Shown: positions 1 to 52,977 of the stretch, one piece after another
Position numbering within the stretch: position 1 is the first letter of the stretch
Layout of the letters: each line of letters opens with the position of its first letter
Source of the DNA: a virus
IMG/VR virus record: IMGVR_UViG_3300020438_000057
Span: 1 to 52,977 of that record
Reading direction: 5' to 3' (one strand)
DNA: 52,977 bases
Notes under the pieces: generated by a model
The model's database searches: none
Seen by the model: the letters and a program-made list of their open reading frames with translations, nothing else
What the model was told of the DNA's origin: nothing
Position numbers and translations under genes: made by a program

Positions 1-906
1 CCATTAGACTTACTAAAAACTGGACTCATATGGGTTACAGATAATCTTCTAGGTAAAGATAACTTTATATCAAAGTTTTTAAAAAGCTTTTCAATAGAAA
101 AAATACTCAAAGATATCATAGCAACTCCTGGTAGAATATTAGCGATTGCATTTGATGAAGTTACAGCTATTTTTGATACATCAGAAGGTAAAACCATTGG
201 TGGAAACATTGTAGCTTTATTTAAAAAGATGTTTGATGCAATAACAGGTATAGTATCTAGTGTCGTAAATTTTGTTGCTGAAAAACTAGGACTCGACTTT
301 AGAATGGGTGAAACTGAAGAAGATAAAAAACAAAGAGAGTTAGAAGAAATACAAAAGAAAAAAGAAAAAATAGTAGAAAACGAAATAAAGCTAGAGAATA
401 AAATTTCAGAAAGACAAAAACTAATCGCAGAGAAAAAAGAAAAACTAGATCGAATAGAAGGCGAATATGTCGATTACTTAGATGCAGTAGCAGACGGAAC
501 AAAGAAACGAAATGAAGGCAGAATAATGTCTGGAGCAAGAACTATTGACAGATTAGATGATGAGATTAAAAAACTAGAAAGTCTTGAAACAGTAGAACGT
601 GCAAAACTTGAACAACAAAAAGCTTTACTAGATGAAAAAGAAAGAATGGCAAGAATGGATCCCACAAATTCTATTGGCGGAACTACAACTGGTAATCCAT
701 CTGGTAATGGGGCCGCTCAAGAACTATCTGCACAAATGACTAATGAGTATCTAGCCGCGGCAGGTGGTGGAGGTGCAATGAATGTTAACTCTAGTTCTAA
801 TGATGTTAGTGTAGTTAATAATTCAAATGATTATGGAGGGGCTCAGAGAGTTCAACCTGCAAACAGAAGCTATTACTCAGACACTGCATATTTAGCAAAC
901 ATGTAG
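1..906 (+). CDS. C-terminal part of a large tail/virion protein (tape-measure-like), partial
   Basis: The frame is open to the left edge, so only the last ~301 residues are visible. They show a hydrophobic helical section (about residues 1-95), a long K/E-rich coiled coil (about 105-205, e.g. EEIQKKKEKIVENE), then a Gly/Asn/Ser/Val-rich low-complexity tail ending in YLANM. Hydrophobic plus coiled-coil bodies with an Asn/Ser-rich C-terminus are usual in tail tape-measure and internal virion proteins of marine T4-like phages. That family assignment is inference from composition, not from a catalytic motif. It is one of only two genes read on the plus strand here. An ATG at 229 exists but is internal to the longer open frame. 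Confidence 0.55.
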   Translation, partial: PLDLLKTGLIWVTDNLLGKDNFISKFLKSFSIEKILKDIIATPGRILAIAFDEVTAIFDTSEGKTIGGNIVALFKKMFDAITGIVSSVVNFVAEKLGLDFRMGETEEDKKQRELEEIQKKKEKIVENEIKLENKISERQKLIAEKKEKLDRIEGEYVDYLDAVADGTKKRNEGRIMSGARTIDRLDDEIKKLESLETVERAKLEQQKALLDEKERMARMDPTNSIGGTTTGNPSGNGAAQELSAQMTNEYLAAAGGGGAMNVNSSSNDVSVVNNSNDYGGAQRVQPANRSYYSDTAYLANM

Positions 907-943
907 AATTATATATACTACGATTTGTCTAAAGGAGTAGTAT

Positions 944-1054
944 ATGTCTAAAGAAGAACATCAAAAATATATCAACTGGTTATATGCAATACATGGCATA
1001 AAAAAAGGGACGCCCGAAGACGCCCCTAGTGTAAGAGAGAAAAAGAAAGATTAA
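944..1054 (+). CDS. small 36-residue protein, unknown
   Basis: Begins MSKEEHQKYINWLYAIHG and ends KKKD. A strong ribosome site AAAGGAG at 931-937 sits 6 bases before the ATG, which is the main support. It follows the virion gene by 37 bases on the same strand. Its stop codon overlaps the stop of gp32 on the other strand in the palindrome TTAA (1051-1054). Charged, no membrane segment, no recognised family. Confidence 0.5.
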   Translation: MSKEEHQKYINWLYAIHGIKKGTPEDAPSVREKKKD

Positions 1055-1950
1055 TCTTCTTCTGCGAGTTTCTCAAAGAACGATAAGTTCTCATCATCAC
1101 TATCTGAAGATTCAATCTTAGGTGCTGATACTTCTTTTTGTGTAGGCATTTCAACTACATTTTCTTCAGCATTCATTACTGAAGGTGTAGCAGTAGCACC
1201 AGCTAAACCTAATACCATGTCAAGCTTTGCTTGTAACTCGGCATAAGTTTTAAAGTTCTTTCTGTCAAGAAACTCTTGAAGAGAGAACATAGATTCGTAA
1301 ACTGTTTCCAATTTACTATCATCACCATCTTCTAGTGCTGATACTTCGGCAAACTCAGACTTATCATAATTACGATAGCCTTCAACATTACGAATTTTTA
1401 ATTTCAAGTCAGCACCTTCCCAGAAGTCAAAAGGGTTAGTGGCTGTTTCATCTTCAAATTCAGGATTCATTTTTTCATTAAGTTTGTCGAAGATTTTTTT
1501 ACCAAATTTGAAAAGACGTACTGTCCCCTCATTCTCTGGATTAGCAGGATCTTTCATCACATAGATATTTGCTATGTATGAAAGTCTTCTTTTCTGCTTA
1601 CGTGCTTGCTCTTTACCAGCTTCCGTACCGTTGTTCCATAATGTAGAGTTATACTCACTTACTGGATCTTTCTCATTGAAAGTTGTAAGTGAATTTTCAA
1701 TATACCATTTACCAGCTGGCCCTTGAAATCCATGTGAGAACACACGAACCCAAGGTAAGTCTTCACCTTTTGGTTCTGGTAAAAAACGAATAACTGCATA
1801 GCCGTTGCCAGCTTTATCAACAGTAGGTTTCCAAAAACGATTGTCTTCAGAACTGCCTTCTGCTGGTGCATTTATTTTTGTTGTTTCGGTAACTAGTTTG
1901 TTCAAAGAACTTGAACGTGATTTTTTAAGTGCGGCGAAAGATGTTGCCAT
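1051..1950 (-). CDS. 32: single-stranded DNA-binding protein gp32
   Basis: T4 gp32 homologue that coats single-stranded DNA in replication, recombination and repair. Seen: a basic Ser/Lys N-terminal cooperativity segment (residues 1-17), an OB-fold core with FLPEP and GKWYIENS (about 55-90), the FWEGADLKLKI strand (about 175-185), and a strongly acidic tail ending FFEKLAEED that in T4 recruits partner proteins. Length (299) matches T4 gp32 (301). The zinc-binding His/Cys cluster of T4 gp32 is absent: the loop after GKWYIEN has no cysteine, as I recall for marine gp32 proteins. It has its own promoter at 2014-2043 and a ribosome site AGGAGA. It follows gp33 and gp59 as in T4. Confidence 0.96.
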   Translation of the reverse strand: MATSFAALKKSRSSSLNKLVTETTKINAPAEGSSEDNRFWKPTVDKAGNGYAVIRFLPEPKGEDLPWVRVFSHGFQGPAGKWYIENSLTTFNEKDPVSEYNSTLWNNGTEAGKEQARKQKRRLSYIANIYVMKDPANPENEGTVRLFKFGKKIFDKLNEKMNPEFEDETATNPFDFWEGADLKLKIRNVEGYRNYDKSEFAEVSALEDGDDSKLETVYESMFSLQEFLDRKNFKTYAELQAKLDMVLGLAGATATPSVMNAEENVVEMPTQKEVSAPKIESSDSDDENLSFFEKLAEED

Positions 1951-2013
1951 TAGTGTATCTCCTGTATATATGTGTATTTAATTTGTCCACTCGAATCATA
2001 ATATAATATATCT

Positions 2014-2043
2014 AATATAACATAATAAAGTAGTATTTGTCAA
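2014..2043 (-). promoter_or_regulatory. promoter of gp32
   Basis: Reading on the minus strand: -35 TTGACA (2043-2038), 18-base spacer, -10 TATATT (2019-2014). A TGATTCG element lies downstream (1998-1992) in the leader, the same 7-mer seen at other promoters of this phage. The leader to the gp32 ATG is about 60 bases. Confidence 0.7.
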
Positions 2044-2249
2044 GTCCCTAATTTAAATTTATCTTTAGGGCGATTATAACTATAGTTATGCACGGAAGCA
2101 TTTACATTTGCTTGATGCGACATATACTCACCATATTTAGTTCTCCATTCTAACTCACTTTCTAAGTTCTTAATTCGATCTTTCATAGTCTCAACTTGCT
2201 CACGTAACTCTCTAAGTTCTCCTACGTATTTCTCTACTTCATGATTCAT
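2040..2249 (-). CDS. coiled-coil protein, unknown (between gp59 and gp32)
   Basis: 69 residues. The first ~40 form a heptad-rich coiled coil (VGELRELREQVETMKDRI); the rest is Asn/Tyr-rich and ends DKFKLGT. Its ATG overlaps the stop of gp59 by 4 bases, so it is probably translated with that gene. Insertion of a small ORF between 59 and 32 is not part of the T4 arrangement I know. No function assigned. Confidence 0.7.
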   Translation of the reverse strand: MNHEVEKYVGELRELREQVETMKDRIKNLESELEWRTKYGEYMSHQANVNASVHNYSYNRPKDKFKLGT

Positions 2250-2842
2250 TTGAAAGCCTCCAATATAGTTTGTTTACATTTATTTTTGTCTACATTGACG
2301 TAACTATACATGAATGGAGTGTATTTTTTAAGTATAAAAAGAAAATCGTTAAGCATAGTGTTTTCTTGTTTACTCCAAACACTACTATAGTTAATCAAAT
2401 TATCTAATACTACCAGAGTATTTATATTGAGTTTCTCTCTTAGATATAGCTTAAACGCTAGTGGGTGTACTTCACCATCAGCCTGAGTGCTGAATAGAGC
2501 GTCAAACTGTGAGTGATAATCTCTAAGAGTGTATATATCTTCTTTGAATTGATAGTTAAACGACTCTATATTTTTTTGTAACTTCTTATGATTCATCATC
2601 GCACGGCCTTGTGACATTCCCAAGATATATTCTTCATCGTGAATAAAATTAGCAACAAGATATTGTACAAACTTTTCTTTGTCGTAGATACGTGCTAACT
2701 TTTCAAACTGATAATTATCTCTACGTGTGCGAAATTTATCTTCATTCACTTTTATCTTACCATTATATTTGAAGTAGTCGTAATCTGATTTAAAATGATT
2801 ACGTACTGCTAGATAAGATGCATATGCTTGAAGTCCGTTCAT
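2246..2842 (-). CDS. 59: helicase loader gp59
   Basis: Matches T4 gp59, which loads helicase gp41 onto gp32-coated forked DNA. The best matching stretch is at about residues 20-55, with KYNGKIKV and RRDNYQFEKLARIY aligning to the T4 KYN...RRDKYFFQKLSEKY region. A second matching region is KEDIYTLRDYH. Length 198 against 217 in T4. It lies between gp33 and gp32 as in T4 (33-59-32) and overlaps gp33 by 4 bases, so identity rests on both sequence and order. Confidence 0.88.
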   Translation of the reverse strand: MNGLQAYASYLAVRNHFKSDYDYFKYNGKIKVNEDKFRTRRDNYQFEKLARIYDKEKFVQYLVANFIHDEEYILGMSQGRAMMNHKKLQKNIESFNYQFKEDIYTLRDYHSQFDALFSTQADGEVHPLAFKLYLREKLNINTLVVLDNLINYSSVWSKQENTMLNDFLFILKKYTPFMYSYVNVDKNKCKQTILEAFK

Positions 2843-3069
2843 ATAGGTAATTTAGGTGATTTAGGGATTGATAGAAAATTTAAATCGATAGCTTCAGCTT
2901 CTAATTTAGTCTTGATAACTCCGTTTACTAACTTAGCCGCTACTTCAACTTCCATTTCATTTGTTTCACAGTACCATACTATAGCGTCCATATAATTAAT
3001 TCTTTTATCTATAACTATTTCTTCTATTGTTTTAGAAAACTTACTTACGTTCATCACCTCTAAAGCCAT
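2839..3069 (-). CDS. 33: late transcription co-activator gp33
   Basis: Small (76 residues) protein matching marine gp33: FSKTIEEIV, YMDAIVWYCE, VEVAAKLV, and C-terminal SIPKSPKLPI. In T4, gp33 bridges RNA polymerase and the sliding clamp for late promoters read by sigma gp55. Its presence fits the TATAAATA late boxes found in this window. The chosen ATG overlaps the upstream stop (TAATG) with AAGGA 8 bases before it. A second in-frame ATG five codons later has a poorly spaced GAGG. Confidence 0.85.
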   Translation of the reverse strand: MALEVMNVSKFSKTIEEIVIDKRINYMDAIVWYCETNEMEVEVAAKLVNGVIKTKLEAEAIDLNFLSIPKSPKLPI

Positions 3070-3680
3070 TATATTCTGTCCTTGTGCATTTGTATTGAAT
3101 TGAATGATATTGAAATACGATCAGTATCTGATAAATTTTGTTCGACTTCATGTCCTCTGTTACTAGGAAATAAAATTAGTCTTCCTTCAACAGGCTCATA
3201 ATATACAGAACTCCATTGATGAAGATGTTCTCTATGTTCATTATCGTATATGGGTTTATGATGCTGATCAGGCACATTTAAAAATTTTATTCTTCCACAA
3301 TTTTCAGGACTCTGTACATAATACACACCACTCCATAGTGCATTAGGGTGTGTGTGAAAAGTATTGTATGCATGTTTTGGTGATACATTTGCCCACATAC
3401 TTTCTACAGTTAGAGGCCAATCAGAATTATAACCTTCTTCTATTGATAAACTCTTTTGAGCATCATTAATAGTATTCGTTATTTTGCTAAACTCTTCTCT
3501 AAAATGCATAGTTATAGTACTATGCCAACCTTGTTTATTAGAGCGTCCTACACCATCTTTATCTTCTTCTTTCCATTTGTATATATCACTAATCAATTCA
3601 CGATTCAATTCTTTTGAATTTTCTATATCAAAATAAAAGAAAGGAATAGAAAACCAAAATTCCCTTTGTATTTCAGACAT
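3069..3680 (-). CDS. 2OG-Fe(II) oxygenase, TIGR02466-like
   Basis: 203-residue putative iron/2-oxoglutarate dioxygenase. The double-stranded beta-helix signature is visible: HTHPNALWSGVYYV (first His pair at 109/111), a distal His in FPSNRGHEVEQ (about 177), and the co-substrate Arg in DRISISFN (188). These match the TIGR02466 family common in marine phages. Substrate unknown; in phages such enzymes have been proposed to act on nucleic acids, proteins or sugars. It is one of three such enzymes in the window and overlaps gp33 by one base. Confidence 0.8.
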   Translation of the reverse strand: MSEIQREFWFSIPFFYFDIENSKELNRELISDIYKWKEEDKDGVGRSNKQGWHSTITMHFREEFSKITNTINDAQKSLSIEEGYNSDWPLTVESMWANVSPKHAYNTFHTHPNALWSGVYYVQSPENCGRIKFLNVPDQHHKPIYDNEHREHLHQWSSVYYEPVEGRLILFPSNRGHEVEQNLSDTDRISISFNSIQMHKDRI

Positions 3681-4121
3681 TCACTTTTCCCATCTATAAA
3701 AAATATGCTTTTCTATTCTTGTTGTTCTAGTTTTAGTTCTAGCCCATCCAGGCTTTACATACGTTGCATGATAGTGTGTAGCACCTTCTGTGACATCTAT
3801 GTTTATTCTATTGTATAAAACAAGATATGCATATCTTTGTGCTTTCTTCCATGCTTTTTCATTTCTTGGTACATCGTCTTTTCCGTCACAGTACCAACTA
3901 AATTGACAACGATGTCTGACTGGATATTGTTTATTTGGATCTTCCCAAGAAGGGCGATGAGGCCCTTGCTTGACTACTTCGCAAACTGAGTTGGGATATC
4001 TACTATCTGCAACTCTGTTCATAACTACTTGTGCTGTAGCAATCTGTCCTATCATTGACTGATTCTTTGCTTCATGATAAGTATTGAGTGCTAAACAAAT
4101 AAATGCTGTTTCTAATATCAT
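3681..4121 (-). CDS. SleB-family cell wall hydrolase (probable endolysin)
   Basis: 146 residues matching the SleB/CwlJ hydrolase fold (PF07486). The N-terminal motif LNTYHEAKNQ carries the catalytic Glu17; AQVVMNRV, CQFSWYCDGK and ATHYHATYVKPGWA follow. The enzyme would cleave peptidoglycan. Residues 1-13 are hydrophobic and may act as a signal-anchor. No Shine-Dalgarno precedes the ATG; a promoter at 4128-4156 would start the RNA at or very near it. The lysis genes proper (spanins) are 27 kb away. Confidence 0.82.
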   Translation of the reverse strand: MILETAFICLALNTYHEAKNQSMIGQIATAQVVMNRVADSRYPNSVCEVVKQGPHRPSWEDPNKQYPVRHRCQFSWYCDGKDDVPRNEKAWKKAQRYAYLVLYNRINIDVTEGATHYHATYVKPGWARTKTRTTRIEKHIFYRWEK

Positions 4122-4127
4122 TCTTAT

Positions 4128-4156
4128 ACTCTATATGATTGTTGTTTATTTGTCAA
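4128..4156 (-). promoter_or_regulatory. possible promoter of the SleB hydrolase
   Basis: -35 TTGACA (4156-4151), 17-base spacer, weak -10 TAGAGT (4133-4128). The expected start is about 4121, the A of the ATG, so the message may be leaderless. The weak -10 keeps confidence low. Confidence 0.4.
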
Positions 4157-4158
4157 GT

Positions 4159-4587
4159 CTATTTTTTAAACTTGTCGTTCATAGATTCCAGTACACTATC
4201 AATATTAGGTTCTTGTCCGTTGGGATCATATTTACATTGATATTCATTAGGACATTGGCCCTCTACTACCAATGTGTAAGTATCGTTAGCACCTTTATAG
4301 AGACAAACTTGATCACCATTCTTAGCAGTTCTTCTCTTATATCTTCTGCATGTGATATACTTGGGATCTTCACGTTTGCCTAATCTCTTCTCTTGCTCCC
4401 ATGTCCAATCACTAAACTTCTTCATGTAACATGTGAAGCACTGTATTATGTTAGGCGTTTTATTCTCATTATTAAATCTATCACTCCAAGCATAATTTGG
4501 AATGAGAAATGCTAACAATAAAATTATTTTGATTGAAAGTATTAACGAAAGCCTGCGAATAGATGACTTGTATTGAAAACGAACCAT
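4159..4587 (-). CDS. exported Cys-rich protein, unknown
   Basis: 142 residues from ATG 4587; a longer TTG start at 4635 is unlikely. A basic N-terminus is followed by a hydrophobic signal segment (about residues 15-33, IILLLAFLIP) with a likely cleavage near AWS/D. The mature part has several cysteines (CFTCY, YITCRR, QVCLY, GQCPNE, YQCKY) and is otherwise charged. It overlaps the 3' end of the next upstream gene by 46 bases. Probably periplasmic with disulfides; no family recognised. Confidence 0.6.
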   Translation of the reverse strand: MVRFQYKSSIRRLSLILSIKIILLLAFLIPNYAWSDRFNNENKTPNIIQCFTCYMKKFSDWTWEQEKRLGKREDPKYITCRRYKRRTAKNGDQVCLYKGANDTYTLVVEGQCPNEYQCKYDPNGQEPNIDSVLESMNDKFKK

Positions 4588-5036
4588 GCGAACCAACCTA
4601 GTAATGCAACTATAACTCCAATACCTACAGTGCAAATTATTATATTTAAAATCTTTTCTCTTTGTTTCTCTCTAGCATAAACCATCTCTTGACGTTCTTT
4701 GCGAATCTTACCTTGCATTCGAATCAGTTCGTCCCATGCAGATGCTCCATGTGTAAACATGATGTATTGCTTGAGTTCGTATTCCATCTCCTCTGCTTTT
4801 TTCTTGGCGGCAAAGGCGTTCATTGCTTCTTCTTCTATAGATGAACCATTGAAAACTTTTTTATAGAATGGTGGATTCTTTGCATTCTTCTCTGCTTGAT
4901 TAACATCAGAAATAGCACCCATCCATCTACCAATATCGCCGTACATAGACTCGACATCTTTACCGAGTTGTATACCTTTCTTAATTGCTGAGAATGCAGT
5001 GCCTGCAATGGCCATTGCTGATACTGGATCTATCAT
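4542..5036 (-). CDS. conserved marine-myovirus membrane protein
   Basis: 164 residues: short hydrophobic N-terminus (PVSAMAIAGTAFSAI), charged middle with NPPFYKKVF and ASAWDELIRM, a helical K/E/R stretch, then one C-terminal membrane helix (about 128-155, IIICTVGIGVIVALLGWFAW). I recognise this as a family widespread in T4-like cyanophages and pelagiphages, of unknown role. It lies 86 bases downstream of a late box TATAAATA (5122-5129), so it is probably a late gene. Confidence 0.75.
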   Translation of the reverse strand: MIDPVSAMAIAGTAFSAIKKGIQLGKDVESMYGDIGRWMGAISDVNQAEKNAKNPPFYKKVFNGSSIEEEAMNAFAAKKKAEEMEYELKQYIMFTHGASAWDELIRMQGKIRKERQEMVYAREKQREKILNIIICTVGIGVIVALLGWFAWFVFNTSHLFAGFR

Positions 5037-5121
5037 TACTGTTACCTATGACTAATTTAATTGATTATAATGAAACAATCTTAAATGTCACAATACGTAA
5101 TAATATAATACAATCTAGTAG

Positions 5122-5129
5122 TATTTATA
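5122..5129 (-). promoter_or_regulatory. T4-type late promoter box TATAAATA
   Basis: Exact TATAAATA on the minus strand directly after the T-run of the tmRNA terminator and 86 bases before the ATG of the 164-residue membrane protein. T4 late genes are started at this box by gp55 sigma with gp33. Confidence 0.6.
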
Positions 5130-5163
5130 AAAAAAAAGAGCATCAGTGGTAACTGACACTCTT
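5129..5163 (-). terminator. rho-independent terminator of the tmRNA transcript
   Basis: Minus-strand stem AAGAGTGTCAG / CTGATGCTCTT with a 5-base loop, followed by nine T residues. It closes the transcription unit that begins at the tmRNA promoter (5752-5783) and separates it from the late gene downstream. Confidence 0.85.
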
Positions 5164-5340
5164 TTCATATTTAGTGTGGGAGGGACTGGCTTATACCCTC
5201 AACTAACACAACAAGATAAGCATATCTTTTTTAGTGTTAGAACTTACTTCCGTCATGTGGTGTTGACGATGTGATCTTGTATGACTAGCCCTTATTTCTA
5301 AGTATTCATCTTTCAAAACCTGGGTACCACCCCTAAGTAA
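5164..5340 (-). other. structured non-coding trailer between tmRNA and terminator
   Basis: About 175 bases without an ORF. It contains a strong hairpin at 5203-5240 (CTAACAC/GTGTTAG outer stem, AAGATA/TATCTT inner stem) and a GTCAT/ATGAC pairing around 5250-5290. Near 5320-5336 is GGGGTGGTACCCAGG, which resembles the T-arm segment of the tmRNA acceptor piece (GGGGGCGGTACCCA), and each is followed by GAATACTT. I see no tRNA. It could be a tmRNA processing trailer, a degenerate duplicate of the acceptor piece, or a separate small RNA. Confidence 0.45.
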
Positions 5341-5750
5341 TCAAGTTCACTCCTCTTGTCGGTAGAGTTCTTCCTTGCACCACGTTTTTTCTCCGTCGAG
5401 AAAAAATCTGTAATTCTGTGAGAGTGTTTCTGTTCCCAAGTACACTCTCTAAACTCGGTGCGATTAAGCCGCTAGTGCATAATCCACAGGTGCAATGTCA
5501 TCGTTTGCATTTAGTTTAATGTTCTCCACTAACCTACTACCTACCTGTCGATCCTATTTCGCCCCCATCAAGAATACTTGTTGATACGCCACTATCAAAA
5601 ATCTCTAAAGTATCTTACTACTCATGTCACAATTAAACGCAGACGCAGAGTTTGTGCTATGAAGGCGTAGTACTGAGCAAGTATTCTTGGTGGAGGCGAT
5701 GGGTACCGCCCCCATGTCCAGTCTAGTTTCATTTAGTCTCAACGAACTCT
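5340..5750 (-). ncRNA. ssrA: circularly permuted two-piece tmRNA (ssrA)
   Basis: tmRNA rescues stalled ribosomes and adds a degradation tag. Order on the minus strand: acceptor piece first (ending CGCCTCC-A-CCA, CCA at 5690-5688), intervening segment 5687-5567, then coding piece starting GGGGGCGAAATAGGATCGACAGG at 5566 (shown here only to 20: GGGGGCGAAATAGGATCGAC). The 7-base acceptor stem GGGGGCG/CGCCTCC pairs fully and has the G3-U70 pair of alanine identity. The tag frame 5508-5464 encodes ANDDIAPVDYALAA-stop, an alphaproteobacterial-type tag. The intervening segment is bounded by AGAATACTTG...CAAGTATTCT, which extends the stem for processing. AGAGTTC (5750-5744) can pair with GAACTCT (5370-5364), holding the two pieces together. 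Outer ends are inferred. The T-loop (GGCGGTA) is not the usual TTCGAAT. Confidence 0.93.
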
Positions 5751-5751
5751 T

Positions 5752-5783
5752 TATTTATAGCATATTGATTCGTGATTCGTCAA
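5752..5783 (-). promoter_or_regulatory. tmRNA promoter with overlapping late box
   Basis: -35 TTGACG (5783-5778), 18-base spacer, -10 TATAAA inside an exact TATAAATA late box (5759-5752). Two tandem copies of the 7-mer TGATTCG (plus strand 5766-5772 and 5773-5779) fill the spacer. The gene could therefore be read both early by host sigma70 and late by gp55. Confidence 0.7.
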
Positions 5784-5794
5784 GTCTTTTTTGA

Positions 5795-6172
5795 TTATTT
5801 TTGTGGAGTAAATATCTCCATTCCCCAACCATTACCTATGATACAGGCCCAATCAGCACTTATAAACTCTACTAAACTCCATGTTCCAGTTTCTTTGTTT
5901 AAACCGAATGCTATTGTAGTCTTCATCAATTCACCATTCTCACGTACTGAAACATTGCTCCAAGTCATGATAGGTTGTTCTTTCCATTCTTTTGTAAGTG
6001 TGTGTACAATAAAATCTGGATGCTGACATACAACAGGCTTCATTGCATTTGCTATCTCATCTTTTTCAAACATCTTGTGTAATTTTTTCAAGTCGGGCTC
6101 ATGTTCTCCCCATGACATACTACCACAACTAACATAAAACACAAACACTAATAAACTAAGATATTTTATCAT
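5795..6172 (-). CDS. secreted/lipoprotein-like protein, unknown
   Basis: 125 residues. The N-terminus MIKYLSLLVFVFYVSCGS is a signal sequence with a Cys at 16 that could be a lipobox (YVSC), although -1 Ser and -2 Val make it atypical. The mature part has two more cysteines (VVCQHPDF, WACIIG) and ends FTPQK. It overlaps the start of the upstream exonuclease stop by 17 bases. No family recognised; likely periplasmic or outer-membrane attached. Confidence 0.65.
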   Translation of the reverse strand: MIKYLSLLVFVFYVSCGSMSWGEHEPDLKKLHKMFEKDEIANAMKPVVCQHPDFIVHTLTKEWKEQPIMTWSNVSVRENGELMKTTIAFGLNKETGTWSLVEFISADWACIIGNGWGMEIFTPQK

Positions 6173-6824
6173 GATACTCTCCGTATAACTTTATCTTTTT
6201 TTGTGTAGATAGTATCCAATTGTCTCTCTTTTCTATAAATACTTGAGGACTCTCACCATCTACTGCTATGACTATTACAACTTGATCGATTGGTGTTTTT
6301 GTTCGTTCTTCATACATAACACAATAGGCAGAACCTTGTTGAAAATAATTCGTAATATATTCTTTCTTTTTAAGTTTTCTGGAAGTCTTAAAATCGATGA
6401 CGGAAAGCCTATTATTCCACTCAGCGATACAATCTACCCGTCCAGCGACTCTTAAATAATCTGAATAAAGGGTAGCTTCTTGAACTCTAACATTATTTAT
6501 ATTCTCGGAGAGTATGCCTTTTATAGTGCTGAAAGTTTCTTTGTCAGATGGCATGAACTTCTTTTCATCAAGTTCATTGTTGATAAAGTCTTCGCACATC
6601 TGATGTACTTTAGTACCTCGGCGTGATGCTTGAGTAGATATACGATTGGCCTCTTTTTCACCAACTCGTTGTCTCCACTCATAAATTGCTTTCTTATTGA
6701 AATGTCCTAATACTGTCGTTATAGACGGATACTTCTCACCACTAGGTGTAACATAGTATCTTTTACCATCTACAGTTTGAGTTTTGATTTCAGGTATGTC
6801 AATTCCTAGATGAGTAAACGTCAA
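6156..6824 (-). CDS. PD-(D/E)XK exonuclease, MGME1-like
   Basis: 222 residues. Nuclease core visible: KVHQMCEDF (His74 helix), GRVDCIAEW (Asp131), IDFKTSRK (Asp144, Lys146) and YFQQGSAYCVMYE, the order typical of the RecB/Cas4-like and mitochondrial MGME1-like exonucleases found in marine T4-like phages. Probably acts on DNA ends in recombination or host DNA breakdown. The start is TTG at 6824, overlapping the phoH stop (TTGA); no earlier or nearby in-frame ATG exists, and translation coupling to phoH is likely. Confidence 0.82.
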   Translation of the reverse strand: MTFTHLGIDIPEIKTQTVDGKRYYVTPSGEKYPSITTVLGHFNKKAIYEWRQRVGEKEANRISTQASRRGTKVHQMCEDFINNELDEKKFMPSDKETFSTIKGILSENINNVRVQEATLYSDYLRVAGRVDCIAEWNNRLSVIDFKTSRKLKKKEYITNYFQQGSAYCVMYEERTKTPIDQVVIVIAVDGESPQVFIEKRDNWILSTQKKIKLYGEYHDKIS

Positions 6825-7561
6825 CTCAGTCCAAGATCGAGTTTCGAAATAATATATTCTTTCACCAAATCACTCCTTACGATATCATGTTTATCAAATT
6901 CTATAAAATCAAATGACTTCATTCTTTTAATTACTTTCATAAATTCTAATACGCCGTCACGTTCATCTTTAAATCTAAAATCACTCTGTCTAAAATCACC
7001 ACAAAATACTATTTTACAATTATCACCTAATCGTGTGATTATACTATCTAACTCGTGGTATGTCATGTTTTGACATTCATCTACTATAACAACTGCATCG
7101 TTGATTGTCAAGCCTCTTATAAACGATGTAGTTGTAAAGTGTACTTGCTCACGTCCTTTGAGTATTTCGTAAGCATCACCTCTCTGAAACAATTCTGTAA
7201 AGATTGCATAGTAAGGTGCTTCATACACTTTTGATTTTTCTCTTTGATTGCCAGGGAGAAATCCCATGTCTCTTGTTGGTACTACACTTCTTATAATATG
7301 TAAACTACGTGTGTCGTTATAATTACTCAATACTTCTTGTGTTGCTAGATACAATGCGATAAATGTTTTACCTGTTCCTGCTACACCATGACACATTATA
7401 TTTTTGCCACTATAATATGAATTAAATACTCTCTCTTGTGTTTTCGTCATGGGTTCTACTTCTTTTACTCTTAAACCCGTATTTACTCTTTTAAGCTTTC
7501 TCTTTTGTTTATTCGTTAATGGTACAATATTGTCTTGAAGAAATGAGAGATTGTTGGACAT
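6821..7561 (-). CDS. phoH: PhoH-like ATPase
   Basis: 246 residues, PhoH family P-loop ATPase. Walker A GVAGTGKT (59-66), Walker B VVIVDECQN (157-165), and FCGDFRQSD as the sensor motif. The N-terminal ~35 residues are basic. phoH is a hallmark gene of marine phages; its cellular role is unsettled (phosphate starvation, RNA metabolism). It has AAGGAG before the ATG and feeds by overlap into the exonuclease gene. Confidence 0.93.
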   Translation of the reverse strand: MSNNLSFLQDNIVPLTNKQKRKLKRVNTGLRVKEVEPMTKTQERVFNSYYSGKNIMCHGVAGTGKTFIALYLATQEVLSNYNDTRSLHIIRSVVPTRDMGFLPGNQREKSKVYEAPYYAIFTELFQRGDAYEILKGREQVHFTTTSFIRGLTINDAVVIVDECQNMTYHELDSIITRLGDNCKIVFCGDFRQSDFRFKDERDGVLEFMKVIKRMKSFDFIEFDKHDIVRSDLVKEYIISKLDLGLS

Positions 7562-7573
7562 GGATACTCCTTG

Positions 7574-7909
7574 TTAATCGTTTGCTGACATTGGTTTCTC
7601 CTTTAGATTAGAATAAGTCCCTCTTCTTACACCATGCTTTTCTAGTGCATTTAATGTATTTCGTTCTTTTGTAGTTTTACGGCCCACTTGATCTGCTAGT
7701 GCTGATGTAGGGTGTGCTTCTGCTATTCGGGAGAGGTTTTCTTTCCACCCGCTATCATTCTTCATTCCACTGCCACTAATCATATTAACTTTCACAATTT
7801 GTTGGGTGATGTTTGGATTTTGTGAGAGATATTCTTCTCTCTGAGACATAGACATAAATTCAGTAAATGTTTCATCTGTGTCTTTATTCATAAATGTATA
7901 TAAAGGCAT
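7574..7909 (-). CDS. conserved phage protein with FmdB-like N-terminus
   Basis: 111 residues. MPLYTFMNKDTDETFTEFM resembles the start of FmdB-type small zinc-ribbon proteins, but the zinc cysteines are missing. The middle is Asn/Ser-rich and the C-terminus KERNTLNALEKHG is basic. I recall similar proteins in T4-like cyanophages with no assigned role. AAGGAG ribosome site. A late box TATAAATA lies 25 bases upstream, so it may be a late gene. Confidence 0.7.
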   Translation of the reverse strand: MPLYTFMNKDTDETFTEFMSMSQREEYLSQNPNITQQIVKVNMISGSGMKNDSGWKENLSRIAEAHPTSALADQVGRKTTKERNTLNALEKHGVRRGTYSNLKEKPMSAND

Positions 7910-7933
7910 TAATGCTCCTTGTTCATCATAATG

Positions 7934-7941
7934 TATTTATA
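7934..7941 (-). promoter_or_regulatory. late promoter box TATAAATA
   Basis: Exact TATAAATA ending 25 bases before the ATG of the FmdB-like gene and overlapping the stop of the Fe-S carrier gene. Position and spacing fit a T4 late promoter. Confidence 0.5.
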
Positions 7942-8224
7942 CGGCAAAAGACTCGCCACAACCGCAACTCGCCTTTGCATTTGGGTTAACTACTTTTAAA
8001 TAACTACCACCAAGTTCTTCTACATAATCTATTGTGCAACCAAACACAAACATTTCTGCTATAGGATTTAAATATAGATTACCTACAGTAGCTGTTTTAT
8101 CTGTAGTACCCCATTCATATTGAAAACCCGAACAACCACCACCTTTGACAGTGAGTGATACATTCGGGCTTCCTACCTTTTTAAGATAGTTTTCTGCTGA
8201 CTCTGTTAAGCTAATTGGTACCAT
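7937..8224 (-). CDS. A-type iron-sulfur carrier (IscA/ErpA family)
   Basis: 95 residues from ATG 8224; a GTG at 8248 would add eight. The three Fe-S ligand cysteines are intact: GGGCSGFQY (Cys31) and the C-terminal SCGCGESF (Cys87, Cys89), giving C-x55-C-x-C near the C-terminus as in HesB/IscA. Such proteins pass Fe-S clusters to apo-enzymes. In a phage it may support viral or host Fe-S enzymes during infection. It overlaps the end of the upstream gene, indicating co-translation. Confidence 0.9.
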   Translation of the reverse strand: MVPISLTESAENYLKKVGSPNVSLTVKGGGCSGFQYEWGTTDKTATVGNLYLNPIAEMFVFGCTIDYVEELGGSYLKVVNPNAKASCGCGESFAV

Positions 8225-8757
8225 GACGGGACACTTCTCTTTGTCCACTTTGCGAAAGAGTTCTTTGCTTCTATGTAATAGTTGTGATATGACTTTAGTG
8301 AGTCGCCTTCAACTATACAATCTGGATAATGACTCATCGCAGGTGTGGGTTGTGTAAATTCTTTTTCAGGTATATTTATAGGTTTTATAGCTAGAGCCAC
8401 TCTAAGTTTTTCGTCTGTAGAGTGTCTTTTACCATATCGATATGTGTACTCGTCACACAATGCAACAAACAAATCATAGAGCCATCTGTAGTTCAGTGAT
8501 GATTGTCTAGTCCATACTGACGATGGGTGATTGATATGACAAGCAAGATAATAAGTAGCTTCTTTGTAGTTGTCATCAAATCTGTATCGTTTAATTTTAC
8601 GGCCATTCTTAGATAGTTCTATACTCTCATTACCATCTAGAACTCTGTGTGCAGTTGATAGTAGTTGTGCATACTCTACAATCATCTTTACAACATGTTT
8701 GTCTACATGCATTCTAGCACACGTTACTGGATCTTCATCTAAATAAAATACGTTCAT
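8206..8757 (-). CDS. conserved T4-like phage protein, unknown
   Basis: 183 residues. Conserved-looking motifs: DEDPVTCARMHVDKHVVKM near the N-terminus, QLLSTAHRVLD, HPSSVWTRQS, and a C-terminal Trp/Tyr-rich KWTKRSVPSWY. I recognise it as a protein shared by marine T4-like phages, but know no function. It has its own promoter (8815-8843), which lies inside the small membrane ORF upstream, and a GAGAGG ribosome site. Confidence 0.75.
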   Translation of the reverse strand: MNVFYLDEDPVTCARMHVDKHVVKMIVEYAQLLSTAHRVLDGNESIELSKNGRKIKRYRFDDNYKEATYYLACHINHPSSVWTRQSSLNYRWLYDLFVALCDEYTYRYGKRHSTDEKLRVALAIKPINIPEKEFTQPTPAMSHYPDCIVEGDSLKSYHNYYIEAKNSFAKWTKRSVPSWYQLA

Positions 8758-8930
8758 AAATTACCTCTCATAATATAATCAATCAATTGTAGCAACCATA
8801 CTTGCTCTATGTCTAGTATAAGCCATTCGTATAATTTTGTCAAGATAAAACTTAACAATACAGATAACATAGTTAATCTGAATATTAACTTCTTTAACTG
8901 TGGTGTTTCTTTTATTTGATCTACTGACAT
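8754..8930 (-). CDS. 58-residue membrane protein
   Basis: MSVDQIKETPQLKKLIFR followed by a hydrophobic segment (MLSVLLSFILTKLYEWLIL) and a second weaker one. The stop overlaps the ATG of the next gene (ATGA), and it starts 6 bases after the upstream stop. That spacing is the main evidence, since its ribosome site is weak and it contains the promoter of the next gene. Unknown function. Confidence 0.55.
   Translation of the reverse strand: MSVDQIKETPQLKKLIFRLTMLSVLLSFILTKLYEWLILDIEQVWLLQLIDYIMRGNL
8815..8843 (-). promoter_or_regulatory. sigma70-type promoter
   Basis: -35 TTGACA (8843-8838), 17-base spacer, -10 TATACT (8820-8815). It is upstream of the 183-residue gene and inside the 58-residue membrane ORF. 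The spacer contains ACGAAT, a partial copy of the CGAATCA element. Confidence 0.7.
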
Positions 8931-8936
8931 TAATTA

Positions 8937-9152
8937 TCATGGTAATCGCAGAACCTTATGAGCGAACCATTTCAAAAATCTCTTGATACTCTTCTTTATC
9001 CAGTTATTGAAAAAGTGTCGTAACAATCTGATTACAATTAATATCGGTGAAGTAATAACGTCAAGAACTAATAACAAAAAGTCAACTATAATGTCGATGA
9101 TAGTATCGACATTCCATAAACTTCTAACTCGCTTCTTTAGCCTCTTCCACAA
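8937..9152 (-). CDS. small basic membrane protein
   Basis: 71 residues if it starts at TTG 9152; there is no in-frame ATG, so the start is uncertain. Basic N-terminus (KRLKKRVRSLW), a hydrophobic section of about 27 residues (IIVDFLLLVLDVITSPILIVI), then a basic amphipathic C-terminus. It overlaps the 3' end of the DUF115-like gene by 29 bases. Charge plus a single membrane section is compatible with a holin-like or membrane-active peptide, but nothing specific shows this. Confidence 0.5.
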   Translation of the reverse strand: MWKRLKKRVRSLWNVDTIIDIIVDFLLLVLDVITSPILIVIRLLRHFFNNWIKKSIKRFLKWFAHKVLRLP

Positions 9153-9738
9153 CTACTTGTTCTCCGTAGTGTTTGTTAAAATTATCTGTTGTGATAGCAT
9201 AACAGTTATCTGTATTTAGTCCAATATTGAACAATTGAACACTATCAGGAACAACAAAAGTGAATCTTACGTCTTTATTTTCATTCATAAACCAATGTAA
9301 ATAATTAACCCTATGTACACTATCATCATAAGTCGCATGAGTTTCTTCACCATAACCTTCAGTGTCTTTATATACATTATCTGTATTAGCAGTTTCATCT
9401 TTTTGAACAAAATCAAAACCTATACAGAATAATTTTGTAGCACCATGTCGTATAGCTTCTCTCATAGCATTCATACCTGCATTTGAGCGTCTACCTGTTG
9501 TTTCTTCTACACATTCTTCTTCTGGAGGTAATATGAGTTTGGTGTTTTCTACTACACCTTCTGTGCCAGCCATTTCTATGAGTTTTCTAAACTGCTCATC
9601 TATCACTACAAGGTAATCATACTTATCAAAGTCTCTGTATAGAGCATTGCACCCGTATATTTTGCCTTTGCCCACTAAATCATTTAGATTTATAGGTAAT
9701 CTACTTGGGCCATTTCCTATTATAAAAGCATCACTCAT
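9124..9738 (-). CDS. DUF115 / CST-I sialyltransferase-like protein
   Basis: 204 residues. The N-terminal IIGNGPSRLP motif is the nucleotide-sugar loop of the DUF115/MAF and CST-I (GT42) folds. DKYDYLVVIDE, RRSNAGMNAMREAI and LFCIGFDFV follow in the order seen in those families. Likely transfers a sugar to a surface glycan, or is a related Rossmann-fold enzyme. It overlaps its upstream neighbour by 4 bases. Confidence 0.65.
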   Translation of the reverse strand: MSDAFIIGNGPSRLPINLNDLVGKGKIYGCNALYRDFDKYDYLVVIDEQFRKLIEMAGTEGVVENTKLILPPEEECVEETTGRRSNAGMNAMREAIRHGATKLFCIGFDFVQKDETANTDNVYKDTEGYGEETHATYDDSVHRVNYLHWFMNENKDVRFTFVVPDSVQLFNIGLNTDNCYAITTDNFNKHYGEQVVVEEAKEAS

Positions 9739-9950
9739 TTTTTCTCCAGTTCTGTTATTCTATTTTCAAGTTCATTAATCTTATCAACCATTCTCTGCAT
9801 CTCATGTCGTATAGCATGATCAGTTGAAGAGGTAAAACCCTCTCGTTTCTTAGATGTAAAATCTAATCTGAGTCCAGCATCTGGATCTGTAGCTTTATCA
9901 TATGTCATAAAGTTTCTCCATTCGTTGCTAAAACCATCAGGATAATCCAT
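9735..9950 (-). CDS. small coiled-coil protein, unknown
   Basis: 71 residues: Asp/Tyr-rich N-terminus (MDYPDGFSNEWRNFM), then a C-terminal coiled coil (IRHEMQRMVDKINELENRI). Overlaps neighbours at both ends by a few bases. No family recognised. Confidence 0.65.
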   Translation of the reverse strand: MDYPDGFSNEWRNFMTYDKATDPDAGLRLDFTSKKREGFTSSTDHAIRHEMQRMVDKINELENRITELEKK

Positions 9951-10113
9951 CGTTTCTTTTCTCCATTACTTGAAGAACGTATTGTAATTCACTAATTATT
10001 TTATATATCCACATTTGAGTCATTCTATCTTCAGATTTGTTTCGCTCTTCTTTTAGTTGCTCTATTCGTATCTTTATATAGTCTTTCGGATTTACTTTTC
10101 TATTTCTTCGCAT
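9937..10113 (-). CDS. 58-residue basic helical protein
   Basis: Starts MRRNRKVNPKDYIKIRIEQL and is rich in Lys/Arg/Glu helices throughout. It fills the gap between two tightly packed genes, overlapping the upstream stop by 14 bases and the downstream start by 14. The ribosome site is weak, so support is packing and composition only. Confidence 0.5.
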   Translation of the reverse strand: MRRNRKVNPKDYIKIRIEQLKEERNKSEDRMTQMWIYKIISELQYVLQVMEKRNDGLS

Positions 10114-10303
10114 TTTTAATTATCGGATCCATCCAAGTTACTTTTGGTTCTTTTTCATTCTCAAGTATAGTCATACTACCACCTTGAGTATCATGTGAGT
10201 TTGATGTCCATGAATTTTTAATATTACGTAGCAACCACATATAAACAGGAACAATTACTATTGTTACTATAAGACATATAATCGAAAATACTTCAAACGT
10301 CAT
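10100..10303 (-). CDS. small single-pass membrane protein
   Basis: 67 residues with an N-terminal membrane helix (about 4-25, FSIICLIVTIVIVPVYMWLL) and a polar C-terminal tail. Overlaps the 3' end of the upstream oxygenase gene by 4 bases. Unknown role. Confidence 0.6.
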   Translation of the reverse strand: MTFEVFSIICLIVTIVIVPVYMWLLRNIKNSWTSNSHDTQGGSMTILENEKEPKVTWMDPIIKNAKK

Positions 10304-10914
10304 TTTATAATTAACTCCGATAAATTATCACTACCAATTTTACCCTTAATGAAAGTATTGAATGCAAGACTAATTCTAGTTTTGTCACTTTTTACTTGAT
10401 TAACCCAATGTGTAAGTTTTGATGGAAATAGTAAAAGGCTATTTTTAGTTGTAGGATACCACCACTCATCACTATTCCATTGATTATATTCACTCATGTC
10501 CATAGACATTGTTAGTTTATGTGGCCATGGTGTTGCAAATGATATAGTATCAGATTCAACAGTTTCTATATAGTACACACCAGATATCACACTGTTAGGG
10601 TGACTATGAGCATGGTGATACTGATTAGTCTCAGTATAATTAACCCAAGAAATTGTTATGTATATTTCTATATCTTCATCTATTTTATATGTGTCTCTAA
10701 AATAAAGATTAACTTTTTCTGTTAAATTTTTCTTTAGTTCAGATAATTCAAGATTATCAAGTACATACTTATCAGCCGTGTGAGTATTTCCATCATTTAT
10801 TACTCTATCTTTAGATTCTTGAGTACGTTTAAAGAAGTCTAATTCTTTTTTTGTCAATTCTCTATCTAGTTTTGTACAGCCTAAAGCTATGGGAAATAAA
10901 GATTCAATTTTCAT
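10300..10914 (-). CDS. 2OG-Fe(II) oxygenase, TIGR02466-like (second copy)
   Basis: 204 residues. Same family layout as the enzyme at 3069-3680: HHAHSHPNSVISGVYYI, then LLLFPSKLTHWV with the distal His, then TRISLAFNTF with the co-substrate Arg. The two are clearly divergent, so they are unlikely to be a recent duplication. Substrate unknown. Confidence 0.8.
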   Translation of the reverse strand: MKIESLFPIALGCTKLDRELTKKELDFFKRTQESKDRVINDGNTHTADKYVLDNLELSELKKNLTEKVNLYFRDTYKIDEDIEIYITISWVNYTETNQYHHAHSHPNSVISGVYYIETVESDTISFATPWPHKLTMSMDMSEYNQWNSDEWWYPTTKNSLLLFPSKLTHWVNQVKSDKTRISLAFNTFIKGKIGSDNLSELIIK

Positions 10915-11093
10915 AGATAAGTTCCGTCTACGTTGTGTGTTCTGCTATTACTCCATGCCCATATCATACAGTTCCACATAGAATAGCTTGGGTGATATCT
11001 ACCAAGAGGTACTTGTGAAAGTAAGAAATGAGAGAATGGTAATATGTTTCTTTTCTTTCTAAGTTCTTTGTAGTGTCCTACAAATAGTTTTAT
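10911..11093 (-). CDS. possible small protein without a standard start codon
   Basis: An open frame of about 68 codons ends in TGA overlapping the ATG of the next gene (ATGA). The encoded sequence looks protein-like (HYKELRKKRN, SQVPLGRYHPSYSM, IWAWSNSRTHNVDGTYL) with many Trp/Tyr/Pro. No ATG, GTG or TTG occurs before the last 23 codons; the earliest plausible start is ATA at 11093 after CCAGG. It may use ATA or ATT, be reached by frameshifting from the upstream gene, or reflect a sequence error. Confidence 0.35.
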   Translation of the reverse strand: MKLFVGHYKELRKKRNILPFSHFLLSQVPLGRYHPSYSMWNCMIWAWSNSRTHNVDGTYL

Positions 11094-11488
11094 CCTGGCA
11101 TAGTGAATAATGCTTTTACTCCATCATTAGTAGGGCGTCTTGCAAATATTACCCATCTGTGTATTTGATTATGCAGTTTATCTGGATGATTCTCTTTTAT
11201 ATAGTCTTTGAAACTTGTACCTGTTGTCCATACATCATCTACTACTAAACCAATATCATCTGCATTTGGATCAATATACTTTTTTAGAGAAGTTGCTAAC
11301 GATACACCACCTCTAGGTATACCTTCAACCCATCTAAATGATATCTTCTGATAGTCCATAATCATCTGTGCTAAACAATCCCATTCTTCAGAACGTATAG
11401 CATCACATTCTATCTTCCATTTAAGAGGTAAACCTGCATGTGAAATAAAATCACCAGCAGTAAAAAGATTTGCACCAGTATTAAACAT
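11090..11488 (-). CDS. phosphoribosyltransferase-like protein
   Basis: 132 residues. The PRPP-binding motif VVDDVWTTGTS (82-92) is clear, preceded by WVEGIPRGGVSLA, the usual PRTase layout. Enzymes of this class attach ribose-phosphate to a base or act in salvage. The length is short compared with full salvage enzymes, so the substrate is unclear. Similar short PRTases are common in marine T4-like phages. Confidence 0.8.
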   Translation of the reverse strand: MFNTGANLFTAGDFISHAGLPLKWKIECDAIRSEEWDCLAQMIMDYQKISFRWVEGIPRGGVSLATSLKKYIDPNADDIGLVVDDVWTTGTSFKDYIKENHPDKLHNQIHRWVIFARRPTNDGVKALFTMPG

Positions 11489-11679
11489 TATCCCTCGTCT
11501 TCATGATTCATATCTAGGTAATCATCTATACAAGTATAGCCTTGTCCTTGCCCTTGTACTGATAGCTTTACCATCTGTTCAAAACATGCTTCATATTCAT
11601 TAAAATAATCAATACCTTCGCCCTCTAAAGTTCCGTCAGGATAGAGAGTCACTGCGATTAAAATCCAACCATATATCAT
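11488..11679 (-). CDS. small conserved protein, unknown
   Basis: 63 residues; hydrophobic start (MIYGWILIAVTLYPDG), two cysteines (EACFEQM, YTCIDDY), acidic C-terminus. Shares a base with the PRTase start and overlaps the cytidylyltransferase by 4 bases. It looks like a fragment-sized exported or surface-bound domain; no function assigned. Confidence 0.6.
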   Translation of the reverse strand: MIYGWILIAVTLYPDGTLEGEGIDYFNEYEACFEQMVKLSVQGQGQGYTCIDDYLDMNHEDEG

Positions 11680-12101
11680 TTTATTTCCTTTACTCTAATT
11701 CTCAAATCACTACTGCTAAACCTATGCTCTCTTTTATTGAAATATAATTCTATATCTCTTTTCTTGCATATGTCACGGCCAGTAAATTCTTTATCTCTAT
11801 ATTCTTCACCAAGTATTCTTATATCAATATGATACATTTCTAATATATCTTCTAAGTCTCTTTCTGTAGAATATGGAATTATTTCATCAACGTACTTAAC
11901 ACCATTTAATTGTGTGTATCTCTCAACTACTGTTTGCACTGGACAATTTTTCTCTTTTCTATCTACAGTAGGATCTATCTGTAATCCACACATAAGATAA
12001 TCGCATTGATCTTTTGCTTCTCTCAACATCTGTACATGGCCAGCATGTAATAAGTCAAACGTACTTGCAGTAAATCCAATCTTCACTTTATCTTTTCCCA
12101 T
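11676..12101 (-). CDS. cytidylyltransferase-like nucleotidyltransferase
   Basis: 141 residues from ATG 12101. The nucleotidyltransferase signature HAGH (19-22) within GFTASTFDLLHAGH and the C-terminal RFSSSDLR (equivalent of ISTTKI) identify the TagD/RfaE C-domain/glycerol-3-phosphate cytidylyltransferase superfamily. It would activate a sugar- or alditol-phosphate with CTP or ATP, fitting the glycan genes elsewhere in the window. The start overlaps the upstream DUF2061 stop. Confidence 0.85.
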   Translation of the reverse strand: MGKDKVKIGFTASTFDLLHAGHVQMLREAKDQCDYLMCGLQIDPTVDRKEKNCPVQTVVERYTQLNGVKYVDEIIPYSTERDLEDILEMYHIDIRILGEEYRDKEFTGRDICKKRDIELYFNKREHRFSSSDLRIRVKEIK

Positions 12102-12265
12102 ATCCACTCATGACAATAAAACATAATACTTCCTGCTGGTATGCTTGCGAGAGATAGTCCTAACGTATACCATAAATCACCACCTGTAACTACTGCATAA
12201 CTCATAAACCATACTACACCTAAAAGTTGCCATGTGCAAGTCTTTATTATACGTCTGTATATCAT
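12083..12265 (-). CDS. DUF2061-like membrane protein
   Basis: 60 residues with two predicted membrane helices. RRIIKTCTWQLLGVVWFMSYAV, seen as K-x-CTW-x2-LG-V, and the closing FYCHEWIWEKI match the DUF2061 layout (N-terminal K-TW-R-G motif, YY-HE-W near the end). Function of the family is unknown. Confidence 0.75.
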   Translation of the reverse strand: MIYRRIIKTCTWQLLGVVWFMSYAVVTGGDLWYTLGLSLASIPAGSIMFYCHEWIWEKIK

Positions 12266-12444
12266 TCTTCTGTTTGCTCTACTGCTACTGGTTTACACCA
12301 TGCTGAATAATTACCGACTAATCTATCTTCATGTACATTGATTTGACTTGCATACCAAATACACTTCTGCATACTAGAATACGTTATCTGTCCTTCTACT
12401 TCAGAACCGTTCATTAGCATTAATACAAAAACTAGTTTAAACAT
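12262..12444 (-). CDS. small exported protein, unknown
   Basis: 60 residues with a hydrophobic start (MFKLVFVLMLMNGSE) and two cysteines (QKCIWYA, AWCKPV), resembling the 63-residue gene at 11488-11679 in layout. Overlaps both neighbours by a few bases. Confidence 0.55.
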   Translation of the reverse strand: MFKLVFVLMLMNGSEVEGQITYSSMQKCIWYASQINVHEDRLVGNYSAWCKPVAVEQTEE

Positions 12445-13078
12445 TTTTGTTTCTCATCTGATCACTTACTCCTTCAAAATAAGAATCTACTCCACACAAA
12501 TAATTAAACCAACCAGTCGCTATATACTTATGTTCTGTAGGAGATACTATGCCGTTATGCATGTGAGTAAAGTCACTAGGCCAAAGAAGTGTCAAACCTT
12601 TCTTTGATTTTGTAGTTAGATTTTGAAATCTAAAATGAGTACCACCACCATCTTCTACATCATTTAAATATGTCATAAAAACTAATACTCTATCATAGTA
12701 GAAGTTTCCATTTCTTTCATAATGTTCTGCAAAAAAACCTTCACCTGGTTTGTAATGTTGTATATTAAATGCATCAGCCATTGTCAATTTTCCCATAGTC
12801 ACTTCATAAAACTTAAAATATGTTGTGCATAAATCAAAAAGTATATGTTTATAAGTTTCTATAGTAGGGTGACTACAAGTGGGCCATACATTTACATCTG
12901 TAGATTTTTTAGCATTTGGATTTTCTTCTCCTCCCAGACTAGTGCCAGGGTGCTTATAATAAATTTCATCTTTATGAAACTTAATTAATTCATCACAAAT
13001 AGAAGTATCTTCCATTTGAAAGGGCATGACAAAAGTAGATTCATCAAATTTTGGAATTGTTATATCTGCTTTTTTCAT
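12437..13078 (-). CDS. prolyl-4-hydroxylase-like 2OG-Fe(II) oxygenase
   Basis: 213 residues from ATG 13078. Beta-helix motifs of the P4H group: HYKPGEGFFAEHYERNG (His119 with Glu121 in the HxD/E position), VLVFMTYLNDVEDGGGTHF, then PSDFTHMHNGI (distal His172/174) and EHKYIATGW with Lys184 as likely 2OG partner. It may hydroxylate protein side chains. The start overlaps the upstream stop as TAATG; a TTG three codons earlier is less likely. Confidence 0.85.
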   Translation of the reverse strand: MKKADITIPKFDESTFVMPFQMEDTSICDELIKFHKDEIYYKHPGTSLGGEENPNAKKSTDVNVWPTCSHPTIETYKHILFDLCTTYFKFYEVTMGKLTMADAFNIQHYKPGEGFFAEHYERNGNFYYDRVLVFMTYLNDVEDGGGTHFRFQNLTTKSKKGLTLLWPSDFTHMHNGIVSPTEHKYIATGWFNYLCGVDSYFEGVSDQMRNKNV

Positions 13079-13515
13079 TATTCCCAATCTTTGCTAAGGC
13101 CACCAAAACATTCCATTACGAACTTTTTAGTCAAACCCTTAAATGGTAATCTTCTATCTTTCATTCCTAATAATATCTCAGCTTCTTCTGCTGGCAAGTT
13201 TTCTAGCATATCAACAAATAGTTGCTCTCTTCGTATTTGTTTTAGATTCTTTTGTGCTTCAGAAGGGCCATCAGTAAAGAGATAAAATCTACGTACTTCA
13301 TGATGAAGTTGTCCTTGATTATCCCATGGTGTTTCATTCTTTTTAAATGGTGGATCACCTTCTGGTAGTAACCATCTAATCAAATTATTGTAAGTAAACT
13401 CTAAAACTATGCCCATAGCTGGTGTGTAGTTTTCTCTTAGATGTTTCATTTTGGCATTTTTACTTGTTATTTTTTCATTTTCTTTGAAAATGCTATAAAG
13501 CGATTGTGTCGGCAT
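13078..13515 (-). CDS. conserved T4-like phage protein (DUF6433-like)
   Basis: 145 residues from ATG 13515. Conserved blocks I recognise from cyanophage homologues: MPTQSLYSIF, RWLLPEGDPPFK, RREQLFVDMLENL, EAEILLGMKDRRLPFKGLTK. Family of unknown function. The start overlaps the RNase H stop (TGATG). Confidence 0.75.
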   Translation of the reverse strand: MPTQSLYSIFKENEKITSKNAKMKHLRENYTPAMGIVLEFTYNNLIRWLLPEGDPPFKKNETPWDNQGQLHHEVRRFYLFTDGPSEAQKNLKQIRREQLFVDMLENLPAEEAEILLGMKDRRLPFKGLTKKFVMECFGGLSKDWE

Positions 13516-14378
13516 CAAAACTCTCCAATTCTATCAGTAAGATTTTTTAATCTATTTCTTATAAAATAATTTAGTAGTCCGCTTCTCTGTGGTATTTTAT
13601 AATTATCATACTTTTCGTTTATCTGATTAACAATAGCTTTGGGAATACAATCTAAATTAACTAAAGACTCATTTCTTTTATAGTTTCTTAGCATAATCTC
13701 ATTACAGAAATCTTTAGGATCTAAGCCTATCCATTTCTCTATCTTCTTTGATGCTAGAGGTTTTTGTCTAGTACCCGTAACTATCACATTATCAGCAGAT
13801 AAGAAGTTAGGTACACCATCACCTCTATCACCTCTCATAATGTGTTCACGTAAGAAAGACTCAGGATTACTGATACGAATCCACTTCTTTAACATAGGTG
13901 AATATTGTTCTACATTTGCATATTTCTGTAATTGTGCGAAATCCTTATCGCCAGATATGATGATTATTTTCATATCATCTTCTGTTTTCAAAGTTTTACC
14001 AAAACGATTACACAGTGTACCAATGATATCATCGGCCTCTGCTCTATCTATCTGTATTACTTTATACGGAAATGTTTCTTTGAGTTCATCACGTATTTTA
14101 TTGAGAATACCGAATATGTGATTCCAATCTAAAGGTGACGTTTCTCTATCTGCTTTTCTATGTGCTTTATAGTAAGGAAAAATATCTTTACGCCAGTAAT
14201 TTTTGTCATCACAAGCGATTACCATTTCTCCGTATTCTTCTCCAAATTTAACATTGTATAGACGAATAGAATTAAGTATCATATGACGTATCATAGTTTC
14301 TTCTATTTCATCATTGTTTCTCTGGAGTTGCATCATCAAGTTACTTATCATAACTTGATTTAAGTCCAAAAGTATCAT
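13515..14378 (-). CDS. rnh: RNase H (T4 rnh-type 5'-3' exonuclease)
   Basis: 287 residues; FEN-1-family nuclease that in T4 removes RNA primers and trims flaps during lagging-strand synthesis. Catalytic acids: LLDLNQ (Asp5), CDDKNYWRK (Asp57/58), RAEADDIIG (Glu114, Asp116, Asp117) and SGDKDFAQL (Asp144, Asp146). KAHRKADRE is the basic arch. Slightly shorter than T4 Rnh (305). Own promoter at 14408-14439. Confidence 0.92.
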   Translation of the reverse strand: MILLDLNQVMISNLMMQLQRNNDEIEETMIRHMILNSIRLYNVKFGEEYGEMVIACDDKNYWRKDIFPYYKAHRKADRETSPLDWNHIFGILNKIRDELKETFPYKVIQIDRAEADDIIGTLCNRFGKTLKTEDDMKIIIISGDKDFAQLQKYANVEQYSPMLKKWIRISNPESFLREHIMRGDRGDGVPNFLSADNVIVTGTRQKPLASKKIEKWIGLDPKDFCNEIMLRNYKRNESLVNLDCIPKAIVNQINEKYDNYKIPQRSGLLNYFIRNRLKNLTDRIGEF

Positions 14379-14407
14379 TGTATACTCACTATTTAATTAT
14401 CTAACTA

Positions 14408-14439
14408 TATTTATATCACACTATAGAGTATTTTGTCAA
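14408..14439 (-). promoter_or_regulatory. RNase H promoter with overlapping late box
   Basis: -35 TTGACA (14439-14434), 18-base spacer, -10 TATAAA inside TATAAATA (14415-14408). Same dual layout as the tmRNA promoter. It ends about 30 bases before the ATG. Confidence 0.65.
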
Positions 14440-14448
14440 GACTCAAGT

Positions 14449-14613
14449 TTAAGGTGGTGGTAGTTCTGCTCTTACTTTCTTTTCTTCATTATCAAAATGA
14501 GCAACACGTTTTTCAAGCCATTGTACGACTTCTATGTTTGCTTCTTTATCATCTCTGTTGGTATTAAGTTCTCTTCGTAGTACGGCCGCAGTTTGCATGT
14601 CTATACTATTCAT
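14449..14613 (-). CDS. 54-residue helical protein, unknown
   Basis: Start chosen at ATG 14613 because a GAGAG ribosome site precedes it; longer in-frame starts run into the neighbouring gene. Starts MNSIDMQTAAVLRRELN and ends RAELPPP; charged and probably helical. Overlaps the upstream gene by 8 bases. Confidence 0.55.
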   Translation of the reverse strand: MNSIDMQTAAVLRRELNTNRDDKEANIEVVQWLEKRVAHFDNEEKKVRAELPPP

Positions 14614-14962
14614 CTTCTCTCTTTCCAAAATCGAGTGACATTTGTTCATCATCACTGAGTTCTTCAACACCAGTAATTTCCACATTAGTATCAATGTGTT
14701 CTTGAAAATGGTGATGTAGTCCCATGTTACGATAAAGTGATGAACGGATGGTTTCTACAGTAAAAGCAAAATCTTTCATAAACTCATCTCTATCAATATC
14801 AAATCCCGACAAAGAAATGTTTGCTAAAAGATTGCTACTGTGTTGATCAACAACATTGTTAATATAAATCTCTTTGTTCTTCTCAATACTCTTTTTAAGA
14901 TCGGAAAGAGTCTCCTGTTCAGGAGGTGTATAATCATTAGGGAATTTAACAATGTTGTTCAT
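14606..14962 (-). CDS. conserved phage protein, unknown
   Basis: 118 residues: MNNIVKFPNDYTPP start, SLSGFDIDRDEFMKDFAF and a His-rich GLHHHFQEHID middle, and an acidic C-terminus. The N-terminal VKFPND resembles a family seen in marine T4-like phages. No function. Confidence 0.65.
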   Translation of the reverse strand: MNNIVKFPNDYTPPEQETLSDLKKSIEKNKEIYINNVVDQHSSNLLANISLSGFDIDRDEFMKDFAFTVETIRSSLYRNMGLHHHFQEHIDTNVEITGVEELSDDEQMSLDFGKREDE

Positions 14963-14966
14963 AATT

Positions 14967-15350
14967 TTATTTATCTCCAGCTGGCACTACAGTACGAAAC
15001 TTGATTAGTTTCTCTTGATCAGGCCCATAGAACAAGTCAAGATAAACACCCGTACGTAGGTAAGTATTAAGATTACGTATGTAACCCTCAATATTTAAAA
15101 GTTGTGCGATTGCTCCTTTAGCATTAGCACGAACATTCTTTTTCAAACCAGGCAACATAGCTTTATTATACACCAACCATGCTTTTATATTATTGTAACA
15201 TAGTGGGTGAGTATCACCTTTTGCCAATACATCTGGGTGTATGTGTGTTAATTTGGGCGGGTTCTTTTTCATTCTCTCCGCTCTAGCTTTTGCTAGTCTT
15301 TCACCAGCCGCTTTACGGGCTTCGGGTGACATTCTACGTCTTTTTACCAT
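14967..15350 (-). CDS. basic conserved phage protein, unknown
   Basis: 127 residues from ATG 15350, with GGAGG seven bases upstream. The N-terminal 35 residues are Lys/Arg/Ala-rich (RRRMSPEARKAAGERLAKA); the rest is ordered-looking (NNIKAWLVYNKAMLPGL, GVYLDLFYGPDQE). Could bind nucleic acid from its charge, but no fold is recognised. Confidence 0.65.
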   Translation of the reverse strand: MVKRRRMSPEARKAAGERLAKARAERMKKNPPKLTHIHPDVLAKGDTHPLCYNNIKAWLVYNKAMLPGLKKNVRANAKGAIAQLLNIEGYIRNLNTYLRTGVYLDLFYGPDQEKLIKFRTVVPAGDK

Positions 15351-15466
15351 GTGCAACCTCCATCATGACAGATTATTAATACTACGTATCCGATAGCAAA
15401 TATCGAAAACAAACTTACTGCATCTAATATAGTTTCTGCTATTTTTATTATATATTTTTTTATCAT
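15344..15466 (-). CDS. 40-residue single-pass membrane protein
   Basis: Starts MIKKYIIKIAETILD, with a hydrophobic segment (VSLFSIFAIGYVVLIIC) and a Gly/Cys-rich end. GAGAGG lies 4 bases before the ATG. It fills the gap exactly: its stop overlaps the next start by a few bases and it begins 11 bases after the upstream stop. Confidence 0.6.
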   Translation of the reverse strand: MIKKYIIKIAETILDAVSLFSIFAIGYVVLIICHDGGCTW

Positions 15467-15476
15467 TTTACCTCTC

Positions 15477-15650
15477 TCAATGAACTGTCTCATAAGCTAT
15501 GGGCATATCGTATATTTCGCCCAATATTTTCATAAACTGTTCAGGCACATCATTATCATTATCAGGAATAAAGAAAGTCTTGAGTGTACCATCTTTTCCC
15601 ATAACTATTGCTAGATCGTCATCTTCTAATTTAAATTTAGTTTTTGCCAT
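15477..15650 (-). CDS. 57-residue protein, unknown
   Basis: Starts MAKTKFKLEDDDLAIVMG and ends IAYETVH; a compact acidic domain. GAGAGG ribosome site 6 bases upstream. Well packed between its neighbours. Confidence 0.65.
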   Translation of the reverse strand: MAKTKFKLEDDDLAIVMGKDGTLKTFFIPDNDNDVPEQFMKILGEIYDMPIAYETVH

Positions 15651-15662
15651 TTATTACCTCTC

Positions 15663-15869
15663 TCAATCGAATGGAAACGGGCCCCATTCACCATTTTCAT
15701 CTGCTCTATCTAGTTGTGCTTGAATTTTACCAATCTCAACTGCAAGAACATGTAAACCTTTTGCAAAGGCTTCGTCTTTATGAGTCGACTCTGAAGTACC
15801 ACCCATAAAGTGTTTCATAGCTTCTTTAAGCTTTTTGTGATGTTCACGTAATTCTGTATTCACTATCAT
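15663..15869 (-). CDS. small helical protein, unknown
   Basis: 68 residues; His/Lys-rich helical N-terminus (LREHHKKLKEAMKHFMGG), ending GEWGPFPFD. Overlaps the upstream gene by 4 bases. Not recognised. Confidence 0.6.
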   Translation of the reverse strand: MIVNTELREHHKKLKEAMKHFMGGTSESTHKDEAFAKGLHVLAVEIGKIQAQLDRADENGEWGPFPFD

Positions 15870-16084
15870 ACTGCGGTACCGTCATCAAGATCTAATTCAA
15901 CTGTCGTAATCGAAATCAATTCATCAGCAGTGTGTCCTGCTTTCTCATAACTAGCAATCGCATTTGCTTCAGACTCTTTTGCAGTATCGCCGTCAGAACC
16001 GGCAAAAGAAGAGCTAACTAAAAACTTGTCACCATCTTTAGTAGTGGTGAGATGTTCAATCGATGTTGCGAAGAATGTTGTCAT
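15866..16084 (-). CDS. small acidic protein, unknown
   Basis: 72 residues; Thr/Ser-rich N-terminal half (TTFFATSIEHLTTTKDGDKF) and acidic end (VELDLDDGTAV). First gene behind the promoter at 16123-16153, which carries the TGATTCG leader element. Confidence 0.6.
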   Translation of the reverse strand: MTTFFATSIEHLTTTKDGDKFLVSSSFAGSDGDTAKESEANAIASYEKAGHTADELISITTVELDLDDGTAV

Positions 16085-16107
16085 ATTTTTTCTCTCTTTG
16101 TTATTAA

Positions 16108-16153
16108 CGAATCACTTACACTATTATAATAGCAGGTTGACAAATTAAGTCAA
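16108..16153 (-). promoter_or_regulatory. recurrent promoter plus TGATTCG element
   Basis: -35 TTGACT (16153-16148); overlapping -10 choices TATTAT (16-base spacer, 16131-16126) or TATAAT (19 bases, 16128-16123); then GTGTAAGTGATTCG with TGATTCG at 16114-16108. The same block recurs at 16446-16492, 46204-46249, 46929-46974 and 47235-47280. Confidence 0.7.
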
Positions 16154-16426
16154 GCACTTTTTTGTGAGTGCTATCCAGTCTAACCACTGAGCCTGCATCT
16201 CAAAGAAAATCTTTCTAGCATCATCATCATTGTCAAAACCCACTTCAGTAGCGAAGTCCATTCCGCTACAAAAGAATAGGTTAATCATATGTAAATCTAT
16301 TTTATTTTTGTTGATTACTTTGTGTAACTCACGGGCAGTTTTTGCAGTGCCGACTAAATTGCCAGCACCGATGTAAACACCGATTGTTTTGTCACTGAGC
16401 GTATCTATAAAAACTGAATCTGTCAT
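16145..16426 (-). CDS. small conserved protein, unknown
   Basis: 93 residues: TIGVYIGAGNLVGTAKTA, LHMINLFFCSGMDFATEVG, and a C-terminal MQAQWLDWIALTKK. Looks globular. The second gene driven by the recurrent promoter (16446-16492). Not recognised. Confidence 0.6.
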   Translation of the reverse strand: MTDSVFIDTLSDKTIGVYIGAGNLVGTAKTARELHKVINKNKIDLHMINLFFCSGMDFATEVGFDNDDDARKIFFEMQAQWLDWIALTKKCLT

Positions 16427-16445
16427 ATTTTCTCACTTTCTTTAA

Positions 16446-16492
16446 CGAATCATCTTATACTATTATAGTATCAGGATGTGAGAATATGTCAA
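16446..16492 (-). promoter_or_regulatory. recurrent promoter plus TGATTCG element
   Basis: -35 TTGACA (16492-16487); -10 TACTAT (16-base spacer) or TATAAT (19 bases, 16467-16462); leader GTATAAGATGATTCG with TGATTCG at 16452-16446. Drives the 93-residue gene. Confidence 0.7.
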
Positions 16493-16495
16493 TAG

Positions 16496-16753
16496 TTAAT
16501 GTAGATACTTACTTAAATTATTTCTTGCTTTTCCCACTCTATCACGATTTTCTAATATCAGTGATATAACCTTTTCGTAGGATTCTTCAGTTAGATGTGT
16601 CTTATACATCATCATAGCTTGAGCCATCATTACGCCTGCAAGGGCCATAGGATTACAGCCCTCTTGCATTTTTTCCATAACTAAGTTTAGAACATCTCTA
16701 AAGACATCATCTACATCACCTTCAGGTATGTCATCAAAATCGTCTATACTCAT
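16496..16753 (-). CDS. conserved acidic phage protein, unknown
   Basis: 85 residues: very acidic N-terminus (MSIDDFDDIPEGDVDDVF), then a Met-rich helical part (NPMALAGVMMAQAMMMY). Resembles small conserved proteins of marine T4-like phages. Overlaps the zinc-ribbon ORF by 4 bases. Confidence 0.6.
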   Translation of the reverse strand: MSIDDFDDIPEGDVDDVFRDVLNLVMEKMQEGCNPMALAGVMMAQAMMMYKTHLTEESYEKVISLILENRDRVGKARNNLSKYLH

Positions 16754-16848
16754 CTTCTCACCTTACATCTAGGACAGAAGTTCGCACTGTCCAATTCAGA
16801 ACCACAATATGTACAAAAGTTTGCAGTGAATATTGCTAAGAATATCAT
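16750..16848 (-). CDS. 32-residue zinc-ribbon protein
   Basis: MIFLAIFTANFCTYCGSELD followed by FCPRCKVRR: two CxxC knuckles 12 residues apart, which should bind one zinc. GGAGG lies 6 bases before the ATG, and the gene overlaps both neighbours (ATGA at each end). The function of such minimal zinc ribbons is unknown. Confidence 0.65.
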   Translation of the reverse strand: MIFLAIFTANFCTYCGSELDSANFCPRCKVRR

Positions 16849-17093
16849 TTTAATCCTCCATCTTTTTTGATTAGAAGTAAATCTATTTTCTCTTCTATTC
16901 TATTTAGATGCTTGATTACCTCATCTGTTTTTTCAGACATAGGTTTAGGTAGCTGAAACTCTTTTGAAATATCTCTACCTCCTGCTCCAGCACCCATACC
17001 CACAATCTGATCTTCTATAGATTTTTCTTTTTTCTCCTGTCTAAGCTTCCAGCCCATCCAGTCATACCATCTTTGTGGTTCTTTATCCATCAT
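16845..17093 (-). CDS. small protein with C-terminal coiled coil
   Basis: 82 residues: Trp-rich N-terminus (QRWYDWMGWKLRQEKKE), Gly-rich linker, then helix VIKHLNRIEEKIDLLLI. The start overlaps the stop of the glycosyltransferase gene. Unknown. Confidence 0.6.
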   Translation of the reverse strand: MMDKEPQRWYDWMGWKLRQEKKEKSIEDQIVGMGAGAGGRDISKEFQLPKPMSEKTDEVIKHLNRIEEKIDLLLIKKDGGLK

Positions 17094-18150
17094 TAGCTAC
17101 AGGTTGTGATTTTCGTAATTCTTTCAGGCCATTAAGCATACCAGTCCACTGATTTGCCCTTATGTCCCAGTTATAACAATTATCTGCCCACTGTTTAGCG
17201 AAATGAAGCTTAGATAACATATCTTCAGAATTATGATTGTCGATTGCACCTTTTAGAAAATTTGCAAAAACATTCGCATGAAATTGTAAGTTTTCGTTCC
17301 AGTGATACATTGTAGCTAAACCACCAGTTGTTTCAGGAAGTGCTCCATAGTTAGGACATACTACTTGACAACCAGCCGACATTGCTTCAATAGCGGCAAT
17401 ACATGATGTTTCTTGCCAAATACTAGGATATGCAAAGATGTGTGATTTTGCTAAAGCTTCTCTCACTACTGCATTTGGTTTAAAACCATGATAAGTCATA
17501 CCTTCATGTTTTTTAATCTCATCAAAGATTTCTTGAAATGGTTCATCTCTCTTTGGCCAACCATAAGCTTCAAATGAAGAATATACGTCAAAATGTATTT
17601 TATCTTTGTAGCCGTTTTCCCACAAAGCTTTAATTCCAGCTACTGCAATATTTAATCCTCTGTGAGGTGTAGTATGATAAATTATACGAATAACATTTTT
17701 ATCTTTGTTCCAAGTACCATTTGTATTTGTTGATAACAAAATAGGTTCTATGGCATTTTTCAGAATAAATGATTCGCTCCAGTTTATACCATACATCATA
17801 TTAAACTGTTGCCACTGCCAATCTGATACAAAAACTAAACGAGAAAATCTCTTTCTTAGTTCCGCATCTTTTAAATGAGCATTTTCTGGATCACTTGCTA
17901 AATCATGCAACCAAAGAATATTTTCTTTTTCTTGAGAAATAGTACGAACTCTAGATTTAATAATATTAAATTCGTCTAATAAATCTTTTGGTAATCTCTC
18001 AGTAAGTGCATTACTCATGAGTTCAGTACCACCATATGATTCGTAATATGTACCATCGTCTTTCATTTGGCCTTTACTGCCATCTGCTATTTGAGTTTTC
18101 AATGATATCTCATCTGGGTGTTCTTCTTTAATTGCTTCTGCTTCAGCCAT
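17083..18150 (-). CDS. family 4 (GT-B) glycosyltransferase
   Basis: 355 residues. The C-terminal Glycos_transf_1 domain is clear: IIYHTTPHRGLNIAV, FHGF-type YHGFKPN, and IFAYPSIWQETSCIAAIEAMSAGC, with the Glu of the EX7E motif. The N-terminal half contains YGGTELMSNAL and FVSDWQWQQF. It transfers an activated sugar, probably to a phage or host surface glycan. AGGAG ribosome site. Confidence 0.88.
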   Translation of the reverse strand: MAEAEAIKEEHPDEISLKTQIADGSKGQMKDDGTYYESYGGTELMSNALTERLPKDLLDEFNIIKSRVRTISQEKENILWLHDLASDPENAHLKDAELRKRFSRLVFVSDWQWQQFNMMYGINWSESFILKNAIEPILLSTNTNGTWNKDKNVIRIIYHTTPHRGLNIAVAGIKALWENGYKDKIHFDVYSSFEAYGWPKRDEPFQEIFDEIKKHEGMTYHGFKPNAVVREALAKSHIFAYPSIWQETSCIAAIEAMSAGCQVVCPNYGALPETTGGLATMYHWNENLQFHANVFANFLKGAIDNHNSEDMLSKLHFAKQWADNCYNWDIRANQWTGMLNGLKELRKSQPVANDG

Positions 18151-18460
18151 TATTTACTCCTATTAATGAATCCCAACGAAAAGAACGCCAATCTTTCTTT
18201 TCGGTGTCATATACTGCAAGATACTCTTTGAGAATTTCTCTTTCGACATTTGCTTTAGGGCCCAGAGGATCTCTGTTAGCACCAGCATATCCGTGGATAT
18301 CTTCGCTCAATGTCGCTTTCATTCTGCGAGTAGTACCATCTTTTTTTGTGAAATTTATAGTTAGAACACCTTCTTCAAGTTGTTCTACAATTCTTTGTTT
18401 TTCAATGTCTTTCATAATGTCAGTATCAAACTCCATACTTTGCATATTATAATTATTCAT
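18143..18460 (-). CDS. WYL_2 / DUF2693-like Sm-fold protein
   Basis: 105 residues from ATG 18460; an ATG at 18478 would add six but overlaps the glutaredoxin gene. EEGVLTINFTKKDGTTRRMKATL and the end DWRSFRWDSL match the small SH3/Sm-like phage family DUF2693 (WYL_2). The family is common in T4-like cyanophages; role unknown, nucleic-acid binding suspected. Confidence 0.72.
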   Translation of the reverse strand: MNNYNMQSMEFDTDIMKDIEKQRIVEQLEEGVLTINFTKKDGTTRRMKATLSEDIHGYAGANRDPLGPKANVEREILKEYLAVYDTEKKDWRSFRWDSLIGVNNG

Positions 18461-18467
18461 AATGTAT

Positions 18468-18698
18468 TTAGCTCCCATTAAAATGCATAAGATGTATCTC
18501 TAAATCGTTAAATCCACCTATATGCTTATCGCCATCAAATATTTGAGGTACAGTTTTGTACCCACTCTCTTTAATAAATGCTAGTGACTTACTATCTTCA
18601 TAGATATCGATATACTTATATTCAATATTATCTGAAGATAATAAGTCTTTAGCACGTTCACACCAACCACAATAAGGACGTCCGTAGATGGTGTACAT
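18468..18698 (-). CDS. glutaredoxin
   Basis: 76 residues from ATG 18698. Active site YCGWC (Cys10, Cys13), the cis-Pro motif TVPQIF, and IGGFNDL complete the glutaredoxin fold. Supplies electrons for ribonucleotide reduction or redox repair; in T4 the equivalent (NrdC) serves ribonucleotide reductase. The start overlaps the upstream stop as TAATG. Confidence 0.93.
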   Translation of the reverse strand: MYTIYGRPYCGWCERAKDLLSSDNIEYKYIDIYEDSKSLAFIKESGYKTVPQIFDGDKHIGGFNDLEIHLMHFNGS

Positions 18699-18985
18699 TA
18701 GCAACCTATATCGTCTAGGTTTTCTTCACTAAGACTACTCGTTACATTTTCATTTAGAACTGCCGGTGATGTATATTCACTAAAATATTTATCAAGCATT
18801 TCTAGATGATCTTCATATCTTGCCATTTCGTCTAACTGCTTTTCAACTTCATCCATAACTTGAGAGTGTTCACCAACACCCACAGGATTTGTCAAATAGA
18901 TTTCAACATTAACACGATGCTTATCAATATGTGCTTTTGCATGATCTCTAACGGCATCTAGCATTTGTCTTCTTAACCCAGTCAT
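18698..18985 (-). CDS. conserved phage protein, unknown
   Basis: 95 residues from ATG 18985, chosen because AAGGAG is spaced 6 bases from it and touches the earlier ATG. MTGLRRQMLDAVRDHAKAHI and NPVGVGEHSQVMDEVEKQL are blocks I recognise from marine T4-like homologues. Likely all-helical. Function unknown. Confidence 0.7.
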   Translation of the reverse strand: MTGLRRQMLDAVRDHAKAHIDKHRVNVEIYLTNPVGVGEHSQVMDEVEKQLDEMARYEDHLEMLDKYFSEYTSPAVLNENVTSSLSEENLDDIGC

Positions 18986-19053
18986 ACTCATCTCCTTATA
19001 ATGTTATGCCCAACTTAAACGATAGCATAATCAATAGAATTATTATTAATAAT

Positions 19054-19083
19054 AATATAACATTATTGAGTGTCATCTGTCAA
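19054..19083 (-). promoter_or_regulatory. sigma70-type promoter
   Basis: -35 TTGACA (19083-19078), 18-base spacer, -10 TATATT (19059-19054), upstream of the 95-residue gene and glutaredoxin. The leader is AT-rich with an ATTATTATTAATAATAA run. Confidence 0.65.
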
Positions 19084-19086
19084 GAC

Positions 19087-19356
19087 TCAATCTTCAATAG
19101 GATCTTCCCAACCAAATGATCCCATTTTACTTTTGAAGTTCTTCAACTTCTCATCATATTTTTTATTTGTCGCATCGTTCATGTTAGCAAGATGATAACC
19201 AGCATCCTTATCAACTTCTCTAATCTCTAGAAAAATCTTTTCGTTTGCACTAAGTTGTTTGGATCTTTGCATAAAAATAAATGCTCTATATAATTGATAT
19301 CTTACGACATCACATACTTTACATGTGTTATCGTATACAGTTGTTACAACTGCCAT
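19087..19356 (-). CDS. small CxxC protein, unknown
   Basis: 89 residues from ATG 19356, supported by AGAAAGGAA. MAVVTTVYDNTCKVCDVVRY has a CxxC; the rest is charged helix ending FGWEDPIED. A GNRA-capped hairpin (19390-19405) lies 34 bases upstream in the leader. Confidence 0.65.
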   Translation of the reverse strand: MAVVTTVYDNTCKVCDVVRYQLYRAFIFMQRSKQLSANEKIFLEIREVDKDAGYHLANMNDATNKKYDEKLKNFKSKMGSFGWEDPIED

Positions 19357-19389
19357 AGCCGTATTCCTTTCTGAAAAAATGTTAAGAGA

Positions 19390-19405
19390 ATGAGTTTTCA
19401 CTCAT
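19390..19405 (-). promoter_or_regulatory. leader hairpin with GAAA tetraloop
   Basis: Minus-strand ATGAGT-GAAA-ACTCAT, a perfect 6-base-pair stem with a stable GNRA loop, 34 bases before the ATG of the 89-residue gene. Could protect the mRNA 5' end or bind a regulator. Confidence 0.5.
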
Positions 19406-19447
19406 CAGTATATATAATCGTTTAGCATTGAACTATATGCATATCAC

Positions 19448-20425
19448 CTATTTAAGTTTGAGAAAGCTACCTATATTTGTACTGTCATAGCATATTCGAT
19501 TTATAAACCAATTATAAAATGTTCTGTAGTTTTCTTTCATTATACCATTTGGTTGATTTTGTACTTTATGCCATGTTCTATCTAAGTCTTTCAAATCGCC
19601 TTCTATTACTGCAAAGTTATAATCTGCTCTACCAAATCTAACGATAGGTACGTCATGTAACATGGCCTCTTTTGCTGAACCAGAGTTTATAACATATACT
19701 GCTTTTGCTTGTTTGAATAGAGAGTGTATATTTACCTCATGATCAATAAAGTAACAGTTATCCATTCTTTTAGTAAACTGTCGCACATCTTCTAAACTTC
19801 CTGGATTTGCGGGATGATTCTTGAATATTAAATTAATTCTTTTATCATAAGTCCATTCCATGAGTTTTACTGCCCATGATATTACTTTAAGTCCACTATG
19901 ATATTTTATTGTTTCATCATGTGGTAATTGTAATGGTACAAATATATAATCACCTACATTATTTACAAAATTGCCAGACGGTTGAGCAAATTTAGATTCA
20001 CCTCTCAATGCTCTTTCTCTAAACAGTTCAAATGTTCTGTCTTCATCAGGTGCAACTTCCCAACCAGCTTTTGAATGTGATGAATTTCCTCCCCAACCTT
20101 CTTTATCGATTGTAAACAACCAAGGAAAAACTGTCTGCATATAATATCTGCATCTTGCATCACCATTAAATTGTTGACTAGAAGTGTGAGGTATGTAAGC
20201 TATATCAGGATCAAATTGTGTGACATACCCAGAGTCAAATTTCCATCTTTGATCTTCTACCACAATAACCTTATCATGTCTCATAGCATGATATTCATGT
20301 AACTTATCTACAAAGTTTTGCCAATGAACTCGTATAGGTTCTATGTGTTTCTTTCTTATCTCTAAACCAAATCTTTTAAATGGCAAATCTAGTCTTGGTT
20401 TAAGAATTAATACTTTTCTTGACAT
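19448..20425 (-). CDS. capsule polysaccharide biosynthesis/Kdo-transferase-like protein (PF05159-like)
   Basis: 325 residues. FVPLQLPHDETIKYHSG, IFKNHPANPGS, and YVINSGSAKEAMLHDVPIVR are the hallmark order of the Capsule_synth family, which includes KpsC/KpsS Kdo transferases. Together with the KdsA gene at 41 kb this suggests Kdo-type sugar transfer. No signal peptide. It starts one base after the GT8-like gene stop. Confidence 0.72.
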   Translation of the reverse strand: MSRKVLILKPRLDLPFKRFGLEIRKKHIEPIRVHWQNFVDKLHEYHAMRHDKVIVVEDQRWKFDSGYVTQFDPDIAYIPHTSSQQFNGDARCRYYMQTVFPWLFTIDKEGWGGNSSHSKAGWEVAPDEDRTFELFRERALRGESKFAQPSGNFVNNVGDYIFVPLQLPHDETIKYHSGLKVISWAVKLMEWTYDKRINLIFKNHPANPGSLEDVRQFTKRMDNCYFIDHEVNIHSLFKQAKAVYVINSGSAKEAMLHDVPIVRFGRADYNFAVIEGDLKDLDRTWHKVQNQPNGIMKENYRTFYNWFINRICYDSTNIGSFLKLK

Positions 20426-21153
20426 TACTTATCCCATACTCTATGTAAAGATCCTGGCAATCTATTAAAATTATTTTTAGCGGCCACATATTTTTTATTT
20501 TCATACTTTCTAGGCCCTTTACCAGTCCATATAACTGTGTTATCAATGAACTCCCAATCCATAAAATTACCATCGAACTTCGTTATGTCTTTATCTTCGA
20601 CTCTTTCAAATACTTCAGCGAGAGATATTTGATCAATAAACCATCTCATAGGGCCTTCAGATATTCTTTCTGTTACTGCATTTGCTATTGGTAATGCTCT
20701 TCTATCCATGTAAACACAACCAGCGGCAACTTTTGTACCTTTTGCTTCCCAACCAATTGTACCTTGTAATGATTGTCGAGGAAAGTAACCAGTAGGTGTA
20801 TCAGGATAGTCAAAGTCATTCATAAATATACAATCAGTATCGACAGTTAAAACTTTATCTGCTGACTTAATTATCTCTGGTAGTATCATAAATCGTAAAC
20901 AAGAATAGTAAGCACGAACATCTATTGGTGTTGCACCTATCTCATTGTATGTAAAAGTTATATCTACATCAATATCTTGTCTTAACAGTGATTCTAATCT
21001 ATGAACTCTACCAGTAGGATCACATATATGAATGTGAATATCTTTACCTATATCATTCAGAGAATATATTAAAGATGGTGCATGTTCATAGAAGTATTCT
21101 CTATCACAAGCGGCAAAGACTACAGGTTTAGTAGGAAGTTCTCCGTATATCAT
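20425..21153 (-). CDS. GT-A glycosyltransferase (GT8-like)
   Basis: 242 residues with a DxD metal site in LTVDTDCIFMNDF (about 103-108) and the N-terminal VVFAACDREYFYEHAPSLI typical of GT8-type GT-A folds. AAGCVYMDRRAL is the usual acceptor-side block. Likely uses a UDP-sugar. Overlaps the DoxX gene by 4 bases. Confidence 0.78.
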   Translation of the reverse strand: MIYGELPTKPVVFAACDREYFYEHAPSLIYSLNDIGKDIHIHICDPTGRVHRLESLLRQDIDVDITFTYNEIGATPIDVRAYYSCLRFMILPEIIKSADKVLTVDTDCIFMNDFDYPDTPTGYFPRQSLQGTIGWEAKGTKVAAGCVYMDRRALPIANAVTERISEGPMRWFIDQISLAEVFERVEDKDITKFDGNFMDWEFIDNTVIWTGKGPRKYENKKYVAAKNNFNRLPGSLHRVWDK

Positions 21154-21581
21154 GATGATCTATTCCCTCTCAATGCAAAGAATAAAGCACCAACCCATAG
21201 AAATACATGTAGATTATCATACATTATAACGTCCATAAGACTTGCTGGTTCACCAACCCATATCACACCAGTCATGATGCAACATAGTACGATACCACTA
21301 AAACGAGTAAAGAAGTCTCCCCAAGGTTCTACAATATCATGTCCGATTGCATAGTGCATAAACTCTGGTGTCTTCCATAATAATCCACCTATAATTAACC
21401 CTATGCCACCTAGCAGTTCACCATATGCAACAAACCACCAAACAAGATATGATAAGTCATATGTCGCCGCCTCTTCAGCACTGACAGGTAACTTCATAAT
21501 ACCTTGCTGAATAAAAACTACTATCAATGGTAATCTAAGTAACCAGTGACTTTGACAAAAATCTGGTATTCTAATCTTCAT
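21150..21581 (-). CDS. DoxX-family membrane protein
   Basis: 143 residues with about four membrane helices. LLRLPLIVVFIQQGIMKL and AYGELLGGIGLIIGG are the DoxX signatures (R-x-x-x-x-F-G-K and E-x-GG). DoxX proteins associate with respiratory or redox complexes at the inner membrane. Here it terminates the cluster of small membrane proteins that includes pseudoazurin. Confidence 0.85.
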   Translation of the reverse strand: MKIRIPDFCQSHWLLRLPLIVVFIQQGIMKLPVSAEEAATYDLSYLVWWFVAYGELLGGIGLIIGGLLWKTPEFMHYAIGHDIVEPWGDFFTRFSGIVLCCIMTGVIWVGEPASLMDVIMYDNLHVFLWVGALFFALRGNRSS

Positions 21582-21582
21582 T

Positions 21583-21822
21583 TCACTCTCCGTCTTTCAT
21601 AAAATCATTATAGTTTATCGAACCCCAATCCAGATTGTAATGTTCTGGATACTTCTTATCTTTCTCAAATTGTGTCAGTAGCTTATTTAATTCTATAGTT
21701 TCGGGGTGTTCCCATGTTCTAAGCTTCTGAAGTATTTTATTATCAGGATCTTTTTCTAATAGCTGACAGGCAGTCCAGTCCATAATCAATTGTCTCAAAG
21801 GAGTGTTTATAGCACCTGCCAT
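21583..21822 (-). CDS. small soluble protein, unknown
   Basis: 79 residues from ATG 21822 (TAATG overlap with the upstream stop, GGAGAGAG ribosome site); ATG 21837 is an alternative. Starts MAGAINTPLRQLIMDWTA; ends DFMKDGE. Not recognised. Confidence 0.6.
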   Translation of the reverse strand: MAGAINTPLRQLIMDWTACQLLEKDPDNKILQKLRTWEHPETIELNKLLTQFEKDKKYPEHYNLDWGSINYNDFMKDGE

Positions 21823-22079
21823 TAGTTCTCTCTCCATCTAAAAGTATTTTCTGTACAGAAGTTACGTAGAAACTTACAGTTGTTATCACCTCTACACACT
21901 CTCTCATGCTTGCTATTCTGCCAACACTCTGAAGTCCATGCACTTACATATTTGTTGACAACTCTATCCCACGTATCATCGATTGTAAATAGTCCTAAGA
22001 CAGGCAATATCATTGTCAAAAATATAATCCATAAAAAAGCAGGTGCAAAACCCTTATTATGATATGCTTTGTTACTCAT
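21822..22079 (-). CDS. membrane-anchored Cys-rich protein, unknown
   Basis: 85 residues from ATG 22079. One membrane helix at about 14-34 (FLWIIFLTMILPVLGLFTI) followed by a probably periplasmic tail with four cysteines (SECWQNS, ERVCRG, NNCKFL, RNFCTE). These could form disulfides or bind metal. Part of the membrane-protein run. Confidence 0.6.
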   Translation of the reverse strand: MSNKAYHNKGFAPAFLWIIFLTMILPVLGLFTIDDTWDRVVNKYVSAWTSECWQNSKHERVCRGDNNCKFLRNFCTENTFRWREN

Positions 22080-22080
22080 T

Positions 22081-22287
22081 TCAAAAACCTTCAATATAAA
22101 ATATTAAACTTATCCCAATCGCAAACCAGACAAATGGTGCTTTAGGATTTTCTACTAACCACTTCAATCCTGTATACTTCAGTATAAGAGACTCACTCTG
22201 ATCTTCTATTGGTATCTTACCATCTAGAGTATACTTCTCTTTACCTCTAGGATTAGGTGGCCCATTTATAAAATTCTGTCCAGGCAT
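22081..22287 (-). CDS. tail-anchored membrane protein, unknown
   Basis: 68 residues: Pro/Gly-rich N-terminus (PGQNFINGPPNPRGKEKY) and a C-terminal membrane helix (APFVWFAIGISLIFYIEGF). Overlaps the upstream stop as TAATG. Confidence 0.6.
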   Translation of the reverse strand: MPGQNFINGPPNPRGKEKYTLDGKIPIEDQSESLILKYTGLKWLVENPKAPFVWFAIGISLIFYIEGF

Positions 22288-22436
22288 TAGCTTGACATAT
22301 CTTTCAACATTGAGTTCATTTCTTCAATGTTAGCTTCCATTTCGTCCATTCTACTATCTATCGCTAGAGTAGTCATTACACTTAAACAACCTGCAACGAT
22401 TATCATTCCCCACATTATAATACCAAAATGTTTCAT
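22287..22436 (-). CDS. 49-residue membrane protein with coiled-coil tail
   Basis: MKHFGIIMWGMIIVAGCLSV forms an N-terminal membrane helix; the remainder (RMDEMEANIEEMNSML) is a short coiled coil. GGAGGAG lies 7 bases before the ATG, which overlaps the upstream stop (ATGA). Strong start signals make it likely real. Confidence 0.65.
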   Translation of the reverse strand: MKHFGIIMWGMIIVAGCLSVMTTLAIDSRMDEMEANIEEMNSMLKDMSS

Positions 22437-22864
22437 TCGTGTTCTCCTCCATTACCTCTTCCATTATAATTAAATACATGTGGTTTTCTTTTAGCAGTTT
22501 CAAATGTAGCTACCGTAATTACAATGGCGGCAATAATACATAAGTGTGCTACTACAGAAAACCCCCATATCCACATACTACCATATGCGAGTGCAAAACT
22601 ACTTGCCCAAGTCCAAGCAAGAATTTGTAGTATCATATGTCTAGCTTGTAAGCTAGGAATATTTCTGAGTGGATTTACATCAGCGTTCATTAATGCATTC
22701 CACATATTATAAATTGCTTCTCTCATTGAGAATACTCCTTCTTCAAATATTACTTTCTTAGGATAATGTGCATCAGCAGAATCACGCCAATCTATAGCAT
22801 CATACAAGTCATGAAACTTTTGTGTGATCTTGTGATTTTTAAAAAATGCAGTTACCCTATACAT
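22433..22864 (-). CDS. two-helix membrane protein, unknown
   Basis: 143 residues. Soluble N-terminal half (HDLYDAIDWRDSADAHYPKK), the motif NPLRNIPSLQARHM, then two membrane helices (about 78-97 and 103-122) and a tail ending GGEHE. It directly follows pseudoazurin, sharing one base (ATG/stop). The conserved-looking central motif suggests a real family, but I cannot name it. Confidence 0.65.
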   Translation of the reverse strand: MYRVTAFFKNHKITQKFHDLYDAIDWRDSADAHYPKKVIFEEGVFSMREAIYNMWNALMNADVNPLRNIPSLQARHMILQILAWTWASSFALAYGSMWIWGFSVVAHLCIIAAIVITVATFETAKRKPHVFNYNGRGNGGEHE

Positions 22865-23295
22865 TATAGTGCTTTCAGTATCTTCTTGAATTTCTTCTTA
22901 GACTTACCTCTGAACTTATGCTTTTTTACTTCAGCTAAGTTTACATCAGAATCACCTACTATGACAACACCAATCATACCCATAGTTGCATGTGGTGTGC
23001 AGACATACAGATAAGCACCTTCTTGTTCGAAAGTATAAGAAAATTCTGCACTGAGTTTACTCTTTACTTTTTCGACACCATCAGGTACAGATACAAATTG
23101 TACATTGTGTCCTTTCGATGCTGGTAACCATGTAATCGTATCACCTACATCTATTCGTGCTATATCTTCACTGTATAGCATTTTCTGTTTGCCTTTTTTG
23201 TTAAGCATATCTATGGACATATCTTCTGCTTTCGCAGATAAAACCATGCCACCCATAAAACATGCTACAATAAGAATTAAATATAAATTTTTCAT
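22864..23295 (-). CDS. pseudoazurin-like blue copper protein
   Basis: 143 residues: signal peptide (1-23, cleaved near AKA/ED) then a cupredoxin domain. Type 1 copper ligands are intact: His63 (KGHNVQF), Cys99, His102 and Met107 in VCTPHATMGMIG, with the C-x2-H-x4-M spacing of pseudoazurin. KKGKQKMLYSED and FSYTFEQEGAY also follow that family, and the basic C-terminus extends it. It carries electrons in the periplasm between respiratory complexes or to reductases. Surrounded by small membrane proteins, one COX-IV-like. Confidence 0.9.
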   Translation of the reverse strand: MKNLYLILIVACFMGGMVLSAKAEDMSIDMLNKKGKQKMLYSEDIARIDVGDTITWLPASKGHNVQFVSVPDGVEKVKSKLSAEFSYTFEQEGAYLYVCTPHATMGMIGVVIVGDSDVNLAEVKKHKFRGKSKKKFKKILKAL

Positions 23296-23513
23296 TCATC
23301 TATCTCCATATTTGAGTTGTAATCTTCTTTCCAAGCTGGATCAGATTGTGATGCAGTTGGATCGTCTAAAAAATTATTAAAGCCCATCACTAGTATTAAA
23401 AGAATAGCTATCACTGATATCCATTTTAGAAATGTAATAAAGCCTTTATAAGTTCTCTGAGCCTCTTCTAAAGCTTGTTGTTTGATATCATCGCTCAACC
23501 TATAAAACTCCAT
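23292..23513 (-). CDS. aa3-type cytochrome c oxidase subunit IV-like membrane protein
   Basis: 73 residues. ALEEAQRTYKGFITFLKW followed by a single membrane helix (ISVIAILLILVMGF) resembles the small bacterial aa3 oxidase subunit IV family (HERTYxGFLKLTKW-type block, PF07835). The polar C-terminal tail is longer than usual. Family call is by motif resemblance only. It overlaps pseudoazurin by 4 bases, so both are likely co-translated. Confidence 0.55.
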   Translation of the reverse strand: MEFYRLSDDIKQQALEEAQRTYKGFITFLKWISVIAILLILVMGFNNFLDDPTASQSDPAWKEDYNSNMEIDE

Positions 23514-23611
23514 ACTATGATGTTCAATAATAAAGTACCACCAAGGGCACCTGCCATAATTAAGAAAAGCGATAAGCCTTCGCTTTTTGTTGGATCAAAT
23601 TCGTACTTCAT
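23495..23611 (-). CDS. 38-residue membrane protein
   Basis: MKYEFDPTKSEGLSLFLI runs into a membrane helix (AGALGGTLLLNIIVWSF). Overlaps the upstream glycosyltransferase by 4 bases and the COX-IV-like gene by 19 bases. Packing and composition support it; role unknown. Confidence 0.55.
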   Translation of the reverse strand: MKYEFDPTKSEGLSLFLIMAGALGGTLLLNIIVWSFIG

Positions 23612-24336
23612 TTTCCTATTATCCCATATGTTACACCACGATCTACTTCGTAGTCTTCTAATTTATAACCTTCAAGTATTGCTTCATCGTAAGCTTTCTC
23701 GTATATCTCAACCAAGTCTTTACGAGGGTGTTCTTGAACTTGGCCAGTAAACCAAGCAGGGCGCCAAGGTTGAGTTGCCATATGTGTATAGTGCAATTGA
23801 TAGATTTCATCAGTATCACCATCGTGTGAGTTCCATCTCTTATCTAATGTACCGACTAAATCATTTTGTATGAAAAGATTAATAAATTGATGGTGTGCAG
23901 TAGCATCTTCTTTCCATGTTTCTACTGCTGGTACTACACTCTTCCACTTAGCACAATCATAAACAATTACACAAAACTCTTTACCACCAAATCTTTCACC
24001 ATCTCTTGCAATACATAGTTTACCTTCGGGTATTTCTATATCAATCAATTCAGCCATATCTTTTATATTAATCATATCAACATCTGTATAGATTGCTTTA
24101 CCTTCAAAGTTACACGCTTCAGGTATACCCCAACGAAAACCGGAGAATGGTGTACTCCAGTTCTGATCGGCCCAACCATGCCAAAAAGATGTCTCATCAT
24201 TAGTTTGTCGCATCCAAGTTATCTCAACTGGGCGACTACAGTTCTTTCGTATTGAATGCTCATAAGCCATTTCTATTTTTGCATCTTCACCATTAGATGA
24301 GGTACCAATAAAAAGTTTCACTGTATCATTTGCCAT
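23608..24336 (-). CDS. GT-A glycosyltransferase-like protein
   Basis: 242 residues. A DxD site in AIYTDVDMINIK (about 85), N-terminal LFIGTSSNGEDAKIEMAYE, and FSGFRWGIPEAC fit nucleotide-sugar transferases of the GT8-like group. His/Trp-rich C-terminal half. Likely modifies surface sugars. Begins within the 3' end of the GIY-YIG gene (11-base overlap). Confidence 0.72.
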   Translation of the reverse strand: MANDTVKLFIGTSSNGEDAKIEMAYEHSIRKNCSRPVEITWMRQTNDETSFWHGWADQNWSTPFSGFRWGIPEACNFEGKAIYTDVDMINIKDMAELIDIEIPEGKLCIARDGERFGGKEFCVIVYDCAKWKSVVPAVETWKEDATAHHQFINLFIQNDLVGTLDKRWNSHDGDTDEIYQLHYTHMATQPWRPAWFTGQVQEHPRKDLVEIYEKAYDEAILEGYKLEDYEVDRGVTYGIIGK

Positions 24337-24775
24337 AGTTTCTACCTTCTCTTATGTGTTCTGGTTTCTTGTACCATTTACCATTTATGTTATCATTATA
24401 GTAACTACTATCTTCTAACACATTTTTTAAAAATAACTGTTTAACTTCTTCATAGTTTACATCACCTTTAGTCGTATGTAAAGACAAAATTTGTCTTTTA
24501 TAGTTATTTTTTTCTTTTATTTTGATTTGTTCTAGTAATTCTTTAGATGAACCATAGTATTTCTTCCAGTCAGATTCTGATCTAACTCGTTTAGATTTAC
24601 CTTTCGTTTTTCTAAGTTGATGAAAATACTTTCTACCTATGTACTTTTTGTCTGTATCTAATTCTGTGATAAGATACACAAATCCTACATAAGATTTTAT
24701 GTCTTTTGTTGTGAATGGTATGCCATTAAATGTCCAAGGGTTATCATAATCAATTTCCGTAATCGTCCTCGTCAT
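24326..24775 (-). CDS. GIY-YIG-like nuclease
   Basis: 149 residues. The GFVYLITELDTDKKYIGRKY block is the GIY-YIG motif (GFVYLI...YIGRK), followed by SDWKKYYGSSKELL, a layout I know from T4-like phage endonucleases. Such enzymes cut DNA; T4 examples include DenA and homing SegA-E. It lacks an obvious DNA-binding tail, so a T4 DenA-like host-DNA role or a homing role are both possible. Confidence 0.75.
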   Translation of the reverse strand: MTRTITEIDYDNPWTFNGIPFTTKDIKSYVGFVYLITELDTDKKYIGRKYFHQLRKTKGKSKRVRSESDWKKYYGSSKELLEQIKIKEKNNYKRQILSLHTTKGDVNYEEVKQLFLKNVLEDSSYYNDNINGKWYKKPEHIREGRNYGK

Positions 24776-24944
24776 ATTCTAGCTCATCAACCTCTTCTTC
24801 TTCTAAATCGTCCAAGTCTATATCTGCCCCACAATAAGGACAATATATTGGTTCATTCTTGCTAGTATTTATACCGACAATTTCATACTCTGCTCCACAC
24901 TCGGTACACTCAAGTTCGTATGTTATTTCTTCTTTATCTGCCAT
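24750..24944 (-). CDS. acidic zinc-ribbon protein
   Basis: 64 residues with two knuckles ECTECGAEYE and YCPYCGADID (Cys-x2-Cys pairs 20 residues apart) and a very acidic C-terminus (LEEEEVDELEYDEDDYG). Typical of small zinc ribbons that contact RNA polymerase or nucleic acid; partner unknown. Overlaps the GIY-YIG start by 26 bases. Confidence 0.75.
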   Translation of the reverse strand: MADKEEITYELECTECGAEYEIVGINTSKNEPIYCPYCGADIDLDDLEEEEVDELEYDEDDYGN

Positions 24945-24946
24945 AT

Positions 24947-25993
24947 CTATACCCCGTAGATAGTGTTATGTGTGTTGTTGACACGTACAAACGTAGTACA
25001 CTTACTTAGTTGTTTTAAATTACTTGCTCCTACATATGTACACGCTGAACGAACACCACTAAGTATATCTACTACAGTAGGTTTTACTGCACCTCTATAC
25101 GGCACTGTTACTGTTTTACCCTCTGAACCACGATACTCGTTCTTTATTAGATTACCATGTTTCTCCATTGCAGTTTCTGAAGCCATACCATAGAACTTCA
25201 TTCCTACTGGAGTTGGATTATCATCTTCGAATATTAAGTCACCAGCACATTCATTATGTCCTGATAGCATACCACCAATCATCACAAAGTCAGCACCAGC
25301 GGCAAATGCTTTCACAATATCTCCTGGTGTATTGCAACCACCATCAGCAATTACATGTCCACCAAGTCCGTGAGCGGCATCTGCACATTCAATTACTGCA
25401 CTCAACTGTGGATAACCCACACCAGTTTTAATTCGTGTAGTACATACTGAGCCAGGGCCTACACCTACTTTTACTACATCTGCACCAGCTAATATAAGTT
25501 CTTGTGTCATATCAGCAGTTACAACATTACCGCAAACGATTGTAGCATCTGGTAATTTATCTCTAAGTTTTTTAAGAGCATCTACAACCGCAATAGTATA
25601 ACCATTTGCAACATCAATACCGATAAAAGACATACGTGTACTATTCCATATCTCAATAACACGATTCATTTCTTCATCTGATATACCAGCTAAACAACCT
25701 AAGAACTCTCTTCCTTTATCCATGTACACCACTTTCCACCACTCGTCACTTAGATTGAGTGCTTTTGCTATACATGTTACCATATGAAATTCTGTAAGTG
25801 CAGAATGCATTTTGAAAGTACCTACAACGTCCATATTAGCGGCCATGATAGGTACACCAGTCCATTCTCTTTCGCTATGTCTGAACTTATATGTTCTTTC
25901 TATATCAACACTTGCTCTTGTTTTCAATGTAGAACGCTTCGGACGAATCAATACGTCCGAATAATCTAACTTAATATCTTCACTAATTAACAT
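24947..25993 (-). CDS. guaC: GMP reductase
   Basis: 348 residues, aligning along its length with E. coli GuaC (347). Seen: [32 protein letters not shown], and the active-site loop [11 protein letters not shown] with catalytic Cys184; FVMIGGML and YRGSEGKTV flap region follow. It converts GMP to IMP with NADPH. It lacks the CBS domains of IMP dehydrogenase, which favours GuaC. It sits directly behind the ribonucleotide reductase gene, sharing one base with its stop, so it probably helps rebalance purines for DNA synthesis. Confidence 0.92.
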
Positions 25994-27906
25994 TAGATTT
26001 CACAACCACCAGCAACACAGGCGAGTTCTTGGGCGCCTTCTGTCATGTCTGTAGTTTCGTATGCTGAAAGTTGTGTCCAATCTATGTTCTTAGGCATTTT
26101 ATCAAGTTCTCTCTGATACATAACAGAATCACAATCTTGATATGGTGCTTGCTTATATACATGCTCTGAGTATGGTAAAAATGATACACCTGACATCCAA
26201 TCAAAGTGCTTGTAAACCCATGCACCAACTTCGAACCATTCGTCTTCTTTGACTGAAATAGTTACAGATGGTTTATGCTCACACCAATGCTTTTGATACA
26301 CAAGCCATAATTCTAATTGCTCAATAGCTGACATGTCTTGTCGCATCACTGCATTTTCTGGTGCTTTCATTGGAAATGAAAATACATACGTGTGATCTGG
26401 TTTCATTACATCATCTTCGCATGGAAAACCAGCATCTTTCATATACAGTGCAAGAGGATCTTTCTTATCAGCACGAACTGTACGTATATAGTAGGGATTA
26501 TGTCGTGCATGTATTCCAGAGGCGGAATCTACTAGCTGAGACACAGTTCCAGATGGTTTTACACAAGTAATAGAAACTGATTGTTGTATACCAATCTTAT
26601 CGGCCCACTCTGCATTTGTTGCGATTGCTACTTTTCTAAGTTCATCAAGTCTCTTATCTAAACCAGGCTCTTTGCCATTTGTTAGTGTATTATCCATAAT
26701 ACCTGTAAGAGACACACCAAGAAGTCTTTCTTCTTGTGTATTCTTCGCCCAATCTCTTGTAAGATATTTAAAGTTGACAAGTGTTGATTGAAATGTACCA
26801 AGTATCGTAGCGAACTTTACTTTATCTTTCAATGTCTTCATATCATCAGTAGCACGTATTACTACTTCAGATAGATTACAAAATTGCTTGCTTCTGAGTA
26901 TTATTTCTGAGCAGGGATTTGTGCCGAAATCCCAGTCATTGTCTCGTCTACCGTTACGTCCAGCTTGTTCTTTGGCAGATTGACGATTAAAGATTCCTCT
27001 TTCACCTGACTTTGAGTCGTAGAGTGACTTCCACTCGTCCATGAAGATTCCGATTTCTGGCTTTTCTGTGTAACATGCTGAGTTGTTTGCAAGTGCCCTT
27101 TGTCCATGATCCTCCCACCATTGTCCTGATTTTGCTACTCTCATTCTGTCATCACTTAAATTACTGAGTGAAATAAGTGCAGAACGTCTTACGCCACCAA
27201 CAACTACAACCTCTGCTATCTTGCATACTAAATCATGACATTCTAGAGATGTGAGTTTTCTGCCTGTGGCATTCTTGAATATATTTATAGAAAACCGAAA
27301 TAGTTGATCTAGTGGTTCTGGGCCTGATGCTCTACCACCAAAAGTTTTAAGTGGAGCTCCAGCTGGCCTTACTTTACTTAAATCCCATGATGGAATCTGG
27401 CCAGAATATAAAAGATGTATTAATTCTTTCATCGACTTTGCCCAACCTAGTTTACTGTCAGGTACTACAATTGTTGTATCTGTTTCATGCAACTCGTCTG
27501 CCACGTTTGGTAATTTCATAACATCTTGTCTCTCTACTGAGAAACCTACACCAGTACCGTTCATTAAAATATAAAGTATTTCGTCAAACGCTCTAGGAGA
27601 ATCAACTGCGACATACGAACAGTTATAACCAGATACGTTTTCTCTCTTGAGTGCTTCACCAGCAGTCATGAGACATCTCATTGAAGGCATTACTTTTTGT
27701 GATAGTACAGCTTCTTCTAATCTCTTTCTTGATACATCATCAAGTTTAAAATTATTCTGCTCTTGTAAATGTTCTGTAAAGAAGTCAAAGTATCTACCAA
27801 CTGTTTCACTCCACGTTTCTCTTCTACCTTTTTCAGGCAACCATCTTGAGTATCTCGACAGATGGATAAATTCTTGATATTCTGTTGGTAAATGATTACT
27901 TCGCAT
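25993..27906 (-). CDS. nrdJ: class II (B12-dependent) ribonucleoside triphosphate reductase, monomeric type
   Basis: 637 residues. Motifs of the Lactobacillus-type monomeric RTPR: NCSYVAVDSPRAFDEILYIL with the first redox Cys, GTGVGFSVER, the finger-loop NPCSEIILRSKQFCNLSEV with the radical and partner cysteines, CVKPSGTVSQL, and the C-terminal redox pair CVAGGC (630, 635). Reduces NTPs to dNTPs using adenosylcobalamin and no oxygen-derived radical protein. T4 itself uses class Ia enzymes, so this is a replacement. It overlaps thyX by 11 bases. Confidence 0.93.
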   Translation of the reverse strand: MRSNHLPTEYQEFIHLSRYSRWLPEKGRRETWSETVGRYFDFFTEHLQEQNNFKLDDVSRKRLEEAVLSQKVMPSMRCLMTAGEALKRENVSGYNCSYVAVDSPRAFDEILYILMNGTGVGFSVERQDVMKLPNVADELHETDTTIVVPDSKLGWAKSMKELIHLLYSGQIPSWDLSKVRPAGAPLKTFGGRASGPEPLDQLFRFSINIFKNATGRKLTSLECHDLVCKIAEVVVVGGVRRSALISLSNLSDDRMRVAKSGQWWEDHGQRALANNSACYTEKPEIGIFMDEWKSLYDSKSGERGIFNRQSAKEQAGRNGRRDNDWDFGTNPCSEIILRSKQFCNLSEVVIRATDDMKTLKDKVKFATILGTFQSTLVNFKYLTRDWAKNTQEERLLGVSLTGIMDNTLTNGKEPGLDKRLDELRKVAIATNAEWADKIGIQQSVSITCVKPSGTVSQLVDSASGIHARHNPYYIRTVRADKKDPLALYMKDAGFPCEDDVMKPDHTYVFSFPMKAPENAVMRQDMSAIEQLELWLVYQKHWCEHKPSVTISVKEDEWFEVGAWVYKHFDWMSGVSFLPYSEHVYKQAPYQDCDSVMYQRELDKMPKNIDWTQLSAYETTDMTEGAQELACVAGGCEI

Positions 27907-28540
27907 GTCTTTCTCCTATTAAGCTTTTCCACGATAGTGGGAATTTTTCTTTTATATTATCACTTATAAATTCAGCAATAATTTGTGTTTCTATTTGTGC
28001 AGTTTTATGTAGTCTTAAATTACAAACTCTTGCAAAAGCATAGAGTGTTCCACTCCAAAACCATTCTGTCATCATATTCTGAGGTAACACCATACGAGCC
28101 ATCTCTGGTGCTACACCTTCATTAAGCAAATTATTATATGTTTGCTTGACATATTCCATAGTGCCAGCAATATCGTATTCTATTCTTTCTTCACCTGAGC
28201 CTTGTTTAATATTACCTTGAGGCCGTGTTCTCCAAAAATCTGGTATATAAAACTCAGGTTCGTTATCAACGTATCTTCTACTCACTTCATTCCATACAAG
28301 CCCTACTTGATGCTTAACTAATTGTCGAGCAACAAAGATAGGTGCTTTTATTCTAAATTGCAATGAAGCGTGTCCGAATGGACTCCAATGATTATGTTCA
28401 GCTAAAAACTTAATTAACTTTTCATCACTTTCGTCAATAGTAATATGTTCTTTATCAAAAGAAACTCTAGCGGCATTTACAACTGATAAGTCATCTCCCA
28501 TAGTGTCTTCTAGGGAAACTCGCATTTTTGTACCATTCAT
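27896..28540 (-). CDS. thyX: flavin-dependent thymidylate synthase ThyX
   Basis: 214 residues. The ThyX motif is present as KHQVGLVWNEVSRRY (76-90); KHQ replaces the usual RHR, a variant I recall from other phage ThyX proteins. NHWSPFGHASLQF (His57) and LRLHKTAQIETQ complete the FAD/dUMP site. Makes dTMP from dUMP with FAD and methylene-tetrahydrofolate. Sits upstream of nrdJ and guaC in one unit for nucleotide supply. Confidence 0.94.
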   Translation of the reverse strand: MNGTKMRVSLEDTMGDDLSVVNAARVSFDKEHITIDESDEKLIKFLAEHNHWSPFGHASLQFRIKAPIFVARQLVKHQVGLVWNEVSRRYVDNEPEFYIPDFWRTRPQGNIKQGSGEERIEYDIAGTMEYVKQTYNNLLNEGVAPEMARMVLPQNMMTEWFWSGTLYAFARVCNLRLHKTAQIETQIIAEFISDNIKEKFPLSWKSLIGERHAK

Positions 28541-28755
28541 TCAATATATCCTAAACACCAGTTTTCGGCCGCATCTTCTGCAAACCTTTCGTTATGAATA
28601 ACTGGTTCAGATATCATAGGTACAGATTTTACCAGTTTATTATCTTCAAACATTCTCACAAGATACATTTTAAATTCTTTATTGTATACAACGTGAGCAT
28701 GACGTTTCTGATCGTCACTCCAAAACTTATGTACTTCATCTTCAACATCTATCAT
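28537..28755 (-). CDS. small conserved protein, unknown
   Basis: 72 residues: EDEVHKFWSDDQKRHAHVVY, KMYLVRMFEDNKLV, NWCLGYIE. Looks like a compact alpha/beta domain. Linked by 4-base overlaps to primase and thyX. Confidence 0.65.
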   Translation of the reverse strand: MIDVEDEVHKFWSDDQKRHAHVVYNKEFKMYLVRMFEDNKLVKSVPMISEPVIHNERFAEDAAENWCLGYIE

Positions 28756-29759
28756 ATTTTACTCCATTCAACTAATTTCATTTTAGCATTTAAATCTTGA
28801 AACGTGTTAACATTTATAATATTCAAGATTTCCACTTTTGTCATTCCAGATAGTATCATATCATTAATATCTTTATATTGTAAAAAGTTTGGCCAGACAC
28901 ATACTGAAAACCCTTCATCAATATTTCTAGATAACTTCTTATATATCATACTAGATTTAGGTTCATTATCATATACAATAACAATATCTTGTTTTTTCTT
29001 ACTGTTTATATATGCACCTCCATCAGCACCAATCATAGCTATACTATTATCGATAAACATCGAGTCTATAGGGCCTTCTAGTGCATATACTCTTTTAGTC
29101 CAGTCAACCTCATCTAATCCAAATATTTTAGGTTTATCTTCTTCTATCATTATTGTAATGTATCGTATAGAGTTTTTACTAAAAGAACGGCCTTGAAGCC
29201 CAATAAGATTTTCATATTCATCAAAGAATGGTATCACTAATCTAGGTTCATCTTTATCTTCTGATAGCTTTCTAGGTATAATACTATTGACAAACTTTGC
29301 AAAGTATGGTGCATAATATAATTTACGATGATATTCATTAGGTATCTTTCGCTTCTGTACATATTCTTTTGCAGGGTGATTATATTTTAGCTGAGATATC
29401 TTTTTTAAAGCTTTAAGTGGTGTTTTAAAATGATATTCTCTTTTTGAAAATGTTATCTCTTTAGGCTCTTCTTTAATAACTCTATCTTTATTTACAAAAG
29501 CTTCCATACGATATTCTTTAAATAAAGACACATCAACATGTTTGATAAGATTGCCAATACTAGATGTTATACCACAATTGTGACACTTGAAAGAGTACTT
29601 ATTCTCTCTTGCATATACATAACCTCTAGCTTTCATTCTGTTAGTTTGACTATCACCACAGAACGGACAACGAAAGTTGAATAAGTTATTTGTTTTTCTT
29701 TTGAAAAGGGAAAGTCTACCAGATAGTATATTGATATACTTCAAATCTACATAAGTCAT
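28752..29759 (-). CDS. 61: DNA primase gp61
   Basis: 335 residues. N-terminal zinc ribbon with Cys31, Cys34 (CPFCGD), Cys59 and Cys62 (CHNCG); Toprim catalytic Glu228 in YALEGPIDS, GADGG at 244-248 and VYDNEP with Asp264. Makes RNA primers with helicase gp41 for lagging-strand synthesis. Length matches T4 gp61 (342). It has its own consensus promoter (29767-29795). Confidence 0.93.
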   Translation of the reverse strand: MTYVDLKYINILSGRLSLFKRKTNNLFNFRCPFCGDSQTNRMKARGYVYARENKYSFKCHNCGITSSIGNLIKHVDVSLFKEYRMEAFVNKDRVIKEEPKEITFSKREYHFKTPLKALKKISQLKYNHPAKEYVQKRKIPNEYHRKLYYAPYFAKFVNSIIPRKLSEDKDEPRLVIPFFDEYENLIGLQGRSFSKNSIRYITIMIEEDKPKIFGLDEVDWTKRVYALEGPIDSMFIDNSIAMIGADGGAYINSKKKQDIVIVYDNEPKSSMIYKKLSRNIDEGFSVCVWPNFLQYKDINDMILSGMTKVEILNIINVNTFQDLNAKMKLVEWSKI

Positions 29760-29766
29760 ACAGACT

Positions 29767-29795
29767 ATAGTATACTAACTGAGTATCTTTGTCAA
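29767..29795 (-). promoter_or_regulatory. sigma70-type promoter of primase
   Basis: -35 TTGACA (29795-29790), 17-base spacer, -10 TACTAT (29772-29767), ending 8 bases before the ATG. It lies over the 3' end of the upstream membrane-protein gene. The short distance implies a very short leader. Confidence 0.65.
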
Positions 29796-30047
29796 GTTCA
29801 TTCCTAAAGAAATTAAGAATCCTAATACAATAGCACCTCCGATGATGCTCCACTTCCATTTCTCTAGAGATGTAACTCTTTGTTCCATCTTATGATTAAC
29901 TTCTTGCTGTTCTTGACGCATTGATTTCATCTCTGACATCAATTCATCTTTCATATCTGATATACGTTTATGCAATAGATCGGACTCCATCTTGTTTTCC
30001 TTACGGAGATCGTTAATGTATTCGAACAAGTCTACTTTATCAGACAT
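29775..30047 (-). CDS. coiled-coil, C-terminally anchored membrane protein (XhlA-like)
   Basis: 90 residues: helical coiled coil over most of its length (MKDELMSEMKSMRQEQQEV), then TSLEKWKWSIIGGAIVLGFL, one C-terminal membrane helix. The EKWKW-IIGGAI junction resembles haemolysin XhlA-type phage proteins, which assist holins or bind the membrane. Role here unproven. Confidence 0.65.
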   Translation of the reverse strand: MSDKVDLFEYINDLRKENKMESDLLHKRISDMKDELMSEMKSMRQEQQEVNHKMEQRVTSLEKWKWSIIGGAIVLGFLISLGMNLTKILS

Positions 30048-30061
30048 CGTTAATTACTCTT

Positions 30062-30346
30062 CTATTTAGTTTTCTTTTCTAGCTTTGATATACGCTTCTC
30101 TATCTCACTGATTTTGCGGCGTATCATAGGATACTTATACTTCCATGCATCTTCAGGTTGCTCTAAAAACGTAAGTCCCCATCTTTTCACTAAAAAATCT
30201 ATAATTAAATCTACTTTTGCGTAAAACCACAAGCCTATGCGTGTAGTACTCATGTATGCTATGAATATTGCACCAAGGCCGGAACCAGCAAGTGCGGTAT
30301 AAATCCATAGTCTGTCGCTAAACATTCTTTCTATCATTTCCCACAT
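30062..30346 (-). CDS. membrane protein with C-terminal coiled coil
   Basis: 94 residues. N-terminal helix LWIYTALAGSGLGAIFIAYM, a second amphipathic hydrophobic part (FYAKVDLIIDFLVKRWGL), then the coiled coil SEIEKRISKLEKKTK. I recall related proteins in marine myoviruses without a function. Overlaps the lipase gene by 29 bases. Confidence 0.65.
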   Translation of the reverse strand: MWEMIERMFSDRLWIYTALAGSGLGAIFIAYMSTTRIGLWFYAKVDLIIDFLVKRWGLTFLEQPEDAWKYKYPMIRRKISEIEKRISKLEKKTK

Positions 30347-31163
30347 TTGCTCTTTTCCTTATCTTTTCTCTTGATTCAAACCATAGTGCCTGTAGTTTGT
30401 CAGCATAACCACCTGCTATGTCATGATCGTATATACCATCAAACATTTGAAACTTAGTTAGTGCTTTCCATCTACCTCTGAATGAGTCTTTTAATTTTTG
30501 CCAAAATGATAGTCTTCTAATTCTACCATAATAGTTTATGTATCTTACTATACCATGATGTCTGTAACCCATCAACCACAACGGGACTGCTGTTACGATA
30601 TCGTTATTGTTTACAAATCTATAGTGTTCTACATCACAACCATCTCTCCAATCTTTACCACCAACTCTAGGTGATCCGTATGTGTACAGTGTGGGTTCTA
30701 ACTCTTCTAATCTACTTGCACATAGAGTTGCCATTGCACCACCTAAACTGTGTCCACATATCCATATTCTTTGCTTCTTGTTTTTAAGTATTGCTGATAT
30801 ATCACTCCATAGTTTTCTGAGTTCTATCTTGAAACCCATATGCACTCTGCCTTCTGTCTTTGACTTTCTCTTGATAGCAAGTAAGTCTGCTTTGACATCT
30901 GAGAACTCTGTAGGCTCTGTACCTCTAAATGCTATGACTAAGTGTTCATCGTTATTAAATATATGACACTGGGCACCATCATTCTCTAAGAACTTGTAAG
31001 TAGTAAAACCTATCTTCTTTAGTTCTTTCTTTGCTTTTGTACCATCGTGATATGAGAGTGCAGAAACTTCTGCAAAGAAATAAGCACACCATGACGGGTT
31101 ATCCCAGTCTAATAGTAAGGGTGCATCTATAAAAGACGCTGGATTACTGAAGTACTTCCTCAT
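30318..31163 (-). CDS. class 3 lipase (alpha/beta hydrolase)
   Basis: 281 residues. The lipase class 3 fold (PF01764) is clear: LVIAFRGTEPTEFSDVK (oxyanion side), the nucleophile elbow GHSLGG (Ser139), TYGSPRVGGK, NNNDIVTAVP (Asp188) and YRHHG (His202/203), a complete triad. It would cleave acyl esters of phospho- or glycerolipids. It lies next to the spanin genes, so a role in membrane breakdown at lysis is possible; lipid use during infection is another. No signal peptide is seen. Confidence 0.88.
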   Translation of the reverse strand: MRKYFSNPASFIDAPLLLDWDNPSWCAYFFAEVSALSYHDGTKAKKELKKIGFTTYKFLENDGAQCHIFNNDEHLVIAFRGTEPTEFSDVKADLLAIKRKSKTEGRVHMGFKIELRKLWSDISAILKNKKQRIWICGHSLGGAMATLCASRLEELEPTLYTYGSPRVGGKDWRDGCDVEHYRFVNNNDIVTAVPLWLMGYRHHGIVRYINYYGRIRRLSFWQKLKDSFRGRWKALTKFQMFDGIYDHDIAGGYADKLQALWFESREKIRKRANVGNDRKNV

Positions 31164-31533
31164 CTATCTTATCCTCTTCATGGGTTACTGCTTCTTCATA
31201 GTATACAATTATCTCATTCTGTTTTAGTAGGTATTCTCTTATCTTTGCCATGTTAAGTGCTAACTTCTCATAGTCACGTACAGATATAACATAGAATACT
31301 AAATCACCATTTTGACTTTCATAGTCTAATAGAAATTGATCAACATTGTCTTTATTAACAATGAACCATTTTACGTCTGTTAATTTTAGTGATTTGGGTT
31401 TCTCAGCAACTGTTATTTGCGGACGAACAATCTCTGTAACAGTGACAACTTCTTTTTCTGGTGTATTGAATACTGAGCAATTACTTAGCAGTAATAGACT
31501 CAAAATCAGTAAATAGCTTTTTAGTTTCATCAT
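31144..31533 (-). CDS. outer-membrane spanin-like lipoprotein (Rz1-like)
   Basis: 129 residues. The signal sequence ends in lipobox LSNC (Cys19), so it should be lipid-anchored to the outer membrane. The mature part has a Pro/Glu-rich linker and an acidic end. Its start lies inside the upstream gene, a 53-base overlap in another frame, the classic Rz/Rz1 layout. Longer than typical Rz1, so the spanin call is from context and topology. Confidence 0.7.
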   Translation of the reverse strand: MMKLKSYLLILSLLLLSNCSVFNTPEKEVVTVTEIVRPQITVAEKPKSLKLTDVKWFIVNKDNVDQFLLDYESQNGDLVFYVISVRDYEKLALNMAKIREYLLKQNEIIVYYEEAVTHEEDKIDEEVLQ

Positions 31534-31846
31534 TTATTATCTTTTCCATATCTTTCGGACGTTGTAGACTTAACTTAGTTAAATCATGTTTCTGTAACTT
31601 AGCTATCAAATCATCTTTATAGCCTTCTGCATCTTGTAATCTACTATTTAGATTTTGTATCTGAACTGCTTGTTTCTGAGCGTCCTCTATCAAAGTTGCT
31701 TTTACTTTTTCTAGAGAACGCACAGATGTTTCAAGTCTTGCATTATTTTCTTGTAATATTTTTAATCGTGACTGTGTATCTTGATAATAGGCATAAGCAC
31801 CCCAACCGACTAACACAAACAAACCTATTATCGCTAGATACCTCAT
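31481..31846 (-). CDS. inner-membrane spanin-like protein (Rz-like)
   Basis: 121 residues: N-terminal membrane anchor (YLAIIGLFVLVGWGAYAYY) and a long coiled coil (LQENNARLETSVRSLEKV), then LTKLSLQRPKDMEKIINDETKK, a C-terminal block seen in marine phage i-spanins as I remember them. Spans the periplasm to meet the lipoprotein whose gene overlaps its 3' end. Confidence 0.75.
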   Translation of the reverse strand: MRYLAIIGLFVLVGWGAYAYYQDTQSRLKILQENNARLETSVRSLEKVKATLIEDAQKQAVQIQNLNSRLQDAEGYKDDLIAKLQKHDLTKLSLQRPKDMEKIINDETKKLFTDFESITAK

Positions 31847-31850
31847 TTAC

Positions 31851-32033
31851 TTAATCATATGCTTGATCTTTGATTATCGTATATATTCCCCATAGTATTC
31901 CCGCTACGGCGGCGTATGTAACGATTGATTGTACTAGAAGTGCTATCAGACAAACTCCTATGAGAATTAATCCGTCCCAAGAAGTCCTTTGCATTACTCT
32001 GTCTTTGCACCAGTGATACATTCTCCTTATCAT
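31851..32033 (-). CDS. two-helix membrane protein, holin candidate, nested in the PAP2 gene
   Basis: 60 residues: basic N-terminus (MIRRMYHWCKDRVMQR), then two hydrophobic segments (about 20-36 and 38-54, e.g. LILIGVCLIALLVQSI). AAAGGAGG precedes the ATG by 9-10 bases. I recall similar proteins in marine T4-like phages. It lies wholly within the 3' end of the PAP2-domain gene, in another frame. Next to the spanin pair, so a holin role is plausible but not shown. Confidence 0.65.
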   Translation of the reverse strand: MIRRMYHWCKDRVMQRTSWDGLILIGVCLIALLVQSIVTYAAVAGILWGIYTIIKDQAYD

Positions 32034-33006
32034 GTATGATTACCTCCTTTAATCGTTTCTTCTTTGTCGCTTCTTTTGTTTTATTAGTAGCTTCACTTAA
32101 ACCTCTATTTAATAGAGCATACATCTTGTCAGCTAGTAAAATGCCGGCATCATAATCCATCATGTAATGAAAGCCAGCTTTCACTCTACCTAACGCACCT
32201 TCATCAGCCGCTTTCAAAATACCCTCTCTGTGTTGTGGATATTTTTCGCTTAAATATCTTCCAATGAATCTAGATTGACATGCATGGCCACTAGGATATG
32301 CTCTTGTTTTATTAGTTTTACTAGGTAAAGTTATAATAGAACTATCAACCTCATGTGGCCTAGAAACATTATAATGTTTCTTATAATACGTTATAGTTTC
32401 GTCTATATCTTTTAGAATTTGTTTTACTTCTTCTGCAGGATATATTAAATCGTTTTCTCTACAGTATTGCTTTATTGCAAAGCCGGGATCACTATCATGA
32501 TTCTTAACTGATAGTTCATCTTCTTTTGTTCTTCTAGAGATTATTGATTTGAGTCTTTTCAGTTCATATGTCAAATCTTTATTTGGTGGTGGCAGAGTAA
32601 CTCTGTCATACAGTTTCTTAGGTACATACCTTTCAACTGTAAGTTTTTTATTCGGTGTCTTGAAGTCTTTCTTTCTCATGATAGTCTTTGCTATCAATTC
32701 TAACATACCATTTCTATCTAACTTTAAAACGAATGGCATATTCAGATTAGTTTGCATATCATTAATAACTGCTTGAGCATCTGGCCCAAGTCTAGCTATA
32801 GTTTTTCCATGCTTCTGATATGTTTTATTAAATAATCTTACAAGCTCTGCTGGTGATATTTGTTTTCTGTTTCTTTCATCATTTACTCTATCTATAAAGT
32901 GTCGAGTAAATTCAACATCTATACCAACTTTAGCAAATATTCTGTCAGCATACTTTTCAATTTGCTTTAAATCAGAACTTGTAACAAATCTCTCTAAGAG
33001 ATACAT
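31855..33006 (-). CDS. PAP2-phosphatase domain fused to a marine-phage N-terminal domain
   Basis: 383 residues. The C-terminal half bears a full acid-phosphatase/haloperoxidase active site: Kx6RP (209-217, in KKHYNVSRP), PSGH (238-241), and Rx5Hx3D (274-284, in GRVKAGFHYMMD). Such enzymes dephosphorylate lipid phosphates or small phosphoesters. The N-terminal ~115 residues (VGIDVEFTRHFIDRVNDERN, GKTIARLGPDAQAVI) form a different block I know from marine myovirus proteins of unknown function. The last ~60 residues overlap the nested membrane ORF, so the true end could be earlier only if there were a frameshift. Confidence 0.78.
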   Translation of the reverse strand: MYLLERFVTSSDLKQIEKYADRIFAKVGIDVEFTRHFIDRVNDERNRKQISPAELVRLFNKTYQKHGKTIARLGPDAQAVINDMQTNLNMPFVLKLDRNGMLELIAKTIMRKKDFKTPNKKLTVERYVPKKLYDRVTLPPPNKDLTYELKRLKSIISRRTKEDELSVKNHDSDPGFAIKQYCRENDLIYPAEEVKQILKDIDETITYYKKHYNVSRPHEVDSSIITLPSKTNKTRAYPSGHACQSRFIGRYLSEKYPQHREGILKAADEGALGRVKAGFHYMMDYDAGILLADKMYALLNRGLSEATNKTKEATKKKRLKEVIIHDKENVSLVQRQSNAKDFLGRINSHRSLSDSTSSTINRYIRRRSGNTMGNIYDNQRSSI

Positions 33007-33572
33007 TAGATTATTCCCATAACCTTACGCATTTCATCTCGTTTTTTTGTTTCTAATCTTTTAGCTCTTCTTTCAAGATATGCTTTGAGAAACTTTTTAA
33101 TTTCTTTTTTACGAGCGTCATGCTTTACTACAACAGTATCACTATCATCTCCAGTGCCAGCAACTGCGGGCCCAGAAGAGTTTGCTGGTGCATCTTCTTT
33201 TCTAAAGTTTTTAAAAGTTTTAATATCATTCTCTTCTAGATATTTCATATTTTTCTCCAACTCTTCTAATATTTCTCTTTCAGTATAATGTTCTTTAGGA
33301 TTCTTATGCTCTCTAATTAAGAATAGAGCGGCTCCATATGAAGCAATTTTACTTCTGCCGCCTGGTAGTCTTTCTATAATCTTTTTAAGATTAAACACTA
33401 ATCTTTCAAACGTACTAAAAGAATCTAATTCTTCTTTTGTTTTTGGATCTTTCAACTTTGCACCACGCTCATCAATAATACCTAACTCATATGCTCTAGT
33501 TTTATTAAATGGTGTTACTAATCTTTTCAAAAAAGAATAGGTAAATATTATATCTGATATTTTACTGGCCAT
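33006..33572 (-). CDS. conserved marine-myovirus protein, unknown (possibly virion)
   Basis: 188 residues. RLVTPFNKTRAYELGIIDE, FNLKKIIERLPGGRSKIASYGAALFL (blocks at about 15-35 and 60-85) are conserved in T4-like cyanophages as far as I recall. The C-terminal third is low-complexity then Lys/Arg-rich. Overlaps its upstream neighbour by 11 bases. Confidence 0.7.
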   Translation of the reverse strand: MASKISDIIFTYSFLKRLVTPFNKTRAYELGIIDERGAKLKDPKTKEELDSFSTFERLVFNLKKIIERLPGGRSKIASYGAALFLIREHKNPKEHYTEREILEELEKNMKYLEENDIKTFKNFRKEDAPANSSGPAVAGTGDDSDTVVVKHDARKKEIKKFLKAYLERRAKRLETKKRDEMRKVMGII

Positions 33573-33957
33573 CTATAATTCTCAACTTATTTACTATTTC
33601 TTGATCCAATGATATTTCACTATCTATTATCTGTTTACCATTTATTAAACCAATATCAGTTCTCCAATAATTCAGAAATAATAAAAATGGTTTCAAATAC
33701 TTCAATTGATTATGTAATTTAAAAGCTAATATACGTGTCATAGCTCTACCATCAAAGACATTATATAATACTAAGAGGTGATTTAAAACTAATCGTTCTT
33801 TTAACTCACCATTTTGTTCATACTTTTTAAATAATCTTTTCAAATATCTTATTCGTTTTAAATCATCATGAAACTCTAACAAGTCTGTGCAGTGGGGATT
33901 TTCATAATATTTGGCGGCGAATAACATAAAGTTCTCTTCAGTCAAATTTTCATACAC
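33562..33957 (-). CDS. conserved marine-myovirus protein, unknown
   Basis: 131 residues from GTG 33957; an in-frame ATG at 33927 behind GAAGAG is the alternative start. Helical, Leu/Tyr-rich (DLKRIRYLKRLFKKYEQ, RLVLNHLLVLYNVFDGRAMTR). No function recognised. Part of a late-type cluster with 33006-33572. Confidence 0.65.
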   Translation of the reverse strand: MYENLTEENFMLFAAKYYENPHCTDLLEFHDDLKRIRYLKRLFKKYEQNGELKERLVLNHLLVLYNVFDGRAMTRILAFKLHNQLKYLKPFLLFLNYWRTDIGLINGKQIIDSEISLDQEIVNKLRIIDGQ

Positions 33958-33973
33958 TATTTTTACTCAATAA

Positions 33974-34624
33974 TTAAAATGTTGATAATGCAACCCTTTT
34001 CAAAGTCGTACTATTTATCGCTATATACAAGAAGTTATCATCATAGAATATAGTACCAACAGCAATGCTATCAGTAGCTGGATTACTATTAGTAGGTGTT
34101 CCTGCTTTCGTCAGTTTCAACCCTTTCGAATCTTGGAGACTTATTAGATCTACTTGAGTTGTACCTGTATGTGTACCATTAGATAACAAAGCAAACTTTG
34201 CATCAGCCGCCGTAGTAGCAATCTTAGTATCAATTAATGCTCTACCAGCAGTATTCGCTAGAGGTGTCTCTTGTAACATAGCAACATTAATTGTACCAGC
34301 AGTTATGGTATTGTTAGCATGTATCTTACCATTGTTACCAATAATTGTAGCTCCAGCATCAGTTTGTACTTTTTCATGCACTGTGAGTCTACCTGATATA
34401 CTAGTATTGGCACTGATAGTTGCTGTAGCACTTGTTATTGATGTATTAGAACGAAAAGTTGCGATATTAGTAACTGTCACAGGACTGGCTACGTTTGCAA
34501 ATACACTTCCAAACGTAGCACTTCTACTCGTGGGAGTACCAGCCGCATCTTTCACAACAAGCAACAAATCACCAGTTGCATGATTAGTGGCCGCTGTAAG
34601 TTCTGTTATCTTCTTATCAGCCAT
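33974..34624 (-). CDS. Thr/Ala/Ser-rich virion protein (fibre-like)
   Basis: 216 residues, no Cys, rich in Thr, Ala, Ser and Asn. MADKKITELTAATNHATGDLLLVV is the N-terminal start common to phage tail or head fibre proteins; the middle is beta-repeat-like (ATISANTSISGRLTV) and the end FLYIAINSTTLKRVAL is typical of tail-fibre-associated proteins. Composition differs strongly from the replication genes. Probably a structural late protein. Confidence 0.75.
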   Translation of the reverse strand: MADKKITELTAATNHATGDLLLVVKDAAGTPTSRSATFGSVFANVASPVTVTNIATFRSNTSITSATATISANTSISGRLTVHEKVQTDAGATIIGNNGKIHANNTITAGTINVAMLQETPLANTAGRALIDTKIATTAADAKFALLSNGTHTGTTQVDLISLQDSKGLKLTKAGTPTNSNPATDSIAVGTIFYDDNFLYIAINSTTLKRVALSTF

Positions 34625-34645
34625 AATATTTCCTTATATTATAAG

Positions 34646-35263
34646 TTATGCAAGTACTGTATGTGTTATCGCTGTTAGTCCAGAAAGCAGTAGTGATGAG
34701 TTTGTAGCACCATCAGCAGTATCTTTAATTGTACCACTGTTCAATGCTATGTTTGTACCACCAACAGTTAGAACATCATTTACAGATAAGCTTTTGCTTG
34801 TTGCTTTAAATACCAATCTGTTAGCACTTGATAACGCTGAGTCGTATGATAATGTATAATCACCTTGTCCAGCACTTGACTGGTTACCATTATCTACTAC
34901 GAGTTGTGGTGTACCAGTAACTGTTACAGCTTCGTCATATGTAATTCTAACTTTCATTTCAGCACCACCATTGTTTGCAGTAAAGTCTGTAGCGGCAGTT
35001 GTACCTATGATATATTCCATTTTAGTAACTGTTGCACTTCGTAGCCCAGTTGTACCACTTGTTCCAGCTAAGTTTCTGATTGCCACTAATACTTCTGGAT
35101 TTGCATCTGTGTTTCCGTTACCTGTTGCTTTTGAGCCTGCTCTCATTACCCAACCGTTTTTGCTGGCAAATGAATCTGCTCTTGTGTAATCTGAATTTTC
35201 GTCTTCAGGCAAGAACTTTGGCTTGTTCGTTGCACTTGCATGATCTGTTCCCCATGAACCCAT
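34646..35263 (-). CDS. virion decoration-like protein with Ig/SwmB-like domain
   Basis: 205 residues. N-terminal linker (MGSWGTDHASATNKPKF), then a beta-sandwich-like C-terminal part with VRITYDEAVTVTGTPQLVV and TLSYDSALSSANRLVFKA, resembling the SwmB/Ig-like repeats of surface proteins. Likely displayed on capsid or tail. AAGGAG ribosome site and a late box TATAAATA at 35312-35319, 49 bases upstream. Confidence 0.72.
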   Translation of the reverse strand: MGSWGTDHASATNKPKFLPEDENSDYTRADSFASKNGWVMRAGSKATGNGNTDANPEVLVAIRNLAGTSGTTGLRSATVTKMEYIIGTTAATDFTANNGGAEMKVRITYDEAVTVTGTPQLVVDNGNQSSAGQGDYTLSYDSALSSANRLVFKATSKSLSVNDVLTVGGTNIALNSGTIKDTADGATNSSLLLSGLTAITHTVLA

Positions 35264-35264
35264 T

Positions 35265-35747
35265 TTAGTCTCCTTTGTACTTCGAATTAAATTCTTTTAT
35301 AGTTTGTATAGTATTTATATGTCGAATTGCTTTACCTCCAGCGTTGATAAACTCTTTACAGTTCTTATCATGATCGTCTATAAGTAAAGCATCATCATTA
35401 GCATAATCTTTCTTTTGCTCTCTTCTTACCAAATGTATCTTATTTGGTTTTGGTTTTAGATTTCTTGCAATCCAAACTCTTTTACCTCGTTTACAATTAC
35501 TATCCCATTCTGCAAAAGCTGATAATATTCTTACATCAGCACCACCTTTTGTAATGTGTTGCCATAGCTTTTTACCATCAGGCATCCATTCTAATGTGTC
35601 CCAGAAATCTTTCTTTTGATGAATGAGAGCTTTCTTTTCATCTTTCGAAAGTTTTCCAGTCTTATCTGGAAAGGGCTCTCCTGTAACATCTAAAGCACCC
35701 TTTAGAAAATTACATAGAACCATGTCCATGTCACAATAGATTATCAT
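35265..35747 (-). CDS. HAD-fold 5'(3')-deoxyribonucleotidase-like protein
   Basis: 160 residues. The nucleophile motif YCDMDMVLCNF (Asp6, Asp8) and late motif LLIDDHDKNCKEF identify the HAD phosphatase fold; the small size and HLVRREQKKDYAN resemble phage 5'(3')-deoxyribonucleotidases that hydrolyse nucleoside monophosphates. It shares one base with the upstream gene stop. A late promoter box for the next gene is embedded in its 3' end. Confidence 0.75.
   Translation of the reverse strand: MIIYCDMDMVLCNFLKGALDVTGEPFPDKTGKLSKDEKKALIHQKKDFWDTLEWMPDGKKLWQHITKGGADVRILSAFAEWDSNCKRGKRVWIARNLKPKPNKIHLVRREQKKDYANDDALLIDDHDKNCKEFINAGGKAIRHINTIQTIKEFNSKYKGD
35312..35319 (-). promoter_or_regulatory. 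late promoter box TATAAATA
   Basis: Exact TATAAATA 49 bases before the ATG of the Ig-like virion protein, inside the HAD gene. Spacing fits T4 late transcription. Confidence 0.55.
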
Positions 35748-37135
35748 TACTTACCTTTCATTACCATCTTTGTAGCAGTTGCATACATAACATCTTTTGC
35801 TTTATCACCATATTTGTCTTCAAACTCAGGCATTCTCTTTTTGAGAGACATTACGATTTCTTCTCTCTTCTTTATTTGATCATCTGTCATTTTAGCTTCG
35901 TTCAATGACTTCTGCACATCTTTTAATGTCTTACCTGAACCACCTAAATGTTGTACTGCATACTTTATAAGCTTATCATCGGGCCCACTTAACGTAGCAG
36001 AAGCACCACCAAAAGGACTTGATGCTCCCATCTTTACTTTTATTCCAGCTTTTTCTGCATGTTTCTTACCATCAAAATCTGATACTTTTAACATACCTTC
36101 TTCTATATCAACCTCTTCAGACATTTTTGGATTAGTATCAACTGGTTCTTTTTTACCATTTTTCTTTTCATCTTTAGACATAGCTTTACCAATAGCTTTT
36201 CTTTTCTTATGAAGAAATTTGTCAGAAGAATCCACATCACCATCATTGTCTATATCTTTATCTTTTCTATCTTTAAATTTTTTCTTAGCGGCCTTAGGAT
36301 CAGCTTTATCTAATCCATCACCATCGTCAGATTTATCATTAGATGCATCTTCATCTTTTACATTGTAAGTTTTACCAGCAAAGACAAATTCTTTTTTACC
36401 AGCTTCTTTTGCGGCCAAGACTGCTTGTCCGAAAGCGTTTCCTTCATCTTTTTCTTTTTCGGGTTTTTCACCCTTCTCTTTTTTTGCTATTGCGATTGCG
36501 GCTTGTTGTGCAGGACTTACTGCTTCTGGTTTCTCGCCACTAATTATTTTTGATACAGCATCAACTAAGCTTTTTGATAAGCCAAATCGTTTATCTTCTT
36601 GCATTTTTTCCTCTTCTATGTATAGATTAAATTCAACACCTTCGCCAACAATGTCAGGAATCATTCTAACTGCCGTACCCATTTCTGGGCCAGCTTTCTT
36701 TTTAAGTATTTTTTCTGCGGACTTCTCATCTCTTTTAGAGACATAGACTTTACCATTTTTCCAATGATGATCGATACCTTTCTTGTTTAGTATCTTTGAT
36801 ACCTTGGCTTCATAACCCTCGTCTAAGTGATCAAACTCACCTATTTGTCCTTCTTGAAATAGATCTTCTAGTGTTTTATCTAAGCTTTCTTTTTTCACAT
36901 CATCTTCTATTTCTTTTTCTAAAGTCTTAGCTTGGCCAGCATGAGCATCACTCGCACCTTTAAGTTTCTTTATTATTTTTTTGACAGCAGGCACGTCTTT
37001 ATCATCTAGTGCTTCTTGTACTTCTTGTGATTCTCCACATGTGCATGGCGAGCCATCACCACAAATATCACACTCTTTTTGTTCAGCGATAATTTGTGGT
37101 GTTATTATTTTTCGTATTTCTGATTCAAGGCTCAT
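35747..37135 (-). CDS. Lys/Glu-rich virion-associated protein with EF-hand-like motif
   Basis: 462 residues. Features in order: a Cys cluster CDICGDGSPCTCG near residue 22-34 that could bind zinc, long Lys/Glu/Asp low-complexity stretches, and DKDIDNDGDVDSSDKF (about 290), a calcium-binding EF-hand/dockerin-type loop frequent in marine T4-like virion proteins. The C-terminus is KRMPEFEDKYGDKAKDVMYA, a module I know from several cyanophage structural proteins. Probably packaged or a prohead/core protein. Confidence 0.65.
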   Translation of the reverse strand: MSLESEIRKIITPQIIAEQKECDICGDGSPCTCGESQEVQEALDDKDVPAVKKIIKKLKGASDAHAGQAKTLEKEIEDDVKKESLDKTLEDLFQEGQIGEFDHLDEGYEAKVSKILNKKGIDHHWKNGKVYVSKRDEKSAEKILKKKAGPEMGTAVRMIPDIVGEGVEFNLYIEEEKMQEDKRFGLSKSLVDAVSKIISGEKPEAVSPAQQAAIAIAKKEKGEKPEKEKDEGNAFGQAVLAAKEAGKKEFVFAGKTYNVKDEDASNDKSDDGDGLDKADPKAAKKKFKDRKDKDIDNDGDVDSSDKFLHKKRKAIGKAMSKDEKKNGKKEPVDTNPKMSEEVDIEEGMLKVSDFDGKKHAEKAGIKVKMGASSPFGGASATLSGPDDKLIKYAVQHLGGSGKTLKDVQKSLNEAKMTDDQIKKREEIVMSLKKRMPEFEDKYGDKAKDVMYATATKMVMKGK

Positions 37136-37383
37136 GATGCCGCTCCTACTAATTTCTTAATGTTACTTTTTGACAATTTCTGTTCTATATGTCCAACAAG
37201 CACTTTTCTCATATCTACTGCACGTTGTCTATCTGTAAAAGAATATTCTCTTACATCATCATTATCTATTCGCACTGAAAATATATAAAATGCTCCTTGC
37301 TTAATTACAGGTGATGCAGAACCTTCAGCAATTCTTTGAAGACTAACTCTAACGCCTGTGGATATTTCTACTATGCTACTCAT
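37132..37383 (-). CDS. small protein, unknown
   Basis: 83 residues: IVEISTGVRVSLQRIAEG, FYIFSVRIDNDDVREYSF, and a Lys/Leu-rich end. Looks alpha/beta. Located between two virion-type genes, overlapping the downstream one by 4 bases. Not recognised. Confidence 0.6.
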   Translation of the reverse strand: MSSIVEISTGVRVSLQRIAEGSASPVIKQGAFYIFSVRIDNDDVREYSFTDRQRAVDMRKVLVGHIEQKLSKSNIKKLVGAAS

Positions 37384-37393
37384 CTGTTATCTC

Positions 37394-40300
37394 CTAGTTA
37401 TCTACTTTTGATCCGCCTCGCCACTGATAACAACTCCAGTATCGTGCTTTATATTTTGGGCCAGGATTATCACAATTATGTCTTGCACGAAATGATTTTC
37501 TACGTCCTGGATCATCTCTTTTAATTTCCATATTTGGATCACCAAACCCAACTTTTATTATATTACCCTTTTCATTCTTCACATACACATGAAACTTTTT
37601 CTTACCATCACTAGAACGAATAGGATCATTTAAGGTAACTTTTTTACCTTGATACTCTGCTTCCTCCAGAACGTGATCAAACAAATCTATAGGACAACCA
37701 TCTTCATCTATTTCGACTTCTTCATTCACTGTAGAAGCCATCAAAGACTTGGGTAACTTACCTTTGTTTATTAGTCTATTTATATAATCTTGAATCGGCT
37801 TCACTCTATCGAAACCTCTTTCTCTTGCGATATCAGCTAATATTGAACCATTTGTTCCCTTATGTGGTTCTTTGGCTCTTTTTATATAAGCTTTCATTAT
37901 ATCTGCATACCCTTTCGGGTGAGTTAACCTATGAATTGTAGTCTTAATGAGTTCTGGAACATTAATTCCAGTCATCTCATCTACTCCCTCTTTAACGGAA
38001 TCAAATCCGTCTTTGTTTCTAATTTCTTTAAATTTCTTTTTAAGCTTACCACTAAAATCATCATCAGGATTATAAGCTTGTTTTAATTCTCCTGGCGTAT
38101 CTTTTTTATATTGTGCTAAAAGTTTACTTGTACCTTGTTCTCCTGCACCACCAGTTTCATATATACTCTCTTTCTTTGATTTAGAACCTCTAACTTTTGC
38201 GGCCAGATCTTTGTCAGCTTTACCCCATGTACCACTACTCTTAGTAATAAATGAATTTACTCTAGCAAAAGCCCATTGTTGTTGTGATGCACCGGGACGA
38301 TGTCCAGTTCTCCAAGCGGCCATACCTCTATTATATACTTGTCTTAGTATACCTAAAGGCATTCCAGATTTCTCTGCTTTTTTCTTCAATGCGCCTGTAG
38401 CATCTTCTGTCATATTAGCAGAATGATCTATGGCTTCACCTCTTGCTCTTTCAAAATCTCCTGACTTTGGGGCACCCTTACTTCCGGGTTTTCGCATAGG
38501 ACGGCCTTCTTTTCTTTTTTTATGAATGTTGTGCCAAAGTCCTTTACCCTTTTCATCTAAATTATCTTCTGATTTAAGTTTTCCTGGTTTCTCTCCTCTA
38601 AGTTTTTTGATTGCTATACTCTTAGCAGTTTTTATACCAGCTTTTCTTTTTCGCATAGTATCTAAATCTTTTTCGATACCTGGTTCTTTTCTAAGACTTC
38701 TAGCGAAAGCTGAGTTGCCTGCTCTATCATGTGATTGTTTAGCTTTATCATAATACCTATTAATTTTCTTAGTTGATATTTCATCAATATCTACATCTTC
38801 TTTTCTATTTGTTATTTTGGTATCGGCAGTTCTTGCTCTATCTCTCAATCTATCAAACTTTTTAGCATCAGCTTCTTTTTCTCTTTCTATTGAGGTATTA
38901 ACAGATTTTAAATTAGGCCCTTCACCAAGATTATGTGCTGGTAATTGTCCAATTAATCTATCACCTCTTGTTGTTGACATAGGTTTTCTAAGCTTGACAA
39001 CTTTACCTTGTTTCTTCAATAAATTACCTGTAGGCTTTGCACTATCATTAGCAGATCTTTCACTACTATGCATACTCATAACTTTACCATCTGTATCTAA
39101 AACCATGTGTGTATGTTTAAGTGCTTCACCAAACATATCACGATATCTCTTAGTGTGCTTACTTAGTTTTGTTTTAGCTTTTGAATCTCCTGGATGACTA
39201 TCTGGATATGCTGAAGGATCATCATGGTGTTTATCTGCACCTTTTTTAAATGCCCTATCTCTATCGTCTTTTGTGCTTTTCTTTACACCCTTAAAGTATG
39301 ATTTTGGTTGTGTTCCATCTCTATCTTTAATATCTTTATCTTGAGCAACTTCATATTTTACAATCTGGCTTTGCCTTCCAACTTTTGAAGGTGTTTTCTT
39401 TTTACTTGAAAAATCAGAAAATGGTAAAGTAACTTTTTTCTTTGCAGTTCTATCTGCATGAGAAAGGGCTCTTTGTTGTTGTTTTGACAATTTTCTCATA
39501 TCTTCATCAAGTTCAACTTCTTCTTTATACATATTCAACTCAAATGGTTTTGAACCACCTTTATTGTATACTTGAATTTGTAAGTTACCACCTCTACCTT
39601 TGAGTCTATACGTATTAGTTTTACCTGTTCCTGGCTTCTTAGGGCCAGTTGCTACTTTACTGTCTATTTCACTATCTGGTATTTGAATACCAAATTTCTT
39701 TTTTGCATAGTCGTATGCATGTTGCATAGCATCAGAAAATGTTGAATGGTATAAATCATACTTCTCTTCTATTGCTTCTTTTACTTTCTTACTCTTAGCA
39801 AACGCTTTTCTTATTGTTTTTAAATCTTTGAGATGTGGTGGTAACTTAGTATCTTTATCTTTCTTTGCAGGTTTAAAACCTTTACCAGTCATTTTACCAA
39901 CAGGCACCATAGCTTCTTTAACATTCATTCCTATTTCTTTTCTTAATGCATCTATCTCTTTTTTAATTTCTTTTTGTTTAGGTGAACTAGGAAAGGCTTT
40001 CAATGCTTTATTCTGAAGTTTAAGAAGTTGTGTTCTTTGTGCTGGTGTTCCTTTACCACCAAAAAACTTATCGCTATCATATGCACCTTCTGGTATATAC
40101 TCAGCATTTTCTGCCCCTTTTCTGGCCATTGCTACTCTAGACATTGCATCTTTTCTTACTTTAGGTAGTAGTCTTTGAGCCATCTTAGCTATCACTGATT
40201 TCTTCTTCTGTACTTTCTTATCGATATTCATTTTATCTGATGGAGATAAACTAGCATAATTTGCTCCTTTTTGTCCGCCTAACTTTTTTCGCATAGCCGC

Positions 40301-41107
40301 AATAGCCGCTTTCTTTGCCATCTGAGCGAGTTTACCAGCACTTTTCATTTTTTTAGATGCAATCTTTCTTGCTCTTGCTAGTTTCTTACCAATTCTTTTC
40401 ATTACTCTAGATTTTGCAAGTCTTTGTGTGACATTTAACACTTCGTTAATCTCATAGAGTTTACCCAACTCTACTAAAGCTTGATAATCTTTTTCATCAA
40501 ACTCGGCTTCTTCAAGTGCTTCTTCCACGATTAAATCATCTTCTTCTGTCCATTCGTTCATGATTGCCTCTTTTAAATTCTTACGTACTAAGTTATAGAT
40601 TTTTGTTCTGTCTGCATCCGATAACTTGGATGCAAGTCCTGATTTAAATGTTTTTTCATCACCACTTAAAGCAACACCACGTAACTTAGAACCAGACATA
40701 CCTTCAACGCCTTGAGCGTCCGGATCTCTGTCACCAGATGATACTGTTTTTATGCTATTAAAATTGTAGTCTTTACCATTGTACTTTTGTAGTACTCTAT
40801 CGAACTCGCCTATACGATCAGATCCAACAACCATGATGATGTCTGTGAATCCTTCTTTTTCGATTTCTGGTAATATCTGAAAGATCTGCTTCGATTGGGA
40901 TCTTTGGACGATGCCGAAGGCCTTCTTTGCAAAGCGGAATTTGTCGTTGTATGAGAGGGGATCTTTCTTGGGATTTTGTGTATGAGAGAGGTAGATCCTG
41001 GGATTCGCATTTTCTTTTCTCGCTACTTCTTTTATCTTATTCGCTAGTTTTTCATGCCCAATTGTAGGAGGGTTCATTCTACCAAATGTGAATACTAATT
41101 TTTTCAT
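37394..41107 (-). CDS. large virion-associated protein with N-terminal nucleotidyltransferase domain
   Basis: 1237 residues. Residues 1-180 are a cytidylyltransferase-fold domain: FGRMNPPTIGHEK (HxGH-type TIGH 15-18), MVVGSDRIGEF, and MSGSKLRG (137-144). Then a Lys/Arg/Ala-rich basic region, a YDLYHSTFSDAMQHAYDYAK domain, a DUF5824-like block GILRQVYNRGMAAWRTGHRP, and a C-terminal FGDPNMEIKRDDPGRRKSF domain with RHNCDNPGPKYKARYWSC, shared by marine T4-like virion proteins. Driven by a late box (41147-41154). Probably packaged in or on the capsid and possibly injected. Confidence 0.75.
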   Translation of the reverse strand: MKKLVFTFGRMNPPTIGHEKLANKIKEVARKENANPRIYLSHTQNPKKDPLSYNDKFRFAKKAFGIVQRSQSKQIFQILPEIEKEGFTDIIMVVGSDRIGEFDRVLQKYNGKDYNFNSIKTVSSGDRDPDAQGVEGMSGSKLRGVALSGDEKTFKSGLASKLSDADRTKIYNLVRKNLKEAIMNEWTEEDDLIVEEALEEAEFDEKDYQALVELGKLYEINEVLNVTQRLAKSRVMKRIGKKLARARKIASKKMKSAGKLAQMAKKAAIAAMRKKLGGQKGANYASLSPSDKMNIDKKVQKKKSVIAKMAQRLLPKVRKDAMSRVAMARKGAENAEYIPEGAYDSDKFFGGKGTPAQRTQLLKLQNKALKAFPSSPKQKEIKKEIDALRKEIGMNVKEAMVPVGKMTGKGFKPAKKDKDTKLPPHLKDLKTIRKAFAKSKKVKEAIEEKYDLYHSTFSDAMQHAYDYAKKKFGIQIPDSEIDSKVATGPKKPGTGKTNTYRLKGRGGNLQIQVYNKGGSKPFELNMYKEEVELDEDMRKLSKQQQRALSHADRTAKKKVTLPFSDFSSKKKTPSKVGRQSQIVKYEVAQDKDIKDRDGTQPKSYFKGVKKSTKDDRDRAFKKGADKHHDDPSAYPDSHPGDSKAKTKLSKHTKRYRDMFGEALKHTHMVLDTDGKVMSMHSSERSANDSAKPTGNLLKKQGKVVKLRKPMSTTRGDRLIGQLPAHNLGEGPNLKSVNTSIEREKEADAKKFDRLRDRARTADTKITNRKEDVDIDEISTKKINRYYDKAKQSHDRAGNSAFARSLRKEPGIEKDLDTMRKRKAGIKTAKSIAIKKLRGEKPGKLKSEDNLDEKGKGLWHNIHKKRKEGRPMRKPGSKGAPKSGDFERARGEAIDHSANMTEDATGALKKKAEKSGMPLGILRQVYNRGMAAWRTGHRPGASQQQWAFARVNSFITKSSGTWGKADKDLAAKVRGSKSKKESIYETGGAGEQGTSKLLAQYKKDTPGELKQAYNPDDDFSGKLKKKFKEIRNKDGFDSVKEGVDEMTGINVPELIKTTIHRLTHPKGYADIMKAYIKRAKEPHKGTNGSILADIARERGFDRVKPIQDYINRLINKGKLPKSLMASTVNEEVEIDEDGCPIDLFDHVLEEAEYQGKKVTLNDPIRSSDGKKKFHVYVKNEKGNIIKVGFGDPNMEIKRDDPGRRKSFRARHNCDNPGPKYKARYWSCYQWRGGSKVDN

Positions 41108-41146
41108 AGTGTGTTTTCCTTAGACTTAACACTGTTAATTCTGTAG

Positions 41147-41154
41147 TATTTATA
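41147..41154 (-). promoter_or_regulatory. late promoter box TATAAATA
   Basis: Exact TATAAATA 39 bases before the ATG of the 1237-residue virion-type protein, overlapping the end of the 64-residue gene upstream. Confidence 0.6.
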
Positions 41155-41344
41155 CTTTTTCAGAAGTCAATTTTCTCCAAGCTTCTTCGAAACCTTCTTC
41201 TCTATAACCAGTATCTCCATTACTCCATAGTCTTTTAAAGTAACTATCAAAACAAGAAAAAATAACTTCTTCAGAACAATTAAAATGTCCTTTTACCATC
41301 CAAAATATTCTATACTTTTCTTTTCTATCAGGATAATCTGACAT
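41150..41344 (-). CDS. small protein, unknown
   Basis: 64 residues: MSDYPDRKEKYRIFWMVKGH, two cysteines (HFNCSEE, FSCFDSY), Trp-rich. Overlaps the kdsA stop by 17 bases. Not recognised. Confidence 0.6.
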   Translation of the reverse strand: MSDYPDRKEKYRIFWMVKGHFNCSEEVIFSCFDSYFKRLWSNGDTGYREEGFEEAWRKLTSEKV

Positions 41345-42122
41345 TACACATATCCTTCACAAAATTTTCAAACTCTATTATATCTAGTTGCACATCAGCA
41401 TCACTAGGTGCATCAAACGGATCATTATGAACTTCAGCAAACACTATATCTGCACCTGCGATTAATCCACATTTCATCATCATGTTTGCATATTGACTAT
41501 CACCGCCACTAGTTTTACCATCACGTCCTGGATACTGACAACTATGAGTAGCATCAATACAGACTTTATCATTATTTGCTTTCATAATAGGTATTGAGCG
41601 AAAGTCAACAACTAAGTCATTGTAACCAAATGTAGTTCCTCTCTCAGTTAATATTATTCTTTCGCAACCAAAGCTTTCTAGTTTTGTTGACACGTTTAAC
41701 ATATCAACTGGTGATAGAAACTGTCCTTTCTTCACATTGACTGGACGGCCACTATCAGCGGCCGCTTTCAGTAAATCAGTTTGTCTACACAAGAATGCTG
41801 GTATCTGTATGACATTGACATTGTCCATATTTTTTACTTGCCATGTTTCATGTACATCAGAACATATTTCTATACCAAACTCTTTTTTTATTTTAGCAAA
41901 ATCTTCTAGTGCATTTTCCGCACCTCTAAAGCTATCAGCACTTGTTCTATTCGCTTTATCAAAACTAGTCTTGTATAAAAGATTTACTTTATTATCTACA
42001 CATATAGGTAACATTTTATCTAGCATAAAACATGCATGATCATATCCCTCATAAGCACAAGGGCCAGCAATCAAGTGTCCATTCCACTTATCGTTACCTA
42101 TTCTGCCATACCATCTACTCAT
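41328..42122 (-). CDS. kdsA: 3-deoxy-D-manno-octulosonate 8-phosphate synthase
   Basis: 264 residues from ATG 42122. Kdo-8-phosphate synthase: LIAGPCAYE, YKTSFDKANRTS, CSDVHE, VIQIPAFLCRQTDLL, NVKKGQFLSP, TERGTTFGYNDLVVDFR, DATHSCQYPG and FAEVHNDPFDAPSDAD, which contain the PEP, arabinose-5-phosphate and metal sites. It condenses PEP and arabinose-5-phosphate in the route to Kdo of LPS or capsule. No kdsB, kdsC or kdsD is visible in the window. Coupled to a cupin gene by overlap. Confidence 0.94.
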   Translation of the reverse strand: MSRWYGRIGNDKWNGHLIAGPCAYEGYDHACFMLDKMLPICVDNKVNLLYKTSFDKANRTSADSFRGAENALEDFAKIKKEFGIEICSDVHETWQVKNMDNVNVIQIPAFLCRQTDLLKAAADSGRPVNVKKGQFLSPVDMLNVSTKLESFGCERIILTERGTTFGYNDLVVDFRSIPIMKANNDKVCIDATHSCQYPGRDGKTSGGDSQYANMMMKCGLIAGADIVFAEVHNDPFDAPSDADVQLDIIEFENFVKDMCNVRLS

Positions 42123-42471
42123 CACTTTTTATTTTTCCTACTGTTTCTCTTATTATATCATTGTGATCAAATGTGGCCCAATATAATTCAAATGCTACAC
42201 CACTTTCGATACACTCAAATTGATGATATAATCCTGGTTTTACTTTTGTGTAGTCTCCAGGTTTTAGTATTGTTTCATCGATTAAATCATAGTCTTTCTG
42301 CCACACTGATACCTTCATGATACCAGACTCAACGAAGAAACCATTCCATTTATATTCATGTAAGTGCTTAGAGCAAATACCACCTTTTTTCATTTCTATT
42401 CTATGAAACTCTAAAGCACAATTAGCTTCAACTAATTCAGTTGTTCCCCATATCTTTCCTGCTTTCATCAT
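42115..42471 (-). CDS. cupin-domain protein
   Basis: 118 residues. Cupin motif 1 as KHLHEYKWNGFFVESG (His-x-His-x), motif 2 LKPGDYTKVKPGLYHQFE with the second metal His. Resembles mannose-6-phosphate isomerase-type cupins. It overlaps kdsA, so it may supply or modify a sugar phosphate in the same pathway. Confidence 0.8.
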   Translation of the reverse strand: MMKAGKIWGTTELVEANCALEFHRIEMKKGGICSKHLHEYKWNGFFVESGIMKVSVWQKDYDLIDETILKPGDYTKVKPGLYHQFECIESGVAFELYWATFDHNDIIRETVGKIKSDE

Positions 42472-42622
42472 TTATCCTTTCAATACAGATATAATTAATA
42501 TTAGGAGTATACATCATTCTACCCTTTGATGCAAGTTCACATTGCCGTTTCCAATTAAATTCTTTTACTTGAATTGTTTTATCAGCTACAACCGTAGCTA
42601 GTATGAATACTATTTCTGCCAT
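42437..42622 (-). CDS. small exported protein, unknown
   Basis: 61 residues: hydrophobic start MAEIVFILATVVADKTIQVK, two cysteines (QCELASKG, YICIER). Overlaps the cupin gene by 35 bases and the KWDG gene by 13. Layout like the small exported proteins at 11.5 and 12.3 kb. Confidence 0.55.
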   Translation of the reverse strand: MAEIVFILATVVADKTIQVKEFNWKRQCELASKGRMMYTPNINYICIERINDESRKDMGNN

Positions 42623-43836
42623 CCTTTTTTAATCTTATCAGAGAAATTGGCCTTACTAAATTCCATTCTATCTACTAGCTTTACTGCATTTTTACCAAGT
42701 TTATCTATAGCAACATAGCCTTCTTGTCCAGTTACTTTGAAACCATCTTCTGTTGATAAAAATGTTTTAAGTTGTGCGGTTTTATTCATTTGCTTAATTA
42801 ACATTAACTTAGCATCCACGAAATGATTCATTAATGTTAGTATATTTGATAACTGACTTTTATTTGTCTTAGAAAAAAATCTCATTACATCTTGTTTTCT
42901 AAGGTTAACGGCATCTTTACCCTTTTCAGATTTTCTTTTATCTGTTTCGCCTTTAAAGAAATTATGAAAATAATCAATCATTTCATCTACAGTTTTTCTA
43001 ACATTAGTAATCTTTTTACCAGCACGAACTTTTGTATTTAAAAATGTTTTCATTCTCATTAGTAGTTCATCATTTTCAGATATACCATTTAAAGTAGAAG
43101 GATTTAGTTTTTGAAATACTTTACCAGCATCAGATAATATTTTAGTAACTTGATCAGTTTCTTTTTTAGTCATCGTTGCAGAACCAGATGTATCTTGATA
43201 AAGTGCATCAACACTCCATACACCTTGAGCCTTTACATCATCAGCAATCTTGACACCAAACTCGGCATTCATATTTTCGAAATTTTTACCTTTGTATCGT
43301 GTATGCCACACTATACCAATTTGAGAAGACATAACTTCATTCACTAATGGTGAACTATAAGGAATTGCATATACAATTGTATTTGGGTGAAACGTCAAAT
43401 ATTTACCATCTTCAAATCTTCTAGAAGATATATCTGCTTTAGAGAATAAAAAATCACCTTGAATGACATCTTTGATATTAGCATTTTGAAGTAAAGTGAA
43501 AGCAGTAGCTAACTTGTTTGCTAAATCACCAGAAGTGTCGGCATGAACTTCTTCTATAGATTTATATACTTTTGGATTTTTATTAAAGATACCTTTTTTA
43601 GCAACAAAAAATTTACTATCAGATGGATCAGTACCACAAAATATAGCAGGAGCTCCATCCCATTTAACAGATATATTTACACTTGATGTAGAACTACCTG
43701 CAAGCATATCTCTTATTGCTCTTAAAAAATTCAATGACTCTCTTGCACCATTTACACCACCATTGAGTATATTATCTTCAATATGCTCCATGTGTGTATT
43801 CTTAGCTTCTGCTAAAAATGAAGTAAAACCTTTCAT
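42610..43836 (-). CDS. KWDG ligase-like nucleotidyltransferase protein (DUF6267-like)
   Basis: 408 residues. SVKWDGAPAIFCGTDP (Lys58 in K-W-D-G) matches the lysine-adenylation motif of ATP-dependent DNA/RNA ligases and capping enzymes; KFFVAKKGIFNK and VIQGDFLFS give the later strand motifs. A conserved family in T4-like marine phages (DUF6267 as I recall). The last 150 residues are Lys-rich and helical. Late box at 43864-43871. Activity on nucleic acid is inferred. Confidence 0.68.
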   Translation of the reverse strand: MKGFTSFLAEAKNTHMEHIEDNILNGGVNGARESLNFLRAIRDMLAGSSTSSVNISVKWDGAPAIFCGTDPSDSKFFVAKKGIFNKNPKVYKSIEEVHADTSGDLANKLATAFTLLQNANIKDVIQGDFLFSKADISSRRFEDGKYLTFHPNTIVYAIPYSSPLVNEVMSSQIGIVWHTRYKGKNFENMNAEFGVKIADDVKAQGVWSVDALYQDTSGSATMTKKETDQVTKILSDAGKVFQKLNPSTLNGISENDELLMRMKTFLNTKVRAGKKITNVRKTVDEMIDYFHNFFKGETDKRKSEKGKDAVNLRKQDVMRFFSKTNKSQLSNILTLMNHFVDAKLMLIKQMNKTAQLKTFLSTEDGFKVTGQEGYVAIDKLGKNAVKLVDRMEFSKANFSDKIKKGWQK

Positions 43837-43863
43837 AACTAAACCTTTCGTTTATTAGACTAC

Positions 43864-43871
43864 TATTTATA
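43864..43871 (-). promoter_or_regulatory. late promoter box TATAAATA
   Basis: Exact TATAAATA 27 bases before the ATG of the KWDG protein gene; GAAAGG follows as ribosome site. Confidence 0.6.
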
Positions 43872-44082
43872 ATGACTTCTTCTGGCCAATTTTAACGTAC
43901 TCTTCAGCAACTTTTCTTACTTCATCATAACTTCTTCTTGTTAAGAAAGCAGTTCTTAAAGGTTTACCATACTTATCATCTAGTATTTCTGCATGATACA
44001 TACTAGGTACTGCTGGCACTTCTTTACCACCCAGTTGTTTTGATAGTTGATATCTACCAGCATATATTTTATATTCTCTCAT
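43867..44082 (-). CDS. small protein, unknown
   Basis: 71 residues: REYKIYAGRYQLSKQLGG, YHAEILDDKYGKPLRTAFL, RSYDEVRKVAEEYVK; looks like a compact alpha/beta domain. Shares one base with the upstream stop. Confidence 0.6.
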   Translation of the reverse strand: MREYKIYAGRYQLSKQLGGKEVPAVPSMYHAEILDDKYGKPLRTAFLTRRSYDEVRKVAEEYVKIGQKKSL

Positions 44083-44372
44083 TATCGCCTCATGTTTGCT
44101 TGATCAATAGCATCATTGCTATCTTTTCTAATTGGTACTGCATTAGATTTATGTAGTGTTCCTATACCAAGCAACTCATCGCCAGTATAAGTACCATACT
44201 TTTTTGCCAAACCATTACCGATTTTATTTGTTGTTGATGCAGTTTTCTTAACAGATAAATCTGGAAAATCATATCTAAATTTCTTTTTTGGTTTGGTATA
44301 ACCTGTCTTTACTAACAAGTCATTTAATAATTTCTTTTCACGTTCTATTGCTTTTTTATTTCTTACAATCAT
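44082..44372 (-). CDS. basic conserved phage protein, unknown
   Basis: 96 residues: KKAIEREKKLLNDLLVKTG, RYDFPDLSVKKTASTTNKIG, KYGTYTGDELLGIGTLHKSN. Mostly polar, probably partly unstructured. I recall similar small proteins beside virion genes of marine T4-like phages. Confidence 0.6.
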   Translation of the reverse strand: MIVRNKKAIEREKKLLNDLLVKTGYTKPKKKFRYDFPDLSVKKTASTTNKIGNGLAKKYGTYTGDELLGIGTLHKSNAVPIRKDSNDAIDQANMRR

Positions 44373-44383
44373 ATTATACCTAT

Positions 44384-44423
44384 AAAAAAGGGAGGGATAT
44401 TGATCAATGTCAGCGTCCCTCCC
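44384..44423 (-). terminator. rho-independent terminator
   Basis: Minus-strand stem GGGAGGGA (44423-44416) / TCCCTCCC (44397-44390), an 18-base loop, then six T residues (44389-44384). Ends transcription of the 123-residue gene before the late genes. Confidence 0.8.
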
Positions 44424-44426
44424 ATA

Positions 44427-44465
44427 ACCGAGCTAGTGAGAAAGTGAGAGAGAGGTTGCTCGGTT
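44427..44465 (-). other. hairpin between gene stop and terminator
   Basis: ACCGAGC / GCTCGGT inverted repeat around a purine-rich 25-base loop (plus strand TAGTGAGAAAGTGAGAGAGA...), directly 5' of the terminator stem on the minus strand. It could stabilise the mRNA end or be a regulatory loop. Confidence 0.5.
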
Positions 44466-44486
44466 TACCTAACTCATATGTACTTA

Positions 44487-44858
44487 TTACTTCAAATATA
44501 AAGGGCCCGTCCATCTTATATGATAACCACCATCGAGAACATTTCCTCGAGCGGCATTTCTAGCAGGTGCATTATACCCTGCGGCCATCAAGATGTCGCC
44601 TTTCTTGAACTTTTTATCAGTGTCAGTAGCGACAACGAAACCCCAACATTGGTGACGATTTAATATTTTGGCATACTTAGAGCCTTTCTTAACAACGAAA
44701 CCATCATTAAACTCAGTAATCATTCTCTTGTTAACGTCTGACAATTCTTTGGCACCACCTCGGGTAGTCCAATCAACATAATCGCTTTTAGCGATATCAA
44801 GCATAGACTCAATACCTTTGTCTAAATCTAAAGCTTTATTTTCTACTGCTAATGTCAT
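44487..44858 (-). CDS. conserved phage protein, unknown (probable early gene)
   Basis: 123 residues: AKSDYVDWTTRGGAKELSDV, GFVVKKGSKYAKIL, HQCWGFVVATDTDKKFKKGD, ARNAARGNVLDGGY. Globular; I recognise it as widespread in marine phages without a known role. It has its own promoter (44893-44921) and its own terminator, i.e. a monocistronic unit, suggesting strong independent expression. Confidence 0.75.
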   Translation of the reverse strand: MTLAVENKALDLDKGIESMLDIAKSDYVDWTTRGGAKELSDVNKRMITEFNDGFVVKKGSKYAKILNRHQCWGFVVATDTDKKFKKGDILMAAGYNAPARNAARGNVLDGGYHIRWTGPLYLK

Positions 44859-45063
44859 AATTTCTCTCTCTCTTTTTATTGACTATGCTATTAATATAGC
44901 ATATGATTCGCTTTTTGTCAACCATTAAAATAAAAATAATTAATAAAACTACAAGATATTCTTCAAGCATATTTTTATTTACAATTACAAATTCACCTAG
45001 AGGTGTTGCAACTACAATACATGCAACAAAAAAAGATACATATGCTATGGCGATATATCTCAC
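44836..45063 (-). CDS. two-helix membrane protein
   Basis: 75 residues from GTG 45063, chosen because GGAG lies 10 bases upstream and the start follows the previous stop; a TTG at 45087 would overlap that gene. Hydrophobic segments at about 3-18 (AIAYVSFFVACIVVAT) and 32-50 (LEEYLVVLLIIFILMV), basic C-terminus. Holin-like topology, nothing more. Confidence 0.5.
   Translation of the reverse strand: MRYIAIAYVSFFVACIVVATPLGEFVIVNKNMLEEYLVVLLIIFILMVDKKRIICYINSIVNKKRERNYDISSRK
44893..44921 (-). promoter_or_regulatory. promoter of the 123-residue gene
   Basis: -35 TTGACA (44921-44916), 17-base spacer, -10 TATATT (44898-44893). The spacer contains CGAATCA (plus strand TGATTCG 44904-44910), oriented oppositely to the leader copies, followed by TATGCTATA, as at the tmRNA promoter. 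Confidence 0.7.
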
Positions 45064-45065
45064 TT

Positions 45066-45146
45066 TTACCAGTCTCCATATATGCAAAATCTAACAGTGA
45101 TAAAAAGTGCAATAAACATAATAACTAATAAAATTGTATCTAACAT
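45066..45146 (-). CDS. 26-residue membrane miniprotein
   Basis: MLDTILLVIMFIALFITVRF then CIYGDW: one membrane helix. Start overlaps the upstream stop as TAATG and the stop is 2 bases before the GTG of the next gene, which fits the packing. Too short to assign. Confidence 0.45.
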   Translation of the reverse strand: MLDTILLVIMFIALFITVRFCIYGDW

Positions 45147-45340
45147 TACTTTTGCTCGTTTCGTATCACAGTTACAGCGGCCCCACCAACTGCACCAGCT
45201 TCACAATTCTTAAAGAACAATTCACCAGCTAAACACCCAAGAACTGAGTTTCCTACCAACTCTTCACCATTTTTTGTCAAGTATGTAGTTTGACAACCTG
45301 AGATGAACAGTACACCTAAAATTAATAATACTTTTTTCAT
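45146..45340 (-). CDS. small lipoprotein
   Basis: 64 residues: MKKVLLILGVLFISGCQTTY with lipobox FISGC (Cys16). The C-terminal half is Gly/Ala-rich (GAVGGAAVTV) with two cysteines, resembling small outer-membrane lipoproteins. Could act in superinfection exclusion, as some phage lipoproteins do, but this is a guess. Confidence 0.65.
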   Translation of the reverse strand: MKKVLLILGVLFISGCQTTYLTKNGEELVGNSVLGCLAGELFFKNCEAGAVGGAAVTVIRNEQK

Positions 45341-45552
45341 TTAACACTCCATTGGTTTGGTTTACCAGAAACTTGTGATAGTGATAAATCACCATGTGTT
45401 TCTTGCAAGACTTTTAATTCTTTTAGTACGGCTCTTCTGATGATATCAGATTTAGATAACATCTCCATATCAGCATACTTATCTAGTTTAGCATTCAAAG
45501 ATTTAGGAACTCTAAAAGCTACGATTTGATTTTCTATCTTACTTGGTTTCAT
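45337..45552 (-). CDS. ribbon-helix-helix DNA-binding protein
   Basis: 71 residues from ATG 45552 (ATGA overlap with the upstream stop). IVAFRVPKSLNAKLDKYAD plus LSKSDIIRRAVLKELKVL is the CopG/Arc-type RHH pattern: a beta strand followed by two helices with the SKSDIIRRAV turn. Likely a dimeric repressor or regulator; a candidate reader of the TGATTCG repeats nearby. Confidence 0.78.
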   Translation of the reverse strand: MKPSKIENQIVAFRVPKSLNAKLDKYADMEMLSKSDIIRRAVLKELKVLQETHGDLSLSQVSGKPNQWSVK

Positions 45553-45776
45553 TTTCTTATCAACTTTCCAATCAGTTCCCAATCGTAAGTTTTTGATAAT
45601 TCATTTGCCTCTAAAGAAGGCATACCATCTTTAATCAACTTCTTTTTCTTTTTACGATCTAACTCAAAAGACATTTCGAAACCTGTTGCTTCTTCAAGAT
45701 ACCCAATCGCATCGTGAATGTCTTCAAATTCTTTAACACCAATATTGTTATTTAGATGTGGTTTTGCTATAAACAT
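45549..45776 (-). CDS. small protein, unknown (early region)
   Basis: 75 residues from ATG 45776, preceded by GAGGAG; ATG 45806 is inside the upstream gene and lacks a site. Block EFEDIHDAIGYLEEATGF and a Lys-run DRKKKKKLIKDG. Unrecognised. Confidence 0.6.
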   Translation of the reverse strand: MFIAKPHLNNNIGVKEFEDIHDAIGYLEEATGFEMSFELDRKKKKKLIKDGMPSLEANELSKTYDWELIGKLIRK

Positions 45777-45786
45777 ATTATTCTCC

Positions 45787-45972
45787 TCAGCCTCTGTAAA
45801 AAACATCTGGCGCTTTTATGTCCCAATCAATTACTTCTTTGTCCTGCAATTGGGCGTTAAGTTCAAACTGCAAAGTTTTTGCTAAGTCAACATTTTTCTT
45901 TATTATCTCTTTAGCAAATTCTTTCATGCCATCTTCGTTTTCAAAAAAACGATATGCCTCATAATCTATCAT
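45787..45972 (-). CDS. small acidic protein, unknown (early region)
   Basis: 61 residues from ATG 45972 with GAGAGG 5 bases upstream. MIDYEAYRFFENEDGMKEFA, then helical; ends APDVFYRG. Lacks any recognised motif. Confidence 0.6.
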   Translation of the reverse strand: MIDYEAYRFFENEDGMKEFAKEIIKKNVDLAKTLQFELNAQLQDKEVIDWDIKAPDVFYRG

Positions 45973-45982
45973 ATTAACCTCT

Positions 45983-46186
45983 CTATATGTAGTTGCTCCA
46001 AAAGTCATTCCAATAATCTTCTACTTGGCCGAAGACATCATCTTCATCTAAGTGAGGAACTTCTTTCTTCCATAGTTTCATTGCTTCAGTAGTTGCTTCA
46101 ACAATTGTATCAGACTCTTTGATAATATCTACGACACTATCCCAGAAATTTTCTTCACAATTTAAAATGTAACTTGACATTCCCAT
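45983..46186 (-). CDS. small acidic helical protein, unknown (early region)
   Basis: 67 residues: NCEENFWDSVVDIIKESDTI, then EDDVFGQVEDYWNDFWSNY; strongly acidic and Trp-rich. First gene behind the recurrent promoter at 46204-46249. Acidic small early proteins of phages often bind and inhibit host enzymes or mimic DNA; not shown here. Confidence 0.6.
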   Translation of the reverse strand: MGMSSYILNCEENFWDSVVDIIKESDTIVEATTEAMKLWKKEVPHLDEDDVFGQVEDYWNDFWSNYI

Positions 46187-46203
46187 TTTTTTAACCTCTC
46201 TTT

Positions 46204-46249
46204 CGAATCACTTACTCTATTATAATAGCAGGAATACAAAATTTGTCAA
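46204..46249 (-). promoter_or_regulatory. recurrent promoter plus TGATTCG element
   Basis: -35 TTGACA (46249-46244), -10 TATTAT/TATAAT (TATAAT 46224-46219), leader GAGTAAGTGATTCG with TGATTCG at 46210-46204, then GAGAGG ribosome site. Confidence 0.75.
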
Positions 46250-46533
46250 CCCCCTAAAAACTTTTTTCTTACCATCTGAACAGTGTCTTTCACTATTGTT
46301 GGGTATACACCCAAATAAGTACCAGCCTCTAAACTATCTTTGCTTATTAGCTTCTTATGATGGTGATTTATTTTATCATAACTTTCTAATAGCATTTTTG
46401 CTACAACGTCAAAAGTAGCGTCCGTTGCTATTGGTTTATCTTCCTGATAGTAAGCATAAGACATCATTAGATATAATGGCACTGTCATGTTAACATCTTC
46501 TGTTATCTTAGCTTTTATCATGGTGTCTAACAT
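46246..46533 (-). CDS. conserved phage protein, unknown
   Basis: 95 residues: AKITEDVNMTVPLYLMMSYAYYQEDKP, LLESYDKINHHHKKL, LEAGTYLGVYPTIV (shown in parts). Resembles a small family of marine T4-like phages. Shares one base with the upstream gene. Confidence 0.65.
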   Translation of the reverse strand: MLDTMIKAKITEDVNMTVPLYLMMSYAYYQEDKPIATDATFDVVAKMLLESYDKINHHHKKLISKDSLEAGTYLGVYPTIVKDTVQMVRKKFLGG

Positions 46534-46907
46534 TATGCACCTACCTTTGTGTAAGGCTTACTCCATTTACCGATGTTAATATCGATGTAGTAAGCAGTGT
46601 GAAAGTAATCTGTCATGGCATCAGACTTATCGAACCATTTAGTTCCTTTCATTGCTTTGTGCAACTCTTTAAGAAACTTCTTGACAGTTCCTGTATAGAA
46701 GTTGTCAAGATGATAAGTATTGACTTGAATGTGGCCGTCATCGCCCTTTCGAAAATATTCTGTAAAATCTAGAATACCTTCAGTTACTGTCACAACAAGT
46801 GACATATGATGACGGATAGAAATAGAGCCTTTCATACCGAAATCTTTAAGCACCTTTTTGATAGCAGGTGCGAGTTCTTTTTTGTCTTCTTGTGAAATAT
46901 AAGCCAT
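46533..46907 (-). CDS. conserved protein of phages/plasmids, unknown
   Basis: 124 residues: AYISQEDKKELAPAIKKVL, GMKGSISIRHHMSLVVTV, KWFDKSDAMTDYFHTAYY, IDINIGKWSKPYT. I have seen this layout (LPD-type domain of mobile elements) but know no function. Driven by the recurrent promoter 46929-46974. Confidence 0.65.
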   Translation of the reverse strand: MAYISQEDKKELAPAIKKVLKDFGMKGSISIRHHMSLVVTVTEGILDFTEYFRKGDDGHIQVNTYHLDNFYTGTVKKFLKELHKAMKGTKWFDKSDAMTDYFHTAYYIDINIGKWSKPYTKVGA

Positions 46908-46928
46908 ATTAACCTCTCTGTTTTATTT

Positions 46929-46974
46929 CGAATCACTTACACTATTATAATAGCATATCTAGAATTAAAGTCAA
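46929..46974 (-). promoter_or_regulatory. recurrent promoter plus TGATTCG element
   Basis: -35 TTGACT (46974-46969), -10 TATTAT/TATAAT (TATAAT 46949-46944), leader GTGTAAGTGATTCG with TGATTCG at 46935-46929, then GAGAGG. It overlaps the stop of the HTH gene. Confidence 0.75.
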
Positions 46975-47219
46975 GCGATTTCTTTTAATGCTTTTTTAAG
47001 AAATCTATTAACTTTTTTAACAATTCGTCTTGCACTCTCACGACATAAACCATAATCTTTACCAATACTATCAAATGTTTTTTTAGTATCATAAGTTTTT
47101 TCACCCCAAATTAAAAAGTCACGATAAGGATCACTTCTATACATATAAGGATTTCTATTGTGTATTTTAAGAAGTCTATCAATTAAATCTTTAGCAATAA
47201 TTGTTTTTTCTAAATTCAT
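46971..47219 (-). CDS. small HTH protein resembling sigma70 region 4
   Basis: 82 residues. The C-terminal half KTFDSIGKDYGLCRESARRI plus VKKVNRFLKKAL has the pattern of sigma70 region 4.2 (T-x-x-x-IG-x-x-x-G-x-S/C-R-E-x-x-R-x-I). There is no region 2, so it cannot be a complete sigma factor. Could bind the -35 element or act as an anti-sigma/adaptor like T4 AsiA-MotA partners. Behind its own recurrent promoter (47235-47280). Confidence 0.65.
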   Translation of the reverse strand: MNLEKTIIAKDLIDRLLKIHNRNPYMYRSDPYRDFLIWGEKTYDTKKTFDSIGKDYGLCRESARRIVKKVNRFLKKALKEIA

Positions 47220-47234
47220 ATTTTCTCTCTCTTT

Positions 47235-47280
47235 CGAATCACTTACACTATTATAATATCAGATTGAGCCTTAAAGTCAA
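47235..47280 (-). promoter_or_regulatory. recurrent promoter plus TGATTCG element
   Basis: -35 TTGACT (47280-47275), -10 TATTAT/TATAAT (TATAAT 47255-47250), leader GTGTAAGTGATTCG with TGATTCG at 47241-47235, then a GAGAGAG ribosome site. Overlaps the end of the metallopeptidase-like gene. Confidence 0.75.
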
Positions 47281-47635
47281 GCAATAATTTTTCTTGCATA
47301 TCGAAAGCTTCAATTTCATAATCTCTTTCAAGATAGTCAACATCAGTAGGAGCAAAGATATCTTGTCCTTTAACTGATTGCATTATGTGGGTAAACTCAT
47401 GAAAAATAGTAGTGATCAGATCATCTATGTCTTGACTCTTTTTGATACGTAGTGTAAAATATCTATTGTCATCTATATCAACATCAACGAAACCATCTGA
47501 TTGCATGTTGTTTTTCATTATAACATCTATCTCAAGTTTTCTAACTTTAGGTAGAAGTTGCTCTTTAGCAAAGATAAGGGCTTTGTCAATCAAGGCTCTT
47601 TCTGCTTTATTTGAATTGAAATAAGTAACTAACAT
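47243..47635 (-). CDS. HExxH metallopeptidase-like protein
   Basis: 130 residues. The zinc motif HEFTH (79-83) in TTIFHEFTHIMQS, with a downstream Glu in YEIEAFDM as possible third ligand, marks a small zincin. A basic N-terminal helix precedes it. It might cleave a host or phage protein early in infection. The ATG lies only 3 bases after the TATAAT, so the RNA would be leaderless. Confidence 0.7.
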   Translation of the reverse strand: MLVTYFNSNKAERALIDKALIFAKEQLLPKVRKLEIDVIMKNNMQSDGFVDVDIDDNRYFTLRIKKSQDIDDLITTIFHEFTHIMQSVKGQDIFAPTDVDYLERDYEIEAFDMQEKLLLDFKAQSDIIIV

Positions 47636-47638
47636 ACT

Positions 47639-47669
47639 ATTATAATAGCAGGTTAGAATAAAAAGTCAA
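47639..47669 (-). promoter_or_regulatory. recurrent promoter without leader element
   Basis: -35 TTGACT (47669-47664), -10 TATTAT/TATAAT (TATAAT 47644-47639). Unlike the other copies it lacks the GTGTAAGTGATTCG leader and abuts the ATG at 47635. Confidence 0.65.
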
Positions 47670-47869
47670 CCCTCTTGTAAGTTATTGAAAAAGCTAGGTA
47701 TTTTCCCATTGAATCCATAACCACAATTGAGTCTATCAATAAGTGATTCGTTTTGTTCTTTACTTTCAGATTTCCAGACTTTCTGATTTGTCTTAGTATC
47801 ATAGACATAGTATATGCCTTTATGTCTTTTACTAATATACTGTTTATTCTTTTTTCTAAACCATCTCAT
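47666..47869 (-). CDS. small basic protein, unknown
   Basis: 67 residues: MRWFRKKNKQYISKRHKGIY, then YDTKTNQKVWKSESKEQN; very basic N-terminus, beta-like middle. Overlaps gp41 by 4 bases. Confidence 0.6.
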   Translation of the reverse strand: MRWFRKKNKQYISKRHKGIYYVYDTKTNQKVWKSESKEQNESLIDRLNCGYGFNGKIPSFFNNLQEG

Positions 47870-49269
47870 ACTTTTAATCCCGTAAAGTCTTTTTTACCTT
47901 TTTTAATTTTAACTTCTTCTTCTACTCTTTCACCGAATTGAGTATTATCAAATACTGGCCCATCAAGGACATCACCTTGTGCAGATTGCTCTACATCGTA
48001 GAGTCGCATCTTAGCCCTATCAACACCAAGAACAAATCTTTTATATAGGGTAGGATCATTATATCTGTTCTTGAGTTGTTTCACCATTATCTGATTTAAA
48101 TCTTCAAGTTCTTCAGTAGATATAAGAGCAAACATAAAATCAGCAGTTGCAGGTAAACCAAAAGATTCAGAAGTATCTTCTAAGCCTAAATCTGAATTGG
48201 TAAAACCACTTCTTGTAGTTTGTGTTGCAGATAATATAGGAAGATTTTTTTCTACTGCAAGGCCTCTAAGTTCTTCTGCTATAGATTTTATCAAAGTATA
48301 TGAGTTTACATTTGAACCAGTCTTTATTCTATGAGACATACAAATATTTAAATAGTCAATATAGATGATATCTGGCATAAACTGCCTCTTTAATCTAAGT
48401 TCATTTAGAAGATGTCTAAAATGCCCTACATGAGCAGAGGCAGTAGGATATTCTTTTACAATTAATTTACCACTAGTTTTACCTTTTACCCTATCAATCT
48501 TTTTATCATACATCTGTTTTGGTAAATTTATTAATTCTTCTAGAGAAACATTAAGTAAGTTAGCATCTATTCTCTCTGCGATTTTTTCTTCTGCCATTTC
48601 CATAGTAATATACAGAACATTTTTACCTTCAAGCAAATTAGCTGAAGCCATATGGCACATTGCTAACGATTTACCAACGCCCGTACCAGCGAGTATAATA
48701 TTGAGCGACTTTTTAGGTAAACCACCTTTGGTAATTTTATTAAGGTAATCCAAATCGAAAGGAATACGTTCTTCAACACGGTGATAAAAATCCCAACGAC
48801 TATCACTATCATCAATAAAGTCGTGCCCAATAGAAGGATCAAAGGAAATAGACAGAGCATCAGAGAGAAGTTCTGGTATACTTCCTTTGTCTTGTTTATC
48901 TTTACCATCGATAATAGATATTGATTCCATAATTGCATTGTAAATAGCCTTTTCTTGGCAAAACTTTTCAGTTTTTTCTATTAACCATTCTTTGTCTGTA
49001 TCTGGATCTGAGTTGAGTTCAGATACTATACTAGAACATTTACTGAAGCTTTCATCTGTTATAGATGAATTATTATCAAGTTCAATTAACAATGCTTCTT
49101 TTGTTGGCAATGCATTGTATTGTGACAAATATTTATCTATCTCTTGATAAATTGATTTCTCATTTGTTTCTGAAAAATATTCTGCCTTGAGATAAGGCAG
49201 AGTTCTTCTTGCATAATCTTCTTCATTAAGAAGATGTTTAAGTACTACTAGTTCAATCCTGTTCTGCAC
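47866..49269 (-). CDS. 41: replicative DNA helicase gp41 (DnaB family)
   Basis: 467 residues from GTG 49269 (no early ATG). Helical N-domain, then the RecA-like motor: Walker A LAGTGVGKSLAM (GTGVGKS 195-201), YITMEMAEEKIAERID, Walker B PDIIYIDYLNI, LPILSATQTTRSGF and the arginine-finger side VKQLKNRYNDP. Unwinds the fork 5'-3' and pairs with primase gp61; T4 gp41 is 475 residues. Loaded by gp59. Confidence 0.95.
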   Translation of the reverse strand: MQNRIELVVLKHLLNEEDYARRTLPYLKAEYFSETNEKSIYQEIDKYLSQYNALPTKEALLIELDNNSSITDESFSKCSSIVSELNSDPDTDKEWLIEKTEKFCQEKAIYNAIMESISIIDGKDKQDKGSIPELLSDALSISFDPSIGHDFIDDSDSRWDFYHRVEERIPFDLDYLNKITKGGLPKKSLNIILAGTGVGKSLAMCHMASANLLEGKNVLYITMEMAEEKIAERIDANLLNVSLEELINLPKQMYDKKIDRVKGKTSGKLIVKEYPTASAHVGHFRHLLNELRLKRQFMPDIIYIDYLNICMSHRIKTGSNVNSYTLIKSIAEELRGLAVEKNLPILSATQTTRSGFTNSDLGLEDTSESFGLPATADFMFALISTEELEDLNQIMVKQLKNRYNDPTLYKRFVLGVDRAKMRLYDVEQSAQGDVLDGPVFDNTQFGERVEEEVKIKKGKKDFTGLKV

Positions 49270-49570
49270 GTTCTAAATGTTCCTTTAAAAGTTTTTGTAA
49301 TATATCTCCTAGAATAGTTTTAAATTCTACAGTTGCTAAATCCAATTTATTAGGATTTTCACATATAATAAAATTAAAACTAAACTTACCTATATTGTCA
49401 CCATTCTCATCTTTTTCTTCATAAGCTTGAACAACATCATATTGTATAATCACACCTTCGTAAGGCTCATCATCTAAAACCACACAATCTTGATCACTGT
49501 GAAACATTTTATCATGTTTTTCTATAGTATGATAATTAGGTATAATTATATCATCGCCAATATTTCTCAT
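49253..49570 (-). CDS. conserved protein between uvsX and gp41, unknown
   Basis: 105 residues: NIGDDIIIPNYHTIEKHDKM, EGVIIQYDVVQAYEEKDENG, FSFNFIICENPNKLD, and a helical end. Acidic. Sits in the replication block and overlaps gp41 by 17 bases, but I cannot match it to a T4 protein. Confidence 0.6.
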   Translation of the reverse strand: MRNIGDDIIIPNYHTIEKHDKMFHSDQDCVVLDDEPYEGVIIQYDVVQAYEEKDENGDNIGKFSFNFIICENPNKLDLATVEFKTILGDILQKLLKEHLERAEQD

Positions 49571-49719
49571 CTTTTTTTACCTTGGCCTCTATACTTTTTG
49601 AACCCTCTTCTTTTATGTTTGTTCATTTTGGTTAGAGATAACATACCATTACCGATAGAAGTTTTCACTTTTGTTGGTTCGTGAACTGCTATACTAAATC
49701 CTCTTGCTTTACGTGCCAT
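49567..49719 (-). CDS. 50-residue very basic protein
   Basis: MARKARGFSIAVHEPTKVKT ... KHKRRGFKKYRGQGKKR; about a third Lys/Arg. GGGAG lies 6 bases before the ATG. Overlaps both neighbours (TAATG, ATGA). Probably binds nucleic acid; family unknown. Confidence 0.65.
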   Translation of the reverse strand: MARKARGFSIAVHEPTKVKTSIGNGMLSLTKMNKHKRRGFKKYRGQGKKR

Positions 49720-49877
49720 TATTTACTCCCATCAATTTGTTCTTTGACTTCTTGAACTCTATCTTTCAATACACTTATCGCAGTGTGTATATGTCCAGTA
49801 TCATGAGGTTGAAGTTTCTTTTCTAATATACTTATTTCTTCCATTAAAAAAATCAATCTATCAGTATCTTTAGCCAT
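49719..49877 (-). CDS. 52-residue coiled-coil protein
   Basis: MAKDTDRLIFLMEEISILEK ... AISVLKDRVQEVKEQID; two helices joined at a Pro/His turn. Overlaps the 65-residue gene upstream. Unknown. Confidence 0.55.
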   Translation of the reverse strand: MAKDTDRLIFLMEEISILEKKLQPHDTGHIHTAISVLKDRVQEVKEQIDGSK

Positions 49878-50067
49878 TATGCATCTTTCTTATTATATCA
49901 ACATCTTCTTCATCAATTAAATCACCACAACCACAACGAGTAGGATATTCTAAATTAACAACATCATCTTCCCACATACACCAGTGTTGCCAATATACTT
50001 TATCACCCTCAATGTAGGCTGTCTTCTGTCCCCTCGTCAACTGAAAGTTCATTGGTAGGTTCGCCAT
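49870..50067 (-). CDS. small Cys-containing protein, unknown
   Basis: 65 residues: MANLPMNFQLTRGQKTAYIE, WQHWCMWEDDVV, PTRCGCGDLIDEEDV. Three cysteines that might bind metal with the His. AAGGAG 6 bases before the ATG. Overlaps the uvsX 3' end by 59 bases. Confidence 0.6.
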   Translation of the reverse strand: MANLPMNFQLTRGQKTAYIEGDKVYWQHWCMWEDDVVNLEYPTRCGCGDLIDEEDVDIIRKMHNG

Positions 50068-51061
50068 AGAGAAACTCCTTCTTTGCTACTTCTTCTAGTT
50101 TTGTCATTATGTCTTCAGTAAAATACTTCTCAGGATCTTGATTGATAGTTTTACCAAAAACTTTTGTACCATCAGGCATTTCATATCTCGTTGAAACTTT
50201 CTTGATGATTTCATACTTCTCTGCTAAATCTAATAGTCCATAATATCTATCTAGTCCAGTTGAGTAAGATAGTTTTACTTCTACTCTTTTATTCTCTTGA
50301 GTAAATCTAGATTTAGCCATTTGTACTTTTACTATGTTACCAATTACATCAGTGCCATCTTTATCTTTTTTCTTAGATAGCATTGCGATAGATGATGATG
50401 CATACTTTAGTCCAGCACCACCAGACATTTCTTTCATAGGTATGTATGCACCAACCACATCGTACACATGATTAGTAACAAGAAGAGGTACTTTTGCTTT
50501 TGCAAGTTTCAGAGATAACACTCTAAAGGTACCACGTAGCAATTGTGCTTTTGTCATGTCTCTTGCTGGTTTACCAGACTCGACATCTTCTAATTCTTTT
50601 GCTGACGATAGTTGTCCTAATGAGTCAAGTACCATCATCATTGGTGGAGCATCTTTATGTTCCATATAGTTTGTTAGCATCTTTACTGCACTTGTACGAA
50701 AGTCTTCGATAGACTCTGGTTCTGCAATAGATACTCTTGATACATCGATGCCTCTAGAAGACATCATATCTTTTGTTACTGCGGCCTCTGTATCAAAATA
50801 GATAACACCACCAGTTTCATTATCTTCTAAAAATTGTTTGATAACGCCTAGAACGAAAAAGGTTTTCCCAGTTGCTGACTCACCGGCAAATGCGGTTATT
50901 TTATTATTAGGAACACCACCATACAAACTACCACTAAGTACTGCATTCATAATATAAGAACCAGTATCTATTGTACCAGTAAATTCAGAAGAGTTACCAC
51001 CATCAGCTAATATATTAGTGTTGTCGATACCCTTTATTACATTACTTAAAAAACTATTCAT
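50009..51061 (-). CDS. uvsX: RecA-like recombinase UvsX
   Basis: 350 residues. Walker A AFAGESATGKTFF (GESATGKT 60-67), YFDTEAAV, Walker B MMMVLDSLGQLS, VTNHVYD, and MSGGAGLKYAS (L2-like) define the T4 UvsX branch of RecA. Catalyses strand exchange in recombination-dependent replication, with gp32. Somewhat shorter than T4 UvsX (391). Adjacent to polymerase as in T4-like marine phages. Confidence 0.94.
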   Translation of the reverse strand: MNSFLSNVIKGIDNTNILADGGNSSEFTGTIDTGSYIMNAVLSGSLYGGVPNNKITAFAGESATGKTFFVLGVIKQFLEDNETGGVIYFDTEAAVTKDMMSSRGIDVSRVSIAEPESIEDFRTSAVKMLTNYMEHKDAPPMMMVLDSLGQLSSAKELEDVESGKPARDMTKAQLLRGTFRVLSLKLAKAKVPLLVTNHVYDVVGAYIPMKEMSGGAGLKYASSSIAMLSKKKDKDGTDVIGNIVKVQMAKSRFTQENKRVEVKLSYSTGLDRYYGLLDLAEKYEIIKKVSTRYEMPDGTKVFGKTINQDPEKYFTEDIMTKLEEVAKKEFLYGEPTNELSVDEGTEDSLH

Positions 51062-51327
51062 TTATTATATACCTCATCTAGTTTATCAGAAAATTCTTCT
51101 ATCTTTTTACTTCTTAGTTTACCTGGCCAATGAATATAATCTTTCTCTGGATTCTTCGCAAGATTATTTAACAAAGGTTTAATCATGTTATATAGAGTAT
51201 CGCATTTTTCTTGTGTTTTGTCAAGTCCAGATTTATTAAGCACTGCTTCATCTTGGGCTAGTTGTACTACTTCTAATTCTTGTTCTGTAACGGCTGTAAA
51301 GCCAAAATCAAAATCTAAATCACTCAT
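51058..51327 (-). CDS. conserved acidic protein between gp43 and uvsX
   Basis: 89 residues from ATG 51327 with GGAGG 10 bases upstream; an earlier in-frame start lies within gp43. MSDLDFDFGFTAVTEQELEV is acidic; the C-terminus WPGKLRSKKIEEFSDKLDEV is helical. A protein of this layout sits here in cyanophages as well; function unknown. Confidence 0.7.
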   Translation of the reverse strand: MSDLDFDFGFTAVTEQELEVVQLAQDEAVLNKSGLDKTQEKCDTLYNMIKPLLNNLAKNPEKDYIHWPGKLRSKKIEEFSDKLDEVYNK

Positions 51328-52976
51328 GAAAAAAAGTCCTCCAGTGTTGCACGTTTCTCTGATGCCCAACCAATTTTTTCTAAAATTAATTCTAAGGGTT
51401 CAAGGAACGATTTGTTAAATTGCATTTCATAATCTATAAAAGTATCAATATCAAATTCTTTAGGTAATACATTGATAATAGATAATACATTTTGTTTCAT
51501 AACATTAGGTTCTTTCATGTAACAAAACTTTATCTTTTCGCCATCTTTGATTGTTTGATATTTCTTTTCTAATTTGTTTTGTCTTACTAAGTGGTTGAAT
51601 ACCAATGCACCTCTAACATGTATAGGAGTAGACTTTACAAGTTGAAGTTTATCTCTTTCACCACTGTCGTATTTATTTAACTCAGAAACACCTCTAGGAA
51701 AAGCTACTTCTTCGAAAGGTAAATTGAAAAACTCTTTCTTAAAACTTGCAATATAGTCTTGAACTGTTTTCTCTTCTTCTGACATAATTAGATTGATAGC
51801 TTTCTTAATACTATTTCTACAAGCTTGTGGGGTACTAGATTTGATAGCTTCTATACCCATCATCTTTAGTTTAGGTTCTGTATATCTTACACCTTCATTA
51901 TCATATACATTAAGCATATATCTTTTCTTGGCTGTCCATATAGCTTTGTCAGCGATAGCTTCTCTTTTCATAAACATCTTTTGATCATATGCATTCATTA
52001 TATCTGCAAGTTCTTGATAACTTTTATCTATGAATGGTTCTATCTTAGTTTGAGCAACTTTGTCTAAAAACTCTATTGGATTATTAGGTTTAAATTTATC
52101 TATCATTTTCTCAAATGTAATGTATAGCGAATCTGTGTCAGATGCAATCACATAATCTTGATTATCTGTACTTAGTAATTTGTTCAAATATTCGTTGATA
52201 CGTGCTTCTATCCACTTGATAGAGAGTTGGCCAGACTTAGTTATAGCTAACGCTTGTCTTATGTCATAAAATCTAAAGTATTGATTACCCAATGCACCAT
52301 AAGCAGAGTTCAACTGGACTTTCTTTGCCAATTGCATATTAGAATACTTTGATATATCTTTTTCCAACTCTTTTGATTTTGTCTTTTGTAAATCTTTCTG
52401 AGCCTGTATCATTTTCTTTTTGTAGATAACTCTATCTTCATACATCGATTGCATCATTTCAGTAAGAAAGCCTTTCTTATCTTTTCTGAAATATTGGCCA
52501 TTTGCGGCAAGAACTTTATCTTTTGGTGTAGTTACATTTTTATTGACAACATCTTCAATAGATATATCTCTGATAGAACCATTAATCAAAGTGTCTGGTG
52601 ATATATTATATTGCATGATTAAATGTGGATACAATGAGTTCAAATCAAAAGACATAACCCACTTATGTAAACCAACTTGTGGATCTTTTACATAAGCACC
52701 CTCATATGCTTCGTTTTTTCTCTTGACTTTTTTCTGAGGTATAACCATTCTTTTATCAAGAAGGTAGTTATGTATTAATACATCCCACATGCGAACTTGA
52801 GTGTACACATCTTCATAATTGACTTTCGCATCATAAGCAAGTGCCATGGCCATTTCGATAAGTTTCATCTTATCTTCTATTCTTTCGACTAGTTCAACAT
52901 CTCGTATGTTATAGTCAATAAACTTTTGATAATCTAATTTATACAATTGGTGTAGATTAGCAAACTCAGAATAATC
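51324..52976 (-). CDS. 43: DNA polymerase gp43 (family B), partial at right edge
   Basis: The frame is open to the right edge (52976), so the N-terminus and most of the exonuclease lie outside; residues seen are the last ~550. Visible: exonuclease III motif YNIRDVELVERIE, polymerase motif A FDLNSLYPHLI, motif B LNSAYGALGNQYF, motif C ASDTDSLYI, then thumb/C-terminal parts with KYDSGERDKL. Replicative polymerase that works with the clamp, gp32 and gp41/61. A TTG at 52946 is not the real start. Confidence 0.96.
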   Translation of the reverse strand, partial: DYSEFANLHQLYKLDYQKFIDYNIRDVELVERIEDKMKLIEMAMALAYDAKVNYEDVYTQVRMWDVLIHNYLLDKRMVIPQKKVKRKNEAYEGAYVKDPQVGLHKWVMSFDLNSLYPHLIMQYNISPDTLINGSIRDISIEDVVNKNVTTPKDKVLAANGQYFRKDKKGFLTEMMQSMYEDRVIYKKKMIQAQKDLQKTKSKELEKDISKYSNMQLAKKVQLNSAYGALGNQYFRFYDIRQALAITKSGQLSIKWIEARINEYLNKLLSTDNQDYVIASDTDSLYITFEKMIDKFKPNNPIEFLDKVAQTKIEPFIDKSYQELADIMNAYDQKMFMKREAIADKAIWTAKKRYMLNVYDNEGVRYTEPKLKMMGIEAIKSSTPQACRNSIKKAINLIMSEEEKTVQDYIASFKKEFFNLPFEEVAFPRGVSELNKYDSGERDKLQLVKSTPIHVRGALVFNHLVRQNKLEKKYQTIKDGEKIKFCYMKEPNVMKQNVLSIINVLPKEFDIDTFIDYEMQFNKSFLEPLELILEKIGWASEKRATLEDFFS

Positions 52977-52977
52977 T

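Follow-up and report, generated by a model that had tools for sequence, protein, structure and literature searches.

The tmRNA gene and its transcript

The DNA under study is a stretch of 52,977 nt from the viral record IMGVR_UViG_3300020438_000057, and the whole of it is called the window here. It comes from a T4-like myovirus, with genes for a gp32-like SSB, a helicase loader, DNA polymerase, UvsX, a DnaB-type helicase, PhoH and ribonucleotide reductase; the DNA polymerase is about 57% identical to cyanophage polymerases. On the minus strand, at about 5748-5419, the window encodes a permuted two-piece tmRNA of the alphaproteobacterial type, with a manA RNA behind it (Table 1). The tmRNA was matched by two Rfam covariance models, RF01849 (alpha_tmRNA; 94.6 bits against a cut-off of 50, E 1.5e-24) and RF04321 (tmRNA_permuted; 85.6 bits against a cut-off of 47, E 4.6e-15), and ARAGORN reported a tmRNA* at 5373-5780 with the tag ANDDIAPVDYALAA. 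The Rfam match begins at 5786 and extends into promoter DNA, so the 5' end of the RNA is probably near 5748; the 3' end given by ARAGORN, 5373, overshoots into manA, and 5419, given by Rfam, is the better end.

Table 1. Features at the tmRNA locus of the window and positions of the tmRNA-spacer element (TSE) in other viral loci
Feature	Position	Strand	Basis or remark
Upstream PD-(D/E)XK-type exonuclease, phrog_298	6156..6824	minus	annotation; anchor for syntenic relatives
-35-like box TTGACG of the tmRNA promoter	5778..5783	minus	read directly; 18 nt before TATAAA
TATAAATA, -10-like box and also T4-type late promoter box	5752..5759	minus	read directly
tmRNA acceptor piece	5688..5748, 5' end approximate	minus	ARAGORN, Rfam, stem counts; T-arm AUGGG/CCCAU, acceptor 3' strand CGCCUCC, ACCA
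tmRNA spacer, 121 nt	5567..5687	minus	between the CCA end and G1; expected to be excised at maturation
TSE, pseudoknotted RNA domain	5571..5687	minus	covariation, covariance model; 117 of the 121 spacer nt
tmRNA coding piece	5419..5566	minus	ARAGORN, Rfam; 5' acceptor strand GGGGGCG, mRNA-like part, 3' hairpin AGAGAGUGU/ACACUCUC
Tag reading frame ANDDIAPVDYALAA and stop	5464..5508	minus	ARAGORN
manA RNA, RF01745	5171..5403	minus	61.8 bits against a gathering score of 55.2, E 2e-13; directly 3' of the tmRNA
Intrinsic terminator at the end of the tmRNA-manA transcript	5133..5166	minus	15-pair stem and T run; fold z = -6.6
TATAAATA, late promoter box for downstream genes	5122..5129	minus	read directly; conserved in relatives
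Downstream gene phrog_32327, function unknown	4542..5036	minus	annotation
TSE behind manA, before a terminator	L135, L342
TSE after a small membrane ORF	L136, L345
TSE 5' of an Hsp20-like gene	L388 group
TSE 5' of a RecB-like nuclease	L366 group
TSE 5' of a small conserved ORF	L385 group
TSE beside tRNAs	L374, L387, L395, L401

A preliminary description of this DNA had recognised a permuted alphaproteobacterial-type tmRNA on this strand, and both ARAGORN and the alpha_tmRNA model, the latter proposed there as a check and matched above its curated cut-off, bear this out. It had placed the CCA at 5690-5688, upstream of a coding piece starting at 5566 (GGGGGCG), and both are found there, so that the acceptor piece precedes the coding piece with the spacer in between. 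The 7-bp acceptor stem, GGGGGCG/CGCCTCC, is paired at every position and includes the G3-U70 pair. The tag frame described there reads ANDDIAPVDYALAA and a stop, with an alanine resume codon at its start and a hydrophobic ALAA-type tail at its end, and the inverted repeat said to bound the intervening segment is real (AGAATACTTG at 5687-5678 and CAAGTATTCT at 5580-5571).

For comparison, the neighbouring exonuclease served to locate 80 related viral loci, and ARAGORN found a tmRNA beside the exonuclease in 69 of them. Among viral permuted tmRNAs we distinguished 33 stem sets with 21 different T-stems; 394 of 396 cells in the acceptor and T-stems were paired, and G3-U70 was retained in all 33. 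In the alignment of relatives the stems of the coding piece covary, and tags akin to that of the window (ANDDFAPVDYALAA, ANDNFAPVDYALAA) are encoded with synonymous changes. The conservation of acceptor stem and tag in related phages, which the preliminary description had wanted checked, was thus observed, and its view of a maintained gene rather than debris agrees with the constant position and the intact stems. Taken together, the comparisons support a phage-encoded tmRNA gene under selection. SmpB (PF01668) was not found in the 11 phage records searched, so the function of the tmRNA would depend on SmpB of the host. In the freshwater relatives L156-L202 the same position is occupied by beta-type permuted tmRNAs with tags such as ANDERFALAA, and the locus looks as if it were tracking the tmRNA type of the host.

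The promoter boxes are readable by eye, although a simple promoter scan did not list them, and the arrangement TTGAC-17/18-TATAAATA is kept among close relatives. At most 140 nt upstream of the gene, TATAAATA was found for 104 of 130 viral permuted tmRNAs, compared with 2.7% of random windows; it occurs together with a sigma-70-like pair upstream of 88 of the 130. A hairpin with a T-run is kept at the terminator position in relatives despite altered sequence. Of the promoter and terminator that the preliminary description had assigned to the gene, the promoter (TTGACG, TATAAATA) stands, but the terminator does not end the tmRNA directly: it is located at 5166-5133, past the manA RNA (5403-5171), which had been overlooked. 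A role in late infection had also been suggested. The late box is present, but a late-only role is too narrow because the sigma-70-like promoter overlaps the T4-type late box.

A folded RNA in the tmRNA spacer

The preliminary description had seen the repeat at the ends of the intervening segment and missed the structured RNA between them, to which we gave the working name tmRNA-spacer element (TSE). Terminal repeats of 9-15 bp are frequent in the spacers of viral permuted tmRNAs, also where there is no TSE; in the window the repeat doubles as the outer stem, P0, of this larger structure. Inside P0 lie P1 (CUC/GAG), P2, P3 (AGUA-GUAAGA-UACU) and P4 (UUGAUA/UAUCAA), and the loop of P4, GGCG, forms a pseudoknot with an upstream CGCC. 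The consensus runs P0 - P1 (3 bp) - AGUACnAs - GCC - UUYRUAG - P2 - ACA - nn - P3 (loop GUAAGA), followed by UUA - P1' - UUUAU - P4 (loop GGC, pairing with the upstream GCC) - P0', with a length of about 90-140 nt.

In the alignment of relatives, the spacer sequence of the window reappears in L135 and L136, where it lies downstream of manA. When viral contigs were scanned for the TSE with sequence patterns, 58 stretches were found. The final pattern was relaxed and imposed no pairing on P3, and all four P3 pairs were nevertheless present in 56 of the 58 stretches, for each of which full pairing has a chance of about 2%, many of the stretches being related and several near-identical, so that the counts are not independent events. 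Three pairs were found in one stretch, and the remaining one (L410) was a false match.

When 16 sequences were aligned with MAFFT, 95.7% of the cells were paired, 21 of 25 pairs changed on both sides, and 111 cells carried two-sided changes compared with 35 +/- 5 in shuffles, while slid controls paired at 31-43%. A hand-cut alignment was 99.4% paired, a value biased by construction; the boundaries of P0 were picked by eye, and P0, P2 and P4 consequently look more fully paired than they would otherwise. The test of P3 was free of this boundary bias; the evidence for P1 and for the pseudoknot depends on conserved anchors. Folding the spacer by MFE alone was uninformative (z = -0.1 and -1.1), and the structure came from comparison.

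A covariance model, R1, scored 94 bits at 5575-5683 of the window, which is one of its training sequences. Outside the training set it gave 87 bits for L384 and 44 bits for L402, and about 2.6 Mb of phage DNA held nothing other than a TSE that scored above 18 bits; the model is specific to the TSE. There is a single copy per record. A divergent form (ACATCACAACCCC...GGGG) occurs in L368, L371, L375, L377 and L381; it keeps P1, P3 and GCC and has no obvious P4, and on three records searched R1 gave it only 31-36 bits.

No match to the TSE was found in Rfam 15 at E up to 1-5. A plant microRNA model lying over it on the other strand was at chance level (E 0.085, 24 bits, cut-off 100). Similarly, blastn gave no convincing match in 50,697 phage records, R1 found no TSE in Melnitz, HTVC008M or C48C1, and the literature searched held no description of it. 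Without a family in Rfam 15, the TSE yet shows covariation as strong as that of accepted RNA families. By these comparative criteria it is an undescribed, strongly conserved folded RNA which marine phages place elsewhere too.

Positions of the TSE in other phages

The TSE was found in 51 distinct viral contexts, 15 of which are tmRNA spacers; the tmRNAs bearing it have four kinds of T-stem (ATGGG, TCGGG, CCGGG, TTGGG). Most copies outside spacers stand a short way 5' of a small gene or a tRNA (Table 1). In the sister phages L135, L136 and L342 it stands behind manA instead of in the spacer, and such shifts between sisters point to an autonomous module rather than to a part of the tmRNA machinery. 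As only a minority of viral permuted tmRNAs contain the TSE, it is not needed for tmRNA maturation in general.

Just 5' of a gene for an Hsp20/IbpA-like small heat-shock protein, the TSE was seen in L388, L389, L396, L400 and L403. The manA RNA has been reported upstream of ibpA chaperones too (PMC2864571), so tmRNA and chaperone genes occur next to both RNAs. In L391, where the TSE is on the minus strand with its core at 3554 of the reversed locus, it is located inside a tRNA array, between a one-piece tmRNA with the tag DEPLLMAA and tRNA-Lys.

It seems to us about an even chance that the TSE is a cis-acting regulatory RNA, the reading that we favour over a released RNA acting in trans. Where enough sequence was available, 23 of 32 copies outside tmRNAs had an RBS-preceded ORF within 150 nt on their 3' side, which is a cis position. 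The contexts are heterogeneous, comprising sites 5' of ORFs, tRNAs, tmRNA spacers and sites before terminators, and one mechanism may therefore not fit them all.

We consider it rather unlikely that the TSE is mainly a trans-acting small RNA, which tmRNA or tRNA processing would simply cut out as a stable RNA of about 100 nt. The many copies beside tRNAs or in tmRNA spacers, whose processing would free the TSE, are consistent with such a role, as is its movement between the spacer and the position behind manA in sister phages. Phage RNAs near tRNA islands are also known. GOLLD and ROOL (PMC12286853) are, like the TSE, structured phage RNAs of unknown function adjoining tRNA genes, although they are hundreds of nucleotides long and the shorter TSE has no Rfam family. 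In T4 itself, the species 1 and 2 RNAs (rnaC, rnaD) are stable RNAs processed from a tRNA-containing transcript. They were rejected as homologues of the TSE: rnaC and rnaD lack its motif, GUAAGAnnnnUUA, which was found only as a one-mismatch chance match outside them. Together with this, the frequent place in front of ORFs argues against a role mainly in trans.

The manA RNA behind the tmRNA

The manA RNA was described as a riboswitch candidate that usually lies in potential 5' UTRs (RF01745; Weinberg 2010, PMC2864571). The copy in the window resembles those described in scoring above the curated cut-off and in its setting, a marine T4-like phage, but its context is different. It is followed by a strong terminator and then by the late box, with no ORF, and so it is not a 5' UTR here. 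A chance match is ruled out by the E-value and by conservation, as manA trails the tmRNA in the close relatives of the window (in the alignment, copies below the cut-off included). It was also found behind the tmRNA in L070, L135, L136, L248, L249, L260, L290 and L328, and in L070, L136 and L249 a small ORF follows it. As a general partner of phage tmRNAs manA was ruled out, the pair being present only in the clade of the window and in a few others; of the manA copies sharing the core motif, most lie away from any tmRNA, which means that manA is no dedicated tmRNA partner.

Some close relatives (four by one count) have a tRNA-Gly-like gene with the unusual anticodon ACC exactly between the tmRNA and manA; we saw it in L126 (2258-2331), L128, L129, L130 and L134 (6427-6500).

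The terminator behind manA may control read-through. In a stronger version, manA and the terminator form a working switch in which a ligand sets read-through from the tmRNA promoter into phrog_32327, the endolysin gene and later genes. This would suit a riboswitch candidate (PMC2864571) with a terminator right behind it and a separate late promoter next. We nevertheless hold it to be improbable. The sole visible antiterminator pairing, between ACACU of manA and AGUGU of the terminator, is lost in L134, L135 and L136, whose terminators differ in sequence, and an antiterminator between the two elements was rejected, the pairing not being conserved among relatives; in L070 and L249, moreover, the small ORF takes the place after manA.

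Contents of the spacers

In viral permuted tmRNAs the shortest spacer has 3 nt and the longest 499 nt. Of the spacers that lack a TSE, 51 measure 100 nt or more, and 26 of these hold a small ORF, here taken as an RBS-preceded ATG ORF of which 28 codons or more lie within the spacer, whereas Markov shuffles give 1.0. Several of these ORFs form families across different tmRNAs; in one of them, MKNPLVxKxSxxMFxxYxxWSICAD, substitutions by codon position number 620/346/817. Both a TSE and an ORF are present in the spacers of L384 and L390. The small spacer ORFs are mostly membrane-like, and some extend into the tmRNA coding piece (L018, L352, L020, L046, L019, L021, L050, L114, L135, L003 and others).

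The segment of the permuted tmRNA that was thought to be discarded is thus reused by phages, for genes (26 of 51 long spacers without a TSE) or for RNA elements (15 distinct TSE spacers). Such cargo is easily overlooked: the spacer of the cultured phage Melnitz contains a small ORF that is absent from the annotated features of its record.

One could still regard the gene as an ordinary phage tmRNA, its spacer as neutral filler with an end repeat that merely aids processing, and the TSE and manA as coincidental neighbours. Viral permuted tmRNAs are indeed common, the length of the spacer is free, and end repeats occur without the TSE, but we find this reading very improbable. Its claim about the spacer is already largely refuted by the excess of two-sided changes in the TSE, which moreover exists as a complete domain in unrelated contexts, and manA stands behind the tmRNA across the clade.

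Relation to known phage tmRNAs and origin of the gene

The preliminary description had considered a two-piece tmRNA unusual for a T4-like phage. This does not hold, as the form has been published for the OM43 phage Melnitz and reported to be common in marine phages (PMC9004378); it is already known there and is not new in itself. The authors of the Melnitz study put the number of two-piece types in phages at 53, of which 50 are aquatic (PMC9004378). We found the alpha-type coding-piece start in at least 120 IMG/VR stretches, and the sole blastn match among isolates was the SsrA of Melnitz. The cultured SAR11 myophage HTVC008M carries an unannotated permuted tmRNA beside its exonuclease (L214, 7031-7372), with the short tag ANFNEYALAA.

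The tmRNA of the window shares with those of Melnitz and the pelagiphages (PMC9004378) the permuted order, the alpha type, a tag ending in YALAA and the synteny PhoH - exonuclease - tmRNA. In both Melnitz and the window an RNA of regulatory type lies directly 3' of the tmRNA. In Melnitz, whose tmRNA is an alpha-type two-piece one, it is a glutamine riboswitch (PMC9004378), which Rfam confirmed at the 3' end of the tmRNA, and in the window it is manA; the Rfam search of the window gave no match to the glutamine riboswitch, RF01739. The spacers also differ, that of the window containing the TSE and that of Melnitz the small ORF. Mycobacteriophage tmRNAs (e.g. McGee, PMC9583779) are phage-encoded too, in unrelated hosts, and are described there only as a single tmRNA gene.

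The earlier suggestion that the gene may come from the host was not borne out as a recent acquisition. That it is a recently captured host tmRNA gene, or debris of prophage excision, is hardly credible: the alpha-type model gives the best score and phage tmRNA lineages largely mirror their hosts, Melnitz excepted (PMC9004378), but the gene, as an alpha-type or a beta-type form, occupies the same place across a large clade of phages, it has a phage-type late promoter box, and its tag pattern was not found in the 84,980 species genomes scanned.

Proposed working of the locus

We think it probable that this marine T4-like phage has here a compact operon of non-coding RNAs, in which the spacer is the TSE and the TSE most likely acts in cis. 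A single transcript would start at the sigma-70-like promoter, the -10 box of which is at the same time a late promoter of the T4 type, run through the acceptor piece, spacer and coding piece of the permuted tmRNA and through manA, and end at the terminator. Expression could set in early, from the sigma-70-like box, and go on in the late phase from TATAAATA.

Going by homology with other tmRNAs, we infer that host tRNA-processing enzymes remove the spacer and leave a two-piece tmRNA, which would be charged with alanine through G3-U70 and, together with host SmpB, release ribosomes that have stalled and tag nascent chains with ANDDIAPVDYALAA. P0 of the TSE would be stacked on the acceptor stem. 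Acting in cis as a regulatory RNA that binds a ligand or a protein, the TSE could influence the folding and processing of the tmRNA precursor, and it would then be released as an RNA of about 117 nt.

A bolder proposal, which we put forward tentatively and with the chances somewhat against it, is that marine phages have in the TSE a regulatory RNA of a new class, pseudoknotted and binding a ligand or a protein. Placed inside the tmRNA precursor of the window, it would gate or sense the maturation of that precursor, so that ribosome rescue would be tied to an infection signal, and the excised spacer of phage permuted tmRNAs would be a place where small genes and RNA elements are generally carried as cargo.

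Here the tmRNA is packed with two other structured RNAs in a small cluster of non-coding RNAs. The TSE offers a concrete, testable candidate for the regulation of ribosome rescue in phages. We also noticed another recurring motif, CTTAATAAGCACGCGTGGGACCACGGTTAGTTCCACA, located upstream or downstream of the tmRNA in L070, L248 and L407.

Follow-up and report, generated by a model that had tools for sequence, protein, structure and literature searches.

A candidate respiratory electron-transport gene block in T4-like phages of marine alphaproteobacteria

Related systems in marine phages

Cyanophages carry genes for photosynthetic electron transport, which include psbA, psbD, petE (plastocyanin), PTOX and hli. 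To our knowledge, it is only for cyanobacteria that the control of host energy metabolism by phages is well documented. The phage described here was found in the IMG/VR record IMGVR_UViG_3300020438_000057, of which the stretch from position 1 to 52,977 was analysed as a whole (the window, 52,977 nucleotides). It is likewise a T4-like marine phage that possesses host-derived genes for membrane electron transport, a small blue copper protein included, and its gp43 is closest to that of cyanophages (about 57%). However, the carrier here is a pseudoazurin (PAZ), its partners are oxidase-subunit-like and DoxX-type proteins that come from respiring alphaproteobacteria, and no gene around the block was recognised as part of a photosystem.

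The Methylophilales phage Melnitz and the pelagimyophages are also T4-like phages of marine heterotrophs. Melnitz, which has a two-piece tmRNA, shares with the block a homologue of the membrane protein g143 (55%), but no match to DoxX, to the COX4-like protein or to pseudoazurin was found within 8 kb of that gene. These three proteins are not named in the text of the pelagimyophage AMG survey either, and a tblastn search of INPHARED gave no isolated phage with any of them. No paper naming this gene set was found in the literature searched (open-licence papers), and the module can be seen as a possible analogue of the photosynthesis genes of cyanophages.

The gene block and its proteins

Nine ORFs, all on the minus strand, make up the block at 21150-23611 (Table 1). 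Neighbours either overlap at start and stop, as the earlier note had described, or are a few bases apart. The ORFs encode a pseudoazurin, a COX4_pro_2 protein, a DoxX protein and six more small proteins. The same note had taken several of the small proteins for membrane proteins; at least one span is predicted in five of the six, the exception being g84. The glycosyltransferases that it placed on both flanks were not confirmed by Pfam: the flank at 20425-21153 has a resemblance to GT8 that stays below the cut-off (12.5 bits against 24.3) and the one at 23608-24336 has no Pfam match. A promoter scan of the block gave no more sites than were found in shuffles. All the block genes have dN/dS values that indicate purifying selection. 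An artefact of a single contig or a contamination with host DNA was rejected, given the T4 replication genes of the same record and the occurrence of the block elsewhere.

Table 1. Genes of the block in the window
Feature	Coordinates	Strand	Basis or characteristics
DoxX membrane protein	21150..21581	-	PF07681
g84, soluble 84-aa protein	21583..21837	-	ORF; no span
g90, single-span protein, four-Cys C-terminal domain, presumably periplasmic	21822..22079	-	
g68, C-terminally anchored membrane protein	22081..22287	-	ORF; span 50-68
g49, 49-aa single-span membrane protein	22287..22436	-	ORF
g143, membrane protein, undescribed family	22433..22864	-	ends in invariant GEH[E/D/V], usually GGEHE
Pseudoazurin	22864..23295	-	PF00127, TIGR02375; signal-like N-terminal segment, type-1 Cu ligands, lysine-rich C terminus
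g73, COX4_pro_2 (aa3-type cytochrome c oxidase subunit IV-like)	23292..23513	-	PF07835; single span
g38, 38-aa single-span membrane protein, first gene of the block	23495..23611	-	ORF; span 15-33

The pseudoazurin matches PF00127 with 60.7 bits (cut-off 21.2), and TIGR02375 is by far its best family, with 106.3 bits, which falls short of the NCBIfam equivalog cut-off (109.85) by 3.5 bits; this last profile was matched by all 10 phage copies. The copper ligands His63, Cys99, His102 and Met107, complete in the window as first noticed, are invariant in 10 divergent phage copies. Solved pseudoazurin structures were matched with E values down to 4e-34, and with known members such as PDB 3tu6 and 1bqk the phage protein shares the full type-1 copper site in an alignment that spans the whole mature domain. 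A hydrophobic segment at residues 3-21, followed by AKAED, is a putative signal peptide. In contrast to known pseudoazurins, the phage gene accompanies DoxX and COX4-like genes and not denitrification genes. In some phages it adjoins genes for a ribonucleotide reductase (RNR) and a glutaredoxin-like protein.

The resemblance of g73 to subunit IV of the aa3 oxidase was confirmed by PF07835 (27.9 bits, over the Pfam gathering cut-off of 22). This is not a chance hit of a hydrophobic helix, because none of nine shuffles preserving composition and segments was matched, nor were the other small proteins of the block, single-span ones included. The profile was also matched by 9 of 14 divergent phage members. 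In a blind profile search of the PDB five of the six matches were aa3 subunit IV (Paracoccus, Rhodobacter and others), with E values of 0.26-0.78 that are each non-significant. The dN/dS of g73 is 0.10-0.29. Like the bacterial subunits (Paracoccus 1qle_D/7ate_D, Rhodobacter 1m56_D), g73 has an N-terminal helix and a single span, and the phage proteins have in common with them a motif of the T-x-x-G-F-I-K type. Nevertheless, the bacterial subunit ends with its C-terminal helix, whereas in g73 the span (25-43) is followed by a tail of about 28 aa. Across the phage family these tails have 20-39 residues, with motifs such as TGSxY[DN], and, unlike its bacterial counterpart, the phage gene has no other oxidase subunits encoded alongside.

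DoxX also proved to be correctly named, with 29.0 bits against PF07681 (gathering cut-off 23.6) and matches to this profile at E <= 0.001 in all 10 divergent phage members; with these results all three profile searches that had been suggested for the block (PF07835, DoxX and pseudoazurin) are above the Pfam cut-off, which for the pseudoazurin is that of PF00127. At least 203 relatives of DoxX exist in IMG/VR and 53 loci were found in bacterial genomes. The phage copies match the same Pfam family as the DoxX of bufferin clusters and of mycobacteria but belong to a marine alphaproteobacterial subfamily. A likeness of DoxX to the L/M chains of photosynthetic reaction centres (PDB, E 0.03) was treated as chance.

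Regarding the other proteins, g143 matched no Pfam family and profile searches suggested no function; it has 67 members in the viral loci. The likely start of g90 is the ATG at 22079, the listed ORF beginning at a TTG at 22094. The periplasmic cysteines claimed by the earlier note were borne out for this protein, in which four (C-X9-C-X5-C-X6-C) are conserved in divergent members, their location being presumed; it occurs in 42 loci with a dN/dS of 0.015-0.11. The remaining proteins were found in 23 loci each for g38 (dN/dS 0.14-0.25), g49 (0.15-0.51) and g68 (0.07-0.12), and in 12 for g84 (0.08).

Recurrence in phages and bacterial relatives

DoxX and pseudoazurin were found again in dozens of marine T4-like contigs of IMG/VR, a diverse group, where they are accompanied by the COX4-like protein, g143 and g90. 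Within 3 kb of DoxX, in 24 non-redundant loci, we found COX4 in 16, g143 and g90 in 12 each and PAZ in 9, always on the same strand, while at 3-8 kb (n=11) the counts were 0, 1, 1 and 0, respectively. When PAZ was the seed, DoxX was present within 3 kb in 15/28 loci and COX4 in 12/28, against 1/17 and 0/17 at 3-8 kb. The set is not obligatory, since many DoxX or PAZ loci lack other members; COX4 is missing within 3 kb of PAZ in 16 of 28 loci. As for the gene order, it is nearly kept in close relatives and reshuffled in distant ones, which keep the set, so that the conservation looked for in related phages applies to the set throughout and to the order only among close relatives. The earlier note had named as refuting its proposal a failed profile search together with absence or scrambling of the block in all relatives. 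Neither the profiles nor the related phages gave such an outcome, and a set of an electron carrier and an oxidase-subunit-like protein on a phage is supported.

The bacterial relatives of the block genes are marine alphaproteobacterial, and the host of the phage is an alphaproteobacterium. Among the bacterial DoxX genes found, the closest belong to Rhodobacteraceae, SAR116 and unclassified marine alphaproteobacteria, and g143 has homologues in 9 of 30 genomes of marine alphaproteobacteria. For g90 none was found in 190 bacterial genomes, in a search that had no positive control. In the PAZ tree phage and bacterial copies are interleaved, and the starred branches force at least four changes. 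One bacterial pseudoazurin of the phage subfamily has ctaB on one side and, on the other, a complete cox operon (COX2, COX1, two COX3 and COX4_pro) with ctaA. Moreover, the phage COX4 profile recovers a genuine host gene of the subunit IV type in OCS116/Rhodobiaceae, which adjoins a transhydrogenase-like gene. The bacterial copies of DoxX and g143 are mostly away from oxidase genes.

SAR11 is not supported as host. Close relatives of the phage have a MazG gene inside the block, and MazG is reported to be absent from SAR11 myophages (PMC7029224). A host search by DNA similarity of the tmRNA gave only short matches of 33-35 bases.

Possible function and alternatives

The identities of the three proteins, the copper ligands, the recurrent clustering, the purifying selection and the alphaproteobacterial ancestry are directly supported. 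As is asked of an AMG, these are host-related metabolic genes that recur across phage lineages under purifying selection. We therefore favour, with a probability of roughly 55%, the reading that T4-like phages of marine alphaproteobacteria have in this block an auxiliary module for respiratory electron transport that works on the host oxidase, and the gene set probably lets the virus adjust host respiration during infection. The bacterial pseudoazurin next to a cox operon, the host subunit IV-type gene recovered with the phage profile and the interleaved PAZ tree also count in favour of it. Against it speak the individually non-significant PDB matches, the tail that host subunit IV lacks, the loci with an incomplete set, the position of most bacterial DoxX and g143 copies away from oxidase genes and the link of DoxX with copper and oxidative stress in other bacteria. 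No COX1 was found in 28 related virus records, which may be fragments (the control was positive in 8 of 14 genomes). For the records sampled, a phage-encoded oxidase was thus rejected, and the targets of the set would have to be complexes of the host.

The pseudoazurin, once exported to the periplasm, would bring electrons to the host heme-copper oxidase as an additional carrier, and the COX4-like protein may act as an alternative subunit IV, inserted into the host aa3 oxidase or beside it. Accessory or assembly roles in the same membrane could fall to DoxX, g143, g90 and the tiny membrane proteins as additional subunits. In this way electron flow, and hence ATP and the proton-motive force, might be maintained while host expression is shut off. 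Thus, of the electron-carrier and oxidase-subunit module proposed by the earlier note, the set is real and recurrent, while its action on the host oxidase is inferred. A stronger version, in which the kit rebuilds the terminal oxidase branch, the tail of subunit IV docking the pseudoazurin and a copper-protein route replacing cytochrome c, is doubtful. The charges of tail and pseudoazurin show opposite trends across phages (rho -0.72, n=19), and in 11 thinned lineages the correlation is -0.59 (p=0.057); this is suggestive only.

In bufferin clusters, which bind copper, DoxX belongs to the core genes, and one of its homologues gives protection from oxidative or sulphur stress (PMC12452194). It could accordingly be argued that DoxX, thiol-rich membrane proteins such as g90 and the copper protein protect the infected cell against oxidative or copper stress, the COX4-like protein being an anchor with no role in the oxidase. 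The four conserved cysteines of g90 and the phages with PAZ beside RNR and the glutaredoxin-like gene agree with this. However, no MNIO (DUF692) or DUF2063 gene was recognised, by eye and with the families scanned, beside the phage or host DoxX examined, whose neighbours were profile-scanned in part, and stress protection leaves unexplained both the subunit IV-like partner and the pseudoazurin in a cox operon. We consider this explanation unlikely.

It is less likely again that the small membrane proteins serve in host takeover or superinfection exclusion, blocking other phages or tuning lysis, in a variable region that carries pseudoazurin and DoxX as passengers. Most of the block is indeed made of tiny membrane proteins in such a region, which in the clade of the window also has putative glycosyltransferases, and members of g143 weakly resemble T4 RIIA.1, below threshold. 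Yet divergent phages have kept both the copper ligands and the match to the oxidase-subunit profile, and in their occurrence the membrane proteins follow DoxX, PAZ and COX4 and not the putative glycosyltransferases, which are found only in close relatives of the window.

The least probable proposal is that the pseudoazurin is reduced by a PQQ alcohol dehydrogenase, or that it supplies the reaction centre in hosts that are aerobic anoxygenic phototrophs. In its favour, a PqqE-like gene adjoins a host pseudoazurin of the phage subfamily in two small genomes, and one Rhodobacteraceae genome has pseudoazurin, pufL, pufM and DoxX inside a stretch of 6 kb (related loci keep PAZ near DoxX). However, the puf-linked pseudoazurin falls outside the phage clade in the PAZ tree, and among the neighbours of the phage genes none was recognised as a gene for PQQ or photosynthesis.

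The finding names an undescribed protein family, g143, ending in GGEHE, and offers a possible function class for dozens of unannotated small phage membrane proteins. If the respiratory reading is true for these phages of abundant marine heterotrophs, viruses would also tune the oxygen consumption of non-photosynthetic plankton, and the module would provide a testable gene set for such viral tuning of host respiration.

Gene block and its recurrence in marine T4-like phages

The 52,977-base record, an IMG/VR virus contig, carries replication genes of T4 type, namely gp32, gp43, a RecA/UvsX-like recombinase, a DnaB-like helicase, a primase and a class II RNR. On the minus strand lies a block of nine genes whose ends overlap or nearly touch. 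The genes that flank the block had been read as glycosyltransferases, an assignment which Pfam did not confirm. Upstream there is a gene of the IMPDH/GMP-reductase family, which is also found in relatives, often near the module.

Features of the record and of one bacterial locus used for comparison
Feature	Position	Strand	Details
Permuted alphaproteobacterial-type tmRNA, then manA RNA motif	5171-5786	-	RF01849, 94.6 bits; RF01745, 61.8 bits
Nine-gene block	23611 -> 21150	-	order g38, g73, pseudoazurin, g143, g49, g68, g90, g84, DoxX
DoxX	21150-21581	-	PF07681
g143	22433-22864	-	membrane protein
N-terminal extension of g143	22733-22864	-	44 aa
Pseudoazurin	22864-23295	-	Copper-bind
IMPDH/GMP-reductase family protein	24947-25993	-	PF00478, 238.8 bits
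Cluster in Rhodobacteraceae single-cell genome (locus L167)	3258-8402		pseudoazurin, pufL, pufM, DoxX

The earlier note had asked whether the block is conserved in related phages. The set does recur. Gene order is almost unchanged in the closest relatives, for example at locus L008 and at L019, which lies on a contig of 146.6 kb, except that a MazG gene separates g73 from pseudoazurin; more distant T4-like contigs hold subsets of the module in different orders. Relatives in IMG/VR number at least 203 for DoxX, at least 88 for pseudoazurin and at least 12 for g73, and tblastn of the same three genes against INPHARED gave no match. Among non-redundant loci, module members are far more common within 3 kb of each other than at 3-8 kb, always on the same strand. 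In several contigs (for example L066 and L070) the set is placed between hsp20 and gp43, an interval that in cyanophage syn9 contains four small unnamed genes. The dN/dS against syntenic relatives was about 0.5 or less for all the window genes compared, and mostly below 0.25.

Identity of the block proteins

The three families first named from the sequence, a COX4-like protein, a pseudoazurin and DoxX, all pass profile searches: g73 scored 27.9 bits with COX4_pro_2 (cut-off 22), the pseudoazurin 60.7 bits with Copper-bind (cut-off 21.2) and DoxX 29.0 bits (cut-off 23.6). With the pseudoazurin equivalog model (TIGR02375) the window copy reached 106.3 bits against a cut-off of 109.85. The copper ligands proposed for this protein (H63, C99, H102 and M107) held up in the comparison, showing no variation in ten divergent phage copies.

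The PF07835 model was matched independently by nine of 14 divergent phage members of the g73 family; it matched none of nine shuffled versions of g73 in which each segment (N-terminal, membrane and tail) kept its composition, and none of the block's remaining single-span proteins. When a profile of the phage family was compared with all PDB chains, five of the six matches were to subunit IV of aa3 oxidases (Paracoccus, Rhodobacter and another), each of them individually weak (E 0.26-0.78). In two OCS116/Rhodobiaceae genomes the profile also finds a short gene of subunit IV type that adjoins a transhydrogenase-like gene. Unlike subunit IV of the aa3 oxidase, the phage copies carry an extra tail of 20-39 residues after the membrane span.

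The g143 proteins (loci L221-L225 and L228 as well as the window) are an undescribed membrane-protein family common to phages and bacterial chromosomes. Homologues were present in 9 of the 30 bacterial genomes examined, several sharing the GGEHE ending, and one was found in the OM43 phage Melnitz. This C-terminal tail is almost invariant in the family, with a variable insert before it in some members. The N-terminal extension, which weakly resembles T4 RIIA.1, occurs in the window copy and a few relatives; most members lack it.

Bacterial relatives and the host

The bacterial relatives of DoxX come from marine alphaproteobacterial genomes and single cells, and phage and bacterial copies are interleaved in the trees of both DoxX and pseudoazurin. 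The phage and bacterial labels require about six changes in the DoxX tree, two of them forced by well supported branches, and five in the pseudoazurin tree, of which four are so forced. In the Rhodobacteraceae MAG MED-G08, a DoxX 85% identical to a phage copy has a short RNR fragment alongside, as in phages; this possibly reflects transfer from phage to bacterium, or the binning of a phage contig with this MAG. In the Rhodobacteraceae single-cell cluster, the genes after DoxX encode a small single-span protein and one resembling DUF4149, whose score falls just short of the cut-off.

The record encodes a permuted tmRNA of alphaproteobacterial type (tag ANDDIAPVDYALAA), which points to an alphaproteobacterium as the most likely host; the manA motif follows directly downstream of the tmRNA. 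A SAR11 host is unsupported because close relatives carry MazG, which is reported to be absent from SAR11 myophages (PMC7029224).

Proposed function of the module

The best context evidence comes from a bacterial genome (G132) in which a pseudoazurin belonging to the same subfamily has ctaB on one side and a complete cox operon, with ctaA after it, on the other; this suggests that members of the subfamily serve a heme-copper oxidase. A search for COX1 in 28 related virus records, with a working control, found none. An exploratory comparison found the charge of the COX4 tail complementary to that of the pseudoazurin, a relation which is not independent of phylogeny and which we put forward strictly as a hypothesis.

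On the simplest reading, which we consider probable, the phage would supply the oxidase branch of its host with a carrier and accessory subunits; docking to the oxidase, the direction of electron flow and the parts played by DoxX, g143 and g90 are inferred. Rival readings are that the block protects against redox or copper stress, that it acts in superinfection exclusion, or that it takes electrons from PQQ enzymes or passes them to reaction centres.

Electron-transport genes are known in cyanophages (see also PMC5082946). No paper describing the present gene set was found among the open-licence papers searched, and the main text of two pelagiphage AMG papers mentions neither cytochrome, azurin nor DoxX.
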